Below are positions 1 through 64,000 of a stretch of 64,000 nt of DNA, piece by piece. This stretch comes from an uncultured Methanobrevibacter sp. GTDB lineage: Archaea; Methanobacteriota; Methanobacteria; Methanobacteriales; Methanobacteriaceae. Below the pieces are notes generated by a model. That model made no database searches, had not been told where the DNA came from, and saw only the letters and a program-made list of their open reading frames with translations. The stretch is taken from NCBI GenBank assembly GCA_947628455.1, contig CANQZY010000001.1:84613-148612 (forward strand), in the 5' to 3' direction. The position numbers and the translations under genes are program-made. Every line of letters starts with the position of its first letter. The stretch's first letter is position 1.

Positions 1-1
1 C

Positions 2-220
2 TATGATCAGGAAAACTTTGAAGAAATATTTGAGTATATGGGAAAAAGAAAAACACATTTAGCTCAAAAAATTGAAGAGTTGATTCAAATTGTACAAGAA
101 GAATTTAAAAAAGATAAAATTTATGAAGAAAAAATAAAAAAATTAGAAATTGAGAATGAGGAATTAAAAAATAAATCAAATAATAATTCATTTTTAAATA
201 AATTAAAAATATTTAAATGA
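2..220 (+). CDS. C-terminal fragment of a CDS truncated by the window edge (Lys/Glu-rich coiled coil)
   Basis: Frame is open from base 2 (YDQENFEEIFEYMGKRKTHLAQK...) to TGA at 218-220; the ORF-track Met at 38 is probably internal. Confidence 0.6.
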   Translation, partial: YDQENFEEIFEYMGKRKTHLAQKIEELIQIVQEEFKKDKIYEEKIKKLEIENEELKNKSNNNSFLNKLKIFK

Positions 221-259
221 AAAAATATTATAATATATAACTTATATGGAGCGATTTTG

Positions 260-349
260 ATGAATAAAATGCAAATAGCTGCGCTTTTTATTATTTTAAT
301 TATGGCTTTAAGTGGAGTAGCAGCGTTTATATTATTAGTAGTAGGATAA
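260..349 (+). CDS. 29-aa single-pass hydrophobic microprotein (MNKMQIAALFIILIMALSGVAAFILLVVG)
   Basis: ATG...TAA open frame with a continuous TM-like segment; below the ORF-track length cut-off. Confidence 0.5.
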   Translation: MNKMQIAALFIILIMALSGVAAFILLVVG

Positions 350-415
350 AAATTAGGTTCGCAGTTCATTGTGAATCCAGTGAGTACTGCTTATATTATT
401 AGTAGTAGGATAAAA
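327..415 (+). repeat. 25-bp direct repeat ttatattattagtagtaggataaaa at 327-351 and 391-415
   Basis: Two identical 25-mers 64 bp apart; first copy encodes the C-terminus and stop of the microprotein. Confidence 0.85.
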
Positions 416-453
416 TTAAAATATTTAAATGCATTTAGTTGGGGATTTAGAAT

Positions 454-870
454 ATGGTAAAATATAAAATTGGGGCTGTTGTAGCAGAATTTAATTATGA
501 TATAACACAAATGATGTTAGGGCTTGCAAAAGAAGAAGCAAAATTTCATGATTGTGAAATAACTAAGGTTGTAACTGTGCCGGGAGTTTTTGATATGGCT
601 TTAATTATTAAAAAACTTCTTGAAAAGGATGATATTGATGCAATTGTGGCAATTGGAGCTGTGATTGAAGGTGCGACAGATCATGATCAAATAGTAGCAC
701 AACATGCGTCTCGTAAAATTGCAGATTTATCTTTAGAATTTGAAAAACCTGTCACATTGGGTATAAGTGGACCAGGTATGACTAGATTAGATGCTCATCG
801 TCGTGTAGATATGGGTAAAAAAGCTGTTAATGCTGCTATTAAAATGTGTGATAGATTAAATGAAATTTAG
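454..870 (+). CDS. ribH: 6,7-dimethyl-8-ribityllumazine synthase
   Basis: VAEFNYDIT, VPGVFDMA, AIGAVIEGATDHD motifs; 138 aa. Confidence 0.93.
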   Translation: MVKYKIGAVVAEFNYDITQMMLGLAKEEAKFHDCEITKVVTVPGVFDMALIIKKLLEKDDIDAIVAIGAVIEGATDHDQIVAQHASRKIADLSLEFEKPVTLGISGPGMTRLDAHRRVDMGKKAVNAAIKMCDRLNEI

Positions 871-878
871 ATGATTAA

Positions 879-1826
879 ATGGAGATTTTAAAACCTAAAC
901 AATTAAAAGAAAAATTCAATGATCCATGGATCGCCCCTTATGAAAAAGTTCTTACAATGGTGGATAAAGATAAAGTAGAAATTGTAGAATTTCATCCATG
1001 CGTTTCAGGTTCTCATTGGCTTTTAAATCAATATAAAAATAATAGTGATCTTATTGATAGTGCATATAGAGATGGGAATAAACATGTTTATTCTTGTCAT
1101 GTGGGAAGTGCTCCAATTGATTTGAAAGCTAGTTTTAATGCGGCTGGTATTGATGAGATTAAAGTTGAAAATGAGGAAGTTAAAGTAACTCATTCTGGTC
1201 TTGCAGGTGCAGGTGTTGGTGCTGGAATGTGTAGGGGAATGGGTGCAGGTGTTAAATATATTGAGTTATTGGAAGTTGGAGGTGGTTCAAAATCTGGTAG
1301 GGCTACTATTGTAACACCAAAAATGAAAAAGATAGTTATTGGTATTGATGATACAGATACTAAAAACTCTGGCGCTACATGGACAATGGCCAATAATTTA
1401 GGTATTGAACTTGAAAAAGAAGGATTTGAATATTTAGATCATACTATTATTCAGTTATACCCTCATAATCCTTATAAAACTCAAAATTGTGTTTCTATAG
1501 CTTTGACTTTCGCTGTTGAAAGTGAAAAAAAAGAAAAATTAATTAATAAAACTATAGAAATTCTTAAAAGAGACACATTATCTGATAAAACAGCGATTGC
1601 TATTTTAGAAGGTCTTGAAATTCCTGAAAAATTAAGACAATATTCTATTGATACTAAATCTAAAATGATGGACTTGGAAACAGCAGAAAAAGTAGCTAAA
1701 GATCTAAATATTCCTTTAATAGCAATTACTGGTGATCAAGGTAAAATAGGTGCTCTTGCGGCTCTTGGACTTTATAATGATGTTGAAGAGGCTGTGAAAA
1801 TTTATAATAAAGATATAATAGAATAA
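879..1826 (+). CDS. Methanogenesis marker protein 11
   Basis: HPCVSGSHWLLNQYKN, GLAGAGVGAGMCRGM and VIGIDDTDTKNSGATW motifs. Confidence 0.85.
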   Translation: MEILKPKQLKEKFNDPWIAPYEKVLTMVDKDKVEIVEFHPCVSGSHWLLNQYKNNSDLIDSAYRDGNKHVYSCHVGSAPIDLKASFNAAGIDEIKVENEEVKVTHSGLAGAGVGAGMCRGMGAGVKYIELLEVGGGSKSGRATIVTPKMKKIVIGIDDTDTKNSGATWTMANNLGIELEKEGFEYLDHTIIQLYPHNPYKTQNCVSIALTFAVESEKKEKLINKTIEILKRDTLSDKTAIAILEGLEIPEKLRQYSIDTKSKMMDLETAEKVAKDLNIPLIAITGDQGKIGALAALGLYNDVEEAVKIYNKDIIE

Positions 1827-1845
1827 ATTCTATATCTATTTTTTT

Positions 1846-3561
1846 TTATTTTACAGAATTAATTTGTAAGAAATGGCCTTGTTGGCTATTTAAAAATTGT
1901 TGAATTGAAGTTATATTATCATCTGTAATATTAATTGTTATCTTATGATTATCATAATTAAATATATAGCTATTTTTTGAGAATGATCCGTTTGTGTAAT
2001 TTAATGTGCCTATGGTATCTTTATTAAATTTAATAGCATATGTATTATTTTCAATAAATATTCCTGTAATAGATCCAAATGATTGATTATCGATAGTTAT
2101 GTCCAATTTATAGCTTTCATGACGTGGTGATATAATATATGAATCAGATAATGTGTAGTTATCAGTTGTTGAGATATTATGAATAGCTACGTTTCCTTCA
2201 AATATTTGTGTGAGTCTACTATTTTGAATTATATCGCCATCACTTAATTGTAGTACTTGTTTTACCTCAGCTGGAAGTCTTAATATATACACTTCATCTA
2301 ATGTTGTTTGATTTATCTCATATGGTCTATTATCTATGATTAATCTGTCGCCATAATCAAGACCTAAACTATCAAGTGCATCCCTTGGTATTCTTAATAT
2401 ATTAGACTCATTGTTAAATGAACTATCTACTGAGTATGGTCCTCTTACAGAAATTGCATCACTACTATCTTCAGAAAATAATATTAAATTTCTTGATGTA
2501 GGCTCAATAGAAATCGAACCATTATCAAATGTAGCTGCTCCAATAAATGTTGAAATCATTAAAATTAAAACAATAGCTGAAATTAAAACGGGAAAATGAA
2601 TTTTGATAAATGATTTTAATAAATTACCTTTAGGAATCCTTTTAAACATTGCAATAGATTTTACAATAACCTTAATTAAATAATAAATGGTCATGACTAT
2701 TCCAATTATAACAATTATAACACCGATTTCTAATGGGAAAAATTTAACAAAGAAGATTGTAAATAATCCGAGAATAATTAATGAAAGACCCACAATTGTC
2801 ATTCGAATAAAGTAACCAATATCATCAATTAATACTATTCTTCCATAATTATTAGCTCTATTTATAATTGTTCTTACAACCTCATTAGCCATTAAATGTA
2901 AATCTTCTAATGGTGACATGTCATGTTTGATATTACCTATATCTATTTCTTGAATTGTTATTCCTTGTACATCTGCATCTAACACAATTCCAACATCTAC
3001 TCCATAATCTGGTTCAAAATTTATTTTTTTAAGTGCGCTTTTTTTAGCTGCAAATTGACCGCTTAAAGGTTGTTCAAATGAAATTTCTGGAAAAAAGAAA
3101 TTTAAAAGTGGTTTTGCAGTAAGTTCTGTTACGCGTCCTTTTTCACGGGCGAATTTTGTTTTTGTGATTTCTGTTTTACCTTCTAAGATAGGTCTTATTA
3201 TAGCATCAACTTTTTTTTCTGTTAAATTTTGAATATCTGCATCAATAAATGCTAGTATATCGGCATCTGTATATTTATAACCTGTTTTAATTGCTTCTCC
3301 TTTACCTTTATTTTTAGAATGAGTTAATAGAGTAACTTTAGTTTTTTTAACTTCTTCAGCTGTGTTATCTGTTGATCCATCATCAACTACAATAATTTCA
3401 TCAACATAATCTAATTTTTTAATAACTTCAATAACAGTTGATACATTTTCTTCTTCATTAAAAGCAGGAATGATAATAGCTATTTTTTCATGTTCATTAT
3501 TATTTTTTGTTGTATTAAATGAAGTCAATAAAAAAGTTAATAATACTATTAACCAAGACAA
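1846..3561 (-). CDS. Family 2 glycosyltransferase with C-terminal TM segments and an AbrB-like tandem extracytoplasmic region
   Basis: IAIIIPAFNEEENVSTVIE, VDDGSTDNT, FIDADIQ; TM helices; two ILR(I/L)P...L.L..GD repeats near the C-terminus. Confidence 0.85.
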   Translation of the reverse strand: MSWLIVLLTFLLTSFNTTKNNNEHEKIAIIIPAFNEEENVSTVIEVIKKLDYVDEIIVVDDGSTDNTAEEVKKTKVTLLTHSKNKGKGEAIKTGYKYTDADILAFIDADIQNLTEKKVDAIIRPILEGKTEITKTKFAREKGRVTELTAKPLLNFFFPEISFEQPLSGQFAAKKSALKKINFEPDYGVDVGIVLDADVQGITIQEIDIGNIKHDMSPLEDLHLMANEVVRTIINRANNYGRIVLIDDIGYFIRMTIVGLSLIILGLFTIFFVKFFPLEIGVIIVIIGIVMTIYYLIKVIVKSIAMFKRIPKGNLLKSFIKIHFPVLISAIVLILMISTFIGAATFDNGSISIEPTSRNLILFSEDSSDAISVRGPYSVDSSFNNESNILRIPRDALDSLGLDYGDRLIIDNRPYEINQTTLDEVYILRLPAEVKQVLQLSDGDIIQNSRLTQIFEGNVAIHNISTTDNYTLSDSYIISPRHESYKLDITIDNQSFGSITGIFIENNTYAIKFNKDTIGTLNYTNGSFSKNSYIFNYDNHKITINITDDNITSIQQFLNSQQGHFLQINSVK

Positions 3562-3795
3562 AAATTCACCTTCATAAATATAATTTATATAGGTTTAAAT
3601 TTGTTAATTAAATAGTATAAATGTTTTTACAGAATTATAAAGAAAAAAAATAAAGGTAATATAATTTATCTATTTAATAAATTATTTTAAATTAAAATCT
3701 TAAATATTTTATTTAATAATAATATTTTTACTATTAAAAAAATAAAATAAGATATAATAAAAAGAGTCTGATTTAAGAAATTATTATGATTTTAT

Positions 3796-5307
3796 ATGAA
3801 TATTAAAGTGGCTATATTAAATAAGAAAAAGTATTTATTGGTATATATTGTGCTTTTAATCTTTTTTACACTTTGGTTTTTAGTTCCAAATAAATTTGAA
3901 AATATAACACTTGCATCATTATTATTTATTTTATTATTAGTAATTGGAGTAGTTTCGATTTGTTATTTTAATATTAATAATCAAAATTTACATAAATTAT
4001 CTTTTATAATAATATTGTCCTTTGGAATAATTTCACTATTTTTATCTCCTATAAATGATATTTCAGATGAAGGAGAGCATACTATAAGATCATATATATT
4101 ATCTGAAGGTAATTTACAGCCAGATTATGTTATAATTCCCAATACAGAGTATAATGGTTATGAAGCTATTAATTCAGTTGTTGATTTAGCCAATTCAAGA
4201 GGAATTAATGTTTTTAATACAGGAATTGATGATTCAAAAATTGATTATGGAAATAACTATTTTAACTCGGCTTTTGCCCAAAATCCATTTTATGCTTATA
4301 TTGCACAAGCTATTGGAATGGAAATAGCAAAATTATTAGATTTAAATAGCATATGGCTTTTATGGCTTGCGAGATTTTGTAATATTCTACTTTATAGTTG
4401 TGTAATAGCTATATCAATTAAAAAAGTTCCCATATTCAAATTTCCATTATTAATTATCAGTATATTCCCATTAGCTATTTATCAAGCTGCATCTACAAGT
4501 GCAGATTGTTTTTTTAATGCATTTGCTATTTTAGCTATCGCATACTTTTTTATTTTATATAAATCAAATAAAATAAAATATTTAGATTTAGGTATTTTTT
4601 ATGGAAGTATTATTTTATGCGGTCTTTTAAAGCCCCCTTATTTAGCATTAGCTTTTTTAATATTTATAGTCCCAACCGCTAATTTCAAAGACCATCAACA
4701 ACATATTATTTCAAAATTAGCCATTTTAGCTGTTTTACTTACAGGTGTGAGTTGGTGTAGTTATTCAACAACACAAATTCAAAATTCATGGAGAATCGAT
4801 TATTTTTTAGCTAAACATGTTAATGGATCACAACAACTAGATTTTATGCTCTCAAATCCATCATTTGATATATGGTATTTCTTTAATACATTTTTAAATT
4901 TACCAACAATAACTTATAGATTGTTTAATTTTTCAAATGGTCCCAATTCATATTATTCTAGTTTACTTACTTACTTATATTCAATATTTTTCATACTTTT
5001 TTCTTTATTATATCCTTTAAAAGAAAAAATCAGATTTTTAAACAAACTTAAAGCTTTTATTATTTTAGTTATAATTTATGTGGGACTTTTTTTCGTTCAA
5101 TATTTAACATGGGTTCCTGTAGGATCACATATTATTGTAAGTGGCGTAATGGGAAGATATTTCATTCCTTTATTAATCTTTTTACCATTTATTTTTAATT
5201 TAAATCTCAATAAAATTAATAAAAATAAATTCCAGATATTAAGTATAACATTGGCTATTATTTTTATAGCTGCCGTTATGATGTTAACCTTAAGTTTAAA
5301 TTATTAG
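3796..5307 (+). CDS. DUF2142-type polytopic membrane protein (glycosyltransferase-C-like)
   Basis: Multiple TM segments; NDISDEGEHTIRSYILSEG and GVMGRYFIPLLIF motifs. Confidence 0.7.
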   Translation: MNIKVAILNKKKYLLVYIVLLIFFTLWFLVPNKFENITLASLLFILLLVIGVVSICYFNINNQNLHKLSFIIILSFGIISLFLSPINDISDEGEHTIRSYILSEGNLQPDYVIIPNTEYNGYEAINSVVDLANSRGINVFNTGIDDSKIDYGNNYFNSAFAQNPFYAYIAQAIGMEIAKLLDLNSIWLLWLARFCNILLYSCVIAISIKKVPIFKFPLLIISIFPLAIYQAASTSADCFFNAFAILAIAYFFILYKSNKIKYLDLGIFYGSIILCGLLKPPYLALAFLIFIVPTANFKDHQQHIISKLAILAVLLTGVSWCSYSTTQIQNSWRIDYFLAKHVNGSQQLDFMLSNPSFDIWYFFNTFLNLPTITYRLFNFSNGPNSYYSSLLTYLYSIFFILFSLLYPLKEKIRFLNKLKAFIILVIIYVGLFFVQYLTWVPVGSHIIVSGVMGRYFIPLLIFLPFIFNLNLNKINKNKFQILSITLAIIFIAAVMMLTLSLNY

Positions 5308-5346
5308 AGATATAATATCTCCTAATATAATCCTTATTATTAATTA

Positions 5347-6273
5347 TTAATCTTTTTTATTTAATCTTAAAGTTGTTAAATAATTTTCAAATTGTTGATA
5401 GTGTTGTTTGTTTAATATATGTAAAATAACACCAGTAAAAAAGATTATTATAGCAATAATAGCTATTCCCACAACCATTATTAATGTAGGGATTTTATCA
5501 ACATACCCTGTCTCTAGATAATTAAAAAACACAGGTGTGAAATAAATTAAAGCTATTATAAGTAGTATTAATGTTAAAAGTGAGAAATAAAAAAGAGGTT
5601 TGGTGTCTCTAAAAAATGCGAATAAAACCTTAATTACTTTTATCCCATCTCTATATGTATTAAGTTTTGGTTCACTTCCTTCTATTCTATCTTTGTATTT
5701 TATAGGCACTTCTTTTATTAAAAAATTATGTGTAAGTGCAAATATACTCATTTCTGTTTCGATTTCAAATTCTTTAGATGAAATAGGGAATGATTTTGCA
5801 AATTCATAACTAAATCCTCTCATTCCTGTTAAAATATCTGATAGATTACTTTTAAAAACAGTGTTTATAAACTTTCTAACAAACCTATTCCCTATATTAT
5901 GAAATGGTCTTTTATTTTCTTCAAAATAGGTACATGATAATCTATCCCCAATCACCATATCTGCTTTGCCAGATAAAATTAGTTTTTCTATTTCAGGAGC
6001 TGCTTCTGCAGGATATGTATCATCTCCATCTATCATTATGTAACAATCAGCATTAATGTCTCTAAACATTGACCTGACTACGTTTCCTTTACCTTGTCTG
6101 TATTCTCTTTTAACAATTGCTCCTGCATTTTTAGCTATTTGATATGTATTATCTTGCGAGTTATTATCATATACATAAATATCTGCATTAGGCATTAATT
6201 TTTGATAATCTTTTATAACTTTTTCAATTGTAAATTCCTCGTTAAAACAAGGTATGAGAATAACTGTTCTCAT
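5347..6273 (-). CDS. Family 2 glycosyltransferase (dolichyl-phosphate sugar synthase-like) with C-terminal TM helices
   Basis: VILIPCFNEEFTIEKVI, YDNNSQDNT, MIDGDDTYPAE, GMRGFSYEFAKSFP. Confidence 0.88.
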   Translation of the reverse strand: MRTVILIPCFNEEFTIEKVIKDYQKLMPNADIYVYDNNSQDNTYQIAKNAGAIVKREYRQGKGNVVRSMFRDINADCYIMIDGDDTYPAEAAPEIEKLILSGKADMVIGDRLSCTYFEENKRPFHNIGNRFVRKFINTVFKSNLSDILTGMRGFSYEFAKSFPISSKEFEIETEMSIFALTHNFLIKEVPIKYKDRIEGSEPKLNTYRDGIKVIKVLFAFFRDTKPLFYFSLLTLILLIIALIYFTPVFFNYLETGYVDKIPTLIMVVGIAIIAIIIFFTGVILHILNKQHYQQFENYLTTLRLNKKD

Positions 6274-6413
6274 TCTTCCCCATCTTTAAATCCAAGATCT
6301 TTTTTTTGTAATCTTGCTATATTATCTGCTAGTGCAGAATGTTTATCAGCTGTTTTTTTCTTTAAATGATAAGCCCATTTTCCTTTTTTAAATGAAGATT
6401 TTTTATTTTTCAT
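6270..6413 (-). CDS. 47-aa basic microprotein, stop/start overlap (ATGA) with downstream GT2
   Basis: MKNKKSSFKKGKWAYHLKKKTADKHSALADNIARLQKKDLGFKDGEE; TCA stop at 6270-6272 overlaps GT2 start 6271-6273. Confidence 0.6.
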   Translation of the reverse strand: MKNKKSSFKKGKWAYHLKKKTADKHSALADNIARLQKKDLGFKDGEE

Positions 6414-6540
6414 ATTCATTTCACAATAAAATTTTATCGATGAATATATATAGTTATTTCTATTATATGATAATTTTTATATAATTTTTTATAAAATTAA
6501 TACTTAATTAATAAATTAAATTTTTAGCTGGATATAAAAA

Positions 6541-6966
6541 ATGAAAGATAATTTTATATATATATTATTTAAAAAAAGAACAGATAATCCTTTTCTTCAG
6601 TTTTTTAGATATATATTTGTTGGTGGAACATCATTTATCATAGACTTTTGCATTTATCTATTATTGATCAATTTTATAAATTTAAATTATTTGATATCTG
6701 CAGCTATTGCCTTTTTTATATCTGTTCTTGTTAATTACTATCTCAGTACATCATGGGTTTTTAATCAAGACCATATTGAAAATAGATTAATAGAATTTAA
6801 TCTTTTTATATTAATTAGCTTAATAGGTCTTGTTTTTACAGAAATTTTATTATATCTCTTTGTTGATATTTTTAATATAAACTATATTTGGTCTAAATTA
6901 ATTGCTTCGATTATAGTTCTTTTCTGGAATTTTTCTGCTCGTCGTATTATGTTTTATGGTAAATAA
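6541..6966 (+). CDS. GtrA family membrane protein
   Basis: FFRYIFVGGTSFIIDFCIYLLL, VNYYLSTSWVF; four TM helices. Confidence 0.85.
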   Translation: MKDNFIYILFKKRTDNPFLQFFRYIFVGGTSFIIDFCIYLLLINFINLNYLISAAIAFFISVLVNYYLSTSWVFNQDHIENRLIEFNLFILISLIGLVFTEILLYLFVDIFNINYIWSKLIASIIVLFWNFSARRIMFYGK

Positions 6967-7061
6967 AAATTAAAAATTTCTTTTTGAGTAATTTAAAAGA
7001 AAAATCCATATATATTAGTTTAAACTAATGGTAAGTATTTATTAAATAAGGTAATGTTAAT

Positions 7062-8078
7062 ATGATTCCAAAAGTTATGGTTATATTAGGAAGTGGGTCT
7101 GATATTGAAATAGCTAAAAAGACTACAAATATGTTAGAGAAGTTAGAAATTCCTTATAGTTTAAAAATAGCTTCAGCGCATAGAACTTATGACTTAGTAA
7201 GAGAACTTGTTCAAAAAGGTACAAATGAAGGTATAAAAGTATTTATTGGAATTGCGGGTCTTGCTGCTCATTTACCTGGAGTAATAGCTGCTTATACTTC
7301 CAAACCTGTTATAGGTGTTCCTGTATCCGTTAATTTAGATGGTTTAGATTCTCTTTATTCAGAAGTTCAAATGCCTTATCCATACCCCATAGCTACAGTA
7401 GGTGTAAACAGGGGAGAAAACGCAGCTATTCTTACTGGTCAAATTATTGCTCTTAATGATTCTAAAGTTGCTGAAAATATTTTTAAATTACGAGAAGAAT
7501 ATGAGAAAAAGGTTATTGAATCTAATGAAAAGATTATTCAAAAAATAGAAAATAAATATATTAATAATGATTTTTTAAGAGTTAAAAATCTTAAAATTGA
7601 AAATGAACCTGTAAAAGAATATCCTGAATTTAATTATGATAATAAAGTTTCCATTATAGCCAGTAATTATATGGATTTAGTAGTAGCTAAAAAAACTGCC
7701 GTAGTATTAGATAGGCTTCAAATAAATCATGATTTACAAATAATTTGTCCTATTAGACAACCTAAAAAATTTCGTAATTATGTTCTTGGAATGAAAAATA
7801 CTGAAATATTTATTGGAATAAGTTCTAAATCCGCAGTCGTAACAGGAGTTTTAACAAGTCTAACAAGTAAACCTGTTATAGGAGTTCCTTGTAAAGATGA
7901 GTTTGGATATGATTCTCTTTTAAGCATGGTAAATATGCCTCCAGGATTTCCTGTAGGTACTTTAGGGATAAATAATGGAAGAAATGCTGGAATACTTGCA
8001 GGTCAAATGTTATCTAATGATGATTCCAAAGTACAAAACAATTTAGAAAAAATTAGAAATAAAAAAATCAATATATAA
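7062..8078 (+). CDS. purE: N5-carboxyaminoimidazole ribonucleotide mutase/AIR carboxylase-like, tandem PurE domains
   Basis: Domain 1 VILGSGSDIE, SAHRTYDLV, IAGLAAHLPG; domain 2 repeats the fold (SLLSMVNMPPGFPVGTLGINNGRNAGILAGQML). Confidence 0.92.
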   Translation: MIPKVMVILGSGSDIEIAKKTTNMLEKLEIPYSLKIASAHRTYDLVRELVQKGTNEGIKVFIGIAGLAAHLPGVIAAYTSKPVIGVPVSVNLDGLDSLYSEVQMPYPYPIATVGVNRGENAAILTGQIIALNDSKVAENIFKLREEYEKKVIESNEKIIQKIENKYINNDFLRVKNLKIENEPVKEYPEFNYDNKVSIIASNYMDLVVAKKTAVVLDRLQINHDLQIICPIRQPKKFRNYVLGMKNTEIFIGISSKSAVVTGVLTSLTSKPVIGVPCKDEFGYDSLLSMVNMPPGFPVGTLGINNGRNAGILAGQMLSNDDSKVQNNLEKIRNKKINI

Positions 8079-8088
8079 GTGATTATTC

Positions 8089-9330
8089 ATGGTTGTTGAA
8101 ATTAATAAAGAAGTAGATCCTAAATATGAAGCTTGTAAAATTTTAAGACAATATCCAAGAGATACAGTAATTTTAAATAATGTTAAAGGATTCGAAATAC
8201 CAATTATCTCTGGAATCTGCAATACAAGAAAAAAAATAGCTGATTCTCTAAATTGTAAAATATCTAACATTACAGAAAAAATAATTAAATGTAGTGACAA
8301 TCCCATTAAAGTTACAAATTTTACTGATTTTTCTAATTATAATACAAGTAACGCTAATTTAGATAAAATTCCTATTTTAACACATTATGAAAGAGACGGT
8401 GGACCCTATATTACCGCAGGAGTAGTATTAGCGAAGGACCCCAAAACAGGCGTGCAAAATGCATCAATTCATAGAATGATGGTTATAGACAATAAAAGAT
8501 TAGCTATTAGAATAGTTCCAAGAAATCTCTATACTTATTTCCAAAACGCTCAAGAATTAGGTGAAGATTTAAAAATTGCAATAGCTATTGGGATGGATCC
8601 TGCCATTCTTTTATCAAGCACATGTTCTATTCCTATAGATTTTAATGAAATGGATGTAGCTAATGCATTTAAAAATTCTAATTTAACTTTAATAAAAACC
8701 AATGATGGTATTGAAGTGCCTCAAGGAGATATTATATTTGAAGGTAAAATATCTATAAGTGAAACATTTGCTGAAGGACCTTTTGTTGATTTAACAGATA
8801 CATATGATATTATTCGAAATCAACCTATCATACATTTATCTAAAATGCATATTAAAAAAAATAACCCGCAATATCATGCCATAATTCCTGCAGGATTTGA
8901 ACATAAACTTCTACAGGGGCTTCCTCAAGAGCCTAGAATATTTAAAGCTGTCAAAAATAGTGTTCCTACTGTGAAAAATGTTGTATTAACTGAAGGTGGT
9001 TGTTGTTGGTTACACGCAGTTATATCTATTAAAAAACAAACTGAAGGTGATGGTAAAAATGCCATTATGGCCTCTCTTTCAGCTCATCCTTCCCTTAAAC
9101 ATGCAATTGTAGTGGATGATGATATAAATATTTTTGATATTGAAGATGTTGAATATTCAATAGCCACACGTGTAAAAGCAGACCAAGATATTATGATTGT
9201 ACCTAATGTTAGAGGATCTTCTCTTGATCCCGTAGCAAAAAGTGATGGTACAACCACAAAAGTAGGTATAGATGCAACCAAATCATTTAAAAATGTGGAG
9301 AAATTTGAAAGAGTTAGCTTCAAAGAATAA
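8089..9330 (+). CDS. UbiD family decarboxylase; candidate archaeal anhydromevalonate phosphate decarboxylase
   Basis: [69 protein letters not shown]. Confidence 0.85.
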
Positions 9331-9335
9331 TAGAT

Positions 9336-10193
9336 TTATATATTTCCCAGATAAACATGTTTCATACCATAATCCTCAGCAATTTCTTTTGCTTTAAACA
9401 AAACTTTACTATAAGTAGGAGTTATATCAGTCATTTTATAGTATGGAAATGCTCTTGAGAAATGAATTGGAACATCTTTTGATAATTCCGTTGATATAAA
9501 CTCTATTAAATCTTTTATTTGTTTTTCTGAATCGTTTTTATTATTTATTAATAAATTTGTTATTTCAAGGTGTTTACCACTTGAATATATTTTTTTAAGA
9601 TTATCTAAAACCACATCTAAATGTGCTTTACAAATATTTTTATAAAAATCTGTAGAAAATGCTTTTAAATCAATATTGAAAGCATCTACAAAAGTTAATA
9701 TTTCTTCAATAGATCTTGTGCTCATATATCCATTACTTACATAAATTATTTTAAGTCCTTTATCTCGTGCAACTAAAGAAACATTATGATTAAATGGTAG
9801 ATTTACTGTAGGTTCATTATATGTCCAAGATATTGACTTACAATTAGAATTAATAGCATTTTCTACTATTCTCTCTGGTGTCATTTTAATAGCACTTGAA
9901 AATTCATTATATTCATGTGAAATCATATAGTTTTGACAGTGCAAACATCCCATATTACAGCCAAATCCACCTAAAGAATAAGTTAAACTATCTGGCAAGA
10001 AATTATTAAGAGGTTTTTTTTCAATAGGATCAACATTAACCGAAGAAATTACACCATAATTACAATCAATAAGCTCACCATCTATATTTTTATATTGTCT
10101 GCAGATACCATAATCATTTTCTTTAATTTTACAATAATTAGCACATATTTCACACATTAATTTTCTATTTTTAGAACTTTTCTTAAACCTCAT
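9336..10193 (-). CDS. amrS: AmmeMemoRadiSam-type radical SAM enzyme
   Basis: CEICANYCKI..., YSLGGFGCNMGCLHCQN, SWTYNEPTV. Confidence 0.82.
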   Translation of the reverse strand: MRFKKSSKNRKLMCEICANYCKIKENDYGICRQYKNIDGELIDCNYGVISSVNVDPIEKKPLNNFLPDSLTYSLGGFGCNMGCLHCQNYMISHEYNEFSSAIKMTPERIVENAINSNCKSISWTYNEPTVNLPFNHNVSLVARDKGLKIIYVSNGYMSTRSIEEILTFVDAFNIDLKAFSTDFYKNICKAHLDVVLDNLKKIYSSGKHLEITNLLINNKNDSEKQIKDLIEFISTELSKDVPIHFSRAFPYYKMTDITPTYSKVLFKAKEIAEDYGMKHVYLGNI

Positions 10194-10209
10194 AAGCTAT
10201 CTTCTCTTT

Positions 10210-11112
10210 TTAAAAATGTTCATATCCTTTATTTACTAGTTTCTCTTTTTTTCCATTAGATAAAATTATTTCTATATCTGAATTTTCTATTACCTCACCA
10301 ATAACCTTAAAATTCATTAGTTTTTCAAGTGTTTTCTTTTTACATTTAGGAAATATAAATAATAACTCAAAATCCTCACCAAAATTTAATATTAAATCTA
10401 AATAGTCAATATTTAAACTTTCAGCTTGTTTTTTAAACTCATCTGTAATATCAAATTTATTCTCATATATTAAAAAACCCATTTCACCATTAAACATTTC
10501 ATATAATTCACTTGATAAACCATCAGTTATATCTGTTGCAGCTGTAATTCCATTATCATTTAATATTAATCCTTCACGAACTTTAGCAAAAGGTTGTTTA
10601 TATATTTTTTTATAAAAATTTAAACCTTGAAGACCAAGATCTCCGGTAATAGCTATTAAATCTCCTTTATTGTAAACATTTTTTCTTAAAACATTTTTAG
10701 ACAATCCTAATGCTGTTCCTGATATTATAATTTCTGATGCTTGATTAATATCACCGCCAATCAAAGGTATATTATAATAATCACATGCATCTAAAATTCC
10801 TTGAAATAATTGTTTAAAACACTCCCAATCTAAATCATTAAAAAGTGCAATTGATGAAAGGTATCCTAACGGTTTAGCCCCCATTGATGCAATATCACTA
10901 ACATTTACAGTGACTGATTTAAATCCCATATCATAATAATCCATAAAATCAGGAAAATGATAAGATTGAATAAGCATGTCAGTTGTAGATACTAAATTAA
11001 GATCATTATTTAAAGAAGTAACAGCACAATCATCAGGAGTAATTGATTTACATTTACTTAAAATATATTTAACTATTCTTTTTTCTCCTATATCTGATAC
11101 CTTTAAATTCAT
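10210..11112 (-). CDS. thiL: Thiamine-monophosphate kinase
   Basis: Start MNLKVSDIGEKRIVKYIL; STTDMLIQSYHF, VNVSDIASMGAKPLGYL, GGDINQ. Confidence 0.9.
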   Translation of the reverse strand: MNLKVSDIGEKRIVKYILSKCKSITPDDCAVTSLNNDLNLVSTTDMLIQSYHFPDFMDYYDMGFKSVTVNVSDIASMGAKPLGYLSSIALFNDLDWECFKQLFQGILDACDYYNIPLIGGDINQASEIIISGTALGLSKNVLRKNVYNKGDLIAITGDLGLQGLNFYKKIYKQPFAKVREGLILNDNGITAATDITDGLSSELYEMFNGEMGFLIYENKFDITDEFKKQAESLNIDYLDLILNFGEDFELLFIFPKCKKKTLEKLMNFKVIGEVIENSDIEIILSNGKKEKLVNKGYEHF

Positions 11113-11222
11113 ATATTGTATATAATAATAAAGAAATAAATATAAATATTGATCTAAAAAAAAATAAGTGAAATAAATAAGAAAACCTAAAAAAAAAAGA
11201 AAAAGAATATCTAGAATTTATT

Positions 11223-13178
11223 TTAGGCTTTAATACTAATTGAATTTATAGTCATTATATCTCCATATAATGGATTGTTTTGAATAACTGCTGCAAACAT
11301 ATATGAACCTGTATCTGCAGTTACTCTTAAACTAGCAACACCAGAACTATCTGTTGTTACATACCATCCTCTTTCAAAGTTTCCATTAACCATATAATAT
11401 AAAATTGCTCTTAAACCTACAATAGGTTCTCCAGTAGCTTCATTTACAAAACTATATTTAATAGATTGACCGCTCATAATAGAAGAAGTTAAAAGAGAAA
11501 TTTTTGCACTTAATTTATTAACAACAATTGTATTACTAATTGAAGCATCATTACAATATGCTGATATAATATATGTTCCTGGATATAAATTGATTGCTAA
11601 ACTTGCAGTACCATTCTCATCAGTAGTTCTAGTATAAAACCTACCATGAATATTGAATGTTACAATTTGATTAGCCATAGGATTTCCTTGACCATCAACA
11701 AAACGTACCACATAAGAACCATCTTGACCATAAGTTTTAGTTAAATTTTCAGCAGCGAGTGTTGGGAGTACCTCAACTGTATTACCAATACTTTGATTAG
11801 TTAAAGCATTATAAGTAGTTATAGTATAATTACCAGGATTAAGATTAATATTCAATATTGCAACACCATTTTCATCAGTTTGTTTAGTATAAAACTTACC
11901 ATTAATATTAAATGTTACATTAACCCCTCTAACTATATTACCATTAGAATCTACTACTTTTGCTAAAAATTGAGTTCCATTACGGAAATATTTAACAACA
12001 TCTGTAGTATTTATAGTACTTAAAACTGTAATATTATTACTAAATTGTTGATTATTAAATAAGTTAGTAGCAGTTATAACGTATTCCCCAGGTAAAAGAT
12101 TAATTCCTAAATCAGCAGTACCATTCTCATTAGTTTCTTTATAATAAATCACACCATTTATATTAAATGTTACATTTTGATGTGCTAAAGGTGCACCATC
12201 CTCATTAAGGAATGTAGCATAATAACGTGAAGCATTCCTGAAATATTTAACAAGATCATCACCTTGAATAGTTGATAAAATGGTAATATTATAATTCAAA
12301 GTTTGATTAGTGTTAGGATTAGTAAGAGTAATTTGATAAACCCCTGGATCTAAATTAATTCCTAAACTTGCAGTACCATTCTCATCAGTTTCTACAGTGT
12401 AACTTTTTCCATTTACGCTAAATGTTACATTAGTATTTGCTAATGGCATACCTTCCTCATTAAGGAATGTAGCATAATAACGTGAAGCATTCCTGAAATA
12501 TTTAATCAAGTCATCTGCAATAATAGTAGTGTTATCTAAAATTTTAACATTAAAAATTGCTGTAGATGCAGCATATTCTGATGTGCCGTTAAACATTACA
12601 GTTACATTATAATCTCCAGGCATGAAATCATAATTTAAATATGCAGTTCCATTTTCATCAGTTATTCCGATGCCAATAATTTTACCATCTAATAAAAAGG
12701 TAATATTTTGACCAGCTAAAACAGTGCTATTACTATTAAGATCTACTGAATAACTTTGATTAAGATGATAACGATTTTCAACATCTTCAACTACAATATC
12801 AGTTGGTAATGGTTCTTTTGTAGTATTATTTTCATCAGAAGTTGAATTATCTGTTATATTACCTTTATCATCAGTAATATTATCTGAACTATTAATAGAA
12901 TCATTAGTGTTATTATCATCTAATGAATCCTGACTATTATTTCCATTATTCTCTGAATCAGAATCTTCAGATGAATTTTGATCTAAATCTACATCATCAT
13001 ATGTATTTATATTATTATTTGATATTTCATTTACTGTATTTGGAGTTTGTATATCTGAAATAGAATCATCAACTCCATTAACAGAGATATCTTCATTGTT
13101 TATATCTTCTGCACTTATAGTAGAAAGAGAAACAAATAATAATAATATTGATATTAAAAATATTTTATTAAATTTCAT
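11223..13178 (-). CDS. Adhesin-like secreted protein with Ig-like/carboxypeptidase-regulatory-like repeats
   Basis: Signal peptide MKFNKIFLISILLLFVSLSTISA; N/D/S-rich linker; about five ~85-aa repeats (..VTFNINGKFYT..TDENG.A.L.INL.PG.Y.I..). Confidence 0.85.
   Translation of the reverse strand: MKFNKIFLISILLLFVSLSTISAEDINNEDISVNGVDDSISDIQTPNTVNEISNNNINTYDDVDLDQNSSEDSDSENNGNNSQDSLDDNNTNDSINSSDNITDDKGNITDNSTSDENNTTKEPLPTDIVVEDVENRYHLNQSYSVDLNSNSTVLAGQNITFLLDGKIIGIGITDENGTAYLNYDFMPGDYNVTVMFNGTSEYAASTAIFNVKILDNTTIIADDLIKYFRNASRYYATFLNEEGMPLANTNVTFSVNGKSYTVETDENGTASLGINLDPGVYQITLTNPNTNQTLNYNITILSTIQGDDLVKYFRNASRYYATFLNEDGAPLAHQNVTFNINGVIYYKETNENGTADLGINLLPGEYVITATNLFNNQQFSNNITVLSTINTTDVVKYFRNGTQFLAKVVDSNGNIVRGVNVTFNINGKFYTKQTDENGVAILNINLNPGNYTITTYNALTNQSIGNTVEVLPTLAAENLTKTYGQDGSYVVRFVDGQGNPMANQIVTFNIHGRFYTRTTDENGTASLAINLYPGTYIISAYCNDASISNTIVVNKLSAKISLLTSSIMSGQSIKYSFVNEATGEPIVGLRAILYYMVNGNFERGWYVTTDSSGVASLRVTADTGSYMFAAVIQNNPLYGDIMTINSISIKA
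12199..12505 (-). repeat. 52-bp identical direct repeats (12199-12250 and 12454-12505) inside the adhesin gene
   Basis: tcctcattaaggaatgtagcataataacgtgaagcattcctgaaatatttaa occurs twice, 255 bp apart (85 codons). Confidence 0.85.
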
Positions 13179-13239
13179 AATTTCTAACCATTTTAAAAAA
13201 AATTTTTAGTACATCTTTATTTTAGATAGATTATATTAT

Positions 13240-13704
13240 TTAAAAGTTATTAAAAACTCTATCTTTAATTATTTCATATATTCTAGGATCTGCTCCCAAA
13301 GGATCTGTAAAAATTATTTCACCGTCAAAATCAATAGATTGATCTTCATCTTCAGATTTATGATCATGGTGATGGTGATTTGTATTATCTATATCAAAAT
13401 CTTCTTCTTGAATTCCAAGGATTTTAGGTATATCTCTTTTTGTATGTAAACCATGTGCAATAAATACTGGCACCACAATCAATTTTTCTATGTCATTTTC
13501 TGTTGTTAGTTTATTTATTGTTTCTGGAATATTTGGTTGTTTAAGTTCCATAAATGCATAATCTATAATAATACCAGGATATTCTGTTTGAAACATTTCT
13601 ACATATGATTTTATTACTTCTTCTCCTTGCGGTAATCTACTACCATGACTTAAAAGTAATATTCCAATTTTTGAATTATTAAAATTTACCATAAAAAACC
13701 ACAA
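13240..13704 (-). CDS. cfbA: Single-domain CbiX/CfbA-type sirohydrochlorin chelatase with His-rich insert; likely start at internal Met (13692)
   Basis: GILLLSHGSRLPQGEE, VPVFIAHGLHTKRDIP, NTNHHHHDHK insert. Confidence 0.85.
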   Translation of the reverse strand: MWFFMVNFNNSKIGILLLSHGSRLPQGEEVIKSYVEMFQTEYPGIIIDYAFMELKQPNIPETINKLTTENDIEKLIVVPVFIAHGLHTKRDIPKILGIQEEDFDIDNTNHHHHDHKSEDEDQSIDFDGEIIFTDPLGADPRIYEIIKDRVFNNF

Positions 13705-13815
13705 TTATATTTGATATTATATTATTTTGTTATAATATTATATAATTATTAATCAATCAATTTTGATAAAAAAAATATCCCTTATAAAAAAAAGTATATA
13801 TTAAAAAATTATATT

Positions 13816-14787
13816 TTAGAGCACTTCTTCAATTTTTTCTTTTAAAATATCTATTAAAATATCATCAGCACCAATAGGATCACAATAAAGAATCTCGCCA
13901 TTAAAATCAATCTTATCTAAACTATGATGATGGTGATGACCATTATGTTCATGCATATGATGGTGATGATCATCATGTTCAGATGTATATTTTTTTAAAC
14001 CCAAAATAGTTGGAATATCTGATATTGTATGAACACCAGGAGCAATAAATACAGGTACAACAACTAATTTTTCAATTTTTTTATTATCACTGAGTAATTT
14101 GTTAATTGAAGTTGGTATGTTTGGTTCTACTAACTCCATAAAACCATAAGTATTGGGTAAATCATATGTTTCATCAAATTTTGATTGAATTTCTGAAATA
14201 AATTCTTTATTATAACCTAATCTACTACCATGAGATACAAGTAAAATACCAATATTATCTTCTAATTCTATATCACATAAAATATCTGTAATTTTTTTAT
14301 TAATAATATCTAAAATAGAATCATGAGCTCCAATAGGGGATGTTAATGTAATTTCTCCATCAAAATCAACTTTATCAGCTGTTGAAAGATAATGATCTTC
14401 AGGATATTTTCCATCAGGACATCTTGGATCTGTTTCAAGAACATCTAAACCTAAAAGAATCGGAATATCAATATTAGTATGGATTCCGGCAGCTAAAAAA
14501 ACAGGTAAAGCAATAATTCTTTTAATTTTAGGATTATTAGTTTTTAAAATATTAATTGATTCAGAAATACTAGGATCAGAAACTTTCATATATCCTATTT
14601 CCGTTGGAAGATTAGTAGCTTTAATGAATTTATCTTTAATTTCATTAAATGTTTCTTCTGCATATGGTAAACTGCTTCCATGAGAAACTAAAACTACTCC
14701 AACTTCATTTGACAACTTTGAATTTGTATCCATATGAAATAACTCCATCCTCTCCATCTTCTGATATTTTTCTAAATACCATTTCAA
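13816..14787 (-). CDS. Fused double-domain CbiX-type chelatase with His-rich insert in second domain; likely start at internal Met (14733)
   Basis: Two SHGS motifs (VVLVSHGSSLP, ILLVSHGSRLG), two GIHT/GVHT..DIP motifs; HDDHHHHMHEHNGHHHHH insert. Confidence 0.85.
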   Translation of the reverse strand: MKWYLEKYQKMERMELFHMDTNSKLSNEVGVVLVSHGSSLPYAEETFNEIKDKFIKATNLPTEIGYMKVSDPSISESINILKTNNPKIKRIIALPVFLAAGIHTNIDIPILLGLDVLETDPRCPDGKYPEDHYLSTADKVDFDGEITLTSPIGAHDSILDIINKKITDILCDIELEDNIGILLVSHGSRLGYNKEFISEIQSKFDETYDLPNTYGFMELVEPNIPTSINKLLSDNKKIEKLVVVPVFIAPGVHTISDIPTILGLKKYTSEHDDHHHHMHEHNGHHHHHSLDKIDFNGEILYCDPIGADDILIDILKEKIEEVL

Positions 14788-15103
14788 CTGGATCCCCTAT
14801 TTCTAAATTATTAATATCACAATCAACTAATTGTGATGTTAATTTAGCTCCTTCTTCTAACTCAATAATAGCTACTGCATATGGAGCTATTCTTTTAAAT
14901 TCATCAGAAGGAGATCTTATTATAGAAAAACTATAGATTTTACCTTTTCCACTAAATGAATATGGTTCAAGATTTCCTTTTCTTCTACAATTTGGACATA
15001 TCACTCTTGCAGGAAAAAATACACTTTCACATTCAGTGCATTTTGAACCTATAAGATTATATCTCTGTTGTATATGACGCCATGATTTAATTGTATCAGA
15101 CAT
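14705..15103 (-). CDS. Zn-ribbon/OB-fold DUF35 family protein
   Basis: SKCTECESVFFPARVICPNCRRKGNLEPYSFSGKGKIYSF. Confidence 0.85.
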   Translation of the reverse strand: MSDTIKSWRHIQQRYNLIGSKCTECESVFFPARVICPNCRRKGNLEPYSFSGKGKIYSFSIIRSPSDEFKRIAPYAVAIIELEEGAKLTSQLVDCDINNLEIGDPVEMVFRKISEDGEDGVISYGYKFKVVK

Positions 15104-15303
15104 GATAATCCTCCAAATATAAAAAAATATTATTCAATTATTAAAATTATCTATAATAATCTAAGATTATAATAATAAATAAATTTTATTAAAGTAATAA
15201 CTTTAATAATAATAAATCAAAAAAAATAGAAATTAAAAATTATATTTTAATTTTTATTTGAAATCTAAAATATAAAAAATAAAAAAAGAAGTTAATCTTT
15301 TTT

Positions 15304-16089
15304 TTATACATCAGAATACATTAAACCTATTGCTCTTCCTGTAAAGAATAATATATAAGTTCCTATGAAGAATACTGAAAGTATAATTCCGATATATGGA
15401 ATAAAAGAAATTGCTGAAGAGATTAATCCTAATATAATATTAATTATTACAAATATTATAAACCATTCTATAAACTTTAACCATCCTACTTTTCCAATAT
15501 CTTTTATTACTTCTAATATATTCAATGCTTCAGCTAAACTATTAGATTTCCCTAATCTTCCATATGCAACTAAAGCGAAAAAAGAAAATATTACTGAAAG
15601 AACAACAGCTACTATGCCTGTAATCATTGCTCCTGTTAATAATGTTGCAGGAATAGATGAAGATATTGCATCAGTTGCAGTACTAGCAGATAATTTTATC
15701 ATTGATAGAAAATCAAAACCTGTTAAAACTCCTACAATTAATACTATTATAAGTGGTATTATAAAGTATACTATTGATACAATTGCAGATTTTATTCCCA
15801 TTATAAAATCATGTTGGCATTCTATTTTAGGTGCTTCATTTGTATAATATGTAGTACTATAAGATATTATACTTATTTCATATCCCCCAAGTATAAATCC
15901 AATTATAAGTTCTATAATAACAAAAATTGCCCATACAATCGCATTATCTTGTCCATATTTATATGATGTAATAAAAAGAGGTATACTTGCAATAACATAT
16001 AATATAGCTATTATAACAAAATGTTGAGGATTATTTATGGGATATTTTAAAGAATCTTTAAATACTTTTTTAATTTCCATTTTTATCAT
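15304..16089 (-). CDS. DUF4013-type polytopic membrane protein
   Basis: Multiple TM segments; FKDSLKYPINNPQHFVIIAILYV, GGYEISIISYS. Confidence 0.65.
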   Translation of the reverse strand: MIKMEIKKVFKDSLKYPINNPQHFVIIAILYVIASIPLFITSYKYGQDNAIVWAIFVIIELIIGFILGGYEISIISYSTTYYTNEAPKIECQHDFIMGIKSAIVSIVYFIIPLIIVLIVGVLTGFDFLSMIKLSASTATDAISSSIPATLLTGAMITGIVAVVLSVIFSFFALVAYGRLGKSNSLAEALNILEVIKDIGKVGWLKFIEWFIIFVIINIILGLISSAISFIPYIGIILSVFFIGTYILFFTGRAIGLMYSDV

Positions 16090-16170
16090 CTTATAAATAA
16101 TTTATTTTATATCAATAATAACCTCTTTTTATAAACTATTATTTAAACATTATTAAAAATTGAAATTAAA

Positions 16171-17529
16171 TTAAAATATAATAACTTTTGTTAAAATTAA
16201 TGAGATTATAATTAAAATTAAACTTGAAATCGAATCTGTTATACTAGCAGTGATTGGAATTACGATATTATCTGGGTCCAATCCTTTTCTATAAGATATT
16301 GTTGATACATAAAAAACAATTATCATCATTATTGGCATTAAAATAAATCCTGAAAATGTGGATATTTCAATGATCTTATCTATTCCTAGTCCTGTTGAAC
16401 CAATAACATATGCTGAAAAATCAGATAGTATTCCTATAACGGGATAAATGATAAGGGATAATATAATAATTAATAGAAAGTTGTAAAATGTATTTTTTTT
16501 AGGTTTTAATATAGGTTCTATTATACCAGAATGTAGTCCTGAGGATATTCTTGCACCTAAAATACTCACAAGACTTCCACTTTCACCTGAAAATAATGGA
16601 AGTAATGTCAATAAGCTAGTATTTGTTAATAGTGTTGTAAGTGAACTATTAAATATTCCTCCTGCTATTACACCTAAAATAGAACAAATAAATAGAACAG
16701 GTGTTGATTGTTTTACGATAATTTTTAAATCATTAGATTCTTTTAATACATTAATAAAAATAACAATAATTACTATCAATAAAAAAATAAACACAATATA
16801 TTTAATTAAATAACTCCCATTTAATATATTTAATATAAAAATAGATAAAATAATAGCAGGTAGTGTAAATAGATCTCCAAATGCTGCAATTACTGGTGTT
16901 GTAATATTATCTGGATCCCATCCATTTTCAAAACTTTTAAGAGATATGAACATAGTAATAGGAAGCATTATTACATTAGATATCAAACCAGCAATTACAC
17001 TTATAAGTGTAAAATCTATAAAGCTCATACTATTATAATTTAAAATAATACACAAACATTTAGCAATAATTGCTAAAAATAAAGATAATATAAGAGTCAA
17101 AACTACGGATGAATAAATATTATTAGTTAAATTTTTAGATTTCTTAAATTCTGGTGTTAAAATACCAATATGAAGATTTGTTGAAATTCTAGATCCAAAA
17201 GAACCAAAAATATTTCCTCTCATTCCAATAGCTCCAGGAATCAACACAAGAAGACCTGGAAATGTTTCAAGAAAATAAGTCATCTGTCCTAATATTATTC
17301 CTGCAATTAAATCTCCACATGCACAGATAAATAATGCTATTAAACCCTCTTTAATACTTCTTTTATGATCTAATAAGAAATTATCAAAATATTTTCTAAA
17401 ATTGATAAGCTTTCTGAAGGTTCCTTTTATTACGTTAAATAGTAAAATTATAGAATCAACAAAAAATGTTAATGGTGAGAATGATGTTTGGCGAATCTTC
17501 TTCAATTTTTTGTCCTTCAAATATCTCAC
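16171..17529 (-). CDS. MgtE/SLC41-type divalent cation (magnesium) transporter, duplicated integral domain
   Basis: Two copies of PG..MRGN/SGSLVSILGARIS.LH.G and GLDPDNI/GWDPDNIT.P. Confidence 0.82.
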   Translation of the reverse strand: MRYLKDKKLKKIRQTSFSPLTFFVDSIILLFNVIKGTFRKLINFRKYFDNFLLDHKRSIKEGLIALFICACGDLIAGIILGQMTYFLETFPGLLVLIPGAIGMRGNIFGSFGSRISTNLHIGILTPEFKKSKNLTNNIYSSVVLTLILSLFLAIIAKCLCIILNYNSMSFIDFTLISVIAGLISNVIMLPITMFISLKSFENGWDPDNITTPVIAAFGDLFTLPAIILSIFILNILNGSYLIKYIVFIFLLIVIIVIFINVLKESNDLKIIVKQSTPVLFICSILGVIAGGIFNSSLTTLLTNTSLLTLLPLFSGESGSLVSILGARISSGLHSGIIEPILKPKKNTFYNFLLIIILSLIIYPVIGILSDFSAYVIGSTGLGIDKIIEISTFSGFILMPIMMIIVFYVSTISYRKGLDPDNIVIPITASITDSISSLILIIISLILTKVIIF

Positions 17530-17574
17530 CTATTACCATTTATTTCACCTAAAAAAAAAGTATATATTATATTT

Positions 17575-18147
17575 TTAATCTTCTTCATCTAAAACTTCAG
17601 GTACCTCATCAAAAGTGATTTCACCATCAGCTAATTTGTATAGTACTTCTGATCCTGTTTCAGTGCCTTTAGAAAGTAATACATCATTTGCTAAAATTAT
17701 AGTATCCTTATCTGGACCATAAATCCATGAATCATCACGTCTAATTGCAATTACTCTCATTCCTGTTCTATTTACTAAAAGAAGATCTCCTAATGTTTGA
17801 TTTGTAAGTTCAGAAGATTTACTTACTGTAACTCTCATAATCATCTTCTCTGATTCTTCCATTACCATTTTAAATACTGGATGAGGTTTAAATCCTGTAA
17901 TAACAATATCAGCTAAATCTTTAGCAGCATTAGCCATGCTCTCAGCTGCCTCTGCAATTTCTAAAAGCGCAGTTAATTTCTCAGCATCTTCATAAGACCT
18001 TGCAGCTACAAGCGATTGTTTTTTAATATCATAATTCATAGAATTAACACGATTTTCTAACTTCAAAACTTCTTCAGCAGCATCTTTACTATTAAATAAC
18101 ACTGCAGAATAAGCTAAATCTACCATTAACTCTGACATATTCTTCAT
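17575..18147 (-). CDS. PhoU-like + TrkA-C domain regulatory protein
   Basis: Helical PhoU-like N-terminus; [47 protein letters not shown] typical of TrkA-C. Confidence 0.75.
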
Positions 18148-18208
18148 TTCAACTAAAATATTTTTAATAGACAGTTAAATCGCCCCACATTATCATAACT
18201 TTATTTTT

Positions 18209-19282
18209 TTATAAGTCATATGGATTATTTTTAAGCAAACATGCTCTTCTAAGCTTTAATAAAGTCTTTTTCTTATCTTTTAAATCATTAACATCTTTTA
18301 AAATTTCAGTTAAAGGATCTTTAATACAATTTACCCCTTCCTTACTGTGAATCCAATCGCAATCTTTACAATCCCAGATATTCTTTCCTTTAATCCAACT
18401 TCCCCCAGTAGAACTATCACCACATGGATAAAACGGACAATAACAAAAATCACAATATTGTCCATCATAATGACATGGATAAAAATCACAATCCTTTTTA
18501 GGACCATGTTTCACCTCACCCATTAAAAATTTTTCATAATGTTGTCTAGAGAAAGGATGAATCTCAGATTTAATAACATATCCTCGTGGAGTTATCATAT
18601 AACCATCCTGAATATATGTTAAATCATTTCCTACAATTAAAGTACAAGACATATTGACTAATTCTTCACTAAGATTAGAAATTTTAACAACAGAAGTTAT
18701 AGGACCATCATCAGTACCCTCAACAATACCTACTAAGCAATCTGAACCCCTAATATCTTCTACAAGTCTTTTAAATCGTTTGAATGGCTCTTTTCTACTT
18801 TTACTAATAGGATTATAAATAGCTATTATTAAATTAGATTCAAGAGAGCGTTTAATTTTATTTTCAATCTCTGATAAAGGTGTTAGTATATTACTTAAAC
18901 TAATAGCTACAAAATCATTTAAAGGAGCCCCTAATAGATCTGCTGAATAATTAACTGCAGTTATACCTGGATACACTTTTATTTTAACATCATCATATCT
19001 ACTTTCTATTTGATATAATACATTTGCCATTCCAAAAACACCAGGATCACCAGAGCTAATTAATGCAACATTTTTACCTTCAAAATTTTTTTCAATAGCT
19101 AGTTCTGCTCTAACTATTTCACTTCCCATGCCTTTTTTAATAACTTCTTTATTTTCAATTAGATCCTCAATATAATCTATGTATTTTTTATATCCAATAA
19201 TAACATCAGACTCTTCAATTGCTTTTATAGATCCTAAAGTCATGTTTTCACGATCATGAGATACACCAACTACATTAATCAT
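18209..19282 (-). CDS. cbiH: Cobalt-precorrin-3B C17-methyltransferase with C-terminal cysteine-rich domain
   Basis: VVGVSHDRENMT, ISSGDPGVFGMAN, YNPISKSRKEP; Cys-rich tail CDFYPCHYDGQYCDFCYCPFYPCGD. Confidence 0.88.
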   Translation of the reverse strand: MINVVGVSHDRENMTLGSIKAIEESDVIIGYKKYIDYIEDLIENKEVIKKGMGSEIVRAELAIEKNFEGKNVALISSGDPGVFGMANVLYQIESRYDDVKIKVYPGITAVNYSADLLGAPLNDFVAISLSNILTPLSEIENKIKRSLESNLIIAIYNPISKSRKEPFKRFKRLVEDIRGSDCLVGIVEGTDDGPITSVVKISNLSEELVNMSCTLIVGNDLTYIQDGYMITPRGYVIKSEIHPFSRQHYEKFLMGEVKHGPKKDCDFYPCHYDGQYCDFCYCPFYPCGDSSTGGSWIKGKNIWDCKDCDWIHSKEGVNCIKDPLTEILKDVNDLKDKKKTLLKLRRACLLKNNPYDL

Positions 19283-19297
19283 TGTTTTTACCTTTAC

Positions 19298-19801
19298 TTA
19301 ATATAACTTTAAAATAGATTCTATTTTAATCGAATCTGTATCAATTATAATTTCATCAGAACTCATATTTCCAACACCGTTAGCTACTATTTTATATGAC
19401 GGATCTTGACTTATTACAATCTGCGAGGATGTTGAGTTTGGAGAATCATAACCTAAAGCTTCTATACTCACATTTATATTATCATTATCAGTATCACTAT
19501 AAGTAGTAGCATTCATACTATCCACATTAACGCCATCTACCTTTGATATATTTTCAATTTGTGTTGCTACACTTTGTTTGTTGGAAATATTTAAATTTGT
19601 AGGATCTTTAATTAGTACTTCATTTACTGTGTCTGAATTTATCACACTAGTAATTCCTTCTATCTGCATATCAATAACATTTTTAACATCAGGTGGCTCG
19701 GAAGTAACTATTGTATAGGAACTAAATAATCCTATCTCAAAAAATATAATAAACAATACAATAATTAATACTGCTCTAGCAATTCTTCCCATTATTATCA
19801 C
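19298..19801 (-). CDS. Hypothetical protein with N-terminal TM anchor and extracytoplasmic domain
   Basis: ARAVLIIVLFIIFFEIGLFSSYTIV followed by soluble N/S/T-rich region. Confidence 0.5.
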   Translation of the reverse strand: MIIMGRIARAVLIIVLFIIFFEIGLFSSYTIVTSEPPDVKNVIDMQIEGITSVINSDTVNEVLIKDPTNLNISNKQSVATQIENISKVDGVNVDSMNATTYSDTDNDNINVSIEALGYDSPNSTSSQIVISQDPSYKIVANGVGNMSSDEIIIDTDSIKIESILKLY

Positions 19802-19926
19802 ATATATATAATTATATAGACAGCTTAAATTTATAGAAATTATATTAAATAAATATAACTATAAATAAAATAAATTATTAAAATCAAAGTATTTTGTAGG
19901 TAAACTAAAATAAGTTTTGAATATTT

Positions 19927-21513
19927 ATGTCAACTAAAATTTTAATGAAATGTGCTAAAAAAGGAATAAATCTTTCACCTGAAGCTTATGATCTTGTTTT
20001 AAATCAAAAAGATCCATTTGATTTTATATCATCAGTTATTATAAAACTTAAAAGTAAAGATTATTCTAAAAAGGATCTAATTTCAGTAGATAAAGAAACA
20101 ATATTAAATATAAAAAAAAATTTAAAGACATCCATTTCTACTGTAAAATCTAATGAAAAAATAACAAAAAATAATTTAAAAAATTCTAACAAAAATCAAA
20201 ATAATATAACTGAAGAAAAATCAAAAATAGAAAAATATGAAGTTGAACAAATTAAAAATGAATCTGAAGAATTTAAAAGAAATATAAATAAATCAAATGT
20301 TAAATATGATTTTAAAATAATTCAAGATACAAGTAAAAAATCATACACTAGTGGCGAAATTGAAAACTTAATTACATATTTTCAAAGTAGATATGAGAAA
20401 TTATCTAAAATTCTTTCTAAAAAACCTGAGCTTAAAAATACTCAAAAAATAGTTGATATTGAAGAAAATCAAAGTATGGTTAATTTAATATTAATGGTTA
20501 AAGATATTAGAATCACTAAAAATGGTCATAGATTAATAGAATTTGAAGATGAAACCGGGACAATACCTATCTTGTTTTCTAATAAAAATGAAAAATTATT
20601 TAAAGAATCTGAAAAACTTCTAAAAGATGAAGTTGTTGGAATAATAGCTGACAATAATGGAGATATAGCTATTGGAACAGAAATAATAAATCCTGGAGTT
20701 ACAAGAATAGCTGAAAAAGAAATGGATTTTGGAATTGTATTTCTGTCAGATATTCATATTGGAAGTTTAACATTTCTTGAAGATGCATTTAACAAATTTA
20801 TAGATTGGATCAATTGTGAATATGGGAATAAAAAACAAATTAAAATAGCTGAAGATGTAAAATATCTTATTATTTGTGGAGATATAGTAGATGGGATAGG
20901 TGTTTATCCAAATCAAGAAAAAGAATTAGCCATAAAAGATATTAAAGCTCAATATAGTGAAGCAGCAAAATTTTTAGGTAAAATTAGAAGTGATATTAAA
21001 ATTATTATAGCACCAGGAAATCATGATGCATCAAGGGTTGCAGAACCACAACCAGCACTTCCAGAAGAATATGCAGAAGATTTGTATAAATTAGATAATG
21101 TGGAATTTATAAGTAATCCTGGAGTAATATCCTTAGATGGAATAAATGTTTTAATATATCATGGTCGCAGTTTTGATGATATTGTAATGGCTGTTAAAGA
21201 TTTTACTCATGAAAAAAATGATTTACTTATGGAAGAATTGCTTAAAAAAAGACATTTAGCACCAATCTATGGAGAAAAAACACCATTAGCATCAGAACTT
21301 GAAGATTATTTAGTTATTGATCAAATACCTGATGTTTTACATACAGGTCATGTTCATATAAATACTTATAAAAAATTTAATGGAATACATTTAATAAACT
21401 CAGGAACATTTCAGACTCAGACAGAATTCCAAAAAATTAATAATATTGAACCTACTCCTGCAGAGGTTCCTATTCTAGATAAAGGTAAATATAAACAACT
21501 AAAATTTATATAA
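19927..21513 (+). CDS. polB: DNA polymerase D small subunit DP1
   Basis: OB region plus calcineurin-like exonuclease motifs: [36 protein letters not shown]. Confidence 0.93.
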
Positions 21514-21569
21514 AAAAAAACATTAATTTATATAAATTATATTAATTAATATTAAATTATGGTGTCAAT

Positions 21570-22154
21570 ATGGATGTAAATGTAGAAGATATTATTAATG
21601 TAGGGAAAAACTTATATAATCAAGGATTAGTTTCGGGTAAGGCAGGTAATATTAGTATTAGGGTTAAAAAAGATGATATAGATGTAATAGCTATTACACC
21701 AACTTTTATTTCTCTTAATGATTTAAAACCAGAAGATATTGTTCTAGTAGATTTAAAAGGTGATGTTTTAACCAAAGGTAATCCATCTTCAGAGTTGAAA
21801 ATGCATTTAAGTATTTATGAGGTAAGAGATGATGTAAATGCAATAATACATATTCATCCTCCTTATGCAACAGGATTCGCATTTTCATCTAAAAAAATTA
21901 AAAGACTTGAAGGTTTTGGAAAAATAGGCATTCCTTTTTTAGAAGAAATAGATTATGAACCTCCTGGATCCAGTAAACTTGCAAAAAAAGCAATTGAAGG
22001 TTTAGGAAATGAAGATGTGCTAATCTTAAAACATCATGGTATAATTTGTGTTGGAGACAATATAAAAGAAGTAGAATCATTAGCTAAATTTGTTGAAGAT
22101 ATAGCAAAAACTCAATTTGTTTCACACATGTTAAGCTTAACAGAAGATATATAA
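21570..22154 (+). CDS. fucA: Class II aldolase, L-fuculose-1-phosphate aldolase-like
   Basis: GLVSGKAGNISIR, KGNPSSELKMHLSIYEVRDDVNAIIHIHPPYATGFA, LKHHGIICVG. Confidence 0.85.
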   Translation: MDVNVEDIINVGKNLYNQGLVSGKAGNISIRVKKDDIDVIAITPTFISLNDLKPEDIVLVDLKGDVLTKGNPSSELKMHLSIYEVRDDVNAIIHIHPPYATGFAFSSKKIKRLEGFGKIGIPFLEEIDYEPPGSSKLAKKAIEGLGNEDVLILKHHGIICVGDNIKEVESLAKFVEDIAKTQFVSHMLSLTEDI

Positions 22155-22196
22155 AAAAAGAGGAATATTAAATTATAAATATTACAAAAAATAAGA

Positions 22197-22370
22197 TTAT
22201 TCTTCTTTTTCAAATTCATTTTTAGATTTATTTTCTCTAGATTCAATACTTTCATTAATCATTTTTAATATTAATCCAGATAGTGAAGTTTCCTCATCAA
22301 TAGCCATTTTTTTTAATTTCTTTTTTAAATCACTTGGTATTTTAATATTAGTTGGATTTGTATCAGACAT
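22197..22370 (-). CDS. 57-aa ribbon-helix-helix (CopG/Arc-like) protein
   Basis: MSDTNPTNIKIPSDLKKKLKKMAIDEETSLSGLILKMINESIESRENKSKNEFEKEE, RHH pattern; absent from ORF track. Confidence 0.7.
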   Translation of the reverse strand: MSDTNPTNIKIPSDLKKKLKKMAIDEETSLSGLILKMINESIESRENKSKNEFEKEE

Positions 22371-22538
22371 AATATAAAATATTATTAGAGGTCATTTATA
22401 ATATTTTTCCCTTTAATTAAATAATTATTTTTATAAAAGTACATTTTATATACAAAACTATATAAAGAAGATAAATATAAAATAATCTTAGTATAAATTT
22501 AACTATTTTTTTTTATAAAACTTTTCGGAGGATGTTTT

Positions 22539-22787
22539 ATGAGTAACGAAGTGATAGAAGAAGTTTCACAAATACTTGAATATATTACAGGTAATCACTC
22601 TGTTCCACGTAATATTAGAGAAGCTGCAGAAGAATCTAATGAAATATTAAACAATGAGAATCCAGATCAATCTGTAAAAATTAGTACAGTATTATCAAAG
22701 TTAGATGAAATAAGTAATGATCCTAATATACCTGTACATGCTAGAACTTTAATCTGGGAAGTATTAAGTAAATTAGAATCTATATAA
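22539..22787 (+). CDS. UPF0147 family protein
   Basis: [35 protein letters not shown]...[15 protein letters not shown]. Confidence 0.85.
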
Positions 22788-22804
22788 AACTCTTTTTTTT
22801 ATTT

Positions 22805-23818
22805 TTAATTAGAAATAGCTATAGCAATTGTAATACCATTATAACTAGTTTTTTTATATATTAACTTAGAATTAAATCCTGCAGCAATTAGTGCTGATGA
22901 TTCGCAAACATTATCAATTCCGAACTTTGATTTAACAAATTTGGATTTAGTAATATCTGGGGATTTGAATAATTTTAATTTATCTAAACTAACAAATTCA
23001 ATATTTAATTTTAGCTCACTAGCTAAATTTAATATTCCTTTTTCTTGCTTTTTAATTTCAACAGAAGCTAATTTATCAACACGATCTAAATTAAAATTTA
23101 ATTTTTTTAAAGCATCAATTATTGCTAATTTTATTTCTTCTTTATTTTTTCCTTTCTTACATCCAATTCCAACTATTAATTTTTGTTTTTTTAAATATAA
23201 ATCATAGTTATCATATGATATTTTAATGTGATCTTTTAAAATAGAATTTGAATATTTAAATGAGAGGTGTATTTCATGTGTATTATTTTTTATATAATCT
23301 TTTAAAAAATTGAATTTTGAGTTAGGGTTTATATTAAAATCTAATTTTTTATTATTTAATATTGCTTTATTAATATGAACAATATTTTCAGTATTTAAAA
23401 TTTTAAAATATAAATCTCTGGATAAAACATCTATTCCTAATTTATTGTTAATATCAGTTGCAGTTGTTATTACTGGTGTAGAGTTAATAAAATTTGAAAT
23501 TTTATTAGCTAAATTATTAGCACCACCTAAATGTCCCGAAAGTAAACTTATTACAAATTTTCCATTATCATCTATACATAATACAGCAGGATCTTTTGAT
23601 TTTGATTTTATTAAAGGTGTGATATTTCTAATTAATATTCCTGATGCCATAATTCCTATAATTGCATCATAATTATAAAAAGATTTTAAAATATTATTTT
23701 TAACATCTTTATGAAATTGTTTTACTTTAATTATAGTTGGATCTTTTATTAATTTATAATATAATTCATCAGAAAGTATTTTTCCTTTTTTTGAAATTGA
23801 TAAAATTGCAATTTTCAT
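22805..23818 (-). CDS. cbiG: Cobalt-precorrin-5A hydrolase
   Basis: IMASGILIRNITPLIKSKSKDPAVLCIDDNGKFVISLLSGHLGGANNLA; VGIGCKKGKNKEEI. Confidence 0.92.
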   Translation of the reverse strand: MKIAILSISKKGKILSDELYYKLIKDPTIIKVKQFHKDVKNNILKSFYNYDAIIGIMASGILIRNITPLIKSKSKDPAVLCIDDNGKFVISLLSGHLGGANNLANKISNFINSTPVITTATDINNKLGIDVLSRDLYFKILNTENIVHINKAILNNKKLDFNINPNSKFNFLKDYIKNNTHEIHLSFKYSNSILKDHIKISYDNYDLYLKKQKLIVGIGCKKGKNKEEIKLAIIDALKKLNFNLDRVDKLASVEIKKQEKGILNLASELKLNIEFVSLDKLKLFKSPDITKSKFVKSKFGIDNVCESSALIAAGFNSKLIYKKTSYNGITIAIAISN

Positions 23819-24747
23819 ATAAACACCATTAATATGATTAAAATACTTGTAAATAAAATAATTGTAAGTATAGATAAATTTATTGATTTTGAAATAGAGT
23901 TTGGATTTATTTTTTTATTATTATCACCTATTTTATAAATATTTTTTTTTATTAATTGAATATTTAAAGCTCCTGCAGTTGGAGCCATAGTATAACCAGA
24001 ATTTGGACTGGGACAATTTTTAGCATCTCTTTTTAAAATTCTAAAACTGTTTTTCCAATTATATCTTAAAATATAACTTGAAATTATAATGAAAATACTT
24101 GCTACTCTTGATGGAATAAAGTTCAATATATCATCTAATTTAGCAGGTATAAAACCAATATACGCAAATTTTTTTGTTTTATACCCAACCATTGCATCTA
24201 ATGTATTAATAATTCTATAAAATAGAGGTATTAACAGTAAAATAAATAGATGATTTTTTAAAAATAAAGAAAATATAACAAAATAAAAAATAGGAGATAT
24301 ATAACTATCAGTTATATTTTCACTTAAAGATTCTATTGTTGCTGAAATAATAAAACGTTCTGTTAATTCATTTGTATCACGACTAACTAAATATGAAACA
24401 GCTTTTTTTGCAGCATCAATATTATTATTTATTTTATTTTTTACATCCCAAGCAGAATATAATAATAATCTAATAGAAAACATTGATGATAGAATTAATG
24501 AATAAACAAAAATAAATAATATTATGTTTATTTTAATTATTTCAAAAATTATTAATAATAATACAGTTGAAACAAATGTTACTAATACTGTTAAAATAAG
24601 TCCTGATAATCTATTTTTGTAATTTATTAACTTTTTTTTAAAAAAATCAATCATATTACCTATTATTACAACAGGATGAATCTGAGATGGTAATTCACAT
24701 AAAATAAGATCTATAAAAATTGATAATAATAAAATAAATATAAGCAT
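23815..24747 (-). CDS. cbiB: Adenosylcobinamide-phosphate synthase
   Basis: LPSQIHPVVIIGNMI, RDTNELTERFIISATIESLSENITDSYISPIFYF, RDAKNCPSPNSGYTMAPTAGAL. Confidence 0.92.
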   Translation of the reverse strand: MLIFILLLSIFIDLILCELPSQIHPVVIIGNMIDFFKKKLINYKNRLSGLILTVLVTFVSTVLLLIIFEIIKINIILFIFVYSLILSSMFSIRLLLYSAWDVKNKINNNIDAAKKAVSYLVSRDTNELTERFIISATIESLSENITDSYISPIFYFVIFSLFLKNHLFILLLIPLFYRIINTLDAMVGYKTKKFAYIGFIPAKLDDILNFIPSRVASIFIIISSYILRYNWKNSFRILKRDAKNCPSPNSGYTMAPTAGALNIQLIKKNIYKIGDNNKKINPNSISKSINLSILTIILFTSILIILMVFI

Positions 24748-24803
24748 ATATTTATATTATAGTATAATTATTATATAAAATAATTAAAAATATAGATGAT
24801 TAT

Positions 24804-25307
24804 ATGAATAAATTAAATGAAAAAGATATTCAAGATTGGTTAGCTGAAGAAGGAATATTTAGGCAAAAAGTACCTGATGATGGTGCTGAATTCCACTTTA
24901 CTATTGAATATCCAAAAAATAATATTATGGATGTTATCCAACCTAAAGGAAAAAAAGACTTAATTTTAATTGTTTGTGGAACACAAGTCTCACCAGAACA
25001 TATTGAATTAATGAAAGAAGCAAGTGAATCACAAAAAGAAGAATTTATTTACGAAATTAAATTTAAAATTAATGAATTAGAAACAGATTTTCAAATGGAT
25101 GTAACTCAAGATTATATATTAAAACAATTTGTAATTCAAGATGGGATCTATGAAGATGCTTTAACTAAAAATAATTTAATGAGATCTATTAAACATATTT
25201 TTAGAACAAAGATGAGTGTTGTTTGGTTAATGGAGAAAAAATTTGGTGTTGTTCAAATGTCTAGTGATAATAATTCTCCATCTACAGATAATATAATGTT
25301 TATGTAA
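24804..25307 (+). CDS. DUF2299 family protein
   Basis: DIQDWLAEEGIFRQKVPDDGAEFHFTIEYPKNN...VIQPKGKKDLILIVCGTQVSPEH. Confidence 0.65.
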   Translation: MNKLNEKDIQDWLAEEGIFRQKVPDDGAEFHFTIEYPKNNIMDVIQPKGKKDLILIVCGTQVSPEHIELMKEASESQKEEFIYEIKFKINELETDFQMDVTQDYILKQFVIQDGIYEDALTKNNLMRSIKHIFRTKMSVVWLMEKKFGVVQMSSDNNSPSTDNIMFM

Positions 25308-25751
25308 AACAGAGAAAGTGAGAGGTGTGTTTCAACTGAAAACTTTTTGAGACTATTGAAAGACACAAGAGGTATATTTCAACTGTAAAAAATACAGTGA
25401 AATTATTCTATTTTTTCACTTGAAATACATGTCTTGAAAATTAATTTTTGATAAAATATCAATACACTTGCAATATTCCTCTCACTCCTTTATTGTATAT
25501 ATTTGAAATATTACCAACTATAAAATTGAGATAATTATTTATATAAAATCATAATTTTTTTTTAAAAAAAAATATAAATATCATTTTAATAATTCTGTAA
25601 TAAAAAACTATTTTAATATTTAAAATCATAATTATTATAATTCACTGGAAATGATACTTTTGTTCATGTAAAAAAAAATGATATTAATTTTAGCATTTTT
25701 TTTATAATAAAAATAAATTTTATATTAATTCTTAAGCTTGTTGGTGATAAT
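25308..25751. other. Putative chromosomal replication origin (oriC) upstream of orc1/cdc6
   Basis: 444-bp intergenic region with ORB-like inverted repeats, extended A/T tracts and an adjacent orc1/cdc6 gene. Confidence 0.8.
25318..25485. repeat. Four ORB-like repeats in two nested inverted pairs (25318-25343 vs 25460-25485; 25366-25390 vs 25411-25435)
   Basis: gtgagaggtgtgtttcaactgaaaac / caagaggtatatttcaactgtaaaa / ttttttcacttgaaatacatgtctt / caatacacttgcaatattcctctcac; the second contains TTACAGTTGAAAT on the minus strand. Confidence 0.8.
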
Positions 25752-26903
25752 ATGGGAAATATTTTTGATAATCTAGAACAACAAAAATCAATTTTTAAAA
25801 ACAAAAAACCTTTAGATCATAGATTTTTACCTGATAATTTACCACATAGAAAAGAACAAATCACTCAAATAGCTCAATATTGGATTGAAGCATTAAATAA
25901 TGTAACTCCTTCAGATGTTACTATTTATGGAAAAACAGGTACAGGTAAAACAGCAGCTGTAAAATTTGCAAAAGAACAATTAGAAGAAGCTAGCGCTAAT
26001 AAAAATGTTTTTGTTAAAGTAGAATATATTCGCTGTACTGATTATACAACAGAATATCAAGTAATAGCACAATTATGCCAACTACTTGGAAGAAACGTTC
26101 CACAACGTGGATGGACTAAAGGTGAAGTAGTAAACGCATTTAGAGATATTTTTAAAACCAATGCTTTTGGTAAAAAACTTATTTTAATTGTTATTTTAGA
26201 TGAAATTGATATTTTATTAGAAAAAGATGGTGATGGGATATTATATACACTTACACGGACAGATAATGTTTCTATTTTATCTATAAGTAATTATGTTGAT
26301 TTTAAAAAATTTATAAAACCTCGTGTTATGAGTAGTTTAAGAGATAAAGAAATTGTATTTCCACCATATGGAGCAGATCAATTAGCAGATATTTTAAAAG
26401 AAAGAGCAGCACTATCTTTTTATGATGATGTTCTTGATGATGATGTTATACCTTTATGTTCAGCAATGGCTGCTAAAGAAGAAGGAGATGCAAGATATGC
26501 TTTGGATTTACTTAGAACAGCAGGTGAAATAGCTGATGATGAAGATTCAGATAAAATTTATGGAAAATATGTTAGGCAAGCTAAAGATAGAATAGAACAC
26601 AATAAAGTAACAGACATTATTTTAACACTCCCAACCCAACAACAAAGAGTTCTTGAAGCTATTTTAAAATTAACACAAGATGGAGAAGAAATTACTTCAG
26701 GAAAATTATATGACACATATAAAGAAGTTTCAAAAGGAGATAGTGTAACATATAGAAGAATTTTTGATTTTATAAATGAATTAGAAATGTTAGGAATTAT
26801 TTCAACTAATACTATATCTCGTGGTCGTGGAAAAGGAAGAACAAATATTATCACACTTCAATGTGGAACAGACCTTTTAGAATCCACTTTATATTTTGCA
26901 TAA
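25752..26903 (+). CDS. cdc6: Orc1/Cdc6 family replication initiator
   Basis: [54 protein letters not shown]-terminal winged helix. Confidence 0.94.
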
Positions 26904-26936
26904 ACTATTTTTTTTTACTCCAAATTTAATATAAAT

Positions 26937-27884
26937 TTATTTTTTAACTAAAGTTTTCAATATAGCCATTCTTACAGGAACAGCATTAAAAGCTTGAATA
27001 AAATATTTATTATAAGGAGTATTATCAACATCCTCATTAATTTCATCAATCCGTGGAAGCGGATGCATTACAATTAAATTTTTATTATTAATAAGATTTT
27101 TATCTATTATATATGCACCTTTAATTTTCAAATACTCTTCTAAGTCCGTAAATCTTTCTTTTTGAATTCTAGTAACATATAATACATCTACAATATCAAT
27201 AACATCTTTAATATTTTCTAATTCTCTATAAATAATATTTGTTCTATCTAAATCATGTAAAATTTCCTTTGGCATTTTTAAATCTTCAGGAGAAACAAAA
27301 TATAACTCAATATTATTAAATAATGTAAGCGCATTAGCCAAAGAATGAACTGTACGCCCATATTTCAAATCTCCTATTAAAGCTATTTTTAAATTATCAA
27401 TATGACCATATTCTTTTCTAATAGTATACAAATCAAGAAGTGTTTGTGTAGGATGTTGGCCTGCACCATCACCCGCATTAATAACAGGAACATCAACAAT
27501 ATCAGAAACAAATTTAGAAACACCCTCTAATTCATTTCTTATAACCAAAACATCACAGTAAGCTTCAAACATCTTAGCTGTATCTGCTATTGTCTCACCT
27601 TTAGAAACAGAACTATTCCCAACATTTGAAAGACCGATATAATCACCACCAAGTCTTTTCATAGAAGCTTCAAAAGATAATCTAGTCCTAGTAGAAGGCT
27701 CAAAAAACATACAACCTAATATTTTACCTTTTAAATCCTCACATATTTCTTTTGATTTAGCGATATCTTCTAATTTAACGGCTTCATCAAGAATATATTC
27801 AATATCTTCTCTATCAAAATCTTTTATAGAAATTATATTATCTAATTTAAAAATAATAATCAACACCTTATATTGATTGTTCAA
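26937..27884 (-). CDS. pyrB: Aspartate carbamoyltransferase catalytic subunit; true start probably downstream of the ORF-track Met (27852-27863)
   Basis: [48 protein letters not shown]. Confidence 0.93.
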
Positions 27885-28365
27885 TTATATTGTTAATATA
27901 TGTAGCAAATTTATCAATCTCTTTTATATTTAACATAGGTAATTTTTTACCTTCTTTTTTATATTTTAAAAGTAAATTATTTTTTGCTCTTTTTTCAAAA
28001 AAATTACCTTCATTAGGATTAATTTCATCACCAAAATTAGAACTTATAACAGAAGAATTGACAATATCATGAGAAAAAGTTTTATCAAAAATTTTCTCAT
28101 TATTATCTACACAATTAATAAATAAAGCTATTGGTTTTTCTTTTAAGGTTTTTATATTTCTAGAAATATATAGTTTTAAAGCTCCCTGAACTTTACCATT
28201 ATTTATAGAACCAGCTAATATAATAAAATCATATTTTAAAAGACAAGCAGTTTTTGCCTTTTCAATGGGTATTAATTGAGTTTGGCAATTAATTTTCTTT
28301 TCCAGTATTTTAGACGCTTTTTTAGTTGTTCTACTTGAAGTGGAATAAATTATAGCTATTTTCAT
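27868..28365 (-). CDS. Flavodoxin-fold protein
   Basis: [45 protein letters not shown]. Confidence 0.7.
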
Positions 28366-28371
28366 AATTAC

Positions 28372-29232
28372 TTATATAATTCTCTCAATGGGTATAACAA
28401 GAATATCTTTTGCACCAGCATTTTTCAAGTTATTTATAAGTTTAAAAACTTCTTTTTCTTCTACAACAGCTTGTACAGCTACAGTATCTTTTTTAGATAA
28501 AACTTCTGAAATTGTTGGACCAGTCATAGAAGGCATTAATTTTTTAATTTCATCTAAATACTTCCTTTCTACATTCATCATAACAAGTTTTTTTCTATCA
28601 GCTTCAATTACACCAGCAATACTAGTAGACACCGCTTCAACAAGATCTTTTTTATTATCAAGGCTATTTTGATTTGTAATAAGCATTATTGAACTATCAA
28701 GAATATTTCCAATAACTTTAAGATGATTCATATTTAAAGTTGTTCCAGTACTTGTTAAGTCTGTGATTAAATCAGCAACACCAATAAAAGGAGCTACTTC
28801 AGTAGATCCACTTAAAGTAACGATTTTTAAATCTAAATCATGATCTTTAAGATATTTTTTAGTTAAATTTGGAAATTCAGTAGCTACAACCATATCATCT
28901 GTAACATCTTCAATTGAATTAATATTAGAATCTTCGGGTGATGCTAAAACAAGACTTGTTTTACCAAATTTCAAATCAGTAAGGTATATTACATCAACTT
29001 CATTTTCTTTTATCAAATCTAATCCAGTTATTCCCATATCTACTATTTCATCTGATACAAATTCAGGAATATCAGAAGATCTAGCAAACATAATATCAAT
29101 ATCTGGATTATATGTGGCTGAAATTAACTTACGGTTATTATTATCTTTTAATTCAATACCTGCCTTTTCTAATATGTTAATTGAAGGATTACTAATTCTT
29201 CCTTTAGATGGTATGGCTATTTTTAATTTCAT
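28372..29232 (-). CDS. hisG: ATP phosphoribosyltransferase, long form with C-terminal ACT-like domain
   Basis: KIAIPSKGRISNPSINILEKAGIEL, DMGITGLDLI, ATEFPNLTKKYL, C-terminal AVQAVVEEKEVFKLINNLKNAGAKDILVIPIERI. Confidence 0.93.
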   Translation of the reverse strand: MKLKIAIPSKGRISNPSINILEKAGIELKDNNNRKLISATYNPDIDIMFARSSDIPEFVSDEIVDMGITGLDLIKENEVDVIYLTDLKFGKTSLVLASPEDSNINSIEDVTDDMVVATEFPNLTKKYLKDHDLDLKIVTLSGSTEVAPFIGVADLITDLTSTGTTLNMNHLKVIGNILDSSIMLITNQNSLDNKKDLVEAVSTSIAGVIEADRKKLVMMNVERKYLDEIKKLMPSMTGPTISEVLSKKDTVAVQAVVEEKEVFKLINNLKNAGAKDILVIPIERII

Positions 29233-29394
29233 AATATAAACATCTGTTATTAAATATTAAATATAATTTTGTATAATAAATTAAATTTTAGTATATATAA
29301 TATTTAAATAACATTTAATTATAAAAATTAATATAATACTTAATCTAATCCTAATTTTAGAATAAGAAACTATAAATTATTAAGGTGAAAATTA

Positions 29395-29607
29395 ATGTCT
29401 GAAATAGCAAAAGCACCTATCACAAGAATCATGAAAGAATCAGGTGCAGAAAGAATTAGTGATGATGCTAAAGATGCTATCGTTGATTATTTAGAAAAAG
29501 TTGTTAAAGATATTACAATTGAAGCAAATATAATTGCACAAGATGATAAACGTAAAACTATTAAAAAAGAAGATATAGAATCAGCTATTAAAATTTATAA
29601 AAACTGA
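29395..29607 (+). CDS. Archaeal histone, divergent paralog
   Basis: MSEIAKAPITRIMKESGAERISDDAKDAIVDYLEK...RKTIKKEDIESAI. Confidence 0.92.
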   Translation: MSEIAKAPITRIMKESGAERISDDAKDAIVDYLEKVVKDITIEANIIAQDDKRKTIKKEDIESAIKIYKN

Positions 29608-29650
29608 CTTTAACATTCTTTTTATTATTTTTTTTTAGGATGTAATTTTT

Positions 29651-30955
29651 ATGGATGATTATTCTACTATTTTAATTAAAAATGCCCGTATTTTAGGTAA
29701 AAATGAAAATATTCCTCAATCCCTTTTAATTAAAAATGATAAGATTGAAGATATAGGGTCTAATATTTCTCAATATAATGTTGATAAAATTATTGATGCT
29801 AAAAATAAAATATTAATGCCAGGATTGATCAATACTCATACTCACATATCTATGACTCTTTTTAGAGGATTAGCCGATGATATGAGTCTAAATACATGGT
29901 TAAATGATTATATATGGCCGACTGAATCTTATTTAAATGGAGAATATTGTTACATAGGTGCTCTTTTAGGAATAGTGGAATTAATTAAATCTGGAACAAC
30001 TACATTTAATGATATGTATTTTTATATGGAAGATATAGCAAATGCTGTAGATGATTCAGGAATTAGAGCATGTTTATCTTATGGAATGATTGATTTTGCA
30101 GACTCACAAAAAAGAGAAGATCAAATTAAAAAAAATCTTGAATTATTTAAAACTTGTAATAATACAGTAAATGATAGAATCAAAGTATTTTTAGGTCCAC
30201 ACGCACCATACACAGCATCTAAGGAACTATTGATGAAAACTCGTCAATTAGCAGATAAATTAAATACTAAAATTCACATTCATATATCAGAAACTAAAAA
30301 GGAAGTGGATGATATCATTAACCAAACAGGTCTAAGACCATTTGAATATTTAGATAGCATTGGATTTTTAGGCCCAGACGTTATTGCAGCACATGCGGTA
30401 TGGTTAAACGATGAAGAAATAAAAATCATTAAAAAACACAATGTTAAGATCTCTCACAATCCTTGTAGTAATATGAAATTAGCATCAGGAATATCTCCAG
30501 TATATAAAATGATCAATGAAAATATATGTGTAAGTATTGGAACAGATGGAGCATCATCTAATAATAATTTAGATTTAATAGAAGAAATGAAAACAGCCTC
30601 ACTTCTTCAAAAAGTCAATACTTTAAATCCTAAAGCCTTAAATGCATGTAAAACAATAGAAATGGCTACTATTAATGGAGCTTATACATTAGGTCTTGAA
30701 AATGAAATAGGTTCAATCGAAATAGGAAAAAAAGCTGATATAATATTAATTGACACTGAAAATGTTAATATGGTACCTGATAGTAATTACCTAGAATCTA
30801 ATATCGTATATGCAGCTAATGGATCTAATGTTGATACTACTATTTGTAATGGTAAAATATTAATGGAAAATAAAAAATTACTTACCTTAGATGAATCATA
30901 TATTTATAAACAAGCTCGAGCAGCTATTGAAGAGTTAAAAAATCTAAAAGATTAA
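29651..30955 (+). CDS. dadD: Amidohydrolase; 5'-deoxyadenosine/SAH/MTA deaminase-like
   Basis: LMPGLINTHTHISMTLFRGLADDMSLNTWL, AAHAVWLNDEE, HNPCSNMKLASGI, IGTDGASSNNNLDL. Confidence 0.88.
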   Translation: MDDYSTILIKNARILGKNENIPQSLLIKNDKIEDIGSNISQYNVDKIIDAKNKILMPGLINTHTHISMTLFRGLADDMSLNTWLNDYIWPTESYLNGEYCYIGALLGIVELIKSGTTTFNDMYFYMEDIANAVDDSGIRACLSYGMIDFADSQKREDQIKKNLELFKTCNNTVNDRIKVFLGPHAPYTASKELLMKTRQLADKLNTKIHIHISETKKEVDDIINQTGLRPFEYLDSIGFLGPDVIAAHAVWLNDEEIKIIKKHNVKISHNPCSNMKLASGISPVYKMINENICVSIGTDGASSNNNLDLIEEMKTASLLQKVNTLNPKALNACKTIEMATINGAYTLGLENEIGSIEIGKKADIILIDTENVNMVPDSNYLESNIVYAANGSNVDTTICNGKILMENKKLLTLDESYIYKQARAAIEELKNLKD

Positions 30956-30964
30956 TATTTTTTT

Positions 30965-32617
30965 TTATCTTGGTTTAAATTTCATTTTATTTTTATTTAT
31001 AACAATACTTTTTTTCCATTTATCATTACTTTCAGGAAAATCAGATCTAAAATGAGCACCTCTACTTTCTCTTCTCAAAATAGCAGATTTAACAACTAAA
31101 ATAGCTACTTCCACCATATTTATTACTTCTAAAGCTGTTACTAAATCATCATTAAATTGTTTTTTATTCTTAACATTTAAATTATTTATTTCTTTTTTTA
31201 TTTTTAACAATTCTTTTAATGCTTTATTTAAATTTTTTTCATCTCTTACAATAGATACTTTTTCCCACATTACCTTTTTAATTTCATCTTTAATTTCTTG
31301 TGGTTTAATTTCACCGTCTTTAATTAAATTTTCTATTTTTAATTTTTCTTTTTGAACCATTTCTATGTTTGTTTCTATTTCGCTATTTTTACAAATTTCA
31401 ATAGCACTATCTCCAGCTATTTTACCAAATACTTGTGTATCAGCTAATGAATTCCCTCCTAGACGATTAGCTCCATGAATTCCTCCTGTTACTTCTCCTG
31501 CAGCTAATAAATTTTTAAGTGAAGTTTTTCCTTTTTCATCAATTTCTATACCTCCCATAAAATGATGTGCAGTAGGAGCTACTTCTATTGGTTCATTTTT
31601 AATATCAATACCTACATCTTGAAATTGTAAAACCATTGTTTCTAATTTTTCATCAATTAAATCATTATCTAAATGTGTAATATCTAGATATACTCCTCCT
31701 TTTTCTGTTCCTCTACCTTCTATTATTTCTTGATAAATTGAACGAGCAACCACATCTCTTGTAGCTAGTTCTTTTTTTTCAGGATCATATTTTTCCATAA
31801 ATCTTTCATTATCTTTATTTAAAAGAATTCCTCCTTCACCTCTAACAGCTTCAGTTACCAGAATTCCTTTTTTAGATTCTGGATAAACCATTCCTGTTGG
31901 GTGAAATTGTATCTCTTCCATATCTATTAAATTAGCTCCGGCATTGTATGCAATGGCAAACCCATCTCCATTTTTTTGGCATGTATTTGATGTTACAGGG
32001 AAAAGTTGACCTGCTCCTCCACTAGCTATTATCACAACTTTTGATTTAAAATAAATTATATTATTATTAGCTATATCATAGCCTACAGCACCAATTACTT
32101 TATTCGGAGATTTTTTTGATAAAACAAGTGAAATGATCATAATTTCATCTATAGTTTTTATATTTCTTTTTAAAATCTCTTCTTTTAAAGCAGTTATTAT
32201 TTCATGCCCAGTTCTATCTCCTTGAAAACAAGTTCTTCTATAAGTTTGACCGCCAAATTGCCTTTGATTTATTTTACCACTATTTTGACGATCAAATATC
32301 GCTCCATAATTTTCTAAGTCAATTAATCTATTAGGTGATTCATTTACTAGAATTTTTACTAATTTTGAATCATTAAGATAGCCACCACCTTTTAATGTAT
32401 CATAGACGTGTGTTTCAAGTGTATCATCGCCATCAACTGCTTTAAATACAGCATTATATCCTCCTTCAGCCATCCCTGTACATCCAGATCTAAATGTCAA
32501 TCCTTTAGAAACAATTAATGGTTCGAATCCTCCTTCATCAACTTCAATAGCTGCTCTTGAACCTGCTCCTCCAGATCCTATAATTAATACATCTGATGTG
32601 ATTGTTTTAATATTCAT
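30965..32617 (-). CDS. tfrA: Thiol:fumarate reductase (CoM/CoB) subunit A, FAD flavoprotein
   Basis: DVLIIGSGGAGSRAAIE, GGQTYRRTCFQGDRTGHE, EEIQFHPTGM, AAGEVTGGIHGANRLGGNSLADTQVFG. Confidence 0.88.
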   Translation of the reverse strand: MNIKTITSDVLIIGSGGAGSRAAIEVDEGGFEPLIVSKGLTFRSGCTGMAEGGYNAVFKAVDGDDTLETHVYDTLKGGGYLNDSKLVKILVNESPNRLIDLENYGAIFDRQNSGKINQRQFGGQTYRRTCFQGDRTGHEIITALKEEILKRNIKTIDEIMIISLVLSKKSPNKVIGAVGYDIANNNIIYFKSKVVIIASGGAGQLFPVTSNTCQKNGDGFAIAYNAGANLIDMEEIQFHPTGMVYPESKKGILVTEAVRGEGGILLNKDNERFMEKYDPEKKELATRDVVARSIYQEIIEGRGTEKGGVYLDITHLDNDLIDEKLETMVLQFQDVGIDIKNEPIEVAPTAHHFMGGIEIDEKGKTSLKNLLAAGEVTGGIHGANRLGGNSLADTQVFGKIAGDSAIEICKNSEIETNIEMVQKEKLKIENLIKDGEIKPQEIKDEIKKVMWEKVSIVRDEKNLNKALKELLKIKKEINNLNVKNKKQFNDDLVTALEVINMVEVAILVVKSAILRRESRGAHFRSDFPESNDKWKKSIVINKNKMKFKPR

Positions 32618-32768
32618 ACATATAATTTATAAAATTAATTATTAAAATAAGTTTATACTTAAATAAACATATTTACTAAATATATATTACACTATATCAA
32701 AATTATTTATATTAAAAATAATATTTAGCTATTTCAAATTCAAATATATAATTTATGAAGGTATATAT

Positions 32769-33149
32769 ATGAAAACTAAAGGTACAATAGTAACAGGTTT
32801 AGGAAAAGGAGCATATTTTATATCACAAGATGTTTACAAAAAAGAATTAACTAAAAATTGTGGATTTGAACCATATTCAGGTACATTAAACATTATAATT
32901 CCGGAAAAATACTTAGAAAAAATCAATAAAATTAAAAATAATTGCACGAATATAATAAAACCAAATGAAGAATTTGGAGCTGTTAAGTATGTTTCAGCTA
33001 TTTTAGAAGATTCTATTAAAGGAGCAATATTATTTCCAATAAAAACAGAACATAAAGAAAATTATATAGAATTTATCGCTCCATATAATTTAAAAGAAAA
33101 ATTAAACCTTAAAGATGGGGATATTGTAAATTTAGAAATTATAGAATAA
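32769..33149 (+). CDS. ribK: CTP-dependent riboflavin kinase
   Basis: KGTIVTGLGKGAYFISQD, NCGFEPYSGTLNIII, LKDGDIVNLEII (DUF120 type). Confidence 0.85.
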   Translation: MKTKGTIVTGLGKGAYFISQDVYKKELTKNCGFEPYSGTLNIIIPEKYLEKINKIKNNCTNIIKPNEEFGAVKYVSAILEDSIKGAILFPIKTEHKENYIEFIAPYNLKEKLNLKDGDIVNLEIIE

Positions 33150-33155
33150 AACCTT

Positions 33156-33168
33156 TTACAGTTGAAAT
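33156..33168 (+). promoter_or_regulatory. Isolated ORB-like box TTACAGTTGAAAT
   Basis: Identical 13-mer to the core in the oriC box at 25376-25388 (opposite strand). Confidence 0.55.
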
Positions 33169-33410
33169 ATATCTTTGTATAAAAATATTTATATAAAATT
33201 TAAGAAAATAATATCCAAACTATTTTATAATTAACCATATAAAAAAATTTACTATATATTCTAATGGTTGGATGAAATTTTTCACAGGTGATATTTTTTT
33301 TTAAATAAGTCTATTGGTATAAACTGCTGATTTGGTGAAATTTCAAACAATGATAATAAAGAATTATAATTTGCTTTATATTAGTAAATAATTAACAAGG
33401 AGATATTACT

Positions 33411-34097
33411 ATGAATCAAGACTTAGAAAAAGGGTTTAAAGCATTAAAGAATGGAGAATTTATTTTAATCTATGATAATGAAGAAAGAGAAGGAGAAATA
33501 GACATGGTAATTGCTTCTGAATTCGTACAGCCCCATCATATAGCAAGTATGAGAGATAATGCAGGAGGTCTAATATGTAACTGTATACATCCATTTTACT
33601 GTGATAAGCTAGAATTACCTTTTATGAATGAAATCATAGAAGCAGCAAGCTCTACTTATCCTGTTCTTTCAACACTTGAACCAAATGATATTCCATATGA
33701 TGAACGTTCATCATTTTCTATATGGGTAAATCATAGAAAATCATTCACTGGTGTTACAGATCATGACAGAGCAATGACTATTCGTGAACTAGCATTTATG
33801 TTAAAAGAAGAAAGATATGATGATTTTGGTAAATTATTTAGATCACCTGGACATGTATCTCTTTTAAGAGGAGCAGAATCTTTATTAGCTAACAGAAGCG
33901 GACATACTGAAATGAGCCTCGCAATGTGTGAAATGGCAGGCATTACTCCTGTTTGTGTTGTTTGTGAAATGATGGATGGTAAAACAGGTCAAGCTACTTC
34001 ATTTAAAAATGCAAAAAAATTTGCAGATAAAAATAATTTAGTAATGCTTAAAGGTGAAGATATTATTGAAGCATATTTAAAACAACTGGATGAATAA
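33411..34097 (+). CDS. ribB: 3,4-dihydroxy-2-butanone-4-phosphate synthase
   Basis: LIYDNEEREGEIDMVIASEF, TGVTDHDRAMTIRELAF, RSPGHVSLLRGAESLLANRSGHTEMSLAMCEMAG. Confidence 0.93.
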   Translation: MNQDLEKGFKALKNGEFILIYDNEEREGEIDMVIASEFVQPHHIASMRDNAGGLICNCIHPFYCDKLELPFMNEIIEAASSTYPVLSTLEPNDIPYDERSSFSIWVNHRKSFTGVTDHDRAMTIRELAFMLKEERYDDFGKLFRSPGHVSLLRGAESLLANRSGHTEMSLAMCEMAGITPVCVVCEMMDGKTGQATSFKNAKKFADKNNLVMLKGEDIIEAYLKQLDE

Positions 34098-34191
34098 CAA
34101 TCTAAAAAGAAATTTTAATTCTAATACAAAAGCAATTAATATCCTTTATTTTATATCAAATAGAAAAATCTATAGTATAAATATATATTAA

Positions 34192-35691
34192 TTATCTATT
34201 AAATTTTTCTTGTAATTCTTGAAAATTTAAATATTTATTAAATTTCACAGGTTCTGCCATAGATATTATTTCGTCTACATTTAAACTATTTTCAATAGTC
34301 TCAAATGCTTTTTTAGAAAATTCATCATATTTTATTTCAATTTCAGGTGTATTACCTCTTTTTGTTAATTTTTGTTTTTCAATCGATTGTATATTAGATA
34401 TGTTTGTATTATTTTTAATATAATGTATTACATTATTAAATATATCTTGATTATATATTTTATTCAATATAATTCCTTTAACATTCCCACCCATTTTTTT
34501 AATTAAGTTTACATGTGATGTAATTTCAACTGCAGCAGATTCTATTCCTCCTTTATTTACACTACTAATTAATAATATAGGGACATTAGAAGAAATAGCA
34601 ATTTCTACACTAGAATAAGGAGTTATTTGATTTAAAACACCAGTTAAAATACTCATAACCCCTTCAATTAATATAATATCATAATCTGAGTTTTTAATTT
34701 TTTCAATAGATGTTTTAAAATCACTCCATCCTAAATTTCCAATTTTAATAGAATTATATTCTTCCATAGTTCCTTTTGTCAGATATAATCCAGGAACCAA
34801 ATCTCGTGCATCAGGTCCTATTTTTAAAAGCCCTACTTTATATCCTTTTTTTCTAATAGATCCTGCAAGTCCTGTTAAAATAAATGTTTTTCCGCTATCA
34901 GAACCATTACTTCCAATCATTAAAAATCTAGGTATTTTAAATTTTTTTCTACTAGATATTTTAATATTTGTTTTTATTCCAATTTCTCGATTAAGTTTTT
35001 TTTTAAACTCTTTATTTTTTATATAAATATCTTCAGGATTTTCAATATCAATGTAATCTAATAAATTTCTTACAATAGCTGGATTTTCATCTAAAATATT
35101 ATGAATTAGTGTTCCGACTACATTTCCATCATCATTTACAGCTCCTGAAAAGATATTATATTCATTGTTTTTATTTACATTACCATAATTCATTCTTTGT
35201 ATTTGCGAATAAAAAATAGGTTTTGCATCTCCTTTAATTTTTCCATAAGTATGGCAATGAAATCCAGTTATATAGTCTTTTATATTTTTTGTTATAAAGC
35301 TATTATCATATATTTTAGCTTTTACTCTATCTGAACTTATTAATGGCGAAAATTCAACATTGATAAGGCCTAAACCTTCTTTAATTATAGGATTTGGAGA
35401 ATTTCTTCCAATATCTACTTTATTTGACAAAAGCTGAAAACCTGCACAAATTCCAATTATAGGTTTACCATCTTTATTCATTTGTGTTATTTCTTTTTTT
35501 AAATTTTTTTTATAATCTTCGGATTCTACAATAGTCCCTCCAGGAATAATTAACACATCTAATTCATCTGAGGCTCTATTACCATTAACTAGACCTTGTG
35601 AGTTTACAAAATCCGTTGGAAGATTTCCAAAATTTTCAAATCCTGGAACAGATCCTTTAATGTATGTAATGCCTATTTTCACCATTTTCAA
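34192..35691 (-). CDS. Class I glutamine amidotransferase domain fused N-terminal to a dethiobiotin-synthetase/CobQ-like ATPase domain
   Basis: N-terminal LIIPGGTIVESEDY, GICAGFQLLS; C-terminal MIGSNGSDSGKTFILTGLAGSIRKKGYKVGLLKIGPDARD. Confidence 0.8.
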   Translation of the reverse strand: MKMVKIGITYIKGSVPGFENFGNLPTDFVNSQGLVNGNRASDELDVLIIPGGTIVESEDYKKNLKKEITQMNKDGKPIIGICAGFQLLSNKVDIGRNSPNPIIKEGLGLINVEFSPLISSDRVKAKIYDNSFITKNIKDYITGFHCHTYGKIKGDAKPIFYSQIQRMNYGNVNKNNEYNIFSGAVNDDGNVVGTLIHNILDENPAIVRNLLDYIDIENPEDIYIKNKEFKKKLNREIGIKTNIKISSRKKFKIPRFLMIGSNGSDSGKTFILTGLAGSIRKKGYKVGLLKIGPDARDLVPGLYLTKGTMEEYNSIKIGNLGWSDFKTSIEKIKNSDYDIILIEGVMSILTGVLNQITPYSSVEIAISSNVPILLISSVNKGGIESAAVEITSHVNLIKKMGGNVKGIILNKIYNQDIFNNVIHYIKNNTNISNIQSIEKQKLTKRGNTPEIEIKYDEFSKKAFETIENSLNVDEIISMAEPVKFNKYLNFQELQEKFNR

Positions 35692-35714
35692 ACCTCTTCA
35701 TTAGGTTTCTACAT

Positions 35715-35735
35715 AGACATAAGTTTCAAGTGAAA
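35715..35735 (-). promoter_or_regulatory. Isolated extended ORB-like box (minus strand TTTCACTTGAAACTTATGTCT)
   Basis: 18/21 identity with the oriC box at 25414-25434 (TTTCACTTGAAATACATGTCT). Confidence 0.5.
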
Positions 35736-35749
35736 AAAATATTTTTTTA

Positions 35750-37117
35750 TTAAATATTTTCAAAAACACTCATAGCTTTAATGATTTTTAAATCTTCTAA
35801 TGGTTTGGCTTGTATTTGTAATCCTACTGGAATACCTTCAACTTCTCCAGCTTTAATACTCCCTGCTGGAATTCCTGCTAAATTAGCTATTACAGTTAAC
35901 ACATCATAGGCATATATTTCGAGTGGTTCTAATTTTTCACCAATCTTATAAGGTAATTTAGGCACTGTAGGACCTACAATTAAATCAACATTTTCAAGCA
36001 TTGTGTTAATCTCATTTCTAATAAGAGACCTTGCTTGAAGAGCTTTTTTATAATATTTACCACTAAACTCTTTTTGTGAAATATAAGAACCAATTTTTAT
36101 TCTTCTTAAAACTTCATCTCCACAAACATCTTCAATTCTATAACCATAATCTCTTCCATCATATTTTCTAGTAGTAGAAAAGAATTCAACATAATTAATT
36201 AAATAGTATGTTGGAAGACAAAGATCAATATGATTAAAACTAACTTCTAAAAGTTCTGCTCCTGCATCAACTAATTTTTGAATAGCTTTATTAACAGTTT
36301 TATTAATCTCTTCATCTGTCACATCTATAAATTCTTTACAAACAGCTATTTTCATTCCTTCAAGTGAAGTTTCATCTAATATTGATGTAAAATCAGGTGC
36401 ATTCCAATCAATAGAAGTACATTCACTTTCATCATAACTAACAATTGTATTTAAAGCAAGAGCAATTCCACTAACATCTTCAGATAATGGTCCAATTTGA
36501 TCTAAACTCATTGATAAATCTAAAAGTCCTTGTCTAGATACAGTTCCATAAGTTGGTTTGAATCCAACAATACCACAATGAGATGATGGATTTCTAATAG
36601 ATCCTCCGGTATCAGAACCAATTGCAATATCGCACATTTGACTAGCTACTGCAGCAGCACTACCACCACTTGATCCACCAGGTATTCTTCCAGGAGCAGC
36701 AGGATTTTGTGTTGGGCCGAAATAAGATGTTTCTGTTGAATTTCCTGCTGCAAATTCATCCATATTAGTTAAACCAATTATTATTCCATCTTCAGCTATA
36801 ATGTTTTCAATTACAGTTGCATTATAACTCCCAATATAATTATCCAATGTTTTAGAAGCAGCTGAAATTATAACATCCTCAACATTTATATTTGCTTTAA
36901 TTGCAAAAACAAGTCCAGCTAATTTTCCAACTTCCTCATTATTGGCTATTTTTTTATCAATTATTTTTGCTTGTTCAATTGCTTTTGCTTTATTATTTTC
37001 TAAAAATGCATTTATAGAATCATTTTTTTCATCTATAACATTGATGAAATTTTCCACATTTTCCCTTGCTGTCATTTCTTTATTTTTAATGGCATTTAAT
37101 TTTTCAATAACCTTCAT
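35750..37117 (-). CDS. gatA: Aspartyl/glutamyl-tRNA amidotransferase subunit A
   Basis: Amidase signature: NPAAPGRIPGGSSGGSAAAVASQMCDIAIGSDTGGSIRNPSSHCGIVGFKPTYG. Confidence 0.94.
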   Translation of the reverse strand: MKVIEKLNAIKNKEMTARENVENFINVIDEKNDSINAFLENNKAKAIEQAKIIDKKIANNEEVGKLAGLVFAIKANINVEDVIISAASKTLDNYIGSYNATVIENIIAEDGIIIGLTNMDEFAAGNSTETSYFGPTQNPAAPGRIPGGSSGGSAAAVASQMCDIAIGSDTGGSIRNPSSHCGIVGFKPTYGTVSRQGLLDLSMSLDQIGPLSEDVSGIALALNTIVSYDESECTSIDWNAPDFTSILDETSLEGMKIAVCKEFIDVTDEEINKTVNKAIQKLVDAGAELLEVSFNHIDLCLPTYYLINYVEFFSTTRKYDGRDYGYRIEDVCGDEVLRRIKIGSYISQKEFSGKYYKKALQARSLIRNEINTMLENVDLIVGPTVPKLPYKIGEKLEPLEIYAYDVLTVIANLAGIPAGSIKAGEVEGIPVGLQIQAKPLEDLKIIKAMSVFENI

Positions 37118-37198
37118 TAAAACACCTGGAATTTATTATACTAAGATCATCTATATTTTTTTAAACTTAAATACCTTTTTAATCATATATTATATATA

Positions 37199-37993
37199 AT
37201 GAAAAAAGCTGTTGTTTTTGATAATTCTGGTACATTACTTGAAAGATATAGAGTTATTAAAGATATAGAAAATAACATTTTATTTACAAATATAAATTCT
37301 TTAGATCTTATTAACTCTCATGAAGGACTTGTTTTAGTTGTTCTTCAATTTGACACTAGTTATTTTGTTAATATTCCTCAAAATTCCCTAATTTCTGATG
37401 TAGTCAAAAAATATAATATAGATTTTGATATAAGCTTTACCACAATTGAAGTTAATAAAAATGAAATTAAAAAAATTATTGAAAATGATAAAAAAGTCAC
37501 AATTAAAGAAATTACTGATGGTTTCAATATTTTAAAGAAAAAAATACCTAAAATAGAAATATGTAATGGTTCAGCATTAATAATTGATATTAAATCAAAA
37601 TCTATATCTTTTACTATTACTTCGGCTGGTAGATTATTTAAAGGTGTTAAATATACTATAAACACATTAAAAAATAGAGGCATTGAAATATATATAGCAT
37701 CAGGTGATAGAAAGGGAACTATTAAAACTTTGGCTTCTATTTTAAATATTAACAATAAAAATGCTTTTGGTTCAGTTAATACAAAAGGTAAATATGAAAT
37801 TATAAATAAACTTCAAAAAAATAATTTTAAAGTAATGATGGTTGGAGATGGGATTAATGATATTTTAGCTTTTAAAAATGCAGATGTTTCTGTTTTAACA
37901 GTTCAACAAAAAGAAGAAGTTTCTACTAAACTTTTAAATAAAACAGATTTTATTGTTGAAGAAATATCTGAAATTTTAGACATTAATTTTTAA
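37199..37993 (+). CDS. HAD-superfamily protein, soluble P-type-ATPase-like
   Basis: AVVFDNSGTLLE motif I; IASGDRKGTIKTLA; MMVGDGINDILAFKNADV. Confidence 0.8.
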   Translation: MKKAVVFDNSGTLLERYRVIKDIENNILFTNINSLDLINSHEGLVLVVLQFDTSYFVNIPQNSLISDVVKKYNIDFDISFTTIEVNKNEIKKIIENDKKVTIKEITDGFNILKKKIPKIEICNGSALIIDIKSKSISFTITSAGRLFKGVKYTINTLKNRGIEIYIASGDRKGTIKTLASILNINNKNAFGSVNTKGKYEIINKLQKNNFKVMMVGDGINDILAFKNADVSVLTVQQKEEVSTKLLNKTDFIVEEISEILDINF

Positions 37994-38224
37994 TTTATAT
38001 TTAAATAATACTTTAATGATAAGAAACAAATATTATTATATTTATAATGTACTAAGAATTTTATATTTTATTTAATTCAGGAAAAAGTTAATATTATTTT
38101 CTCTAAAAAATATTAGTAGAAATTATATCTTATTATTTAATTATATAAAAGAAGTAATTAATTTTAAATAAAATATATTAATATTGGATTTAAAAGTAAT
38201 TAAGTAATACGAGAGGTTTGAATC

Positions 38225-39760
38225 ATGCATGATATTGATATTGAAACAATAAAAAAAAATATGAATTTAGCAGATAAAATTTATATTTTTGATACAACCT
38301 TGAGAGATGGGGAACAAGCTCCAGGCGTTGCTTTAACTGTTGATGAAAAAATCCAAATAGCTCAAAAATTAGATAAACTTGGAGTTGATAAAATTGAGGC
38401 AGGTTTTCCAGCATCTTCTCCAGGAGAAATTAAAGCTTGTAATGAAATTAAAAATTCAGTTGATGCTACAACTGTTGGTTTAGCTCGCACTGTAATTAAA
38501 GATATTAATGCTGTTTTGGATGCTGATTTGGATTATATGCATACATTTATCGGAACATCACCTCTTCATAGAAAATATAAATTAAAAATGGATAAAGAAA
38601 AAATTATTGAAACAGCTATTAATGCAGTTGAATATGGTAAAGATCATGGCCTTACAGTAGAATTTTCCTGTGAAGATGCTACAAGAACTGAAAGAGATTT
38701 CTTATTTGAAACATATCGTTCTGTTGTAGATTCAGGAGCAGATTTTTTAAATCTTCCAGACACTGTAGGAGTTTTAATCCCAGCTATTACTAGACCTTTA
38801 ATTGCTGATTTAAAATCAGAGTTTAATACTCCAATTAGTGTTCATTTTCATAATGACTTTGGTCTTGCAACAGCTAACACTTTAACTGCTATTGAAGAAG
38901 GTGCAAATCAAGCACATGTTACTATTAATGGTATCGGTGAGAGAACAGGCAATTCTTCACTTGAAGAATTAGTAGTTGTACTACATGCTGCATATGGCAT
39001 TGACTTAGATATTGATAGTACTCAATTATACAGTATTTCTGAATTTGTAGGTAAAATGACAGGTATTAAAATGCCTGTTAATAAACCAATTGTTGGAGAT
39101 AATGCATTTGCCCATGAATCTGGTATTCATGTTCATGGAATTTTAAATAATGCACTTACATATGAACCAATCTCACCAGAACTTGTAGGCCATTCAAGAA
39201 GAATAGTAATCGGAAAACAAACAGGAGCACATGCATTAAAATCAAAACTTAAACAGTATCATATAGATCTTAATGATGAACAATTTGAAAGAGTATTTAA
39301 ACAAATTAAAGAATTAGGAGATAAAGGTAAAACTATCACTGATGATGATTTAAGAGCATTAGCCGTAACAGAAGTAAGTTCAGCTAAAAAAACACCTATT
39401 AAACTCATAGATTTAGAATTATTCTCAGGATCTTCATCATCACCTACAGCTAAAGTAAAATTAGAAATAGATGGTATTGAAAAAGAAAAGTCTGCTACAG
39501 GTGTTGGACCAGTAGATGCAGCTTTAAATGCAATTAGATATTTAATTCAAAATACTACAGACATAGAATTAGAAGAATATAATTTAGAAGCAATCAATGG
39601 AGGAACTGATGCATTAGCAGATGTTTTTGTTATTAGTTCAGATAGCCATGGTAATAAATCTAAAGGAATAGCTACAAATGATGATATTGTGATGGCATCA
39701 ATACTTGCAGTTATTGACTCAATTAATAAGATGTTATTAATTCAAAGAGCAAACAAATAA
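38225..39760 (+). CDS. leuA: 2-isopropylmalate synthase family (LeuA-like)
   Basis: FDTTLRDGEQAPGVALT, HFHNDFGLATANTL, GIGERTGNSSLEELV, C-terminal regulatory domain. Confidence 0.87.
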   Translation: MHDIDIETIKKNMNLADKIYIFDTTLRDGEQAPGVALTVDEKIQIAQKLDKLGVDKIEAGFPASSPGEIKACNEIKNSVDATTVGLARTVIKDINAVLDADLDYMHTFIGTSPLHRKYKLKMDKEKIIETAINAVEYGKDHGLTVEFSCEDATRTERDFLFETYRSVVDSGADFLNLPDTVGVLIPAITRPLIADLKSEFNTPISVHFHNDFGLATANTLTAIEEGANQAHVTINGIGERTGNSSLEELVVVLHAAYGIDLDIDSTQLYSISEFVGKMTGIKMPVNKPIVGDNAFAHESGIHVHGILNNALTYEPISPELVGHSRRIVIGKQTGAHALKSKLKQYHIDLNDEQFERVFKQIKELGDKGKTITDDDLRALAVTEVSSAKKTPIKLIDLELFSGSSSSPTAKVKLEIDGIEKEKSATGVGPVDAALNAIRYLIQNTTDIELEEYNLEAINGGTDALADVFVISSDSHGNKSKGIATNDDIVMASILAVIDSINKMLLIQRANK

Positions 39761-40050
39761 ATTTATTCTATTTTTACTTATTTATATAAAATAGTAAATA
39801 TCATCTTAATTGAAAAAAAATATAATAATGACTATAGATAGTTATTCTAATTTCAGTGAATAATTATTCCTATAATCTTTCAAAAAAAATAATAGAAAGA
39901 ATAATTACTAATAATCTTAAATATTATAAAAAATCTAATATATTTATAATCTTTTCATCCAGTTTTTTTTTTATTATTAGAAGATATTATGAAAATAAAG
40001 GATTTACTCATATAGTTAACTTTTAAAGAATTTATATAAGGTATTTAAAA

Positions 40051-41163
40051 ATGTCTCTTTTAAAAACAATACAAATTTTAACAGATTCAGCACAATATGA
40101 TTTATGTGATTATGTAAATTCTAATAAACAATCTTCTATAAATTTACCTGGAATTTATCAAGCAACATCTAATGGTTGTAAAGTTCCTATTTTTAAAACA
40201 CTCATGTCAAATAAATGTAAAAATGATTGTAAATATTGCATAAATCAATCTAAAAGAAATTTTCAGAGACTTCAGCTAACTCCTGAATATTTATCTAAGA
40301 TTTTTATAGATTATTATAATAGAGGACATGTTTTTGGTTTATTTTTGAGTTCAGGAATATCTGATGATCCTGATGAAACAATGGAGAATATAATTGAAAC
40401 AGCATATATTCTACGTAAAAAATATAGCTATAAAGATTATATTCATTTAAAAATAATTCCTGGAGCAAATAAAGATTCGATTAAACGTGCTATGGCTCTT
40501 TCAAATAGAGTAAGTATTAATATTGAAGCAGCTACTGCGGATGGTCTTTCAACAATATCTTCAACAAAAGATTATAACAATGATATTTTAAAACGATTAA
40601 GATGGATAAATTCTTTAAGAAATTCAAAAGATGTTTTTCCTAGATCTACATACACAACACAATTAATTGTTGGAGCTAATGATGAAACAGATAAAGAAAT
40701 CTTAACTAGGATGAGTAAAATTTATAAAAAATTTAAACTTAAAAGAACATATTTTTCACCATTTTTTCCGGTTGAAGGTACAGAATTTGAAAATAAAAAA
40801 GCTTGCAGTGAATATAGAACAAATGCTCTATATAATGCGGATAAATTAATTAATAGTTATGGATATAATGTTAAAGAACTTGTTTTTAATGATAATGATC
40901 AATTATATTTAAATGAAGATCCGAAGATTTTAGCAGCTGAAAGAATGGATATCTTTCCTGTTGAAATTAATCAAGCTCCATATTATGATTTAATAAGAGT
41001 TCCAGGAATAGGAACTAGAAGTGCACATAAAATAATATCTTTTCGCCATAAAAATCCATTTTCTTCTTATCATCAACTAAAAGAAATTGGAGTAGTGGTT
41101 AATAGAGCCGAAAAATATATCACAATCAATGGAGAAATTCAATCTAATTTAGATTTTTTTTAA
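40051..41163 (+). CDS. Radical SAM protein with C-terminal helix-hairpin-helix (COG4277-like)
   Basis: NKCKNDCKYCINQSKRNFQR; YDLIRVPGIGTRSAHKIISFRHKNPFSSYHQLKEIG. Confidence 0.82.
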   Translation: MSLLKTIQILTDSAQYDLCDYVNSNKQSSINLPGIYQATSNGCKVPIFKTLMSNKCKNDCKYCINQSKRNFQRLQLTPEYLSKIFIDYYNRGHVFGLFLSSGISDDPDETMENIIETAYILRKKYSYKDYIHLKIIPGANKDSIKRAMALSNRVSINIEAATADGLSTISSTKDYNNDILKRLRWINSLRNSKDVFPRSTYTTQLIVGANDETDKEILTRMSKIYKKFKLKRTYFSPFFPVEGTEFENKKACSEYRTNALYNADKLINSYGYNVKELVFNDNDQLYLNEDPKILAAERMDIFPVEINQAPYYDLIRVPGIGTRSAHKIISFRHKNPFSSYHQLKEIGVVVNRAEKYITINGEIQSNLDFF

Positions 41164-41825
41164 ATTTCTTTAAATAATTTCCAGATTTCAGGATATTTTT
41201 TACTCACGGCTTCATCAATTAAAACAGCCCCTTCTTTACTAATACTGAATTCAGGTTCGGTTTTTCGTAAGTATCTAAATACTGCTGCTGAATGTGAGGA
41301 CCAAAGTGTAATTCTTGGATTTTTATTAACAATTTCTTTAACTTCTTTTATGTTTTTAATTTCTTTTTCAGTTAAAGTTTTATTAATTTCTTTTTCTGTT
41401 TTAGCAACATCTTCAGATTTTTCTTTATTTATTTTTTTCTCTTCTATTTTAATATTTTTTTCAACACCTATTTCTTTTTCAACAGTATCAAAGTTTTCAT
41501 CAAAAAATTCTCCAGGAACTTCTTTATTTTTTTCTCTTCTAATTGTTTCTTTTTCAGTATATTTTTTATCAATTTCAGTTTTTATTTCATTATCAGATGG
41601 CGGTTTTTTTTTATTTAATTTTAAATTTTTTTCTTTTAGATTCTTTTTATCTTCCGATACTGGATTTACTTCAGTAACATCATTTTCTTTAATATTTTTT
41701 TCTTGATCTTCATTTAACATCTCTTCTAATGAAATTGAATTATTACTATCAAATTCTTCATTATAAAAATCTGGAATTAATGAATCAAGACCTTTTCCTA
41801 GTCCACTTTGTCTTTTTTTGGCCAT
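41160..41825 (-). CDS. ParA-partner protein: ParB-type N-terminal motif, charged linker and small C-terminal domain, no recognisable ParB core
   Basis: MAKKRQSGLGKGLDSLIPDF N-terminus; K/E-rich linker; C-terminal NPRITLWSSHSAAVFRYLRKTEPEFSISKEGAVLIDEAVSKKYPEIWKLFKEI; directly downstream of parA. Confidence 0.7.
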   Translation of the reverse strand: MAKKRQSGLGKGLDSLIPDFYNEEFDSNNSISLEEMLNEDQEKNIKENDVTEVNPVSEDKKNLKEKNLKLNKKKPPSDNEIKTEIDKKYTEKETIRREKNKEVPGEFFDENFDTVEKEIGVEKNIKIEEKKINKEKSEDVAKTEKEINKTLTEKEIKNIKEVKEIVNKNPRITLWSSHSAAVFRYLRKTEPEFSISKEGAVLIDEAVSKKYPEIWKLFKEI

Positions 41826-41832
41826 TATATCC

Positions 41833-42612
41833 CTACTTCTTCTTTTTGTCTCTACTTATAATTTCTTCAGCTAATTTTAAATAAGCTTTTGTCCCTTTAC
41901 TTTTAGGATCATAAATTAAGCAGGGTTTTCCTCTACTAGGAGCTTCTGCTAATCTAATGTTTCTAGGTATTACTGTTTTTAGTAATAAATCATTTTCAGA
42001 AAAATAATTTTTAAGTTCTTGATGCACATCTTTACTTAGATTAGTTCTTCTATCATAAAGAGTTAATAAAATACCTTTTATTGGTGTTGGACTTCTTAAA
42101 CGTTTTTCAACTAATCTTATTGTATTTATTAAATCAGCCACACCTTCTAATGCATAATATTCTGCTTGTATTGGTATCAATACACTATCTGAAGCTATTA
42201 ATGCATTTACTGTTAGAACACCTAATGAAGGAGGTAGATCTATAAATACATAATCGAACAATGAAATAACTTCTTTTAATGCTTCTTTTAAAACAATGTG
42301 ATAATATTCTTTTTTTGTTAATTCCATTGTAGCATCACTTAATACTATATTGCTAGGAATTATGAATAAATTCTTAATAAAAGTAGAAATTGTTGCTTTT
42401 TTCACGTTTATATTTCCAATTAAAACATCATAAATTGTATTTTCTAATTCTGTTTTATCAATTCCAAAACTTGTTGTTGTATTTGCTTGCGGGTCCATAT
42501 CGACAACAAGTACAGTTTTTCCCATTACAGCTAATGATGTAGCAGTATTTACAACTGTTGTTGTTTTTCCGCAACCTCCTTTTTGATTCATTACAGCAAT
42601 TACTTCACCCAT
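41833..42612 (-). CDS. parA: ParA/Soj family partition ATPase
   Basis: VIAVMNQKGGCGKTTTVVNTATSLA (deviant Walker A), VDMDPQANTTTSFG, VFIDLPPSLGVLTVNAL. Confidence 0.93.
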   Translation of the reverse strand: MGEVIAVMNQKGGCGKTTTVVNTATSLAVMGKTVLVVDMDPQANTTTSFGIDKTELENTIYDVLIGNINVKKATISTFIKNLFIIPSNIVLSDATMELTKKEYYHIVLKEALKEVISLFDYVFIDLPPSLGVLTVNALIASDSVLIPIQAEYYALEGVADLINTIRLVEKRLRSPTPIKGILLTLYDRRTNLSKDVHQELKNYFSENDLLLKTVIPRNIRLAEAPSRGKPCLIYDPKSKGTKAYLKLAEEIISRDKKKK

Positions 42613-42648
42613 TTTTTATCCCCATTATATATAATACTTCTAATTTTT

Positions 42649-42851
42649 AACTTATTAGAATTAAGTTATAATATATATGTTATTATTTTTAATAGATAAC
42701 TTAGAATTTTTAACTTTTAAGATTTAACATTTAAGTTATTTTTTATAACTTTTTACATATAAGTTTTCACTTTTAATGTATAACTTAAATCTTATAACTT
42801 TTTATTTTTAATATTTAACTTATCTATTATAACTAATAAGTTATAACTTAT
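42649..42851. repeat. Cluster of about 11 TAACTTA/TAAGTTA-type repeats in both orientations, ending in 16-bp palindrome ATAAGTTATAACTTAT (42836-42851); possible centromere-like site
   Basis: Read directly from the intergenic sequence between parA and the divergent gene at 42982. Confidence 0.6.
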
Positions 42852-42981
42852 AATAAAAAAATAATTATTATAATTTATAAATTCATTAAATAGTATAAAA
42901 TTAAATGTAATCTAGTAATAATTATATTTACAAATATCTAAAACATTAAATATATTAATAAAAAAAGAAACTATTTAATAC

Positions 42982-44016
42982 ATGAAAACTCTAGCCATTG
43001 ATGTAGGAACCGGAACTCAAGATATTCTTTTATATGATGATACAAAAGAACTTGAAAATGGATTGAAATTAGTTTTACCATCACCCCATTTATATATAGC
43101 TCAACTTATTGAAAATGAAAAAAATGATATATATTTTAATGGAGAAATAATGGGTGGAGGTAAACTTAAAGAAAAAATACTTGAACATATAGATAAAGGT
43201 TATAATTGTGTAATGGAACCACATTGTGCTAAAACAATCCGTGATGATATTAATCAAGTTTTATCATATGGTATTAAAATAGCTGATGAAAATAAAAATT
43301 ACAAAGGTTACAGTAAGATAACACTTGGTGACATTGATATTAAAAAATTATCAAAATTATTAATCTCATATGATCTTGATTTTGATTTTGATTATATTGC
43401 AGTTGCAGTTCAAGACCATGGATTTAATGAAAATATAGGGGACAGAGATTTTCGATTTGAAAAAATTCGAGAAAAACTCTCAAAACCTATACCTGCTGAA
43501 GAATTTGGATTTAAAGGCAATGTACCAGAATATTATTCTCGAATGAAAGCTGTTGAAGCACAACTTTCACAAATAGATTTAATTCCTCTTATTATGGATA
43601 CAAAATTTGCATCAATAGTGGGAATGCAACAAGATAATGTGGCAAAACAATTAAATAGCTATATTGTAATTGATATTGGAAATGGTCATACAACTGCAGC
43701 ATCTATTGAAGATGGTAAAATACAAGGTATTTTTGAACATCATACATCAAACCTTAATGGTGATAGTTTAGAAAAATATATAAAAAGACTTGCTGAAGGT
43801 AAAATAACAAATGAAGAAATATATAATGATCATGGTCATGGTGCATGTGTATTAAATCCTTTAACTAAATTAGAAAAAGTTATTGTAGCAGGACCAAAAA
43901 GAAATTTAATTAAGCACACTAAATTAGATTGGCATAATGCTACTCCAGGTGGAGATGTTATGATGACCGGAACAGTAGGACTTATAAAAACTAATGATTA
44001 TTTATGTTCAGATTAG
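42982..44016 (+). CDS. DUF1786-type ASKHA-fold protein
   Basis: LAIDVGTGTQDILLYD, YIVIDIGNGHTTAASIEDGKIQGIFEHHT, DHGHGACV. Confidence 0.75.
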   Translation: MKTLAIDVGTGTQDILLYDDTKELENGLKLVLPSPHLYIAQLIENEKNDIYFNGEIMGGGKLKEKILEHIDKGYNCVMEPHCAKTIRDDINQVLSYGIKIADENKNYKGYSKITLGDIDIKKLSKLLISYDLDFDFDYIAVAVQDHGFNENIGDRDFRFEKIREKLSKPIPAEEFGFKGNVPEYYSRMKAVEAQLSQIDLIPLIMDTKFASIVGMQQDNVAKQLNSYIVIDIGNGHTTAASIEDGKIQGIFEHHTSNLNGDSLEKYIKRLAEGKITNEEIYNDHGHGACVLNPLTKLEKVIVAGPKRNLIKHTKLDWHNATPGGDVMMTGTVGLIKTNDYLCSD

Positions 44017-44657
44017 ATCCGCATATTCACAGTAGATTTTCTCAAGATAGTTGTAGTAAAATAACTGATATATTAGATATGGCAAATAAAAGGAATATTG
44101 ATATTATTGCTATTAGTGATCATAACACTGTTGAAGGTAATAAATATGCTAGAAATTTAAAGCAAGATAATGTATTGATTATACCTTCTATTGAAATATC
44201 TTCTCGTGATGGTCATATTCTGGGATTTGGATGTGAAGAACATATTCCTCAAGGTTTACCACCTCAAGAAACTATTGATTTAATACATGATAATAATGGT
44301 ATTGCTATTATTCCACATCCTTTTTGTTTTTATAGACATGGACTTTTACATAAAACTAATGAGAAATTAGATTTTGATGCAATAGAAACTAAAAATGCAA
44401 GATTTATCATGGGGTATTGTAATAATAAAGCATCAAAACTATCAAAAAAGTATAATATACCTTTTTTAGGATCAAGCGATGCACATTATTATAAATTTGT
44501 TGGTGATTGTTATACAGAGATTGATTGTGAAAAAGATATTGATTCCGTTTTAAAAGCTATTTTAAAAGGAAAAACAAGAGCATGCGGTGAAGGAACATCT
44601 AATATAAAATTATCAACATATTTGTTTAATAAAAATATATTAAAAAGAATTTGTTAA
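44004..44657 (+). CDS. PHP domain metal-dependent phosphoesterase
   Basis: LDPHIHSRFSQDS, IAISDHNTVEG, IPSIEISSRDGHILGFG, IIPHPFCFYRHG, GSSDAHY. Confidence 0.88.
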   Translation: MFRLDPHIHSRFSQDSCSKITDILDMANKRNIDIIAISDHNTVEGNKYARNLKQDNVLIIPSIEISSRDGHILGFGCEEHIPQGLPPQETIDLIHDNNGIAIIPHPFCFYRHGLLHKTNEKLDFDAIETKNARFIMGYCNNKASKLSKKYNIPFLGSSDAHYYKFVGDCYTEIDCEKDIDSVLKAILKGKTRACGEGTSNIKLSTYLFNKNILKRIC

Positions 44658-44747
44658 TTGATAATTATTGTTATTTGATATTATCAAGTATAAAATTTAA
44701 TATTAAAATAATTTTTATCCATATTTAAAAAAAAGTTAAAGGAATTT

Positions 44748-45020
44748 TTATTCCTTTTTAAGATATATTTCTATGGTAGAAACATTAGTTGTCATACCAT
44801 CATTGTTTTTAATCTCTTCTGTATTTGTTTTAATTTCATCTATTTCACATTCTGGTATGAATCTATTTCTAACAATTTCTGCAACATCAACAGCTCTACT
44901 AATAGCTTTACCTCTTGCTTTTAGATAGACGTTTTCATTTCCATTATTAATTTGTGTTACAACTGCTAATACATAGTTCATTACTGGTTTATTTCCAATG
45001 TATATTATATTTTCTTCCAT
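44748..45020 (-). CDS. albA: DNA/RNA-binding protein Alba
   Basis: [49 protein letters not shown]. Confidence 0.94.
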
Positions 45021-45192
45021 GATTAGTCAACTCATATATTTTAATGTTTAAATTTTGAATTAATTTTATGAAATAATTTAAAGTTTAACATTTATTAATT
45101 TTTTTCTTAAAAATTAATATAATTAATCCATTATATTATTATTATATTATTACATATAAAATATATAATGATTAATTTTTTTGTGTGATTAA

Positions 45193-46842
45193 ATGAAAAG
45201 TGATAATATTAAAAAAGGAATTCAAAAAGCACCTCATAGATCTTTATTAAGAGCATGTGGTCTTGATGATGATGATTTTAAAAAACCTTTTATTGGAATA
45301 GCCAATAGTTTTACAGATATTGTGCCAGGACATATACATTTAAGAGAACTTGTTGAAGATGTTAAACAAGGTATTAGTGATGCTGGAGGGATTCCATTTG
45401 AATTCGATACAATGGCTATTTGTGATGGAATAAGTATGAATCATGAAGGCATGAAATATTCACTTCCATCAAGAGAATTAATTGCTGCAACTGTTGAGAG
45501 CATGGCTAATGGACATGCATTTGATGGTTTAGTTCTCATACCAAGTTGTGATAAGGTAGTTCCAGGAATGCTTATGGGTGCTTTTAGAGTTAATGTTCCA
45601 ACTATTGTTGTTACTGGAGGTCCAATGGAAGTTGGTCGTTATAATGATAAAAATATTGATTTAATTAGTGTTTATGAAGCTGTAGGGGAATTATCTGTTG
45701 GAAAAATTACAGAGAAAGAAGTTGATGAGATAGAAAGGCGCGCTTGTCCTGGAGCAGGTAGTTGTTCAGGATTATTCACAGCAAATACAATGGCTTGTAT
45801 AACTGAAACTTTAGGATTATCGTTTCCATTATGTGCAACTACTCATGCGAATGATATAGCTAATAAACAATTGGCCTATGCATCTGGTAAACGTATAGTA
45901 GAAATGATCGATGAGGATTTAAAACCATCAGATATTTTAACACAAAAATCATTTAATAATGCCATCGCTGTTGATATGGCATTAGGAGGTTCAACTAATA
46001 CGGCACTTCATATTCCAGCTTTAGCTAATGAATTAGAAAATGTTAATGTAGATTTAGATTTATTTGATGAAGTTAGTAAAAATGTGCCTCATATAACTTT
46101 AATTTCTCCTGCAGGTGAGAATACAATGATGGATCTACATTTAGCTGGTGGAATACCTGCAGTATTAAAAAATTTAGGAGATAAAATAGATCGCGATCAA
46201 TTAACTGTTAATGGAAAGACTATTGGAGAAAATATTGCGGATGTTAAAGTTAAAAATTCTAATGTTATTCGTCCTTTAGATGATCCTATTCATTTTGATG
46301 GAGGAATTGCAATTTTAAAAGGTAATATTGCTCCTAATGGTTCTGTAGTTAAAAAAGGTGCTGTTGCACAAGAATTAATGCATCTTAAAGGTCCTGCAAA
46401 AGTATTCACATCAGAAGAAGAGGTTACACAAGCAATATTTAATCATAAAATTAATGAAGGAGATATTATTGTAATTACTTATGAAGGACCTAAAGGAGGT
46501 CCTGGAATGAGGGAAATGCTCAATCCAACATCTGCTATTGTAGGAATGGAAATTAAAAATGTAGGTCTTATAACTGATGGAAGATTTTCAGGGGGAACTA
46601 GAGGGCCATGTATTGGACATATATCTCCAGAAGCAATGGCTGATGGTCCTATAGGCGCAATTGAAGATGGGGATATTATTGAAATAGATATTGAAAACAG
46701 ATCCATTAATGTTGATTTAACTGATGAAGAAATAGCTAAAAGAATTAAAGAAAGGAAAATACCACAAAAAGATGTTAATGGATGGTTAGCGTTATATAGG
46801 AAACTTGTAACTTCTGCAGATACTGGAGCAGTTTTAAGGTAG
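45193..46842 (+). CDS. ilvD: Dihydroxy-acid dehydratase
   Basis: [72 protein letters not shown]. Confidence 0.95.
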
Positions 46843-46851
46843 TGAATAATC

Positions 46852-48108
46852 ATGGAACTTTTAAGATATGATGATATTGATATTGATAAAGTTGTAAAAC
46901 GTTCAGAAAATGATGTTAATTCGGTAGTTCCAATAGTTTCTGATATAATATCTGATGTAGCTAAAAATGGTGATAAAGCAATTAAAAAATATACTAAAAA
47001 GTTTGATAATATAGATGTTAACACATTAAAAGTAACTGATGAAGAAATTAAAAATGCTTACGAAAGTATTGATAAGGAATTATTAAATGCTTTAAAATCT
47101 TCAGCGAATAATATTCGAAAATTTCATTCAAGACAAATGCCTAAAGAATGGGAAATAGAAATAAATCCTGGAGTTAAAGCAGGACAAATTATAAGGCCTA
47201 TAAATTCTGTGGGATGTTATATTCCAGGAGGAAAAGCCATTTATCCATCTTCTATTTTAATGGCTGCTATTCCTGCAAAGATAGCGGGTGTTGAAAAGAT
47301 AATTGCTTGTTCACCACCTGAAATTAATAATGCTATTTTAATTGCAGCAGATTTATCGGGGATTGATGAAATATATAAAGTTGGGGGAGCACAGGCTATT
47401 GCAGCAATGGCTTATGGAACAGAAAGTGTTCCTAAAGTTGAAAAAATAGTAGGTCCGGGTAATATTTTTGTTACTGCTGCTAAAAAATTAGTTTATGGTA
47501 GAACAGATATTGATTTTCCAGCAGGACCATCTGAAGTTTTAATATTAGCTGATGAAACTGCAATACCTGAATATATAGCTAGCGATATTTTAGCCCAAGC
47601 AGAACATGATCCTAAAGCATCTTGTTTTATTGTAACAGATAATGAAAATTTAGCTTTTAATACACTTGAATCTATTAATAAATTAATCAAACATGCTAAA
47701 AGAAAAGATATTATTATGAAAGCTTTAGAAAAATCGGGTAAAATTATTCTTTGTAATAATTTTGATGAAGCTATTGAAGTAACTAATAAATATGCTCCTG
47801 AACATTTACAAATAATAACGCAAAATGATGAAAAAGTATTATCTAAAATTAATAATGCAGGTTCTATATTTTTAGGTAACTACTCTCCTGTACCATGTGG
47901 TGATTATGGTTCGGGAACAAATCATGTGCTTCCTACGGGTGGTGGAGCGAAAATGTATTCAGGACTATCAACAGAGTCTTTTATTAAAAAACCAACTGTA
48001 CAAAAAATTTCAAAAGATGGTATTGAAAATTTATCAAAAACTTGTATTACAATTGCAGAATATGAAGGCTTATATTCCCATGCTGATTCAATTAGAAAAA
48101 GACTATAA
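46852..48108 (+). CDS. hisD: Histidinol dehydrogenase
   Basis: GCYIPGGKAIYPSSILMAAIPAKIAGV, IVGPGNIFVTAAKKLVYG, DFPAGPSEVLILADE, YGSGTNHVLPTGG. Confidence 0.95.
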   Translation: MELLRYDDIDIDKVVKRSENDVNSVVPIVSDIISDVAKNGDKAIKKYTKKFDNIDVNTLKVTDEEIKNAYESIDKELLNALKSSANNIRKFHSRQMPKEWEIEINPGVKAGQIIRPINSVGCYIPGGKAIYPSSILMAAIPAKIAGVEKIIACSPPEINNAILIAADLSGIDEIYKVGGAQAIAAMAYGTESVPKVEKIVGPGNIFVTAAKKLVYGRTDIDFPAGPSEVLILADETAIPEYIASDILAQAEHDPKASCFIVTDNENLAFNTLESINKLIKHAKRKDIIMKALEKSGKIILCNNFDEAIEVTNKYAPEHLQIITQNDEKVLSKINNAGSIFLGNYSPVPCGDYGSGTNHVLPTGGGAKMYSGLSTESFIKKPTVQKISKDGIENLSKTCITIAEYEGLYSHADSIRKRL

Positions 48109-48246
48109 ATATCGGGATTTTATTATTTTTATATGAAAATAATTAAATTAATCATATAATTATAAAAATATGATTTTTTTTATAATAATTAATTTTATAT
48201 AGTAAATTTTAGTTAATTATAATATAAATCTATTTTTTTTAAATGG

Positions 48247-49830
48247 ATGATGACTATGGGAAATAAATTAATTCGCGGTAGTTTTATAATATTTCTTGGA
48301 AATATTATTTTTCGTTTAGGAGGATATATCTATCGTTTTTTAATGGCTTCTTTACTTGGACCGGCACTTTATGGTGTTTTAGGTATTACTTTACCATTCC
48401 AAGGTATATTTCAGACTTTATCTGCGGGGGGACTTCCGCCTGCAATAGCTAAATATGTTGCTGAGTATGAAGCTACAGATCAAAAAGATCTTGCTCGTCA
48501 AACTATTTTTACTTCACTGAAAATAATGTTTTTTTTAGGATGTTTCTTTGGCGTTATTATGGTTGTAGTGGCTGCTCCATGGTTAGCTTATGAATATTTA
48601 CATAAACCTGAAACTTTAATTCCTCTACAGATTGTAGGTTTTATTACTCCTTTTAGTGTTATTGTTGGAGCTTTTAGAGGAGCATTTCAGGGTGTTTATA
48701 AAATGGAGTATATTCTTTATACTCGTGCAGTTGAACAGCTTTTTATGATTTTATTTTCGGTTGGTTTTGTTCTCATAGGTTTTTCAGTTGTTGGAGCTCT
48801 TTGGGGTACTGTTTTAGGATTTGCCTTATCTGCAGTAGTAGCTGTTTACATTTTCAAGTTCCATATGTATAAATATATGCCTAAAGAAAATGATAATTTT
48901 AAAATGTCAATTAAAGAAGAACTTAAATTAGCGGGTGTTCTTGTTAAATTTGCTATTCCAGTTATTATTACAGCTATTGCTGAAATGGGCATTTATAATA
49001 TTTGTACTTTAGTTATGGGTGCTTTTTTAACAACAGAAGCAATTGGATTTTTTGCAGCGGCTGATCCAATCTCTAGATTACCTTTAATTATTTCTATTTC
49101 AATAGCTACTACTATTCTTCCAGCTTCTTCTGAAGCATTTAGCTCTGGAAATAAGAAAAGTTTAGGAAAATATGTTAATGAATCTTATAAATTCTCCTTG
49201 TTATTTGTTATTCCTATGTGTGTTGGAATAGCTGCTTTTTCAATTCCAATTTTAAAATTACTATACTTTACTAATCCTTCCTATGTTGCTGGTGCTTCTG
49301 CATTAGCTATTTTATCAATTGGAATGACTTTTTATTCAATATTTTCGATTTCAACAAGTATTATTCAAGGTATTGGAAATCCAAGAATTCCAATGTATAT
49401 TTTAGTTCTTGGAGCCATTTTTTGTTTAGTTTTAAATTGGTGGTTGGTTCCAATCATGGGTATTGCAGGTGGAGCACTTGCAACTACATTAGCATGTTTA
49501 GCTATGATGATTCCAGTAATGTTTTTTGCATTTAAATTAACGGATACTAGACCTCAATGGACACCAATATTTAAAATGATAAGTGCTTCTATTTTAATGA
49601 GTGTTATTGCTCTTATTATCCCAAAATCCATTATAGGTTTATTTATTGGTATTATATGTTGTCCTATAATTTATCTTGTTTCTTTAATCTTATTTAGATT
49701 TTTCACTAAAGGGGATATAATAGCTTTAAGAGAGTATTCCTCTAAATTTAAAGGATTTTCAGGCATTATAAATAAAATTTTAGACATTATAGAAAAAATA
49801 GAATCAAAATGTTCAAAAATGAAATCTTAA
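48247..49830 (+). CDS. Oligosaccharide/polysaccharide flippase (MATE/MOP superfamily)
   Basis: About 12-14 TM segments; RGSFIIFLGNIIFRLGGYIYRFLMASLLGPALYGVLGI. Confidence 0.85.
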   Translation: MMTMGNKLIRGSFIIFLGNIIFRLGGYIYRFLMASLLGPALYGVLGITLPFQGIFQTLSAGGLPPAIAKYVAEYEATDQKDLARQTIFTSLKIMFFLGCFFGVIMVVVAAPWLAYEYLHKPETLIPLQIVGFITPFSVIVGAFRGAFQGVYKMEYILYTRAVEQLFMILFSVGFVLIGFSVVGALWGTVLGFALSAVVAVYIFKFHMYKYMPKENDNFKMSIKEELKLAGVLVKFAIPVIITAIAEMGIYNICTLVMGAFLTTEAIGFFAAADPISRLPLIISISIATTILPASSEAFSSGNKKSLGKYVNESYKFSLLFVIPMCVGIAAFSIPILKLLYFTNPSYVAGASALAILSIGMTFYSIFSISTSIIQGIGNPRIPMYILVLGAIFCLVLNWWLVPIMGIAGGALATTLACLAMMIPVMFFAFKLTDTRPQWTPIFKMISASILMSVIALIIPKSIIGLFIGIICCPIIYLVSLILFRFFTKGDIIALREYSSKFKGFSGIINKILDIIEKIESKCSKMKS

Positions 49831-49924
49831 AATATTTTTTATAAAAATTATTAATACTACTCTTTTTTATATTTAAAAATTAAAATAATAGAATATTGTC
49901 TAATTAGATCATGGTGAATATAAA

Positions 49925-50617
49925 ATGACGGATGTTAAAGCAGGAGTGGAATATAAAATTAATATTGGAGATAACTTTTTTTGGCTTGATAAAAAAAAAT
50001 TTAATCTTCTACAGAGTATTTTAGAGACAGGTTCCATCACTCATGCAGCGAAAGCTATTAATGTTTCATATAGAACTGCATTAAACTATATTGATAAAAT
50101 TGAGAATAATCTAAACATCAAAATTGTAAGCACAAAAAAAGGAGGAAAAGGTGGTGGTGGAGGAACATCACTTACTGATGAAGGTTTTTCAATATTAAAA
50201 GAATGTAAAAAAATTAATGCAATAATGGAACTTCATAATGATGTTAATGAACTAGAAGTAATTGTTAAAGATATTGATGAGTCTAAAGGAATAATGAATA
50301 TACAAATAAAAGACAATATTATTAAAGCACCTTTAAACAAAAATTATAGGATTGGAGATAAATTATTAATTCTTATTAGTTATGATAATATTTTCATAAT
50401 GCTTAAAGCACAAACTTCAAGTATTAGAAATATTCTTAAAGGTAAAATAGTAGAGATAAAATTAAAAGGCGAAATTATAAGAGTTAAAATAGATATTGGT
50501 GGAGTGTTTGTCTATTCTGATATCACAATATCTGCTGAAAAAGAACTAGATTTAAACATAGGAAAAGAAGTATATATTGCATTTAAAGCAATGTCTGTAG
50601 CTACTTTAAAATTATAA
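49925..50617 (+). CDS. modE: ModE-like transcriptional regulator (winged HTH + TOBE/Mop domain)
   Basis: LLQSILETGSITHAAKAINVSYRTALNYIDKIENNLNIKIVSTKKGGKGGGGGTSLTDEG; C-terminal TOBE-like region. Confidence 0.85.
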   Translation: MTDVKAGVEYKINIGDNFFWLDKKKFNLLQSILETGSITHAAKAINVSYRTALNYIDKIENNLNIKIVSTKKGGKGGGGGTSLTDEGFSILKECKKINAIMELHNDVNELEVIVKDIDESKGIMNIQIKDNIIKAPLNKNYRIGDKLLILISYDNIFIMLKAQTSSIRNILKGKIVEIKLKGEIIRVKIDIGGVFVYSDITISAEKELDLNIGKEVYIAFKAMSVATLKL

Positions 50618-50636
50618 CTAATATGGGGGTATAACT

Positions 50637-50837
50637 ATTTTAAAAATTGATGTAGATGAAACTAAATGCATTGCTTGTGGGAATTGTTATGATATTTGTC
50701 CTAAAGCAGCTAAAATATGGAAAATAACTAATGTTGCACATATATTAGATTTAAGATATTGTCATGTATGCACACTCTGTGCAATGGAATGTCCTGTTGA
50801 TTGTATTACTATAATAAGAAATGCTCCAGAGGAATAA
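50637..50837 (+). CDS. 2x[4Fe-4S] ferredoxin with apparent non-canonical ATT start
   Basis: [66 protein letters not shown]; two CxxCxxCxxxCP motifs; no in-frame ATG/GTG/TTG after the upstream stop; GGGGGT 6 nt before ATT. Confidence 0.8.
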
Positions 50838-50839
50838 AA

Positions 50840-51418
50840 ATGACAAGAGTCACTGAAACTTCAAGAAATACTTCAGAAACACAAATTTATATAAAAATGA
50901 ATTTAGATGGAAATGGAAAATATAAAATCCAAACTGATGTTAATTTCTTTAAACACATGCTAGAATCATTTTCAAAACATTCACTTATAGATCTAGAAAT
51001 AGAAGCTAAAGGAGACATTGAAATTGATGATCACCATACAGTAGAAGATATTGGAATATTATTAGGAGAAGCTTTTAATTTAGCTATTGGGGATAAAAAA
51101 GGGATTAACAGAATGGCCAATGCAATAGTCCCTATGGATGAATCAGTTGCTACTGTTGCAGTCGATATTAGTGGACGCAGCTATTGTAATATGAAATGCT
51201 CATTTAAAAATCCTAAAATAGGAGATATGACTGCAGATGTTATTTTACATTTTTTTGAATCATTTGCAAATTCTGCTAAAATTAATATATATGGAAAAGT
51301 TGAAGGATTTAATGATCATCACAAAGCAGAAGCTTTATTTAAAGCATTTGCTAAATCTTTAAAAGAAGCTATCAAAATTGAAAGAACAGATCTTCCTACT
51401 ACAAAAGGAATTCTTTAA
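50840..51418 (+). CDS. hisB: Imidazoleglycerol-phosphate dehydratase
   Basis: [16 protein letters not shown] start just after the ferredoxin stop; [31 protein letters not shown]. Confidence 0.93.
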
Positions 51419-51466
51419 ATTAAATTTTACAGTTTTTATTTTAAAAAATTAAAAAAAAATTAGTTA

Positions 51467-52303
51467 TTAAATTTTAGATGGTTTATCTAGTAAATTACAT
51501 TTGTTTCCAATACAACCATCACTCATATGAGGTGTTCTACAGACGCTATCATTGGATTTTTCTATCTCTCTTGCTTCTGTTGCTAACTTAGCTGCTGCAG
51601 ATGCCATCTCGTGTGCTGCTGCAATAATTGGTATGTATTGCTGGTGATCTTGTAACATGAAACAACCTTTTGTATCTAAATTAGCTACTGCAGATGCCAT
51701 TTCATAGGCTGCTAAAGCTTTTGCTTTTGCGTATGGATTTTTAAAATTACCTGCTTGAACAGCTTTTTCACCGGTAATAACTAATTTAGGTAATTTAATT
51801 TCTTTACCATCTTCAATATCTGCTATTATCTGACCAATTGTATGTTGTATTAGTCTATAAGCTCCAGTAGCTGATAAAACTTTAATAATATCAGAATTAA
51901 ATGAAGCCATTTCAGTAGGATCTAATAGTTCTCTTCTAGCCCCAATCATCGGATCAGCTTTTATAATAATATAACCTAATCCTTGTTCATCCATTTCATC
52001 TTTTTTAGATAAACCTGGAGCATCTCCTATAATAATAGCAGGTGTTTTTTCTTCAGATAATAGTTCTCTAGCTCTTGCAGGTCCTGGCGCTCCAGGATTA
52101 GGACTTATAAATATACAAAAATCAGGTGCAAAATCTTTAATTTTAGGAACAACTTCTTCAATTTGTTCAGGATTCATTTTTGCCCCAGATCCTACAAGTC
52201 TAACATCAATATTTGGCCTATCAGCTCTTTCATCTAAAATTAAATCAATCACTGGTGAAGTACCAATATTTCCACTTTTAATAATTCCTATTTTTATAAC
52301 CAT
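51467..52303 (-). CDS. mtd: F420-dependent methylenetetrahydromethanopterin dehydrogenase
   Basis: IKIGIIKSGNIGTSPVIDLILDERADRPNIDVRLVGSGAKM; FCIFISPNPGAPGPARARELL. Confidence 0.96.
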   Translation of the reverse strand: MVIKIGIIKSGNIGTSPVIDLILDERADRPNIDVRLVGSGAKMNPEQIEEVVPKIKDFAPDFCIFISPNPGAPGPARARELLSEEKTPAIIIGDAPGLSKKDEMDEQGLGYIIIKADPMIGARRELLDPTEMASFNSDIIKVLSATGAYRLIQHTIGQIIADIEDGKEIKLPKLVITGEKAVQAGNFKNPYAKAKALAAYEMASAVANLDTKGCFMLQDHQQYIPIIAAAHEMASAAAKLATEAREIEKSNDSVCRTPHMSDGCIGNKCNLLDKPSKI

Positions 52304-52480
52304 TTAATCACTTTTTTAATTTAACAGAAAAAAGTTCTACAATGTAATTATTAATAATAAGTTTATTATCAATTTTTTGATTTAATTTATTACCAATATA
52401 TTAAAATATCTAAATTTAATTAAAAAAATCATGGCGTCTTATTTAAAATATCTAAAATAAATTAATTAAAAAAAAATTAG

Positions 52481-52552
52481 TGGTTCCGACGAGATTTGAA
52501 CTCGTGATCCCCTCCTTGTAAGGGAGGTATCATACCCCTAGACCACGGAACC
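52481..52552 (-). tRNA. tRNA-Val, anticodon TAC
   Basis: Minus strand GGTTCCG...CTCCCTTACAAGGAG...GAGTTCAAATCTC...CGGAACC-A; complete cloverleaf; CCA not encoded. Confidence 0.93.
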
Positions 52553-52695
52553 ATATAACATTACTATTTAAGTTTGATATTGTATATAAATATTTCGTTT
52601 AATATTGATATAATTATAATATTGTTTTGTTTAGGAATTAAAAAAGCTTAAATTTAAATAAAATTTATAATATTCAACTGGTAATATTATTTATA

Positions 52696-53601
52696 ATGAA
52701 TGTAATTGAAATTACTATTTTATCTATTGTTATAATGATAAGTTTAGGTTATTTCTTAAAAAAAATTGATTTTTTAACAGAAAAAGACATTCTTCCTTTA
52801 AATAAATTAGTAATGAATATTTTAATGCCGTGCATGATTTTTTCAGCATTATATTCTGCTGATTTAAGTTTAATACCAAAATTAGGGATTTTGCCTTTTG
52901 TTATTTTAATATCCTCTTTTATTTCAGGTTTTATATCTTATTTTATTTTAAAAAGATTTAATATAGATAATAAGAAAATTTGGAGTATTATTGTATCAAT
53001 AATGATAGCTAATACTGCATTTATGGGATATCCTGTGAATTTAGGTATATTTGGTCAATCTGGATTTTTAAGAGCTATATTCTGTGATTTAGCTACTTTA
53101 TGCATATTCCTAATACTTTCATTTATTCTTATTCTTAAGTTTGGAGGCACAATTAAAACAGCTCTTAGAAAAATGTTATTATTTCCACCATTATGGGCTG
53201 TTATTTTAGGTTTGACTCTTAACTCTTTAAATATTCATATTGGTCCAGTTATTGACAATGTTGTTAATTATCTTGGAAATGGAGCTATTCCAATTATCAT
53301 GATTTCTCTTGGTCTTTCAATTAATTTAAAAAGAATTAAAAGAAGTCATAATATAGCAATTTTTACATCAATTATGAAACTTGGAATTTTCCCGTTAATA
53401 GCTTTTATAATTGTGTCTTTTCTACATTTATCAGGACTTGAATATACAATAAGTATTATTGAAGCTGCAATGCCGTCAGGAATGTTATCTTTACTTTTAA
53501 CTATTACATATAAATTAGATTATCATTTGACTTCTGATTGTATATTAACTAATACATTATTATCTTTAATAACTCTTCCAATCATCATAAATTTAATTTA
53601 A
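52696..53601 (+). CDS. AEC (auxin efflux carrier) family transporter
   Basis: 10-TM architecture; LGYFLKKIDFLTEKDILPLNKLVMNILMPCMIFSALY, ANTAFMGYPVNLGIFG. Confidence 0.83.
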   Translation: MNVIEITILSIVIMISLGYFLKKIDFLTEKDILPLNKLVMNILMPCMIFSALYSADLSLIPKLGILPFVILISSFISGFISYFILKRFNIDNKKIWSIIVSIMIANTAFMGYPVNLGIFGQSGFLRAIFCDLATLCIFLILSFILILKFGGTIKTALRKMLLFPPLWAVILGLTLNSLNIHIGPVIDNVVNYLGNGAIPIIMISLGLSINLKRIKRSHNIAIFTSIMKLGIFPLIAFIIVSFLHLSGLEYTISIIEAAMPSGMLSLLLTITYKLDYHLTSDCILTNTLLSLITLPIIINLI

Positions 53602-53811
53602 TTTTATAAATTAATTATATACCCTAAAAAATTAAATTTTTGAATTATAAATTTATCATGTTATATATAGTTTACTCAACGTTTTTTTATAGAAATATTT
53701 ATAAATGTGGACTTATTACATATTTAATAGTCTAATATTTTAATTAATAAAATTCTTTTTTTTATATAAAATATTTAGATTATGTCCTATACTTGTACAA
53801 GGTGAATTTTA

Positions 53812-55800
53812 ATGGCAGAAAAAAAAAGAGATAATAACGAAGAATTGAGGATAGGAGTTTATGTCTGTCACTGTGGTGTAAATATCGGTGGAGTCATTAA
53901 CTGTCCTGAAGTTGCAGAATATGCAAAGACACTTCCTGGTGTCGTTTTAGCTAAAGATTATAAATACATGTGTTCTGACCCAGGTCAATTATTAATACAA
54001 GAAGACATTAAAGAACATAACCTAAATAGAATTGTTGTAGCAGCTTGTTCTCCTCGTCTTCACGAACCCACATTTCGTCGATGTGTTGAAGAAGCAGGAT
54101 TAAACAAATTTTTATTTGAATTTGCTAATCTAAGAGAACAAGATTCTTGGGTGCATATGGCTGAACCAGAAGAAGCTACTGAAAAAGCTAAAGATTTAAC
54201 ACGTATGGCAGTGGCTAAAGCAAGATTATTAGAACCTCTTGACGCAACAAAAGTAGGAGTAGACAACAAAGCTCTTGTCATTGGTGGGGGAGTAACTGGT
54301 ATTCAATCAGCATTAGATTTAGGAGATATGGGATTCCAAACATATATGGTAGAAAAAAATCCTACTATTGGTGGAAGAATGGGTCAATTGGATAAAACTT
54401 TTCCAACTCTTGACTGTTCAATGTGTATTTTAGCACCTAAAATGGTAGATACTGCAAAACATGAAAATATTGAATTAATTACTTATGCCGAAGTAAAAAA
54501 TGTTGATGGATATATTGGTAACTTCACTGTAGATGTAGAGAAAAAGGCAAGATATGTTGTAGAAGATCTTTGTGTAGGATGCGGATCTTGTGTAGAAGTT
54601 TGCCCTATTGAAATACCTAATTACTATGATGAAGGTATTGGTATGGTAAAAGCTGCTTACATTCCGTTCCCTCAGGCTGTACCATTATGTGCAACTATTG
54701 ATAAAAATTATTGTATTGAATGCATGCTTTGTGATCAAATTTGTGAACGTGGAGCAATTGATCATCAACAAGAACCAGAAAATATCAAATTAGAAGTCGG
54801 TACAATTATTGCAGCCACCGGATATGATCCTTATGATCCATCTGATATCTATCAATATGGATATGGTCGTTACGCTAATGTAATTACCGCAATGGAAATT
54901 GAAAGAATGATTAATGCATCAGGTCCTACTGAAGGTCATGTAATTAAACCGTCTGATGGTGAAACACCTAAACGTATTGCATTTATCCATTGTGTTGGTT
55001 CAAGAGATGAACAAATTGGAAAACCATATTGTTCTAGAGTATGTTGTATGTATTCTATGAAAAATGCACAATTATGTGTTGATCATGAACCTGATACTGA
55101 AGTAACATGTTATTATATGGATATTCGTGCATTTGGTAAAGGATTTGAAGAATTCTACAAAACTTCCCAAGAAAAATATGGTATTGGATTCTTAAGAGGA
55201 AAACCTGCTCAAATTATTGAAAATGATGATTTAACTTTAACTATAAGATCTGAAGATACTTTAATGGGAAAAGTAACAGAATACACTTATGATTTAGTTG
55301 TTTTAAGTGTAGGACTTGAAAATCCAGAAGGTTCAGAAGAACTCAGACAAACATTAGGTATTTCAAGATCTTCAGATGGATTCTATATGGAAGCTCACCC
55401 TAAACTCAGACCTGTTGATACTTTGACTGATGGTGTTTATGTTGCTGGGGTTGCACAAGGCCCTAAAGATATTCCTGACTCTGTAGCACAAGGTTCAGCT
55501 GCAGCATCAAGAGCAGCTATTCCAATGTCTAAAGGAGAAGTAGAAATTGAACCTATTGTCGCACGTTCTGATGACTTAGTATGTGGTGCTTGTGAAGTTT
55601 GTGTTGAATTATGTCCATTTAGTGCTATTTCCATTGTTGGAGATGAAGGTAACAGTCATGCAGAAATTAATGTTGCATTATGTAAAGGATGTGGAACATG
55701 TGTAGGTGCATGCCCATCTGGTGCTATGGATCAACAACACTTTAAAACAGATCAAATTATGGCACAAATTAGTGCAGCTCTTGAAGATATGGGTAAATAG
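53812..55800 (+). CDS. hdrA: CoB-CoM heterodisulfide reductase iron-sulfur subunit A
   Basis: [46 protein letters not shown], multiple CxxCxxCxxxCP motifs. Confidence 0.96.
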
Positions 55801-55911
55801 ATTTAAAAATTTTTTTTTCTAATTTTTTTTCTTTTAAACTATTTTTTTAAATTTATTAAATTAAAAACAAGTAATTTTTTCTATTATAATATAAAAAATA
55901 GGAAGATATAT

Positions 55912-56817
55912 TTATTTTAAATAGTAATATAAAATTGCTTTTTGTGCATGAAGTCTATTTTCAGCTTCATCAAATACTACTGATTGTGGTCCATCAATAA
56001 CATCGGATGTTACTTCTTCTCCTCTAATAGCTGGAAGACAATGCATAAATATTGCATTTTTTTTAGCTTTCTTCATTAAAGTTTTGTTAACTTGATAGGG
56101 TAGAAAATCTTTTAATCTTTGTGATGATTCTTTTTCATCGCCCATACTAACCCAAACGTCTGTGTATACTATATCAGCATTATTAATAGCTTCATTAAGA
56201 TTAGATGTTATTGTTATTTGTGAATTATTTTTTGAAGCTATTTTTTCAGCTTTATCCATAATTTGTTTGTTTGGTTTGTATTTTTCAGGTCCTACTATGG
56301 TTATATCTATTTCTAACATTGGACAAATTAAAAGTAGTGAGTTACTTACGTTATTACAGTCACCAACAAAACATAGTTTTTTACCTTTAAATCCCCCTAA
56401 ATGTTCTTTAATTGTTAGCATGTCTGCTAATACTTGGCATGGATGTTCTAAATTTGTTAAGCCACTTATTACTGGAACATCGGAATGTTTAGCTAATTCT
56501 TCTACATCACTATGTTCTATTGCTCTAATCATTATTCCGTCTACAAATCGACTTAAAACTTTAGCGGTGTCAGATATAGATTCTCCTCTTCCCATTTGCA
56601 AATCGTTTGATGATAAAAATAATGCTCTTCCACCTAATTGATACATTCCAACATCAAATGATACTCTCGTTCTTGTTGAGGCTTTTTGGAATATCATAGC
56701 TAATGTTTTACCTTTTAATGGTTGATCTTCAATTTCATTAGCTTTTATTTTTTCAGCTAACTCTAGAATATTTTTCACGTCTTTTTGTATATCACAAACT
56801 GATAATAAATTTTTCAT
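55912..56817 (-). CDS. argF: Ornithine carbamoyltransferase
   Basis: IFQKASTRTRVSFDVGMYQLGG, LEHPCQVLADMLTI, FMHCLPAIRGEEVT. Confidence 0.95.
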   Translation of the reverse strand: MKNLLSVCDIQKDVKNILELAEKIKANEIEDQPLKGKTLAMIFQKASTRTRVSFDVGMYQLGGRALFLSSNDLQMGRGESISDTAKVLSRFVDGIMIRAIEHSDVEELAKHSDVPVISGLTNLEHPCQVLADMLTIKEHLGGFKGKKLCFVGDCNNVSNSLLLICPMLEIDITIVGPEKYKPNKQIMDKAEKIASKNNSQITITSNLNEAINNADIVYTDVWVSMGDEKESSQRLKDFLPYQVNKTLMKKAKKNAIFMHCLPAIRGEEVTSDVIDGPQSVVFDEAENRLHAQKAILYYYLK

Positions 56818-57010
56818 TTTATCATTACCTAATCTTTTAAGAAAAACATATTTTCTTTTTATTATATATTAAAGGTTTCTATATTATTTTTTTAATTGTT
56901 TTTATTTTTAATATCTATTATATTAAAAATTAAAGAATTTTAAACCATTATATTTAAATATTATAAAGAATATATTCTTATTTACAAATTTATAAAGGAG
57001 GTTATTATAT

Positions 57011-57214
57011 ATGAGTGAATTACCAATCGCACCTGTTGGTCGTATATTAAAAAATGCTGGAGCTCAAAGAGTTTCTGATAATGCTAAAGAAGCATTAGCT
57101 GAAGCATTAGAAGACTATGGTGAAAAAATAGCTTCAAAATCTGTTGAATTTGCACGTCATGCAGGTAGAAAAACTGTAAAAGCTGAAGATATTAAATTAG
57201 CTTTAAAAAATTAA
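57011..57214 (+). CDS. Archaeal histone, canonical HMf-like
   Basis: [67 protein letters not shown]. Confidence 0.96.
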
Positions 57215-57275
57215 TTTAGTTCTAATATTTTTATTTTTTTAATTTTTTCTTATCTATAAAATTGGTGTACTTTTT

Positions 57276-57422
57276 ATGGCTGTTAATCAATTAGAAACTA
57301 ATTTAGAAGCAATTACAAGAACTCTTGCATATCTTGAAAATAATGGATGTAATGATGAAAATAAACTTAATGAATTGAGAAGAGAAAGAGATAAAATACT
57401 TTCAGACCTTAAATTAATTTAA
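57276..57422 (+). CDS. 48-aa helical microprotein downstream of histone
   Basis: MAVNQLETNLEAITRTLAYLENNGCNDENKLNELRRERDKILSDLKLI; ATG..TAA, converges with and overlaps the surE end by 9 bp. Confidence 0.55.
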   Translation: MAVNQLETNLEAITRTLAYLENNGCNDENKLNELRRERDKILSDLKLI

Positions 57423-58190
57423 CCATTTTTTTAGGAGTTCTTTATCCCCTGTTTGATCTAATTTTAATGGAGTCAAGGTGGTTTTATTTTCTTTTAATAA
57501 ACTGTAACCATCAGTTCCTTTTTCTTTAAATTCGCATTGATTTCCTCCAATCCAGTAGTAAGGTTTTCCACGAGGGTCAAGACGTGTTTGGATTTTAGGC
57601 ATATACATTCTCTCTCCAAGACTTACAACTTCGAATTCTTCGTTTACAGGATTTTCAGGTATATTTAAATTTAGTAAATCTGCACCTTCAGGCATTCCTT
57701 TTTTAAGAATTATTTTTGCTAATTTATTAATCATTTTTTTTGCAAAGTTAAAATCTACATCAATCTCTCCATTTTCAAATTTAATATCGTTTTTACTTAC
57801 TGTTTGTGAAACGGCCAGTGTAGGAATATTGAAACTTGCAGATTCTATGGCGGCCCCTATTGTTCCAGAAGTTGTTAACTCTGATTTCCCTATGTTAAAC
57901 CCTGTATTTATTCCAGATATCATAATGTCAGGTTTTTCTTCCATTATTTCAAATAATCCTATTGTAACTGCATCTGTTGGAGTTCCATTAACGCTATAAC
58001 CTTTACTACCATCTTTTAATGTTACTTGATTTACTCTTAGTGGATCGTATAATGTTAGAGCATGTCCAATTCCACTTTGTTGAATTTCTGGAGCTACTAC
58101 AGTAGTATCACATAAATTTTCCACTGCTTTTTTTGCATATAAAATACCTGTTGCATTTATCCCATCATCATTACTTATCAGTGCTTTCAT
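57414..58190 (-). CDS. surE: 5'-nucleotidase SurE
   Basis: ALISNDDGINATGILYAKKAV, PDIMISGINTGFNIGKSELTTSGTIGAAIESASFNIPTLAVS. Confidence 0.94.
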   Translation of the reverse strand: MKALISNDDGINATGILYAKKAVENLCDTTVVAPEIQQSGIGHALTLYDPLRVNQVTLKDGSKGYSVNGTPTDAVTIGLFEIMEEKPDIMISGINTGFNIGKSELTTSGTIGAAIESASFNIPTLAVSQTVSKNDIKFENGEIDVDFNFAKKMINKLAKIILKKGMPEGADLLNLNIPENPVNEEFEVVSLGERMYMPKIQTRLDPRGKPYYWIGGNQCEFKEKGTDGYSLLKENKTTLTPLKLDQTGDKELLKKWLN

Positions 58191-58289
58191 ACATTGATTT
58201 TTGTTTTTAAGAATTAAAATATATTTTCAATTTCATAAACTTTAATAATAATTATTTTATATATATTTATATTAATAACATTCTTTAAG

Positions 58290-59210
58290 GTGGAAAATTT
58301 GGAAAAACAACAACTAATTAATTTTATTTCTAAAGTTATGGAGGAGTCTGGTTTTAAAGTTTATAAAAATTTTAAAACTTCTATAGATGTTATTGATATT
58401 TATGCTGTTTTACCTACTACTGTTGGAGATTTTGGTGTTGTTGTTGCATGTAATAATTATAATAAAGATTCTTATGTTGGAATTGATTTATTAAAGAATA
58501 TGGAATCAATATCTGAGAATATTAAAGCGTCTAAGGTCATGATTGTTACATCATCTTTTTTTTCAGAACAAGCTACTAATTATGCTATTAGAAAAAATAT
58601 TAAATTAGTTGATAGAAAGGGTTTACTTGAACTTGCTCATAAATATCAAAATCATGAAGAGGAAGTTGAAGTTGAAATAATTGAGAATTATCATGATAAA
58701 GGTCTTGGATCAAATGTTATAGACGATGATTATGCAGAATATGATTATGATGCTCGTGATATGGAGTATTTAATGCAAAATAGTGGTAGTGATCTTTATT
58801 TTAGCGGACAAAATAATTTATATAGACAAATTGAGTATGAACAAGTAAATGAAGGTATTTTTTCTAAATTTAAAAAAAATAATAATGGTTCTTTAAATAA
58901 TATAAATATTAATTTAGATAGAAATAAAGCTCCAATAAAAACTATTTTAACTCTTATTAAACCTTATTTAGGAAATCCTCTTGTTTTGATTCTTCTCGTT
59001 GTTTTGATCAGCTATTTTATTTCATATGTTATTGGAAATATATTAAAATCCCCTAGTGCGATAGGAGGTATAGTTGAGCTTTTCTTTGCATTAATACTCT
59101 CCTATGGATTTACTTATTTCTTTGCTCAAAGAAATAGATATTTTATCATTAGAGGAACATTTGTTTTCTTTGTTTCTTTAATTATTTTAATTATTTTAAT
59201 TTTAATCTAA
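58290..59210 (+). CDS. Mrr/PD-(D/E)xK-like domain protein with C-terminal TM helices; likely TTG start at 58299 (ORF-track GTG at 58290)
   Basis: VIDIYAVLPTTVGDFGVVVACNNYNKDSYVGIDLLKNMESI...KVMIVTSSFFSEQATNYAIRKNIKLVDRKGLLELA; several C-terminal hydrophobic segments. Confidence 0.65.
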   Translation: MENLEKQQLINFISKVMEESGFKVYKNFKTSIDVIDIYAVLPTTVGDFGVVVACNNYNKDSYVGIDLLKNMESISENIKASKVMIVTSSFFSEQATNYAIRKNIKLVDRKGLLELAHKYQNHEEEVEVEIIENYHDKGLGSNVIDDDYAEYDYDARDMEYLMQNSGSDLYFSGQNNLYRQIEYEQVNEGIFSKFKKNNNGSLNNININLDRNKAPIKTILTLIKPYLGNPLVLILLVVLISYFISYVIGNILKSPSAIGGIVELFFALILSYGFTYFFAQRNRYFIIRGTFVFFVSLIILIILILI

Positions 59211-60322
59211 ACTTTTTTTATATTTTTATAATTTAAACAAATTAAAATCAAACCTAATATAAAAAATATCCAAATCATAATATCTGTTGGGCCTGTTTCA
59301 ATCCAAATTAAAGTATGAATAAGAATTATAGAATAAATTCCAATAAATATTCCTTTTTCTACTTTAGCTGTTTTATTTAATAATTTTAAGAATGCTCCTA
59401 AAAATAACATTTGGATAATAAGGCCTATTATTCCAAAATCAAGATAAACAGGTCCAAATAATGTTGATGTTAGACAAACATTATCTGTTAAAACATAATT
59501 TCCAATAAAAGTTCTAGGGCTACCTGAAGAGAATATCATTGATAAAATATGTCCATGTGTTGTTCCTGCTAAATGCAAAATTCTTTGAAATACCTCTAAG
59601 GTAAAACCCGCTCTATAGAATACTAATTCTAAAGGATTTAGCATCCAATGTTGATTTAAAATTGATTGTGATGCAATATATCCTATGCATATTCCTCCGA
59701 CAACAATTGATACTATAAATATAATTCCAAGCTTTCTTGAAATTTTTTTAATATAATAGAGTGTTATAAAAGCAGATCCAAGAACACCTATTACTGAAGT
59801 TCGATATCCATTAAGAATATAAACAATACTACCTATTAAAACTAAAAATAAATATTTTTTTTTATAATATTTAGCTAGTAAAATATTAAGTGAGGGTAAA
59901 AATATTAAATATGAAATTCTCCATATAATTGTTGTTGCATTAGATTTTAACACACTATTAAATAAAGGAATTCCACCAATTAATATTAAATTAACACATT
60001 GTAAGATAATAGCAATTAATGTTAAACTTAATAGTAATTTTTCAGACAAAAATGAGATTTTAATTTTATTTTTATTCTCTATTTTGATTTTATATTTTAT
60101 AATCAAACTACCTATTATTAAGATAATAACTCCAAAGATGACTGTTAATATTGTTTGTATATTTAAAGGGTATTCAAATCTATAATTAAATGATCCAATA
60201 TATCCCATTGCTAAAAATATTAAAATACAAATAGCTATAATCCATGGAGAAAAAAAATCAATTTTTCTAAAATTCAATTTATTCACCATTTTCTTTTGCT
60301 GAAATAACAAATCTTTCACCAA
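59207..60322 (-). CDS. Oligosaccharide repeat-unit polymerase-like polytopic membrane protein; likely start at internal Met (60289)
   Basis: About 10-12 TM segments; [46 protein letters not shown]. Confidence 0.65.
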
Positions 60323-61628
60323 ATTTTGGCATTGCGGCTACATGTGTATGTATATAGCTAGCAAGCGTATTATTTGATATGAATCCATCTTGATTTTTAT
60401 AAGAACCTGTTCCTCTATTAACTTTAAAAGCTAATTTATTTTGAAGTTTATTTACATTAACTTTAGAATAATGGAATTCATGTCCATTAATAATATCTCC
60501 TTTTTTAGAAATTATATTATCTTTTTGAACTTCGCTTATTGTATATTTAAGAGCTTGAACTTTATCAGTTAAATTAGAACTATAAGGATATATATTAACC
60601 ATTTTTTTGTTATTAATAGAATTAGTTAAATATATTAATCCGCCACATTCTGCAAATATTGTTCTTTTATCATCATGAAATTGTTTAATATCTTTTAACA
60701 TTTTTTTATTTGATGTAAGTTCTTTTGTAAATAATTCGGGATATCCTCCGCCAATATATAATCCATCAACATCAGGAAGATTTTCATCTTTTAATGGAGA
60801 AAAATATTTAATTTTAGCGTTGTTAGCTTCGATAGCTTCTATATTTTCTTTATAATAGAAGTTAAAAACTTCATCAAACGCAACACCTATTTTTACTTTT
60901 TCTTTATTTCCTTTTATCCAAATAGGTTCTAAATTTGAATTAATTTTAGGAGCATTTTTAGCTATTTCAACTAATCTATCTAAATCTATAGAGTTTTCTA
61001 TTAATTTACACCAGGAATCAATCTGTTTTAATGAGCTTTTTGATTCAAAAGTAGGAATTAAACCTAGATGTCTTTGTTCAATAGCTATTTTATCATCACG
61101 TTTTATTCCTCCAATAACTTCAACACCCGTTATTTCTTCTATTGAGCGTTTTGTTTTAAGATAATGTTTTTGATTTTTAACTTTATTTAAAATAACTCCT
61201 GCAATGTTAATTTCAGGATCTATTTGTTTAAATCCTAAAACAATAGCTGCAGCACTTCTAACAATACTTTTTGAATTGATAATTAAAATAACAGGGGCTT
61301 TTAATGATTTGGCTATTGAAGCAGTACTTCCTATGTCATTAACAGAATCTATTCCTTCATATAATCCTCTTACACCTTCAATAATTGCTATATCTTTATT
61401 TGTCATAGCTTTAAGATAAGAATCTCTAATTTGTCCCGGTGTCATAAAAAAAGAATCAAGATTACGTGAAGGGGTGTTACATGCTAAAGTATGATAAGAT
61501 GGATCAATATAATCAGGACCGACTTTAAATGGTTGTACTTTATATTTTTCACTTAATGCTTTCATAATTCCGGTAGATATTGTTGTTTTTCCAACAGCAC
61601 TACCCGTCCCTGCTAAAATTATTCTCAT
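60279..61628 (-). CDS. cfbB: Ni-sirohydrochlorin a,c-diamide synthase (CbiA-like)
   Basis: [84 protein letters not shown]. Confidence 0.9.
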
Positions 61629-61776
61629 AATATTTTCTTTTAGTATATTTAATTATATTAGTATTTTCATTCATGTTTTAGATAGTATTTTTCAATATCA
61701 ATGCTTATTTAAACCAAATATTTTATTTAATATCATTAATAAAATTAAATTATAAATTATTTTATTTGGTGAGTAG

Positions 61777-63603
61777 ATGAGAATTTTATTAATTCATTCT
61801 GATTATTTAAATTATAATGTAAAAAAGAAAACTCCCGTTGCTGAGGAAATTGAGGAGGCACAAAAACAAGGATCATTTGATGAATCTTTAGTTATTTTTA
61901 TAGCTGTAGAAAAAGATGACGAGAAAAATTCTGAAGCTATTGTTAAAAATTTAGTTGAAGAAATTAAAAAAACAAATAAACAATTAAAAGTTAGAAATAT
62001 TATTCTTTATCCTTATGCTCATTTATCTTCTTCATTAAGCTCTCCTAAAACAGCAATTGATATTTTAAAAAATGCTGAAAAAATGCTTCTTGAAGAAAAT
62101 TTTAATGTTAAAAGAGTTCCTTTCGGATGGTATAAATCATTTGAAATTTCATGTAAAGGACATCCATTAAGTGAATTATCTAGAACTATTACAGCAGATA
62201 TTAATGAAAATGAAGAAGAAGAAAAAAAACCCTCCTCATGGTATATTCTTGATAGAGATAAATTAATTGATATTAATGAATTTAATTTTAAAAATTCTCA
62301 ATTTAAAAAACTTGTTAAATATGAACTTGGAGAGGGATCTTCTCATGAAGGAGAACCACCACATGTTAAATTAATGAGAGAAAAAGAATTATGTGATTAT
62401 GAAAGCGCATCAGACGTTGGAAATCTTAAATGGTATCCTAAAGGAAGATTAATTCGCGATTTACTCTCAGATTATGTTTATAATTTAGTTGTTGAACAAG
62501 GCGCAATGCCAATTGAGACACCTATTTTCTATGATTTGGAAAATGAAGCTATTAATGATCATGCAGCTAAGTTTGGAGAAAGACAATATAAAACAGATAC
62601 TAAAAATAATTTAATGCTTAGATTTGCATGTTGTTTTGGTGCATTTAGAGTAATGGCTGATTCATTTTTAACCTGGAAAAATTTACCAGCTAAATTATAT
62701 GAACTTTCTACATATAGTTTTAGATATGAGAAAAAAGGAGAAGTAGTTGGTCTTAAAAGATTAAGATCATTTACAATGCCAGATTTCCATACATTTTGTG
62801 CAAATATACCTGATTCTTTAGAAGAATTCTCAAAACAAACAGATATGTGTATTCAAACAGGAGTAGATTTAGGAATTAACTATGAAATAATATTTAGAGC
62901 AACTAAAGATTTTTATGATGAAAATAAAGAATGGATATATTCAATAGTTAAAAAATGTGATAAACCAGTTTTACTTGAAATATTACCAGAAAGAAAACAT
63001 TATTGGACATGTAAAATTGATTTTGCAGCTATTGACTATTTAGGAAGACCAATTGAAAATCCTACTGTTCAAATTGATGTGGAAAGTGGTAAAAGGTTTG
63101 ATATTAAATATCTTGGAGAAGATAATGAAGAACATTATCCAGTAATTATTCATTGTAGTCCGACAGGAAGTATTGAAAGAGTTATCTGCAGTTTACTTGA
63201 GAAAACAGCGATTGAATTAGAACAAAAAGCTCCAATGTTACCAGTTTGGTTAAGTCCGATTGAAGTGAGACTGATCACAGTAAAACAAACCCATAAAAAA
63301 TTTGCAAATGAAGTTGCAAATAAAATATCTAATGCAAATATTCGTGTTGATGTTGATGATAGGGATGAAAGTGTAGGTAAAAAAATTAGAAATGCTGCCA
63401 CTGAGTGGATTCCATATGTTTTTGTAGTAGGGGATAATGAAGTAGAATCAGGTAATTTCAAAGTATCTGTTCGTGAAACTGGTGAAAAAGTGGATATGAC
63501 AGTTGATGATTTAATTGATGAAATTCATAGTGTAAATGAAGGAATGCCATTTAGAAGATTGCCATTGCCAAAGGATATTTCAAAAAGGATTAATTTCCAA
63601 TAA
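61777..63603 (+). CDS. thrS: Threonyl-tRNA synthetase (archaeal type)
   Basis: N-terminal archaeal editing-like domain; [35 protein letters not shown]-terminal anticodon-binding domain. Confidence 0.94.
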
Positions 63604-63775
63604 ATTCTTTTTTTCTATTATTTTTTAATTTACTTATTTAATGTTATTGTGAATATCAATTGCTAAATATTATAATTATTTAAATTTTATATTTTTTAGA
63701 TTATTTTAAAATAATATGTATTTAATAATGATAAAATATAAAAAATATTAATGTATTAATATACGGAGGGACTTT

Positions 63776-64000
63776 ATGTACAATATTGGAGAAGCTCTTA
63801 TTGGAGAAGGCGATGAATTAGCTCATGTTGATTTAATAATTGGTGATAAAGAAGGGCCTGCTGGTCAAGCTTTTGCAAATGGATTATCTAATCTTTCAGT
63901 AGGACACACCCCTTTAACTACAGTTATTAGACCAAATTTAATGACTAAACCAGCTACTTTAATTATTCCTAAAGTAACTGTTGAACATATGGATGATGCA
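63776..64000 (+). CDS. fae: Formaldehyde-activating enzyme domain protein, truncated by window end (Fae or Fae-Hps)
   Basis: [83 protein letters not shown] at 63765-63770. Confidence 0.9.

Follow-up and report, generated by a model that had tools for sequence, protein, structure and literature searches.

A probable origin-linked SegAB chromosome-partition locus with a ParB-type peptide and a candidate heptad centromere in Methanobacteria

A segA-segB gene pair of an uncultured Methanobrevibacter species very probably constitutes an origin-linked, ParABS-like chromosome-partition system of the SegAB type, with SegB as the centromere binder. The pair is located on the minus strand of the 64,000-nucleotide stretch of DNA analyzed here (hereafter the window), and, in line with the initial annotation, both a ParA and its partner were found among the open reading frames. 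The upstream gene, segA (41833..42612), encodes a ParA/Soj-type Walker ATPase of 259 aa (AAA_31, E=1e-62), and the co-oriented segB (41160..41825), which follows after a gap of 7 bp, encodes a 221-aa SegB-family partner with the N-terminus MAKKRQSGLGKGLDSLIPDF and a profile match to SegB in the PDB. Among the loci of relatives with both genes on the retrieved DNA, segB is also found directly downstream of segA, and the segB partner was identified in 136 of the 152 genomes covered from the phylum and in all 20 sampled genera. Convergent with segB, and overlapping its end by 4 bp, is a plus-strand gene (40051-41163) for a radical SAM protein, which carries a C-terminal helix-hairpin-helix and is TIGR03916-like at a score below the cut-off.

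No Pfam, NCBIfam or ParB family matched the 221-aa partner above any cut-off, and Pfam search revealed neither a ParB CTPase core (ParB_N, GERR) nor an HTH in it, as had been proposed from the open reading frames. Comparison of the family profile (alignment A1) with the PDB recovered S. solfataricus SegB (7duv, E=2.4e-12; 7dv2, E=2.4e-9), with the alignment extending across the C-terminal domain, and a reverse profile (A3), which itself includes the S. solfataricus SegB sequence, recovered the Sulfolobaceae SegBs at 1e-17 to 1e-26. Judged by these profiles, the partner carries the C-terminal domain of SegB, which pairs with SegA in archaeal SegAB systems and binds DNA as a ribbon-helix-helix protein, and the earlier proposal that ParA activation is coupled to a different DNA-binding module is borne out at the level of sequence. 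The domain (residues 150-221; 41163..41378, minus strand; AlphaFold2 pLDDT 80) contains the invariant elements NPR, WS, KT-P-FSIS and KYP-IW. The alignment and the model together predict a ribbon-helix-helix (41163..41249, minus strand) consisting of the ribbon FSIS, a helix at residues 197-210 and a short helix at 212-216, and this element aligned to FKMS and the following helices of S. solfataricus SegB. The AlphaFold2 helices of the domain (4-19, 28-36, 48-61 and 63-67 of 72 residues) are placed as expected, and FSIS would form the strand of the ribbon-helix-helix, which is unpairable in a monomer model. The best two PDB fold matches of this monomer model were both SegB, albeit weak ones (TM 0.47-0.49; E=1.7 and 3.3), which may reflect the modelling of only one chain from a dimer whose chains are intertwined.

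The initial annotation had proposed the pair as a candidate for an undescribed system, in which ParA activation would depend on a chromatin-binding module resembling half of a histone fold. Although a helix-loop-helix appearance at the C-terminus and the conservation of a ParB-type N-motif are compatible with this explanation, the identity of the domain as SegB by profile refutes it, and neither Pfam, nor the PDB profile matches at E<=10, nor the fold matches, of which the best two (weak) are SegB, included any histone; we regard it as exceedingly improbable. The claim of novelty was also lost, given the SegB match (7duv, E=2e-12) and the published occurrence of euryarchaeal SegB next to ParA (PMC5120986; PMC12284271). 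Thus the family search of the C-terminal domain led to a known DNA-binding segregation family, which favours the segregation role of the earlier proposal and removes its novelty. SegAB and its presence in Euryarchaeota are already known: SegB orthologues, always encoded downstream of segA, have been described in some Euryarchaea, and M. thermautotrophicus was named in a discussion of the ploidy of segAB-bearing genomes (PMC5120986), while segAB/SegB was later described as widespread in Euryarchaeota (PMC12284271).

The C-terminal domain is preceded by a charged linker (residues 19-149; 41379..41771, minus strand), which is poorly conserved in alignment A1, ranges from ~130 aa to almost nothing among relatives and is nearly gone in those of the Methanothermobacter type. 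Across 29 aligned sequences, the invariant positions are L9, G10, G12, L13 and L16, together with 23 more within the C-terminal domain. Long tandem repeats occupy the linker in some Sulfolobaceae SegBs (L108, L111, L112 and L113), where, for example, GGESGGQRVESRVQ is repeated many times. In addition, scattered SegB-like proteins (L065, L067 and L066) were observed in another archaeal phylum (G184 and G229, with a fragment in G250), and that of G184 is without the LGKGL motif (MGKKETAVEKMRRKMEQKE).

The N-terminal invariant residues belong to a ParB-type ParA-activating motif, SGLGKGLDSLIP (residues 7-18; 41772..41807, minus strand). A total of 57 euryarchaeal SegBs were recovered, two of which lack the motif, being masked or cut at the N-terminus, and LG[KRML]GL is present in all 55 intact SegBs from Methanobacteria and Halobacteriota; the earlier observation of a ParB-type N-motif on an archaeal ParA partner has therefore held as a conserved feature. 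Within the window, LG[KRML]GL occurs once in the six reading frames. Because the motif is shared by all 55 intact relatives and its gene lies directly downstream of parA, it is not attributable to chance. Its central residue is Lys in 35, Arg in 10, Met in 8 and Leu in 2 of these sequences, and the ten with Met or Leu in place of the basic residue include the Methanothermobacter type (family f2) and a few other relatives. In M. xanthus ParB, the R13A substitution abolishes ATPase stimulation, and Lys replaces R13 in about half of chromosomal ParBs (PMC12462528). The N-terminus of Sulfolobaceae SegB is SELDxLLxRKK rather than LGKGL, and the N-terminal domain of S. solfataricus SegB stimulates the SegA ATPase, according to the account of Yen 2021 given in a citing paper.

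The ATPase appears to match this peptide. The best PDB matches of SegA are bacterial ParA/Soj proteins (228 and 215 bits), compared with 67 bits for Sulfolobus SegA, and methanobacterial SegA shares 48% identity with a bacterial Soj versus 31-32% with Sulfolobaceae SegA. In M. xanthus, R13 of the ParB motif is predicted to lie next to the invariant ParA residues Y81 and E117 (PMC12462528), the equivalents of which we positioned by the D58/D60/N64 anchors. The Y81 position is Tyr in 54 of 54 methanobacterial SegAs and deleted in 14 of 14 Sulfolobaceae, and the segment that bears it is extra in the methanobacterial protein relative to SegA of the Sulfolobus type; the E117 position is Glu in all 54 and in Sulfolobaceae as well. 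The Methanothermobacter-type pairs with Met or Leu in the motif still keep the SegA Tyr. In a diverged second parA-segB pair (L071:3680-4760; G159 C1, ~478 kb), which is possibly a mobile or specialised copy, the SegB has GFGADMGSML, having lost the basic residue of the motif, and the contact Tyr of the ATPase is replaced by Arg. The contrast with Sulfolobaceae and this double loss suggested that the SegB body is kept while the activating peptide changes in step with its contact site on the ATPase.

ParA-family ATPases with small basic-tailed partners are generally known to position many cargos, and the pair could in principle be a MinD/McdA-type system for another cargo (a division site, an archaellum or a carboxysome-like body), in which case the partner would be an adaptor that does not bind DNA. 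However, SegA is closest to chromosomal Soj, its MinD matches in the PDB being weaker, the partner carries a SegB DNA-binding domain by profile and segAB shows linkage to the origin, all of which makes such a role very unlikely. A chromosomal ParB encoded elsewhere was considered as well, as two ParB genes are present on contig C16 of the same assembly (G000, 1-8000, L051), the only contig of the assembly with ParB_N genes, and the ParB there has LGRGL. This candidate was rejected, since the gene order mnmE-mnmG-rsmG-noc-soj-spo0J is bacterial, and the contig looks like bacterial contamination.

Upstream of segA lies a contiguous array of ~31 units of 7 bp (42641..42857, minus strand) with the consensus WAA(G/C)TTA (WAASTTA), which stops 28 bp short of the segA start codon; this strict iteron array in an AT-rich region had been missed in the initial annotation. 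Of the 25 G/C bases of the array, 20 occupy the fourth position of the unit, and the information at a 7-bp phase is 0.565 bits/base, compared with a mean of 0.066 and a maximum of 0.161 in 2000 shuffles. Similarly, identity at lags of 7, 14, 21, 28 and 35 is 0.59-0.64, in contrast to ~0.37 at other lags. The window has no second strong array and no similar part elsewhere. The array carries TAAGTTATAACTTA palindromes; the Sulfolobus SegB motif TCTAGASTCTAGA is present in the window at chance level, without enrichment. In a 63-bp scan, 7-bp periodicity upstream of segA exceeded all 100 shuffles in all tested Methanobrevibacter loci and likewise in the Methanothermobacter-type loci, where the surrounding DNA is richer in G+C (0.35-0.47). 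By the same scan, the array was not detected upstream of segA at one locus (L049), and it is weak or minimal at six (L050, L072, L075, L077, L079 and L080).

In Methanothermobacter-type genomes, exact double heptads (TAASTTATAASTTA) occur two to three times per genome, all within ~31 kb of segAB, and the reversed control pattern is absent from these genomes. A 21-bp version with three mismatches allowed yielded 6-16 sites per Methanothermobacter-type genome versus 0-2 for the control. Distant exact double heptads were also observed in other genera (G073, G133, G147 and G029). Those of G073 (G073:C1:2103088-2103216), around which no significant array was found, and of G133 and G147 may be secondary SegB sites or AT-rich chance occurrences. 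S. solfataricus SegB is known to bind palindromes upstream of segA (PMC5120986), and in Thermococcus no clear sites were reported near segAB, with quite different ones expected (PMC12284271). On sequence grounds, the array is a candidate for both the centromere and the operator of SegB.

The locus is also positioned close to a replication initiator gene. An orc1/cdc6 gene (25752..26903, plus strand; Cdc6_C, E=1e-23; Cdc6_lid, E=7e-28) lies ~15 kb from segAB in the window, and the distance between the two is 10-85 kb in 13 of 13 genomes of 1.5-2.9 Mb, which are not independent, as related genomes share gene order, although five genera agree. GC skew around orc1/cdc6 in the window revealed no sharp switch, and the position of the origin is therefore taken from orc1/cdc6 alone. 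In several genomes, satellite arrays are found away from segA and near orc1/cdc6; in G047, for example, the two satellites (~1286880 and ~1294866) have orc1/cdc6 (1279041) on one side and the segA array (1317958) on the other. Origin-proximal SegB sites have been reported in Sulfolobales.

These satellites bear on whether segAB is a self-regulating pair concerned mainly with nucleoid organisation or gene regulation, with SegB on the array repressing segAB from an operator and segregation as a secondary role. The proximity of the main array to the segA start codon (28 bp) and its being the only strong one in the window would agree with such a function, and an operator role was not excludable in Sulfolobus (PMC5120986). 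However, arrays of at least 200 bp far exceed the needs of an operator, the satellites near orc1/cdc6 are remote from segA, and repression does not call for a ParA ATPase whose activator contact site is intact. We thus consider a mainly regulatory pair unlikely and favour chromosome partition.

For the partition system, we propose that a SegB dimer binds, via its C-terminal ribbon-helix-helix, to the 7-bp array that precedes segA and, where relatives have them, also to the nearby satellite arrays, lining the heptads as omega does its own. The two N-terminal ParB-like peptides of the dimer would project on flexible linkers and dock at the ATP-bound SegA dimer on the nucleoid, where they would trigger ATP hydrolysis and release, so that the array would follow the SegA gradient and sister origins would move apart. 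SegB on the array probably represses segAB as well. More specifically, we regard it as somewhat probable that chromosome segregation in Methanobacteria relies on a chimera of a bacterial Soj, a ParB peptide and an archaeal SegB, acting on an origin-proximal WAASTTA iteron centromere. If this is true, the array would be the first chromosomal centromere to be predicted in a euryarchaeon, and SegAB would have switched its ATPase type and its activating peptide in concert, with retention of the DNA-binding body. Neither the ParB-type peptide of SegB and its pairing with a Soj-type ATPase, nor the heptad array, nor the linkage of segAB to orc1/cdc6 in these genomes was found in the literature covered by our incomplete search. 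Chromosome segregation in Euryarchaeota is largely unexplained. The array offers an exact DNA target, short enough for testing, in gut methanogens and Methanothermobacter, and the matched change of peptide and ATPase contact may serve as a natural experiment on the switching of ParA ATPases.

Several known systems share features with the locus. Like the AspA-ParB-ParA system of the archaeal plasmid pNOB8, it would be an archaeal ParA-based partition system, but pNOB8 uses three proteins including a ParB, and neither AspA nor ParB was found at the segAB locus. The delta/omega system of plasmid pSM19035 resembles the locus in combining a small ParA with a ParB-like protein of the ribbon-helix-helix fold, which is predicted for SegB here, and in its centromere of contiguous 7-bp units overlapping a promoter, omega2 coating 7-10 contiguous heptads of the promoter-overlapping parS (PMC4498918); it differs in residing on a plasmid rather than a chromosome and in the sequence of the unit, and omega did not emerge among the sequence relatives. 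Bacterial ParABS (Soj/Spo0J/parS) shares the ATPase type (48% identity), the N-terminal activating motif, the contact Tyr/Glu and the linkage to the origin, whereas the partner described here is without the ParB CTPase core or HTH and the sites are iterons instead of parS. SegAB of Sulfolobales (PMC5120986; PMC12284271; 7duv/7dv2) has the same arrangement, with segB immediately after the gene for a ParA-type ATPase, a homologous SegB C-terminal domain, and candidate sites upstream of segA that cluster near segAB and an origin. In contrast, its SegB begins with SELDxLL rather than LGKGL, its SegA is of 220 aa rather than the 259-aa Soj type, its sites are TCTAGA-S-TCTAGA rather than 7-bp AT-rich iterons, and its genes overlap instead of being 7 bp apart. 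SegA is thus not of the Sulfolobus type, yet published euryarchaeal SegB orthologues have been filed under SegAB, which, as far as sequence comparison can indicate, marks the methanobacterial locus as a variant of SegAB.
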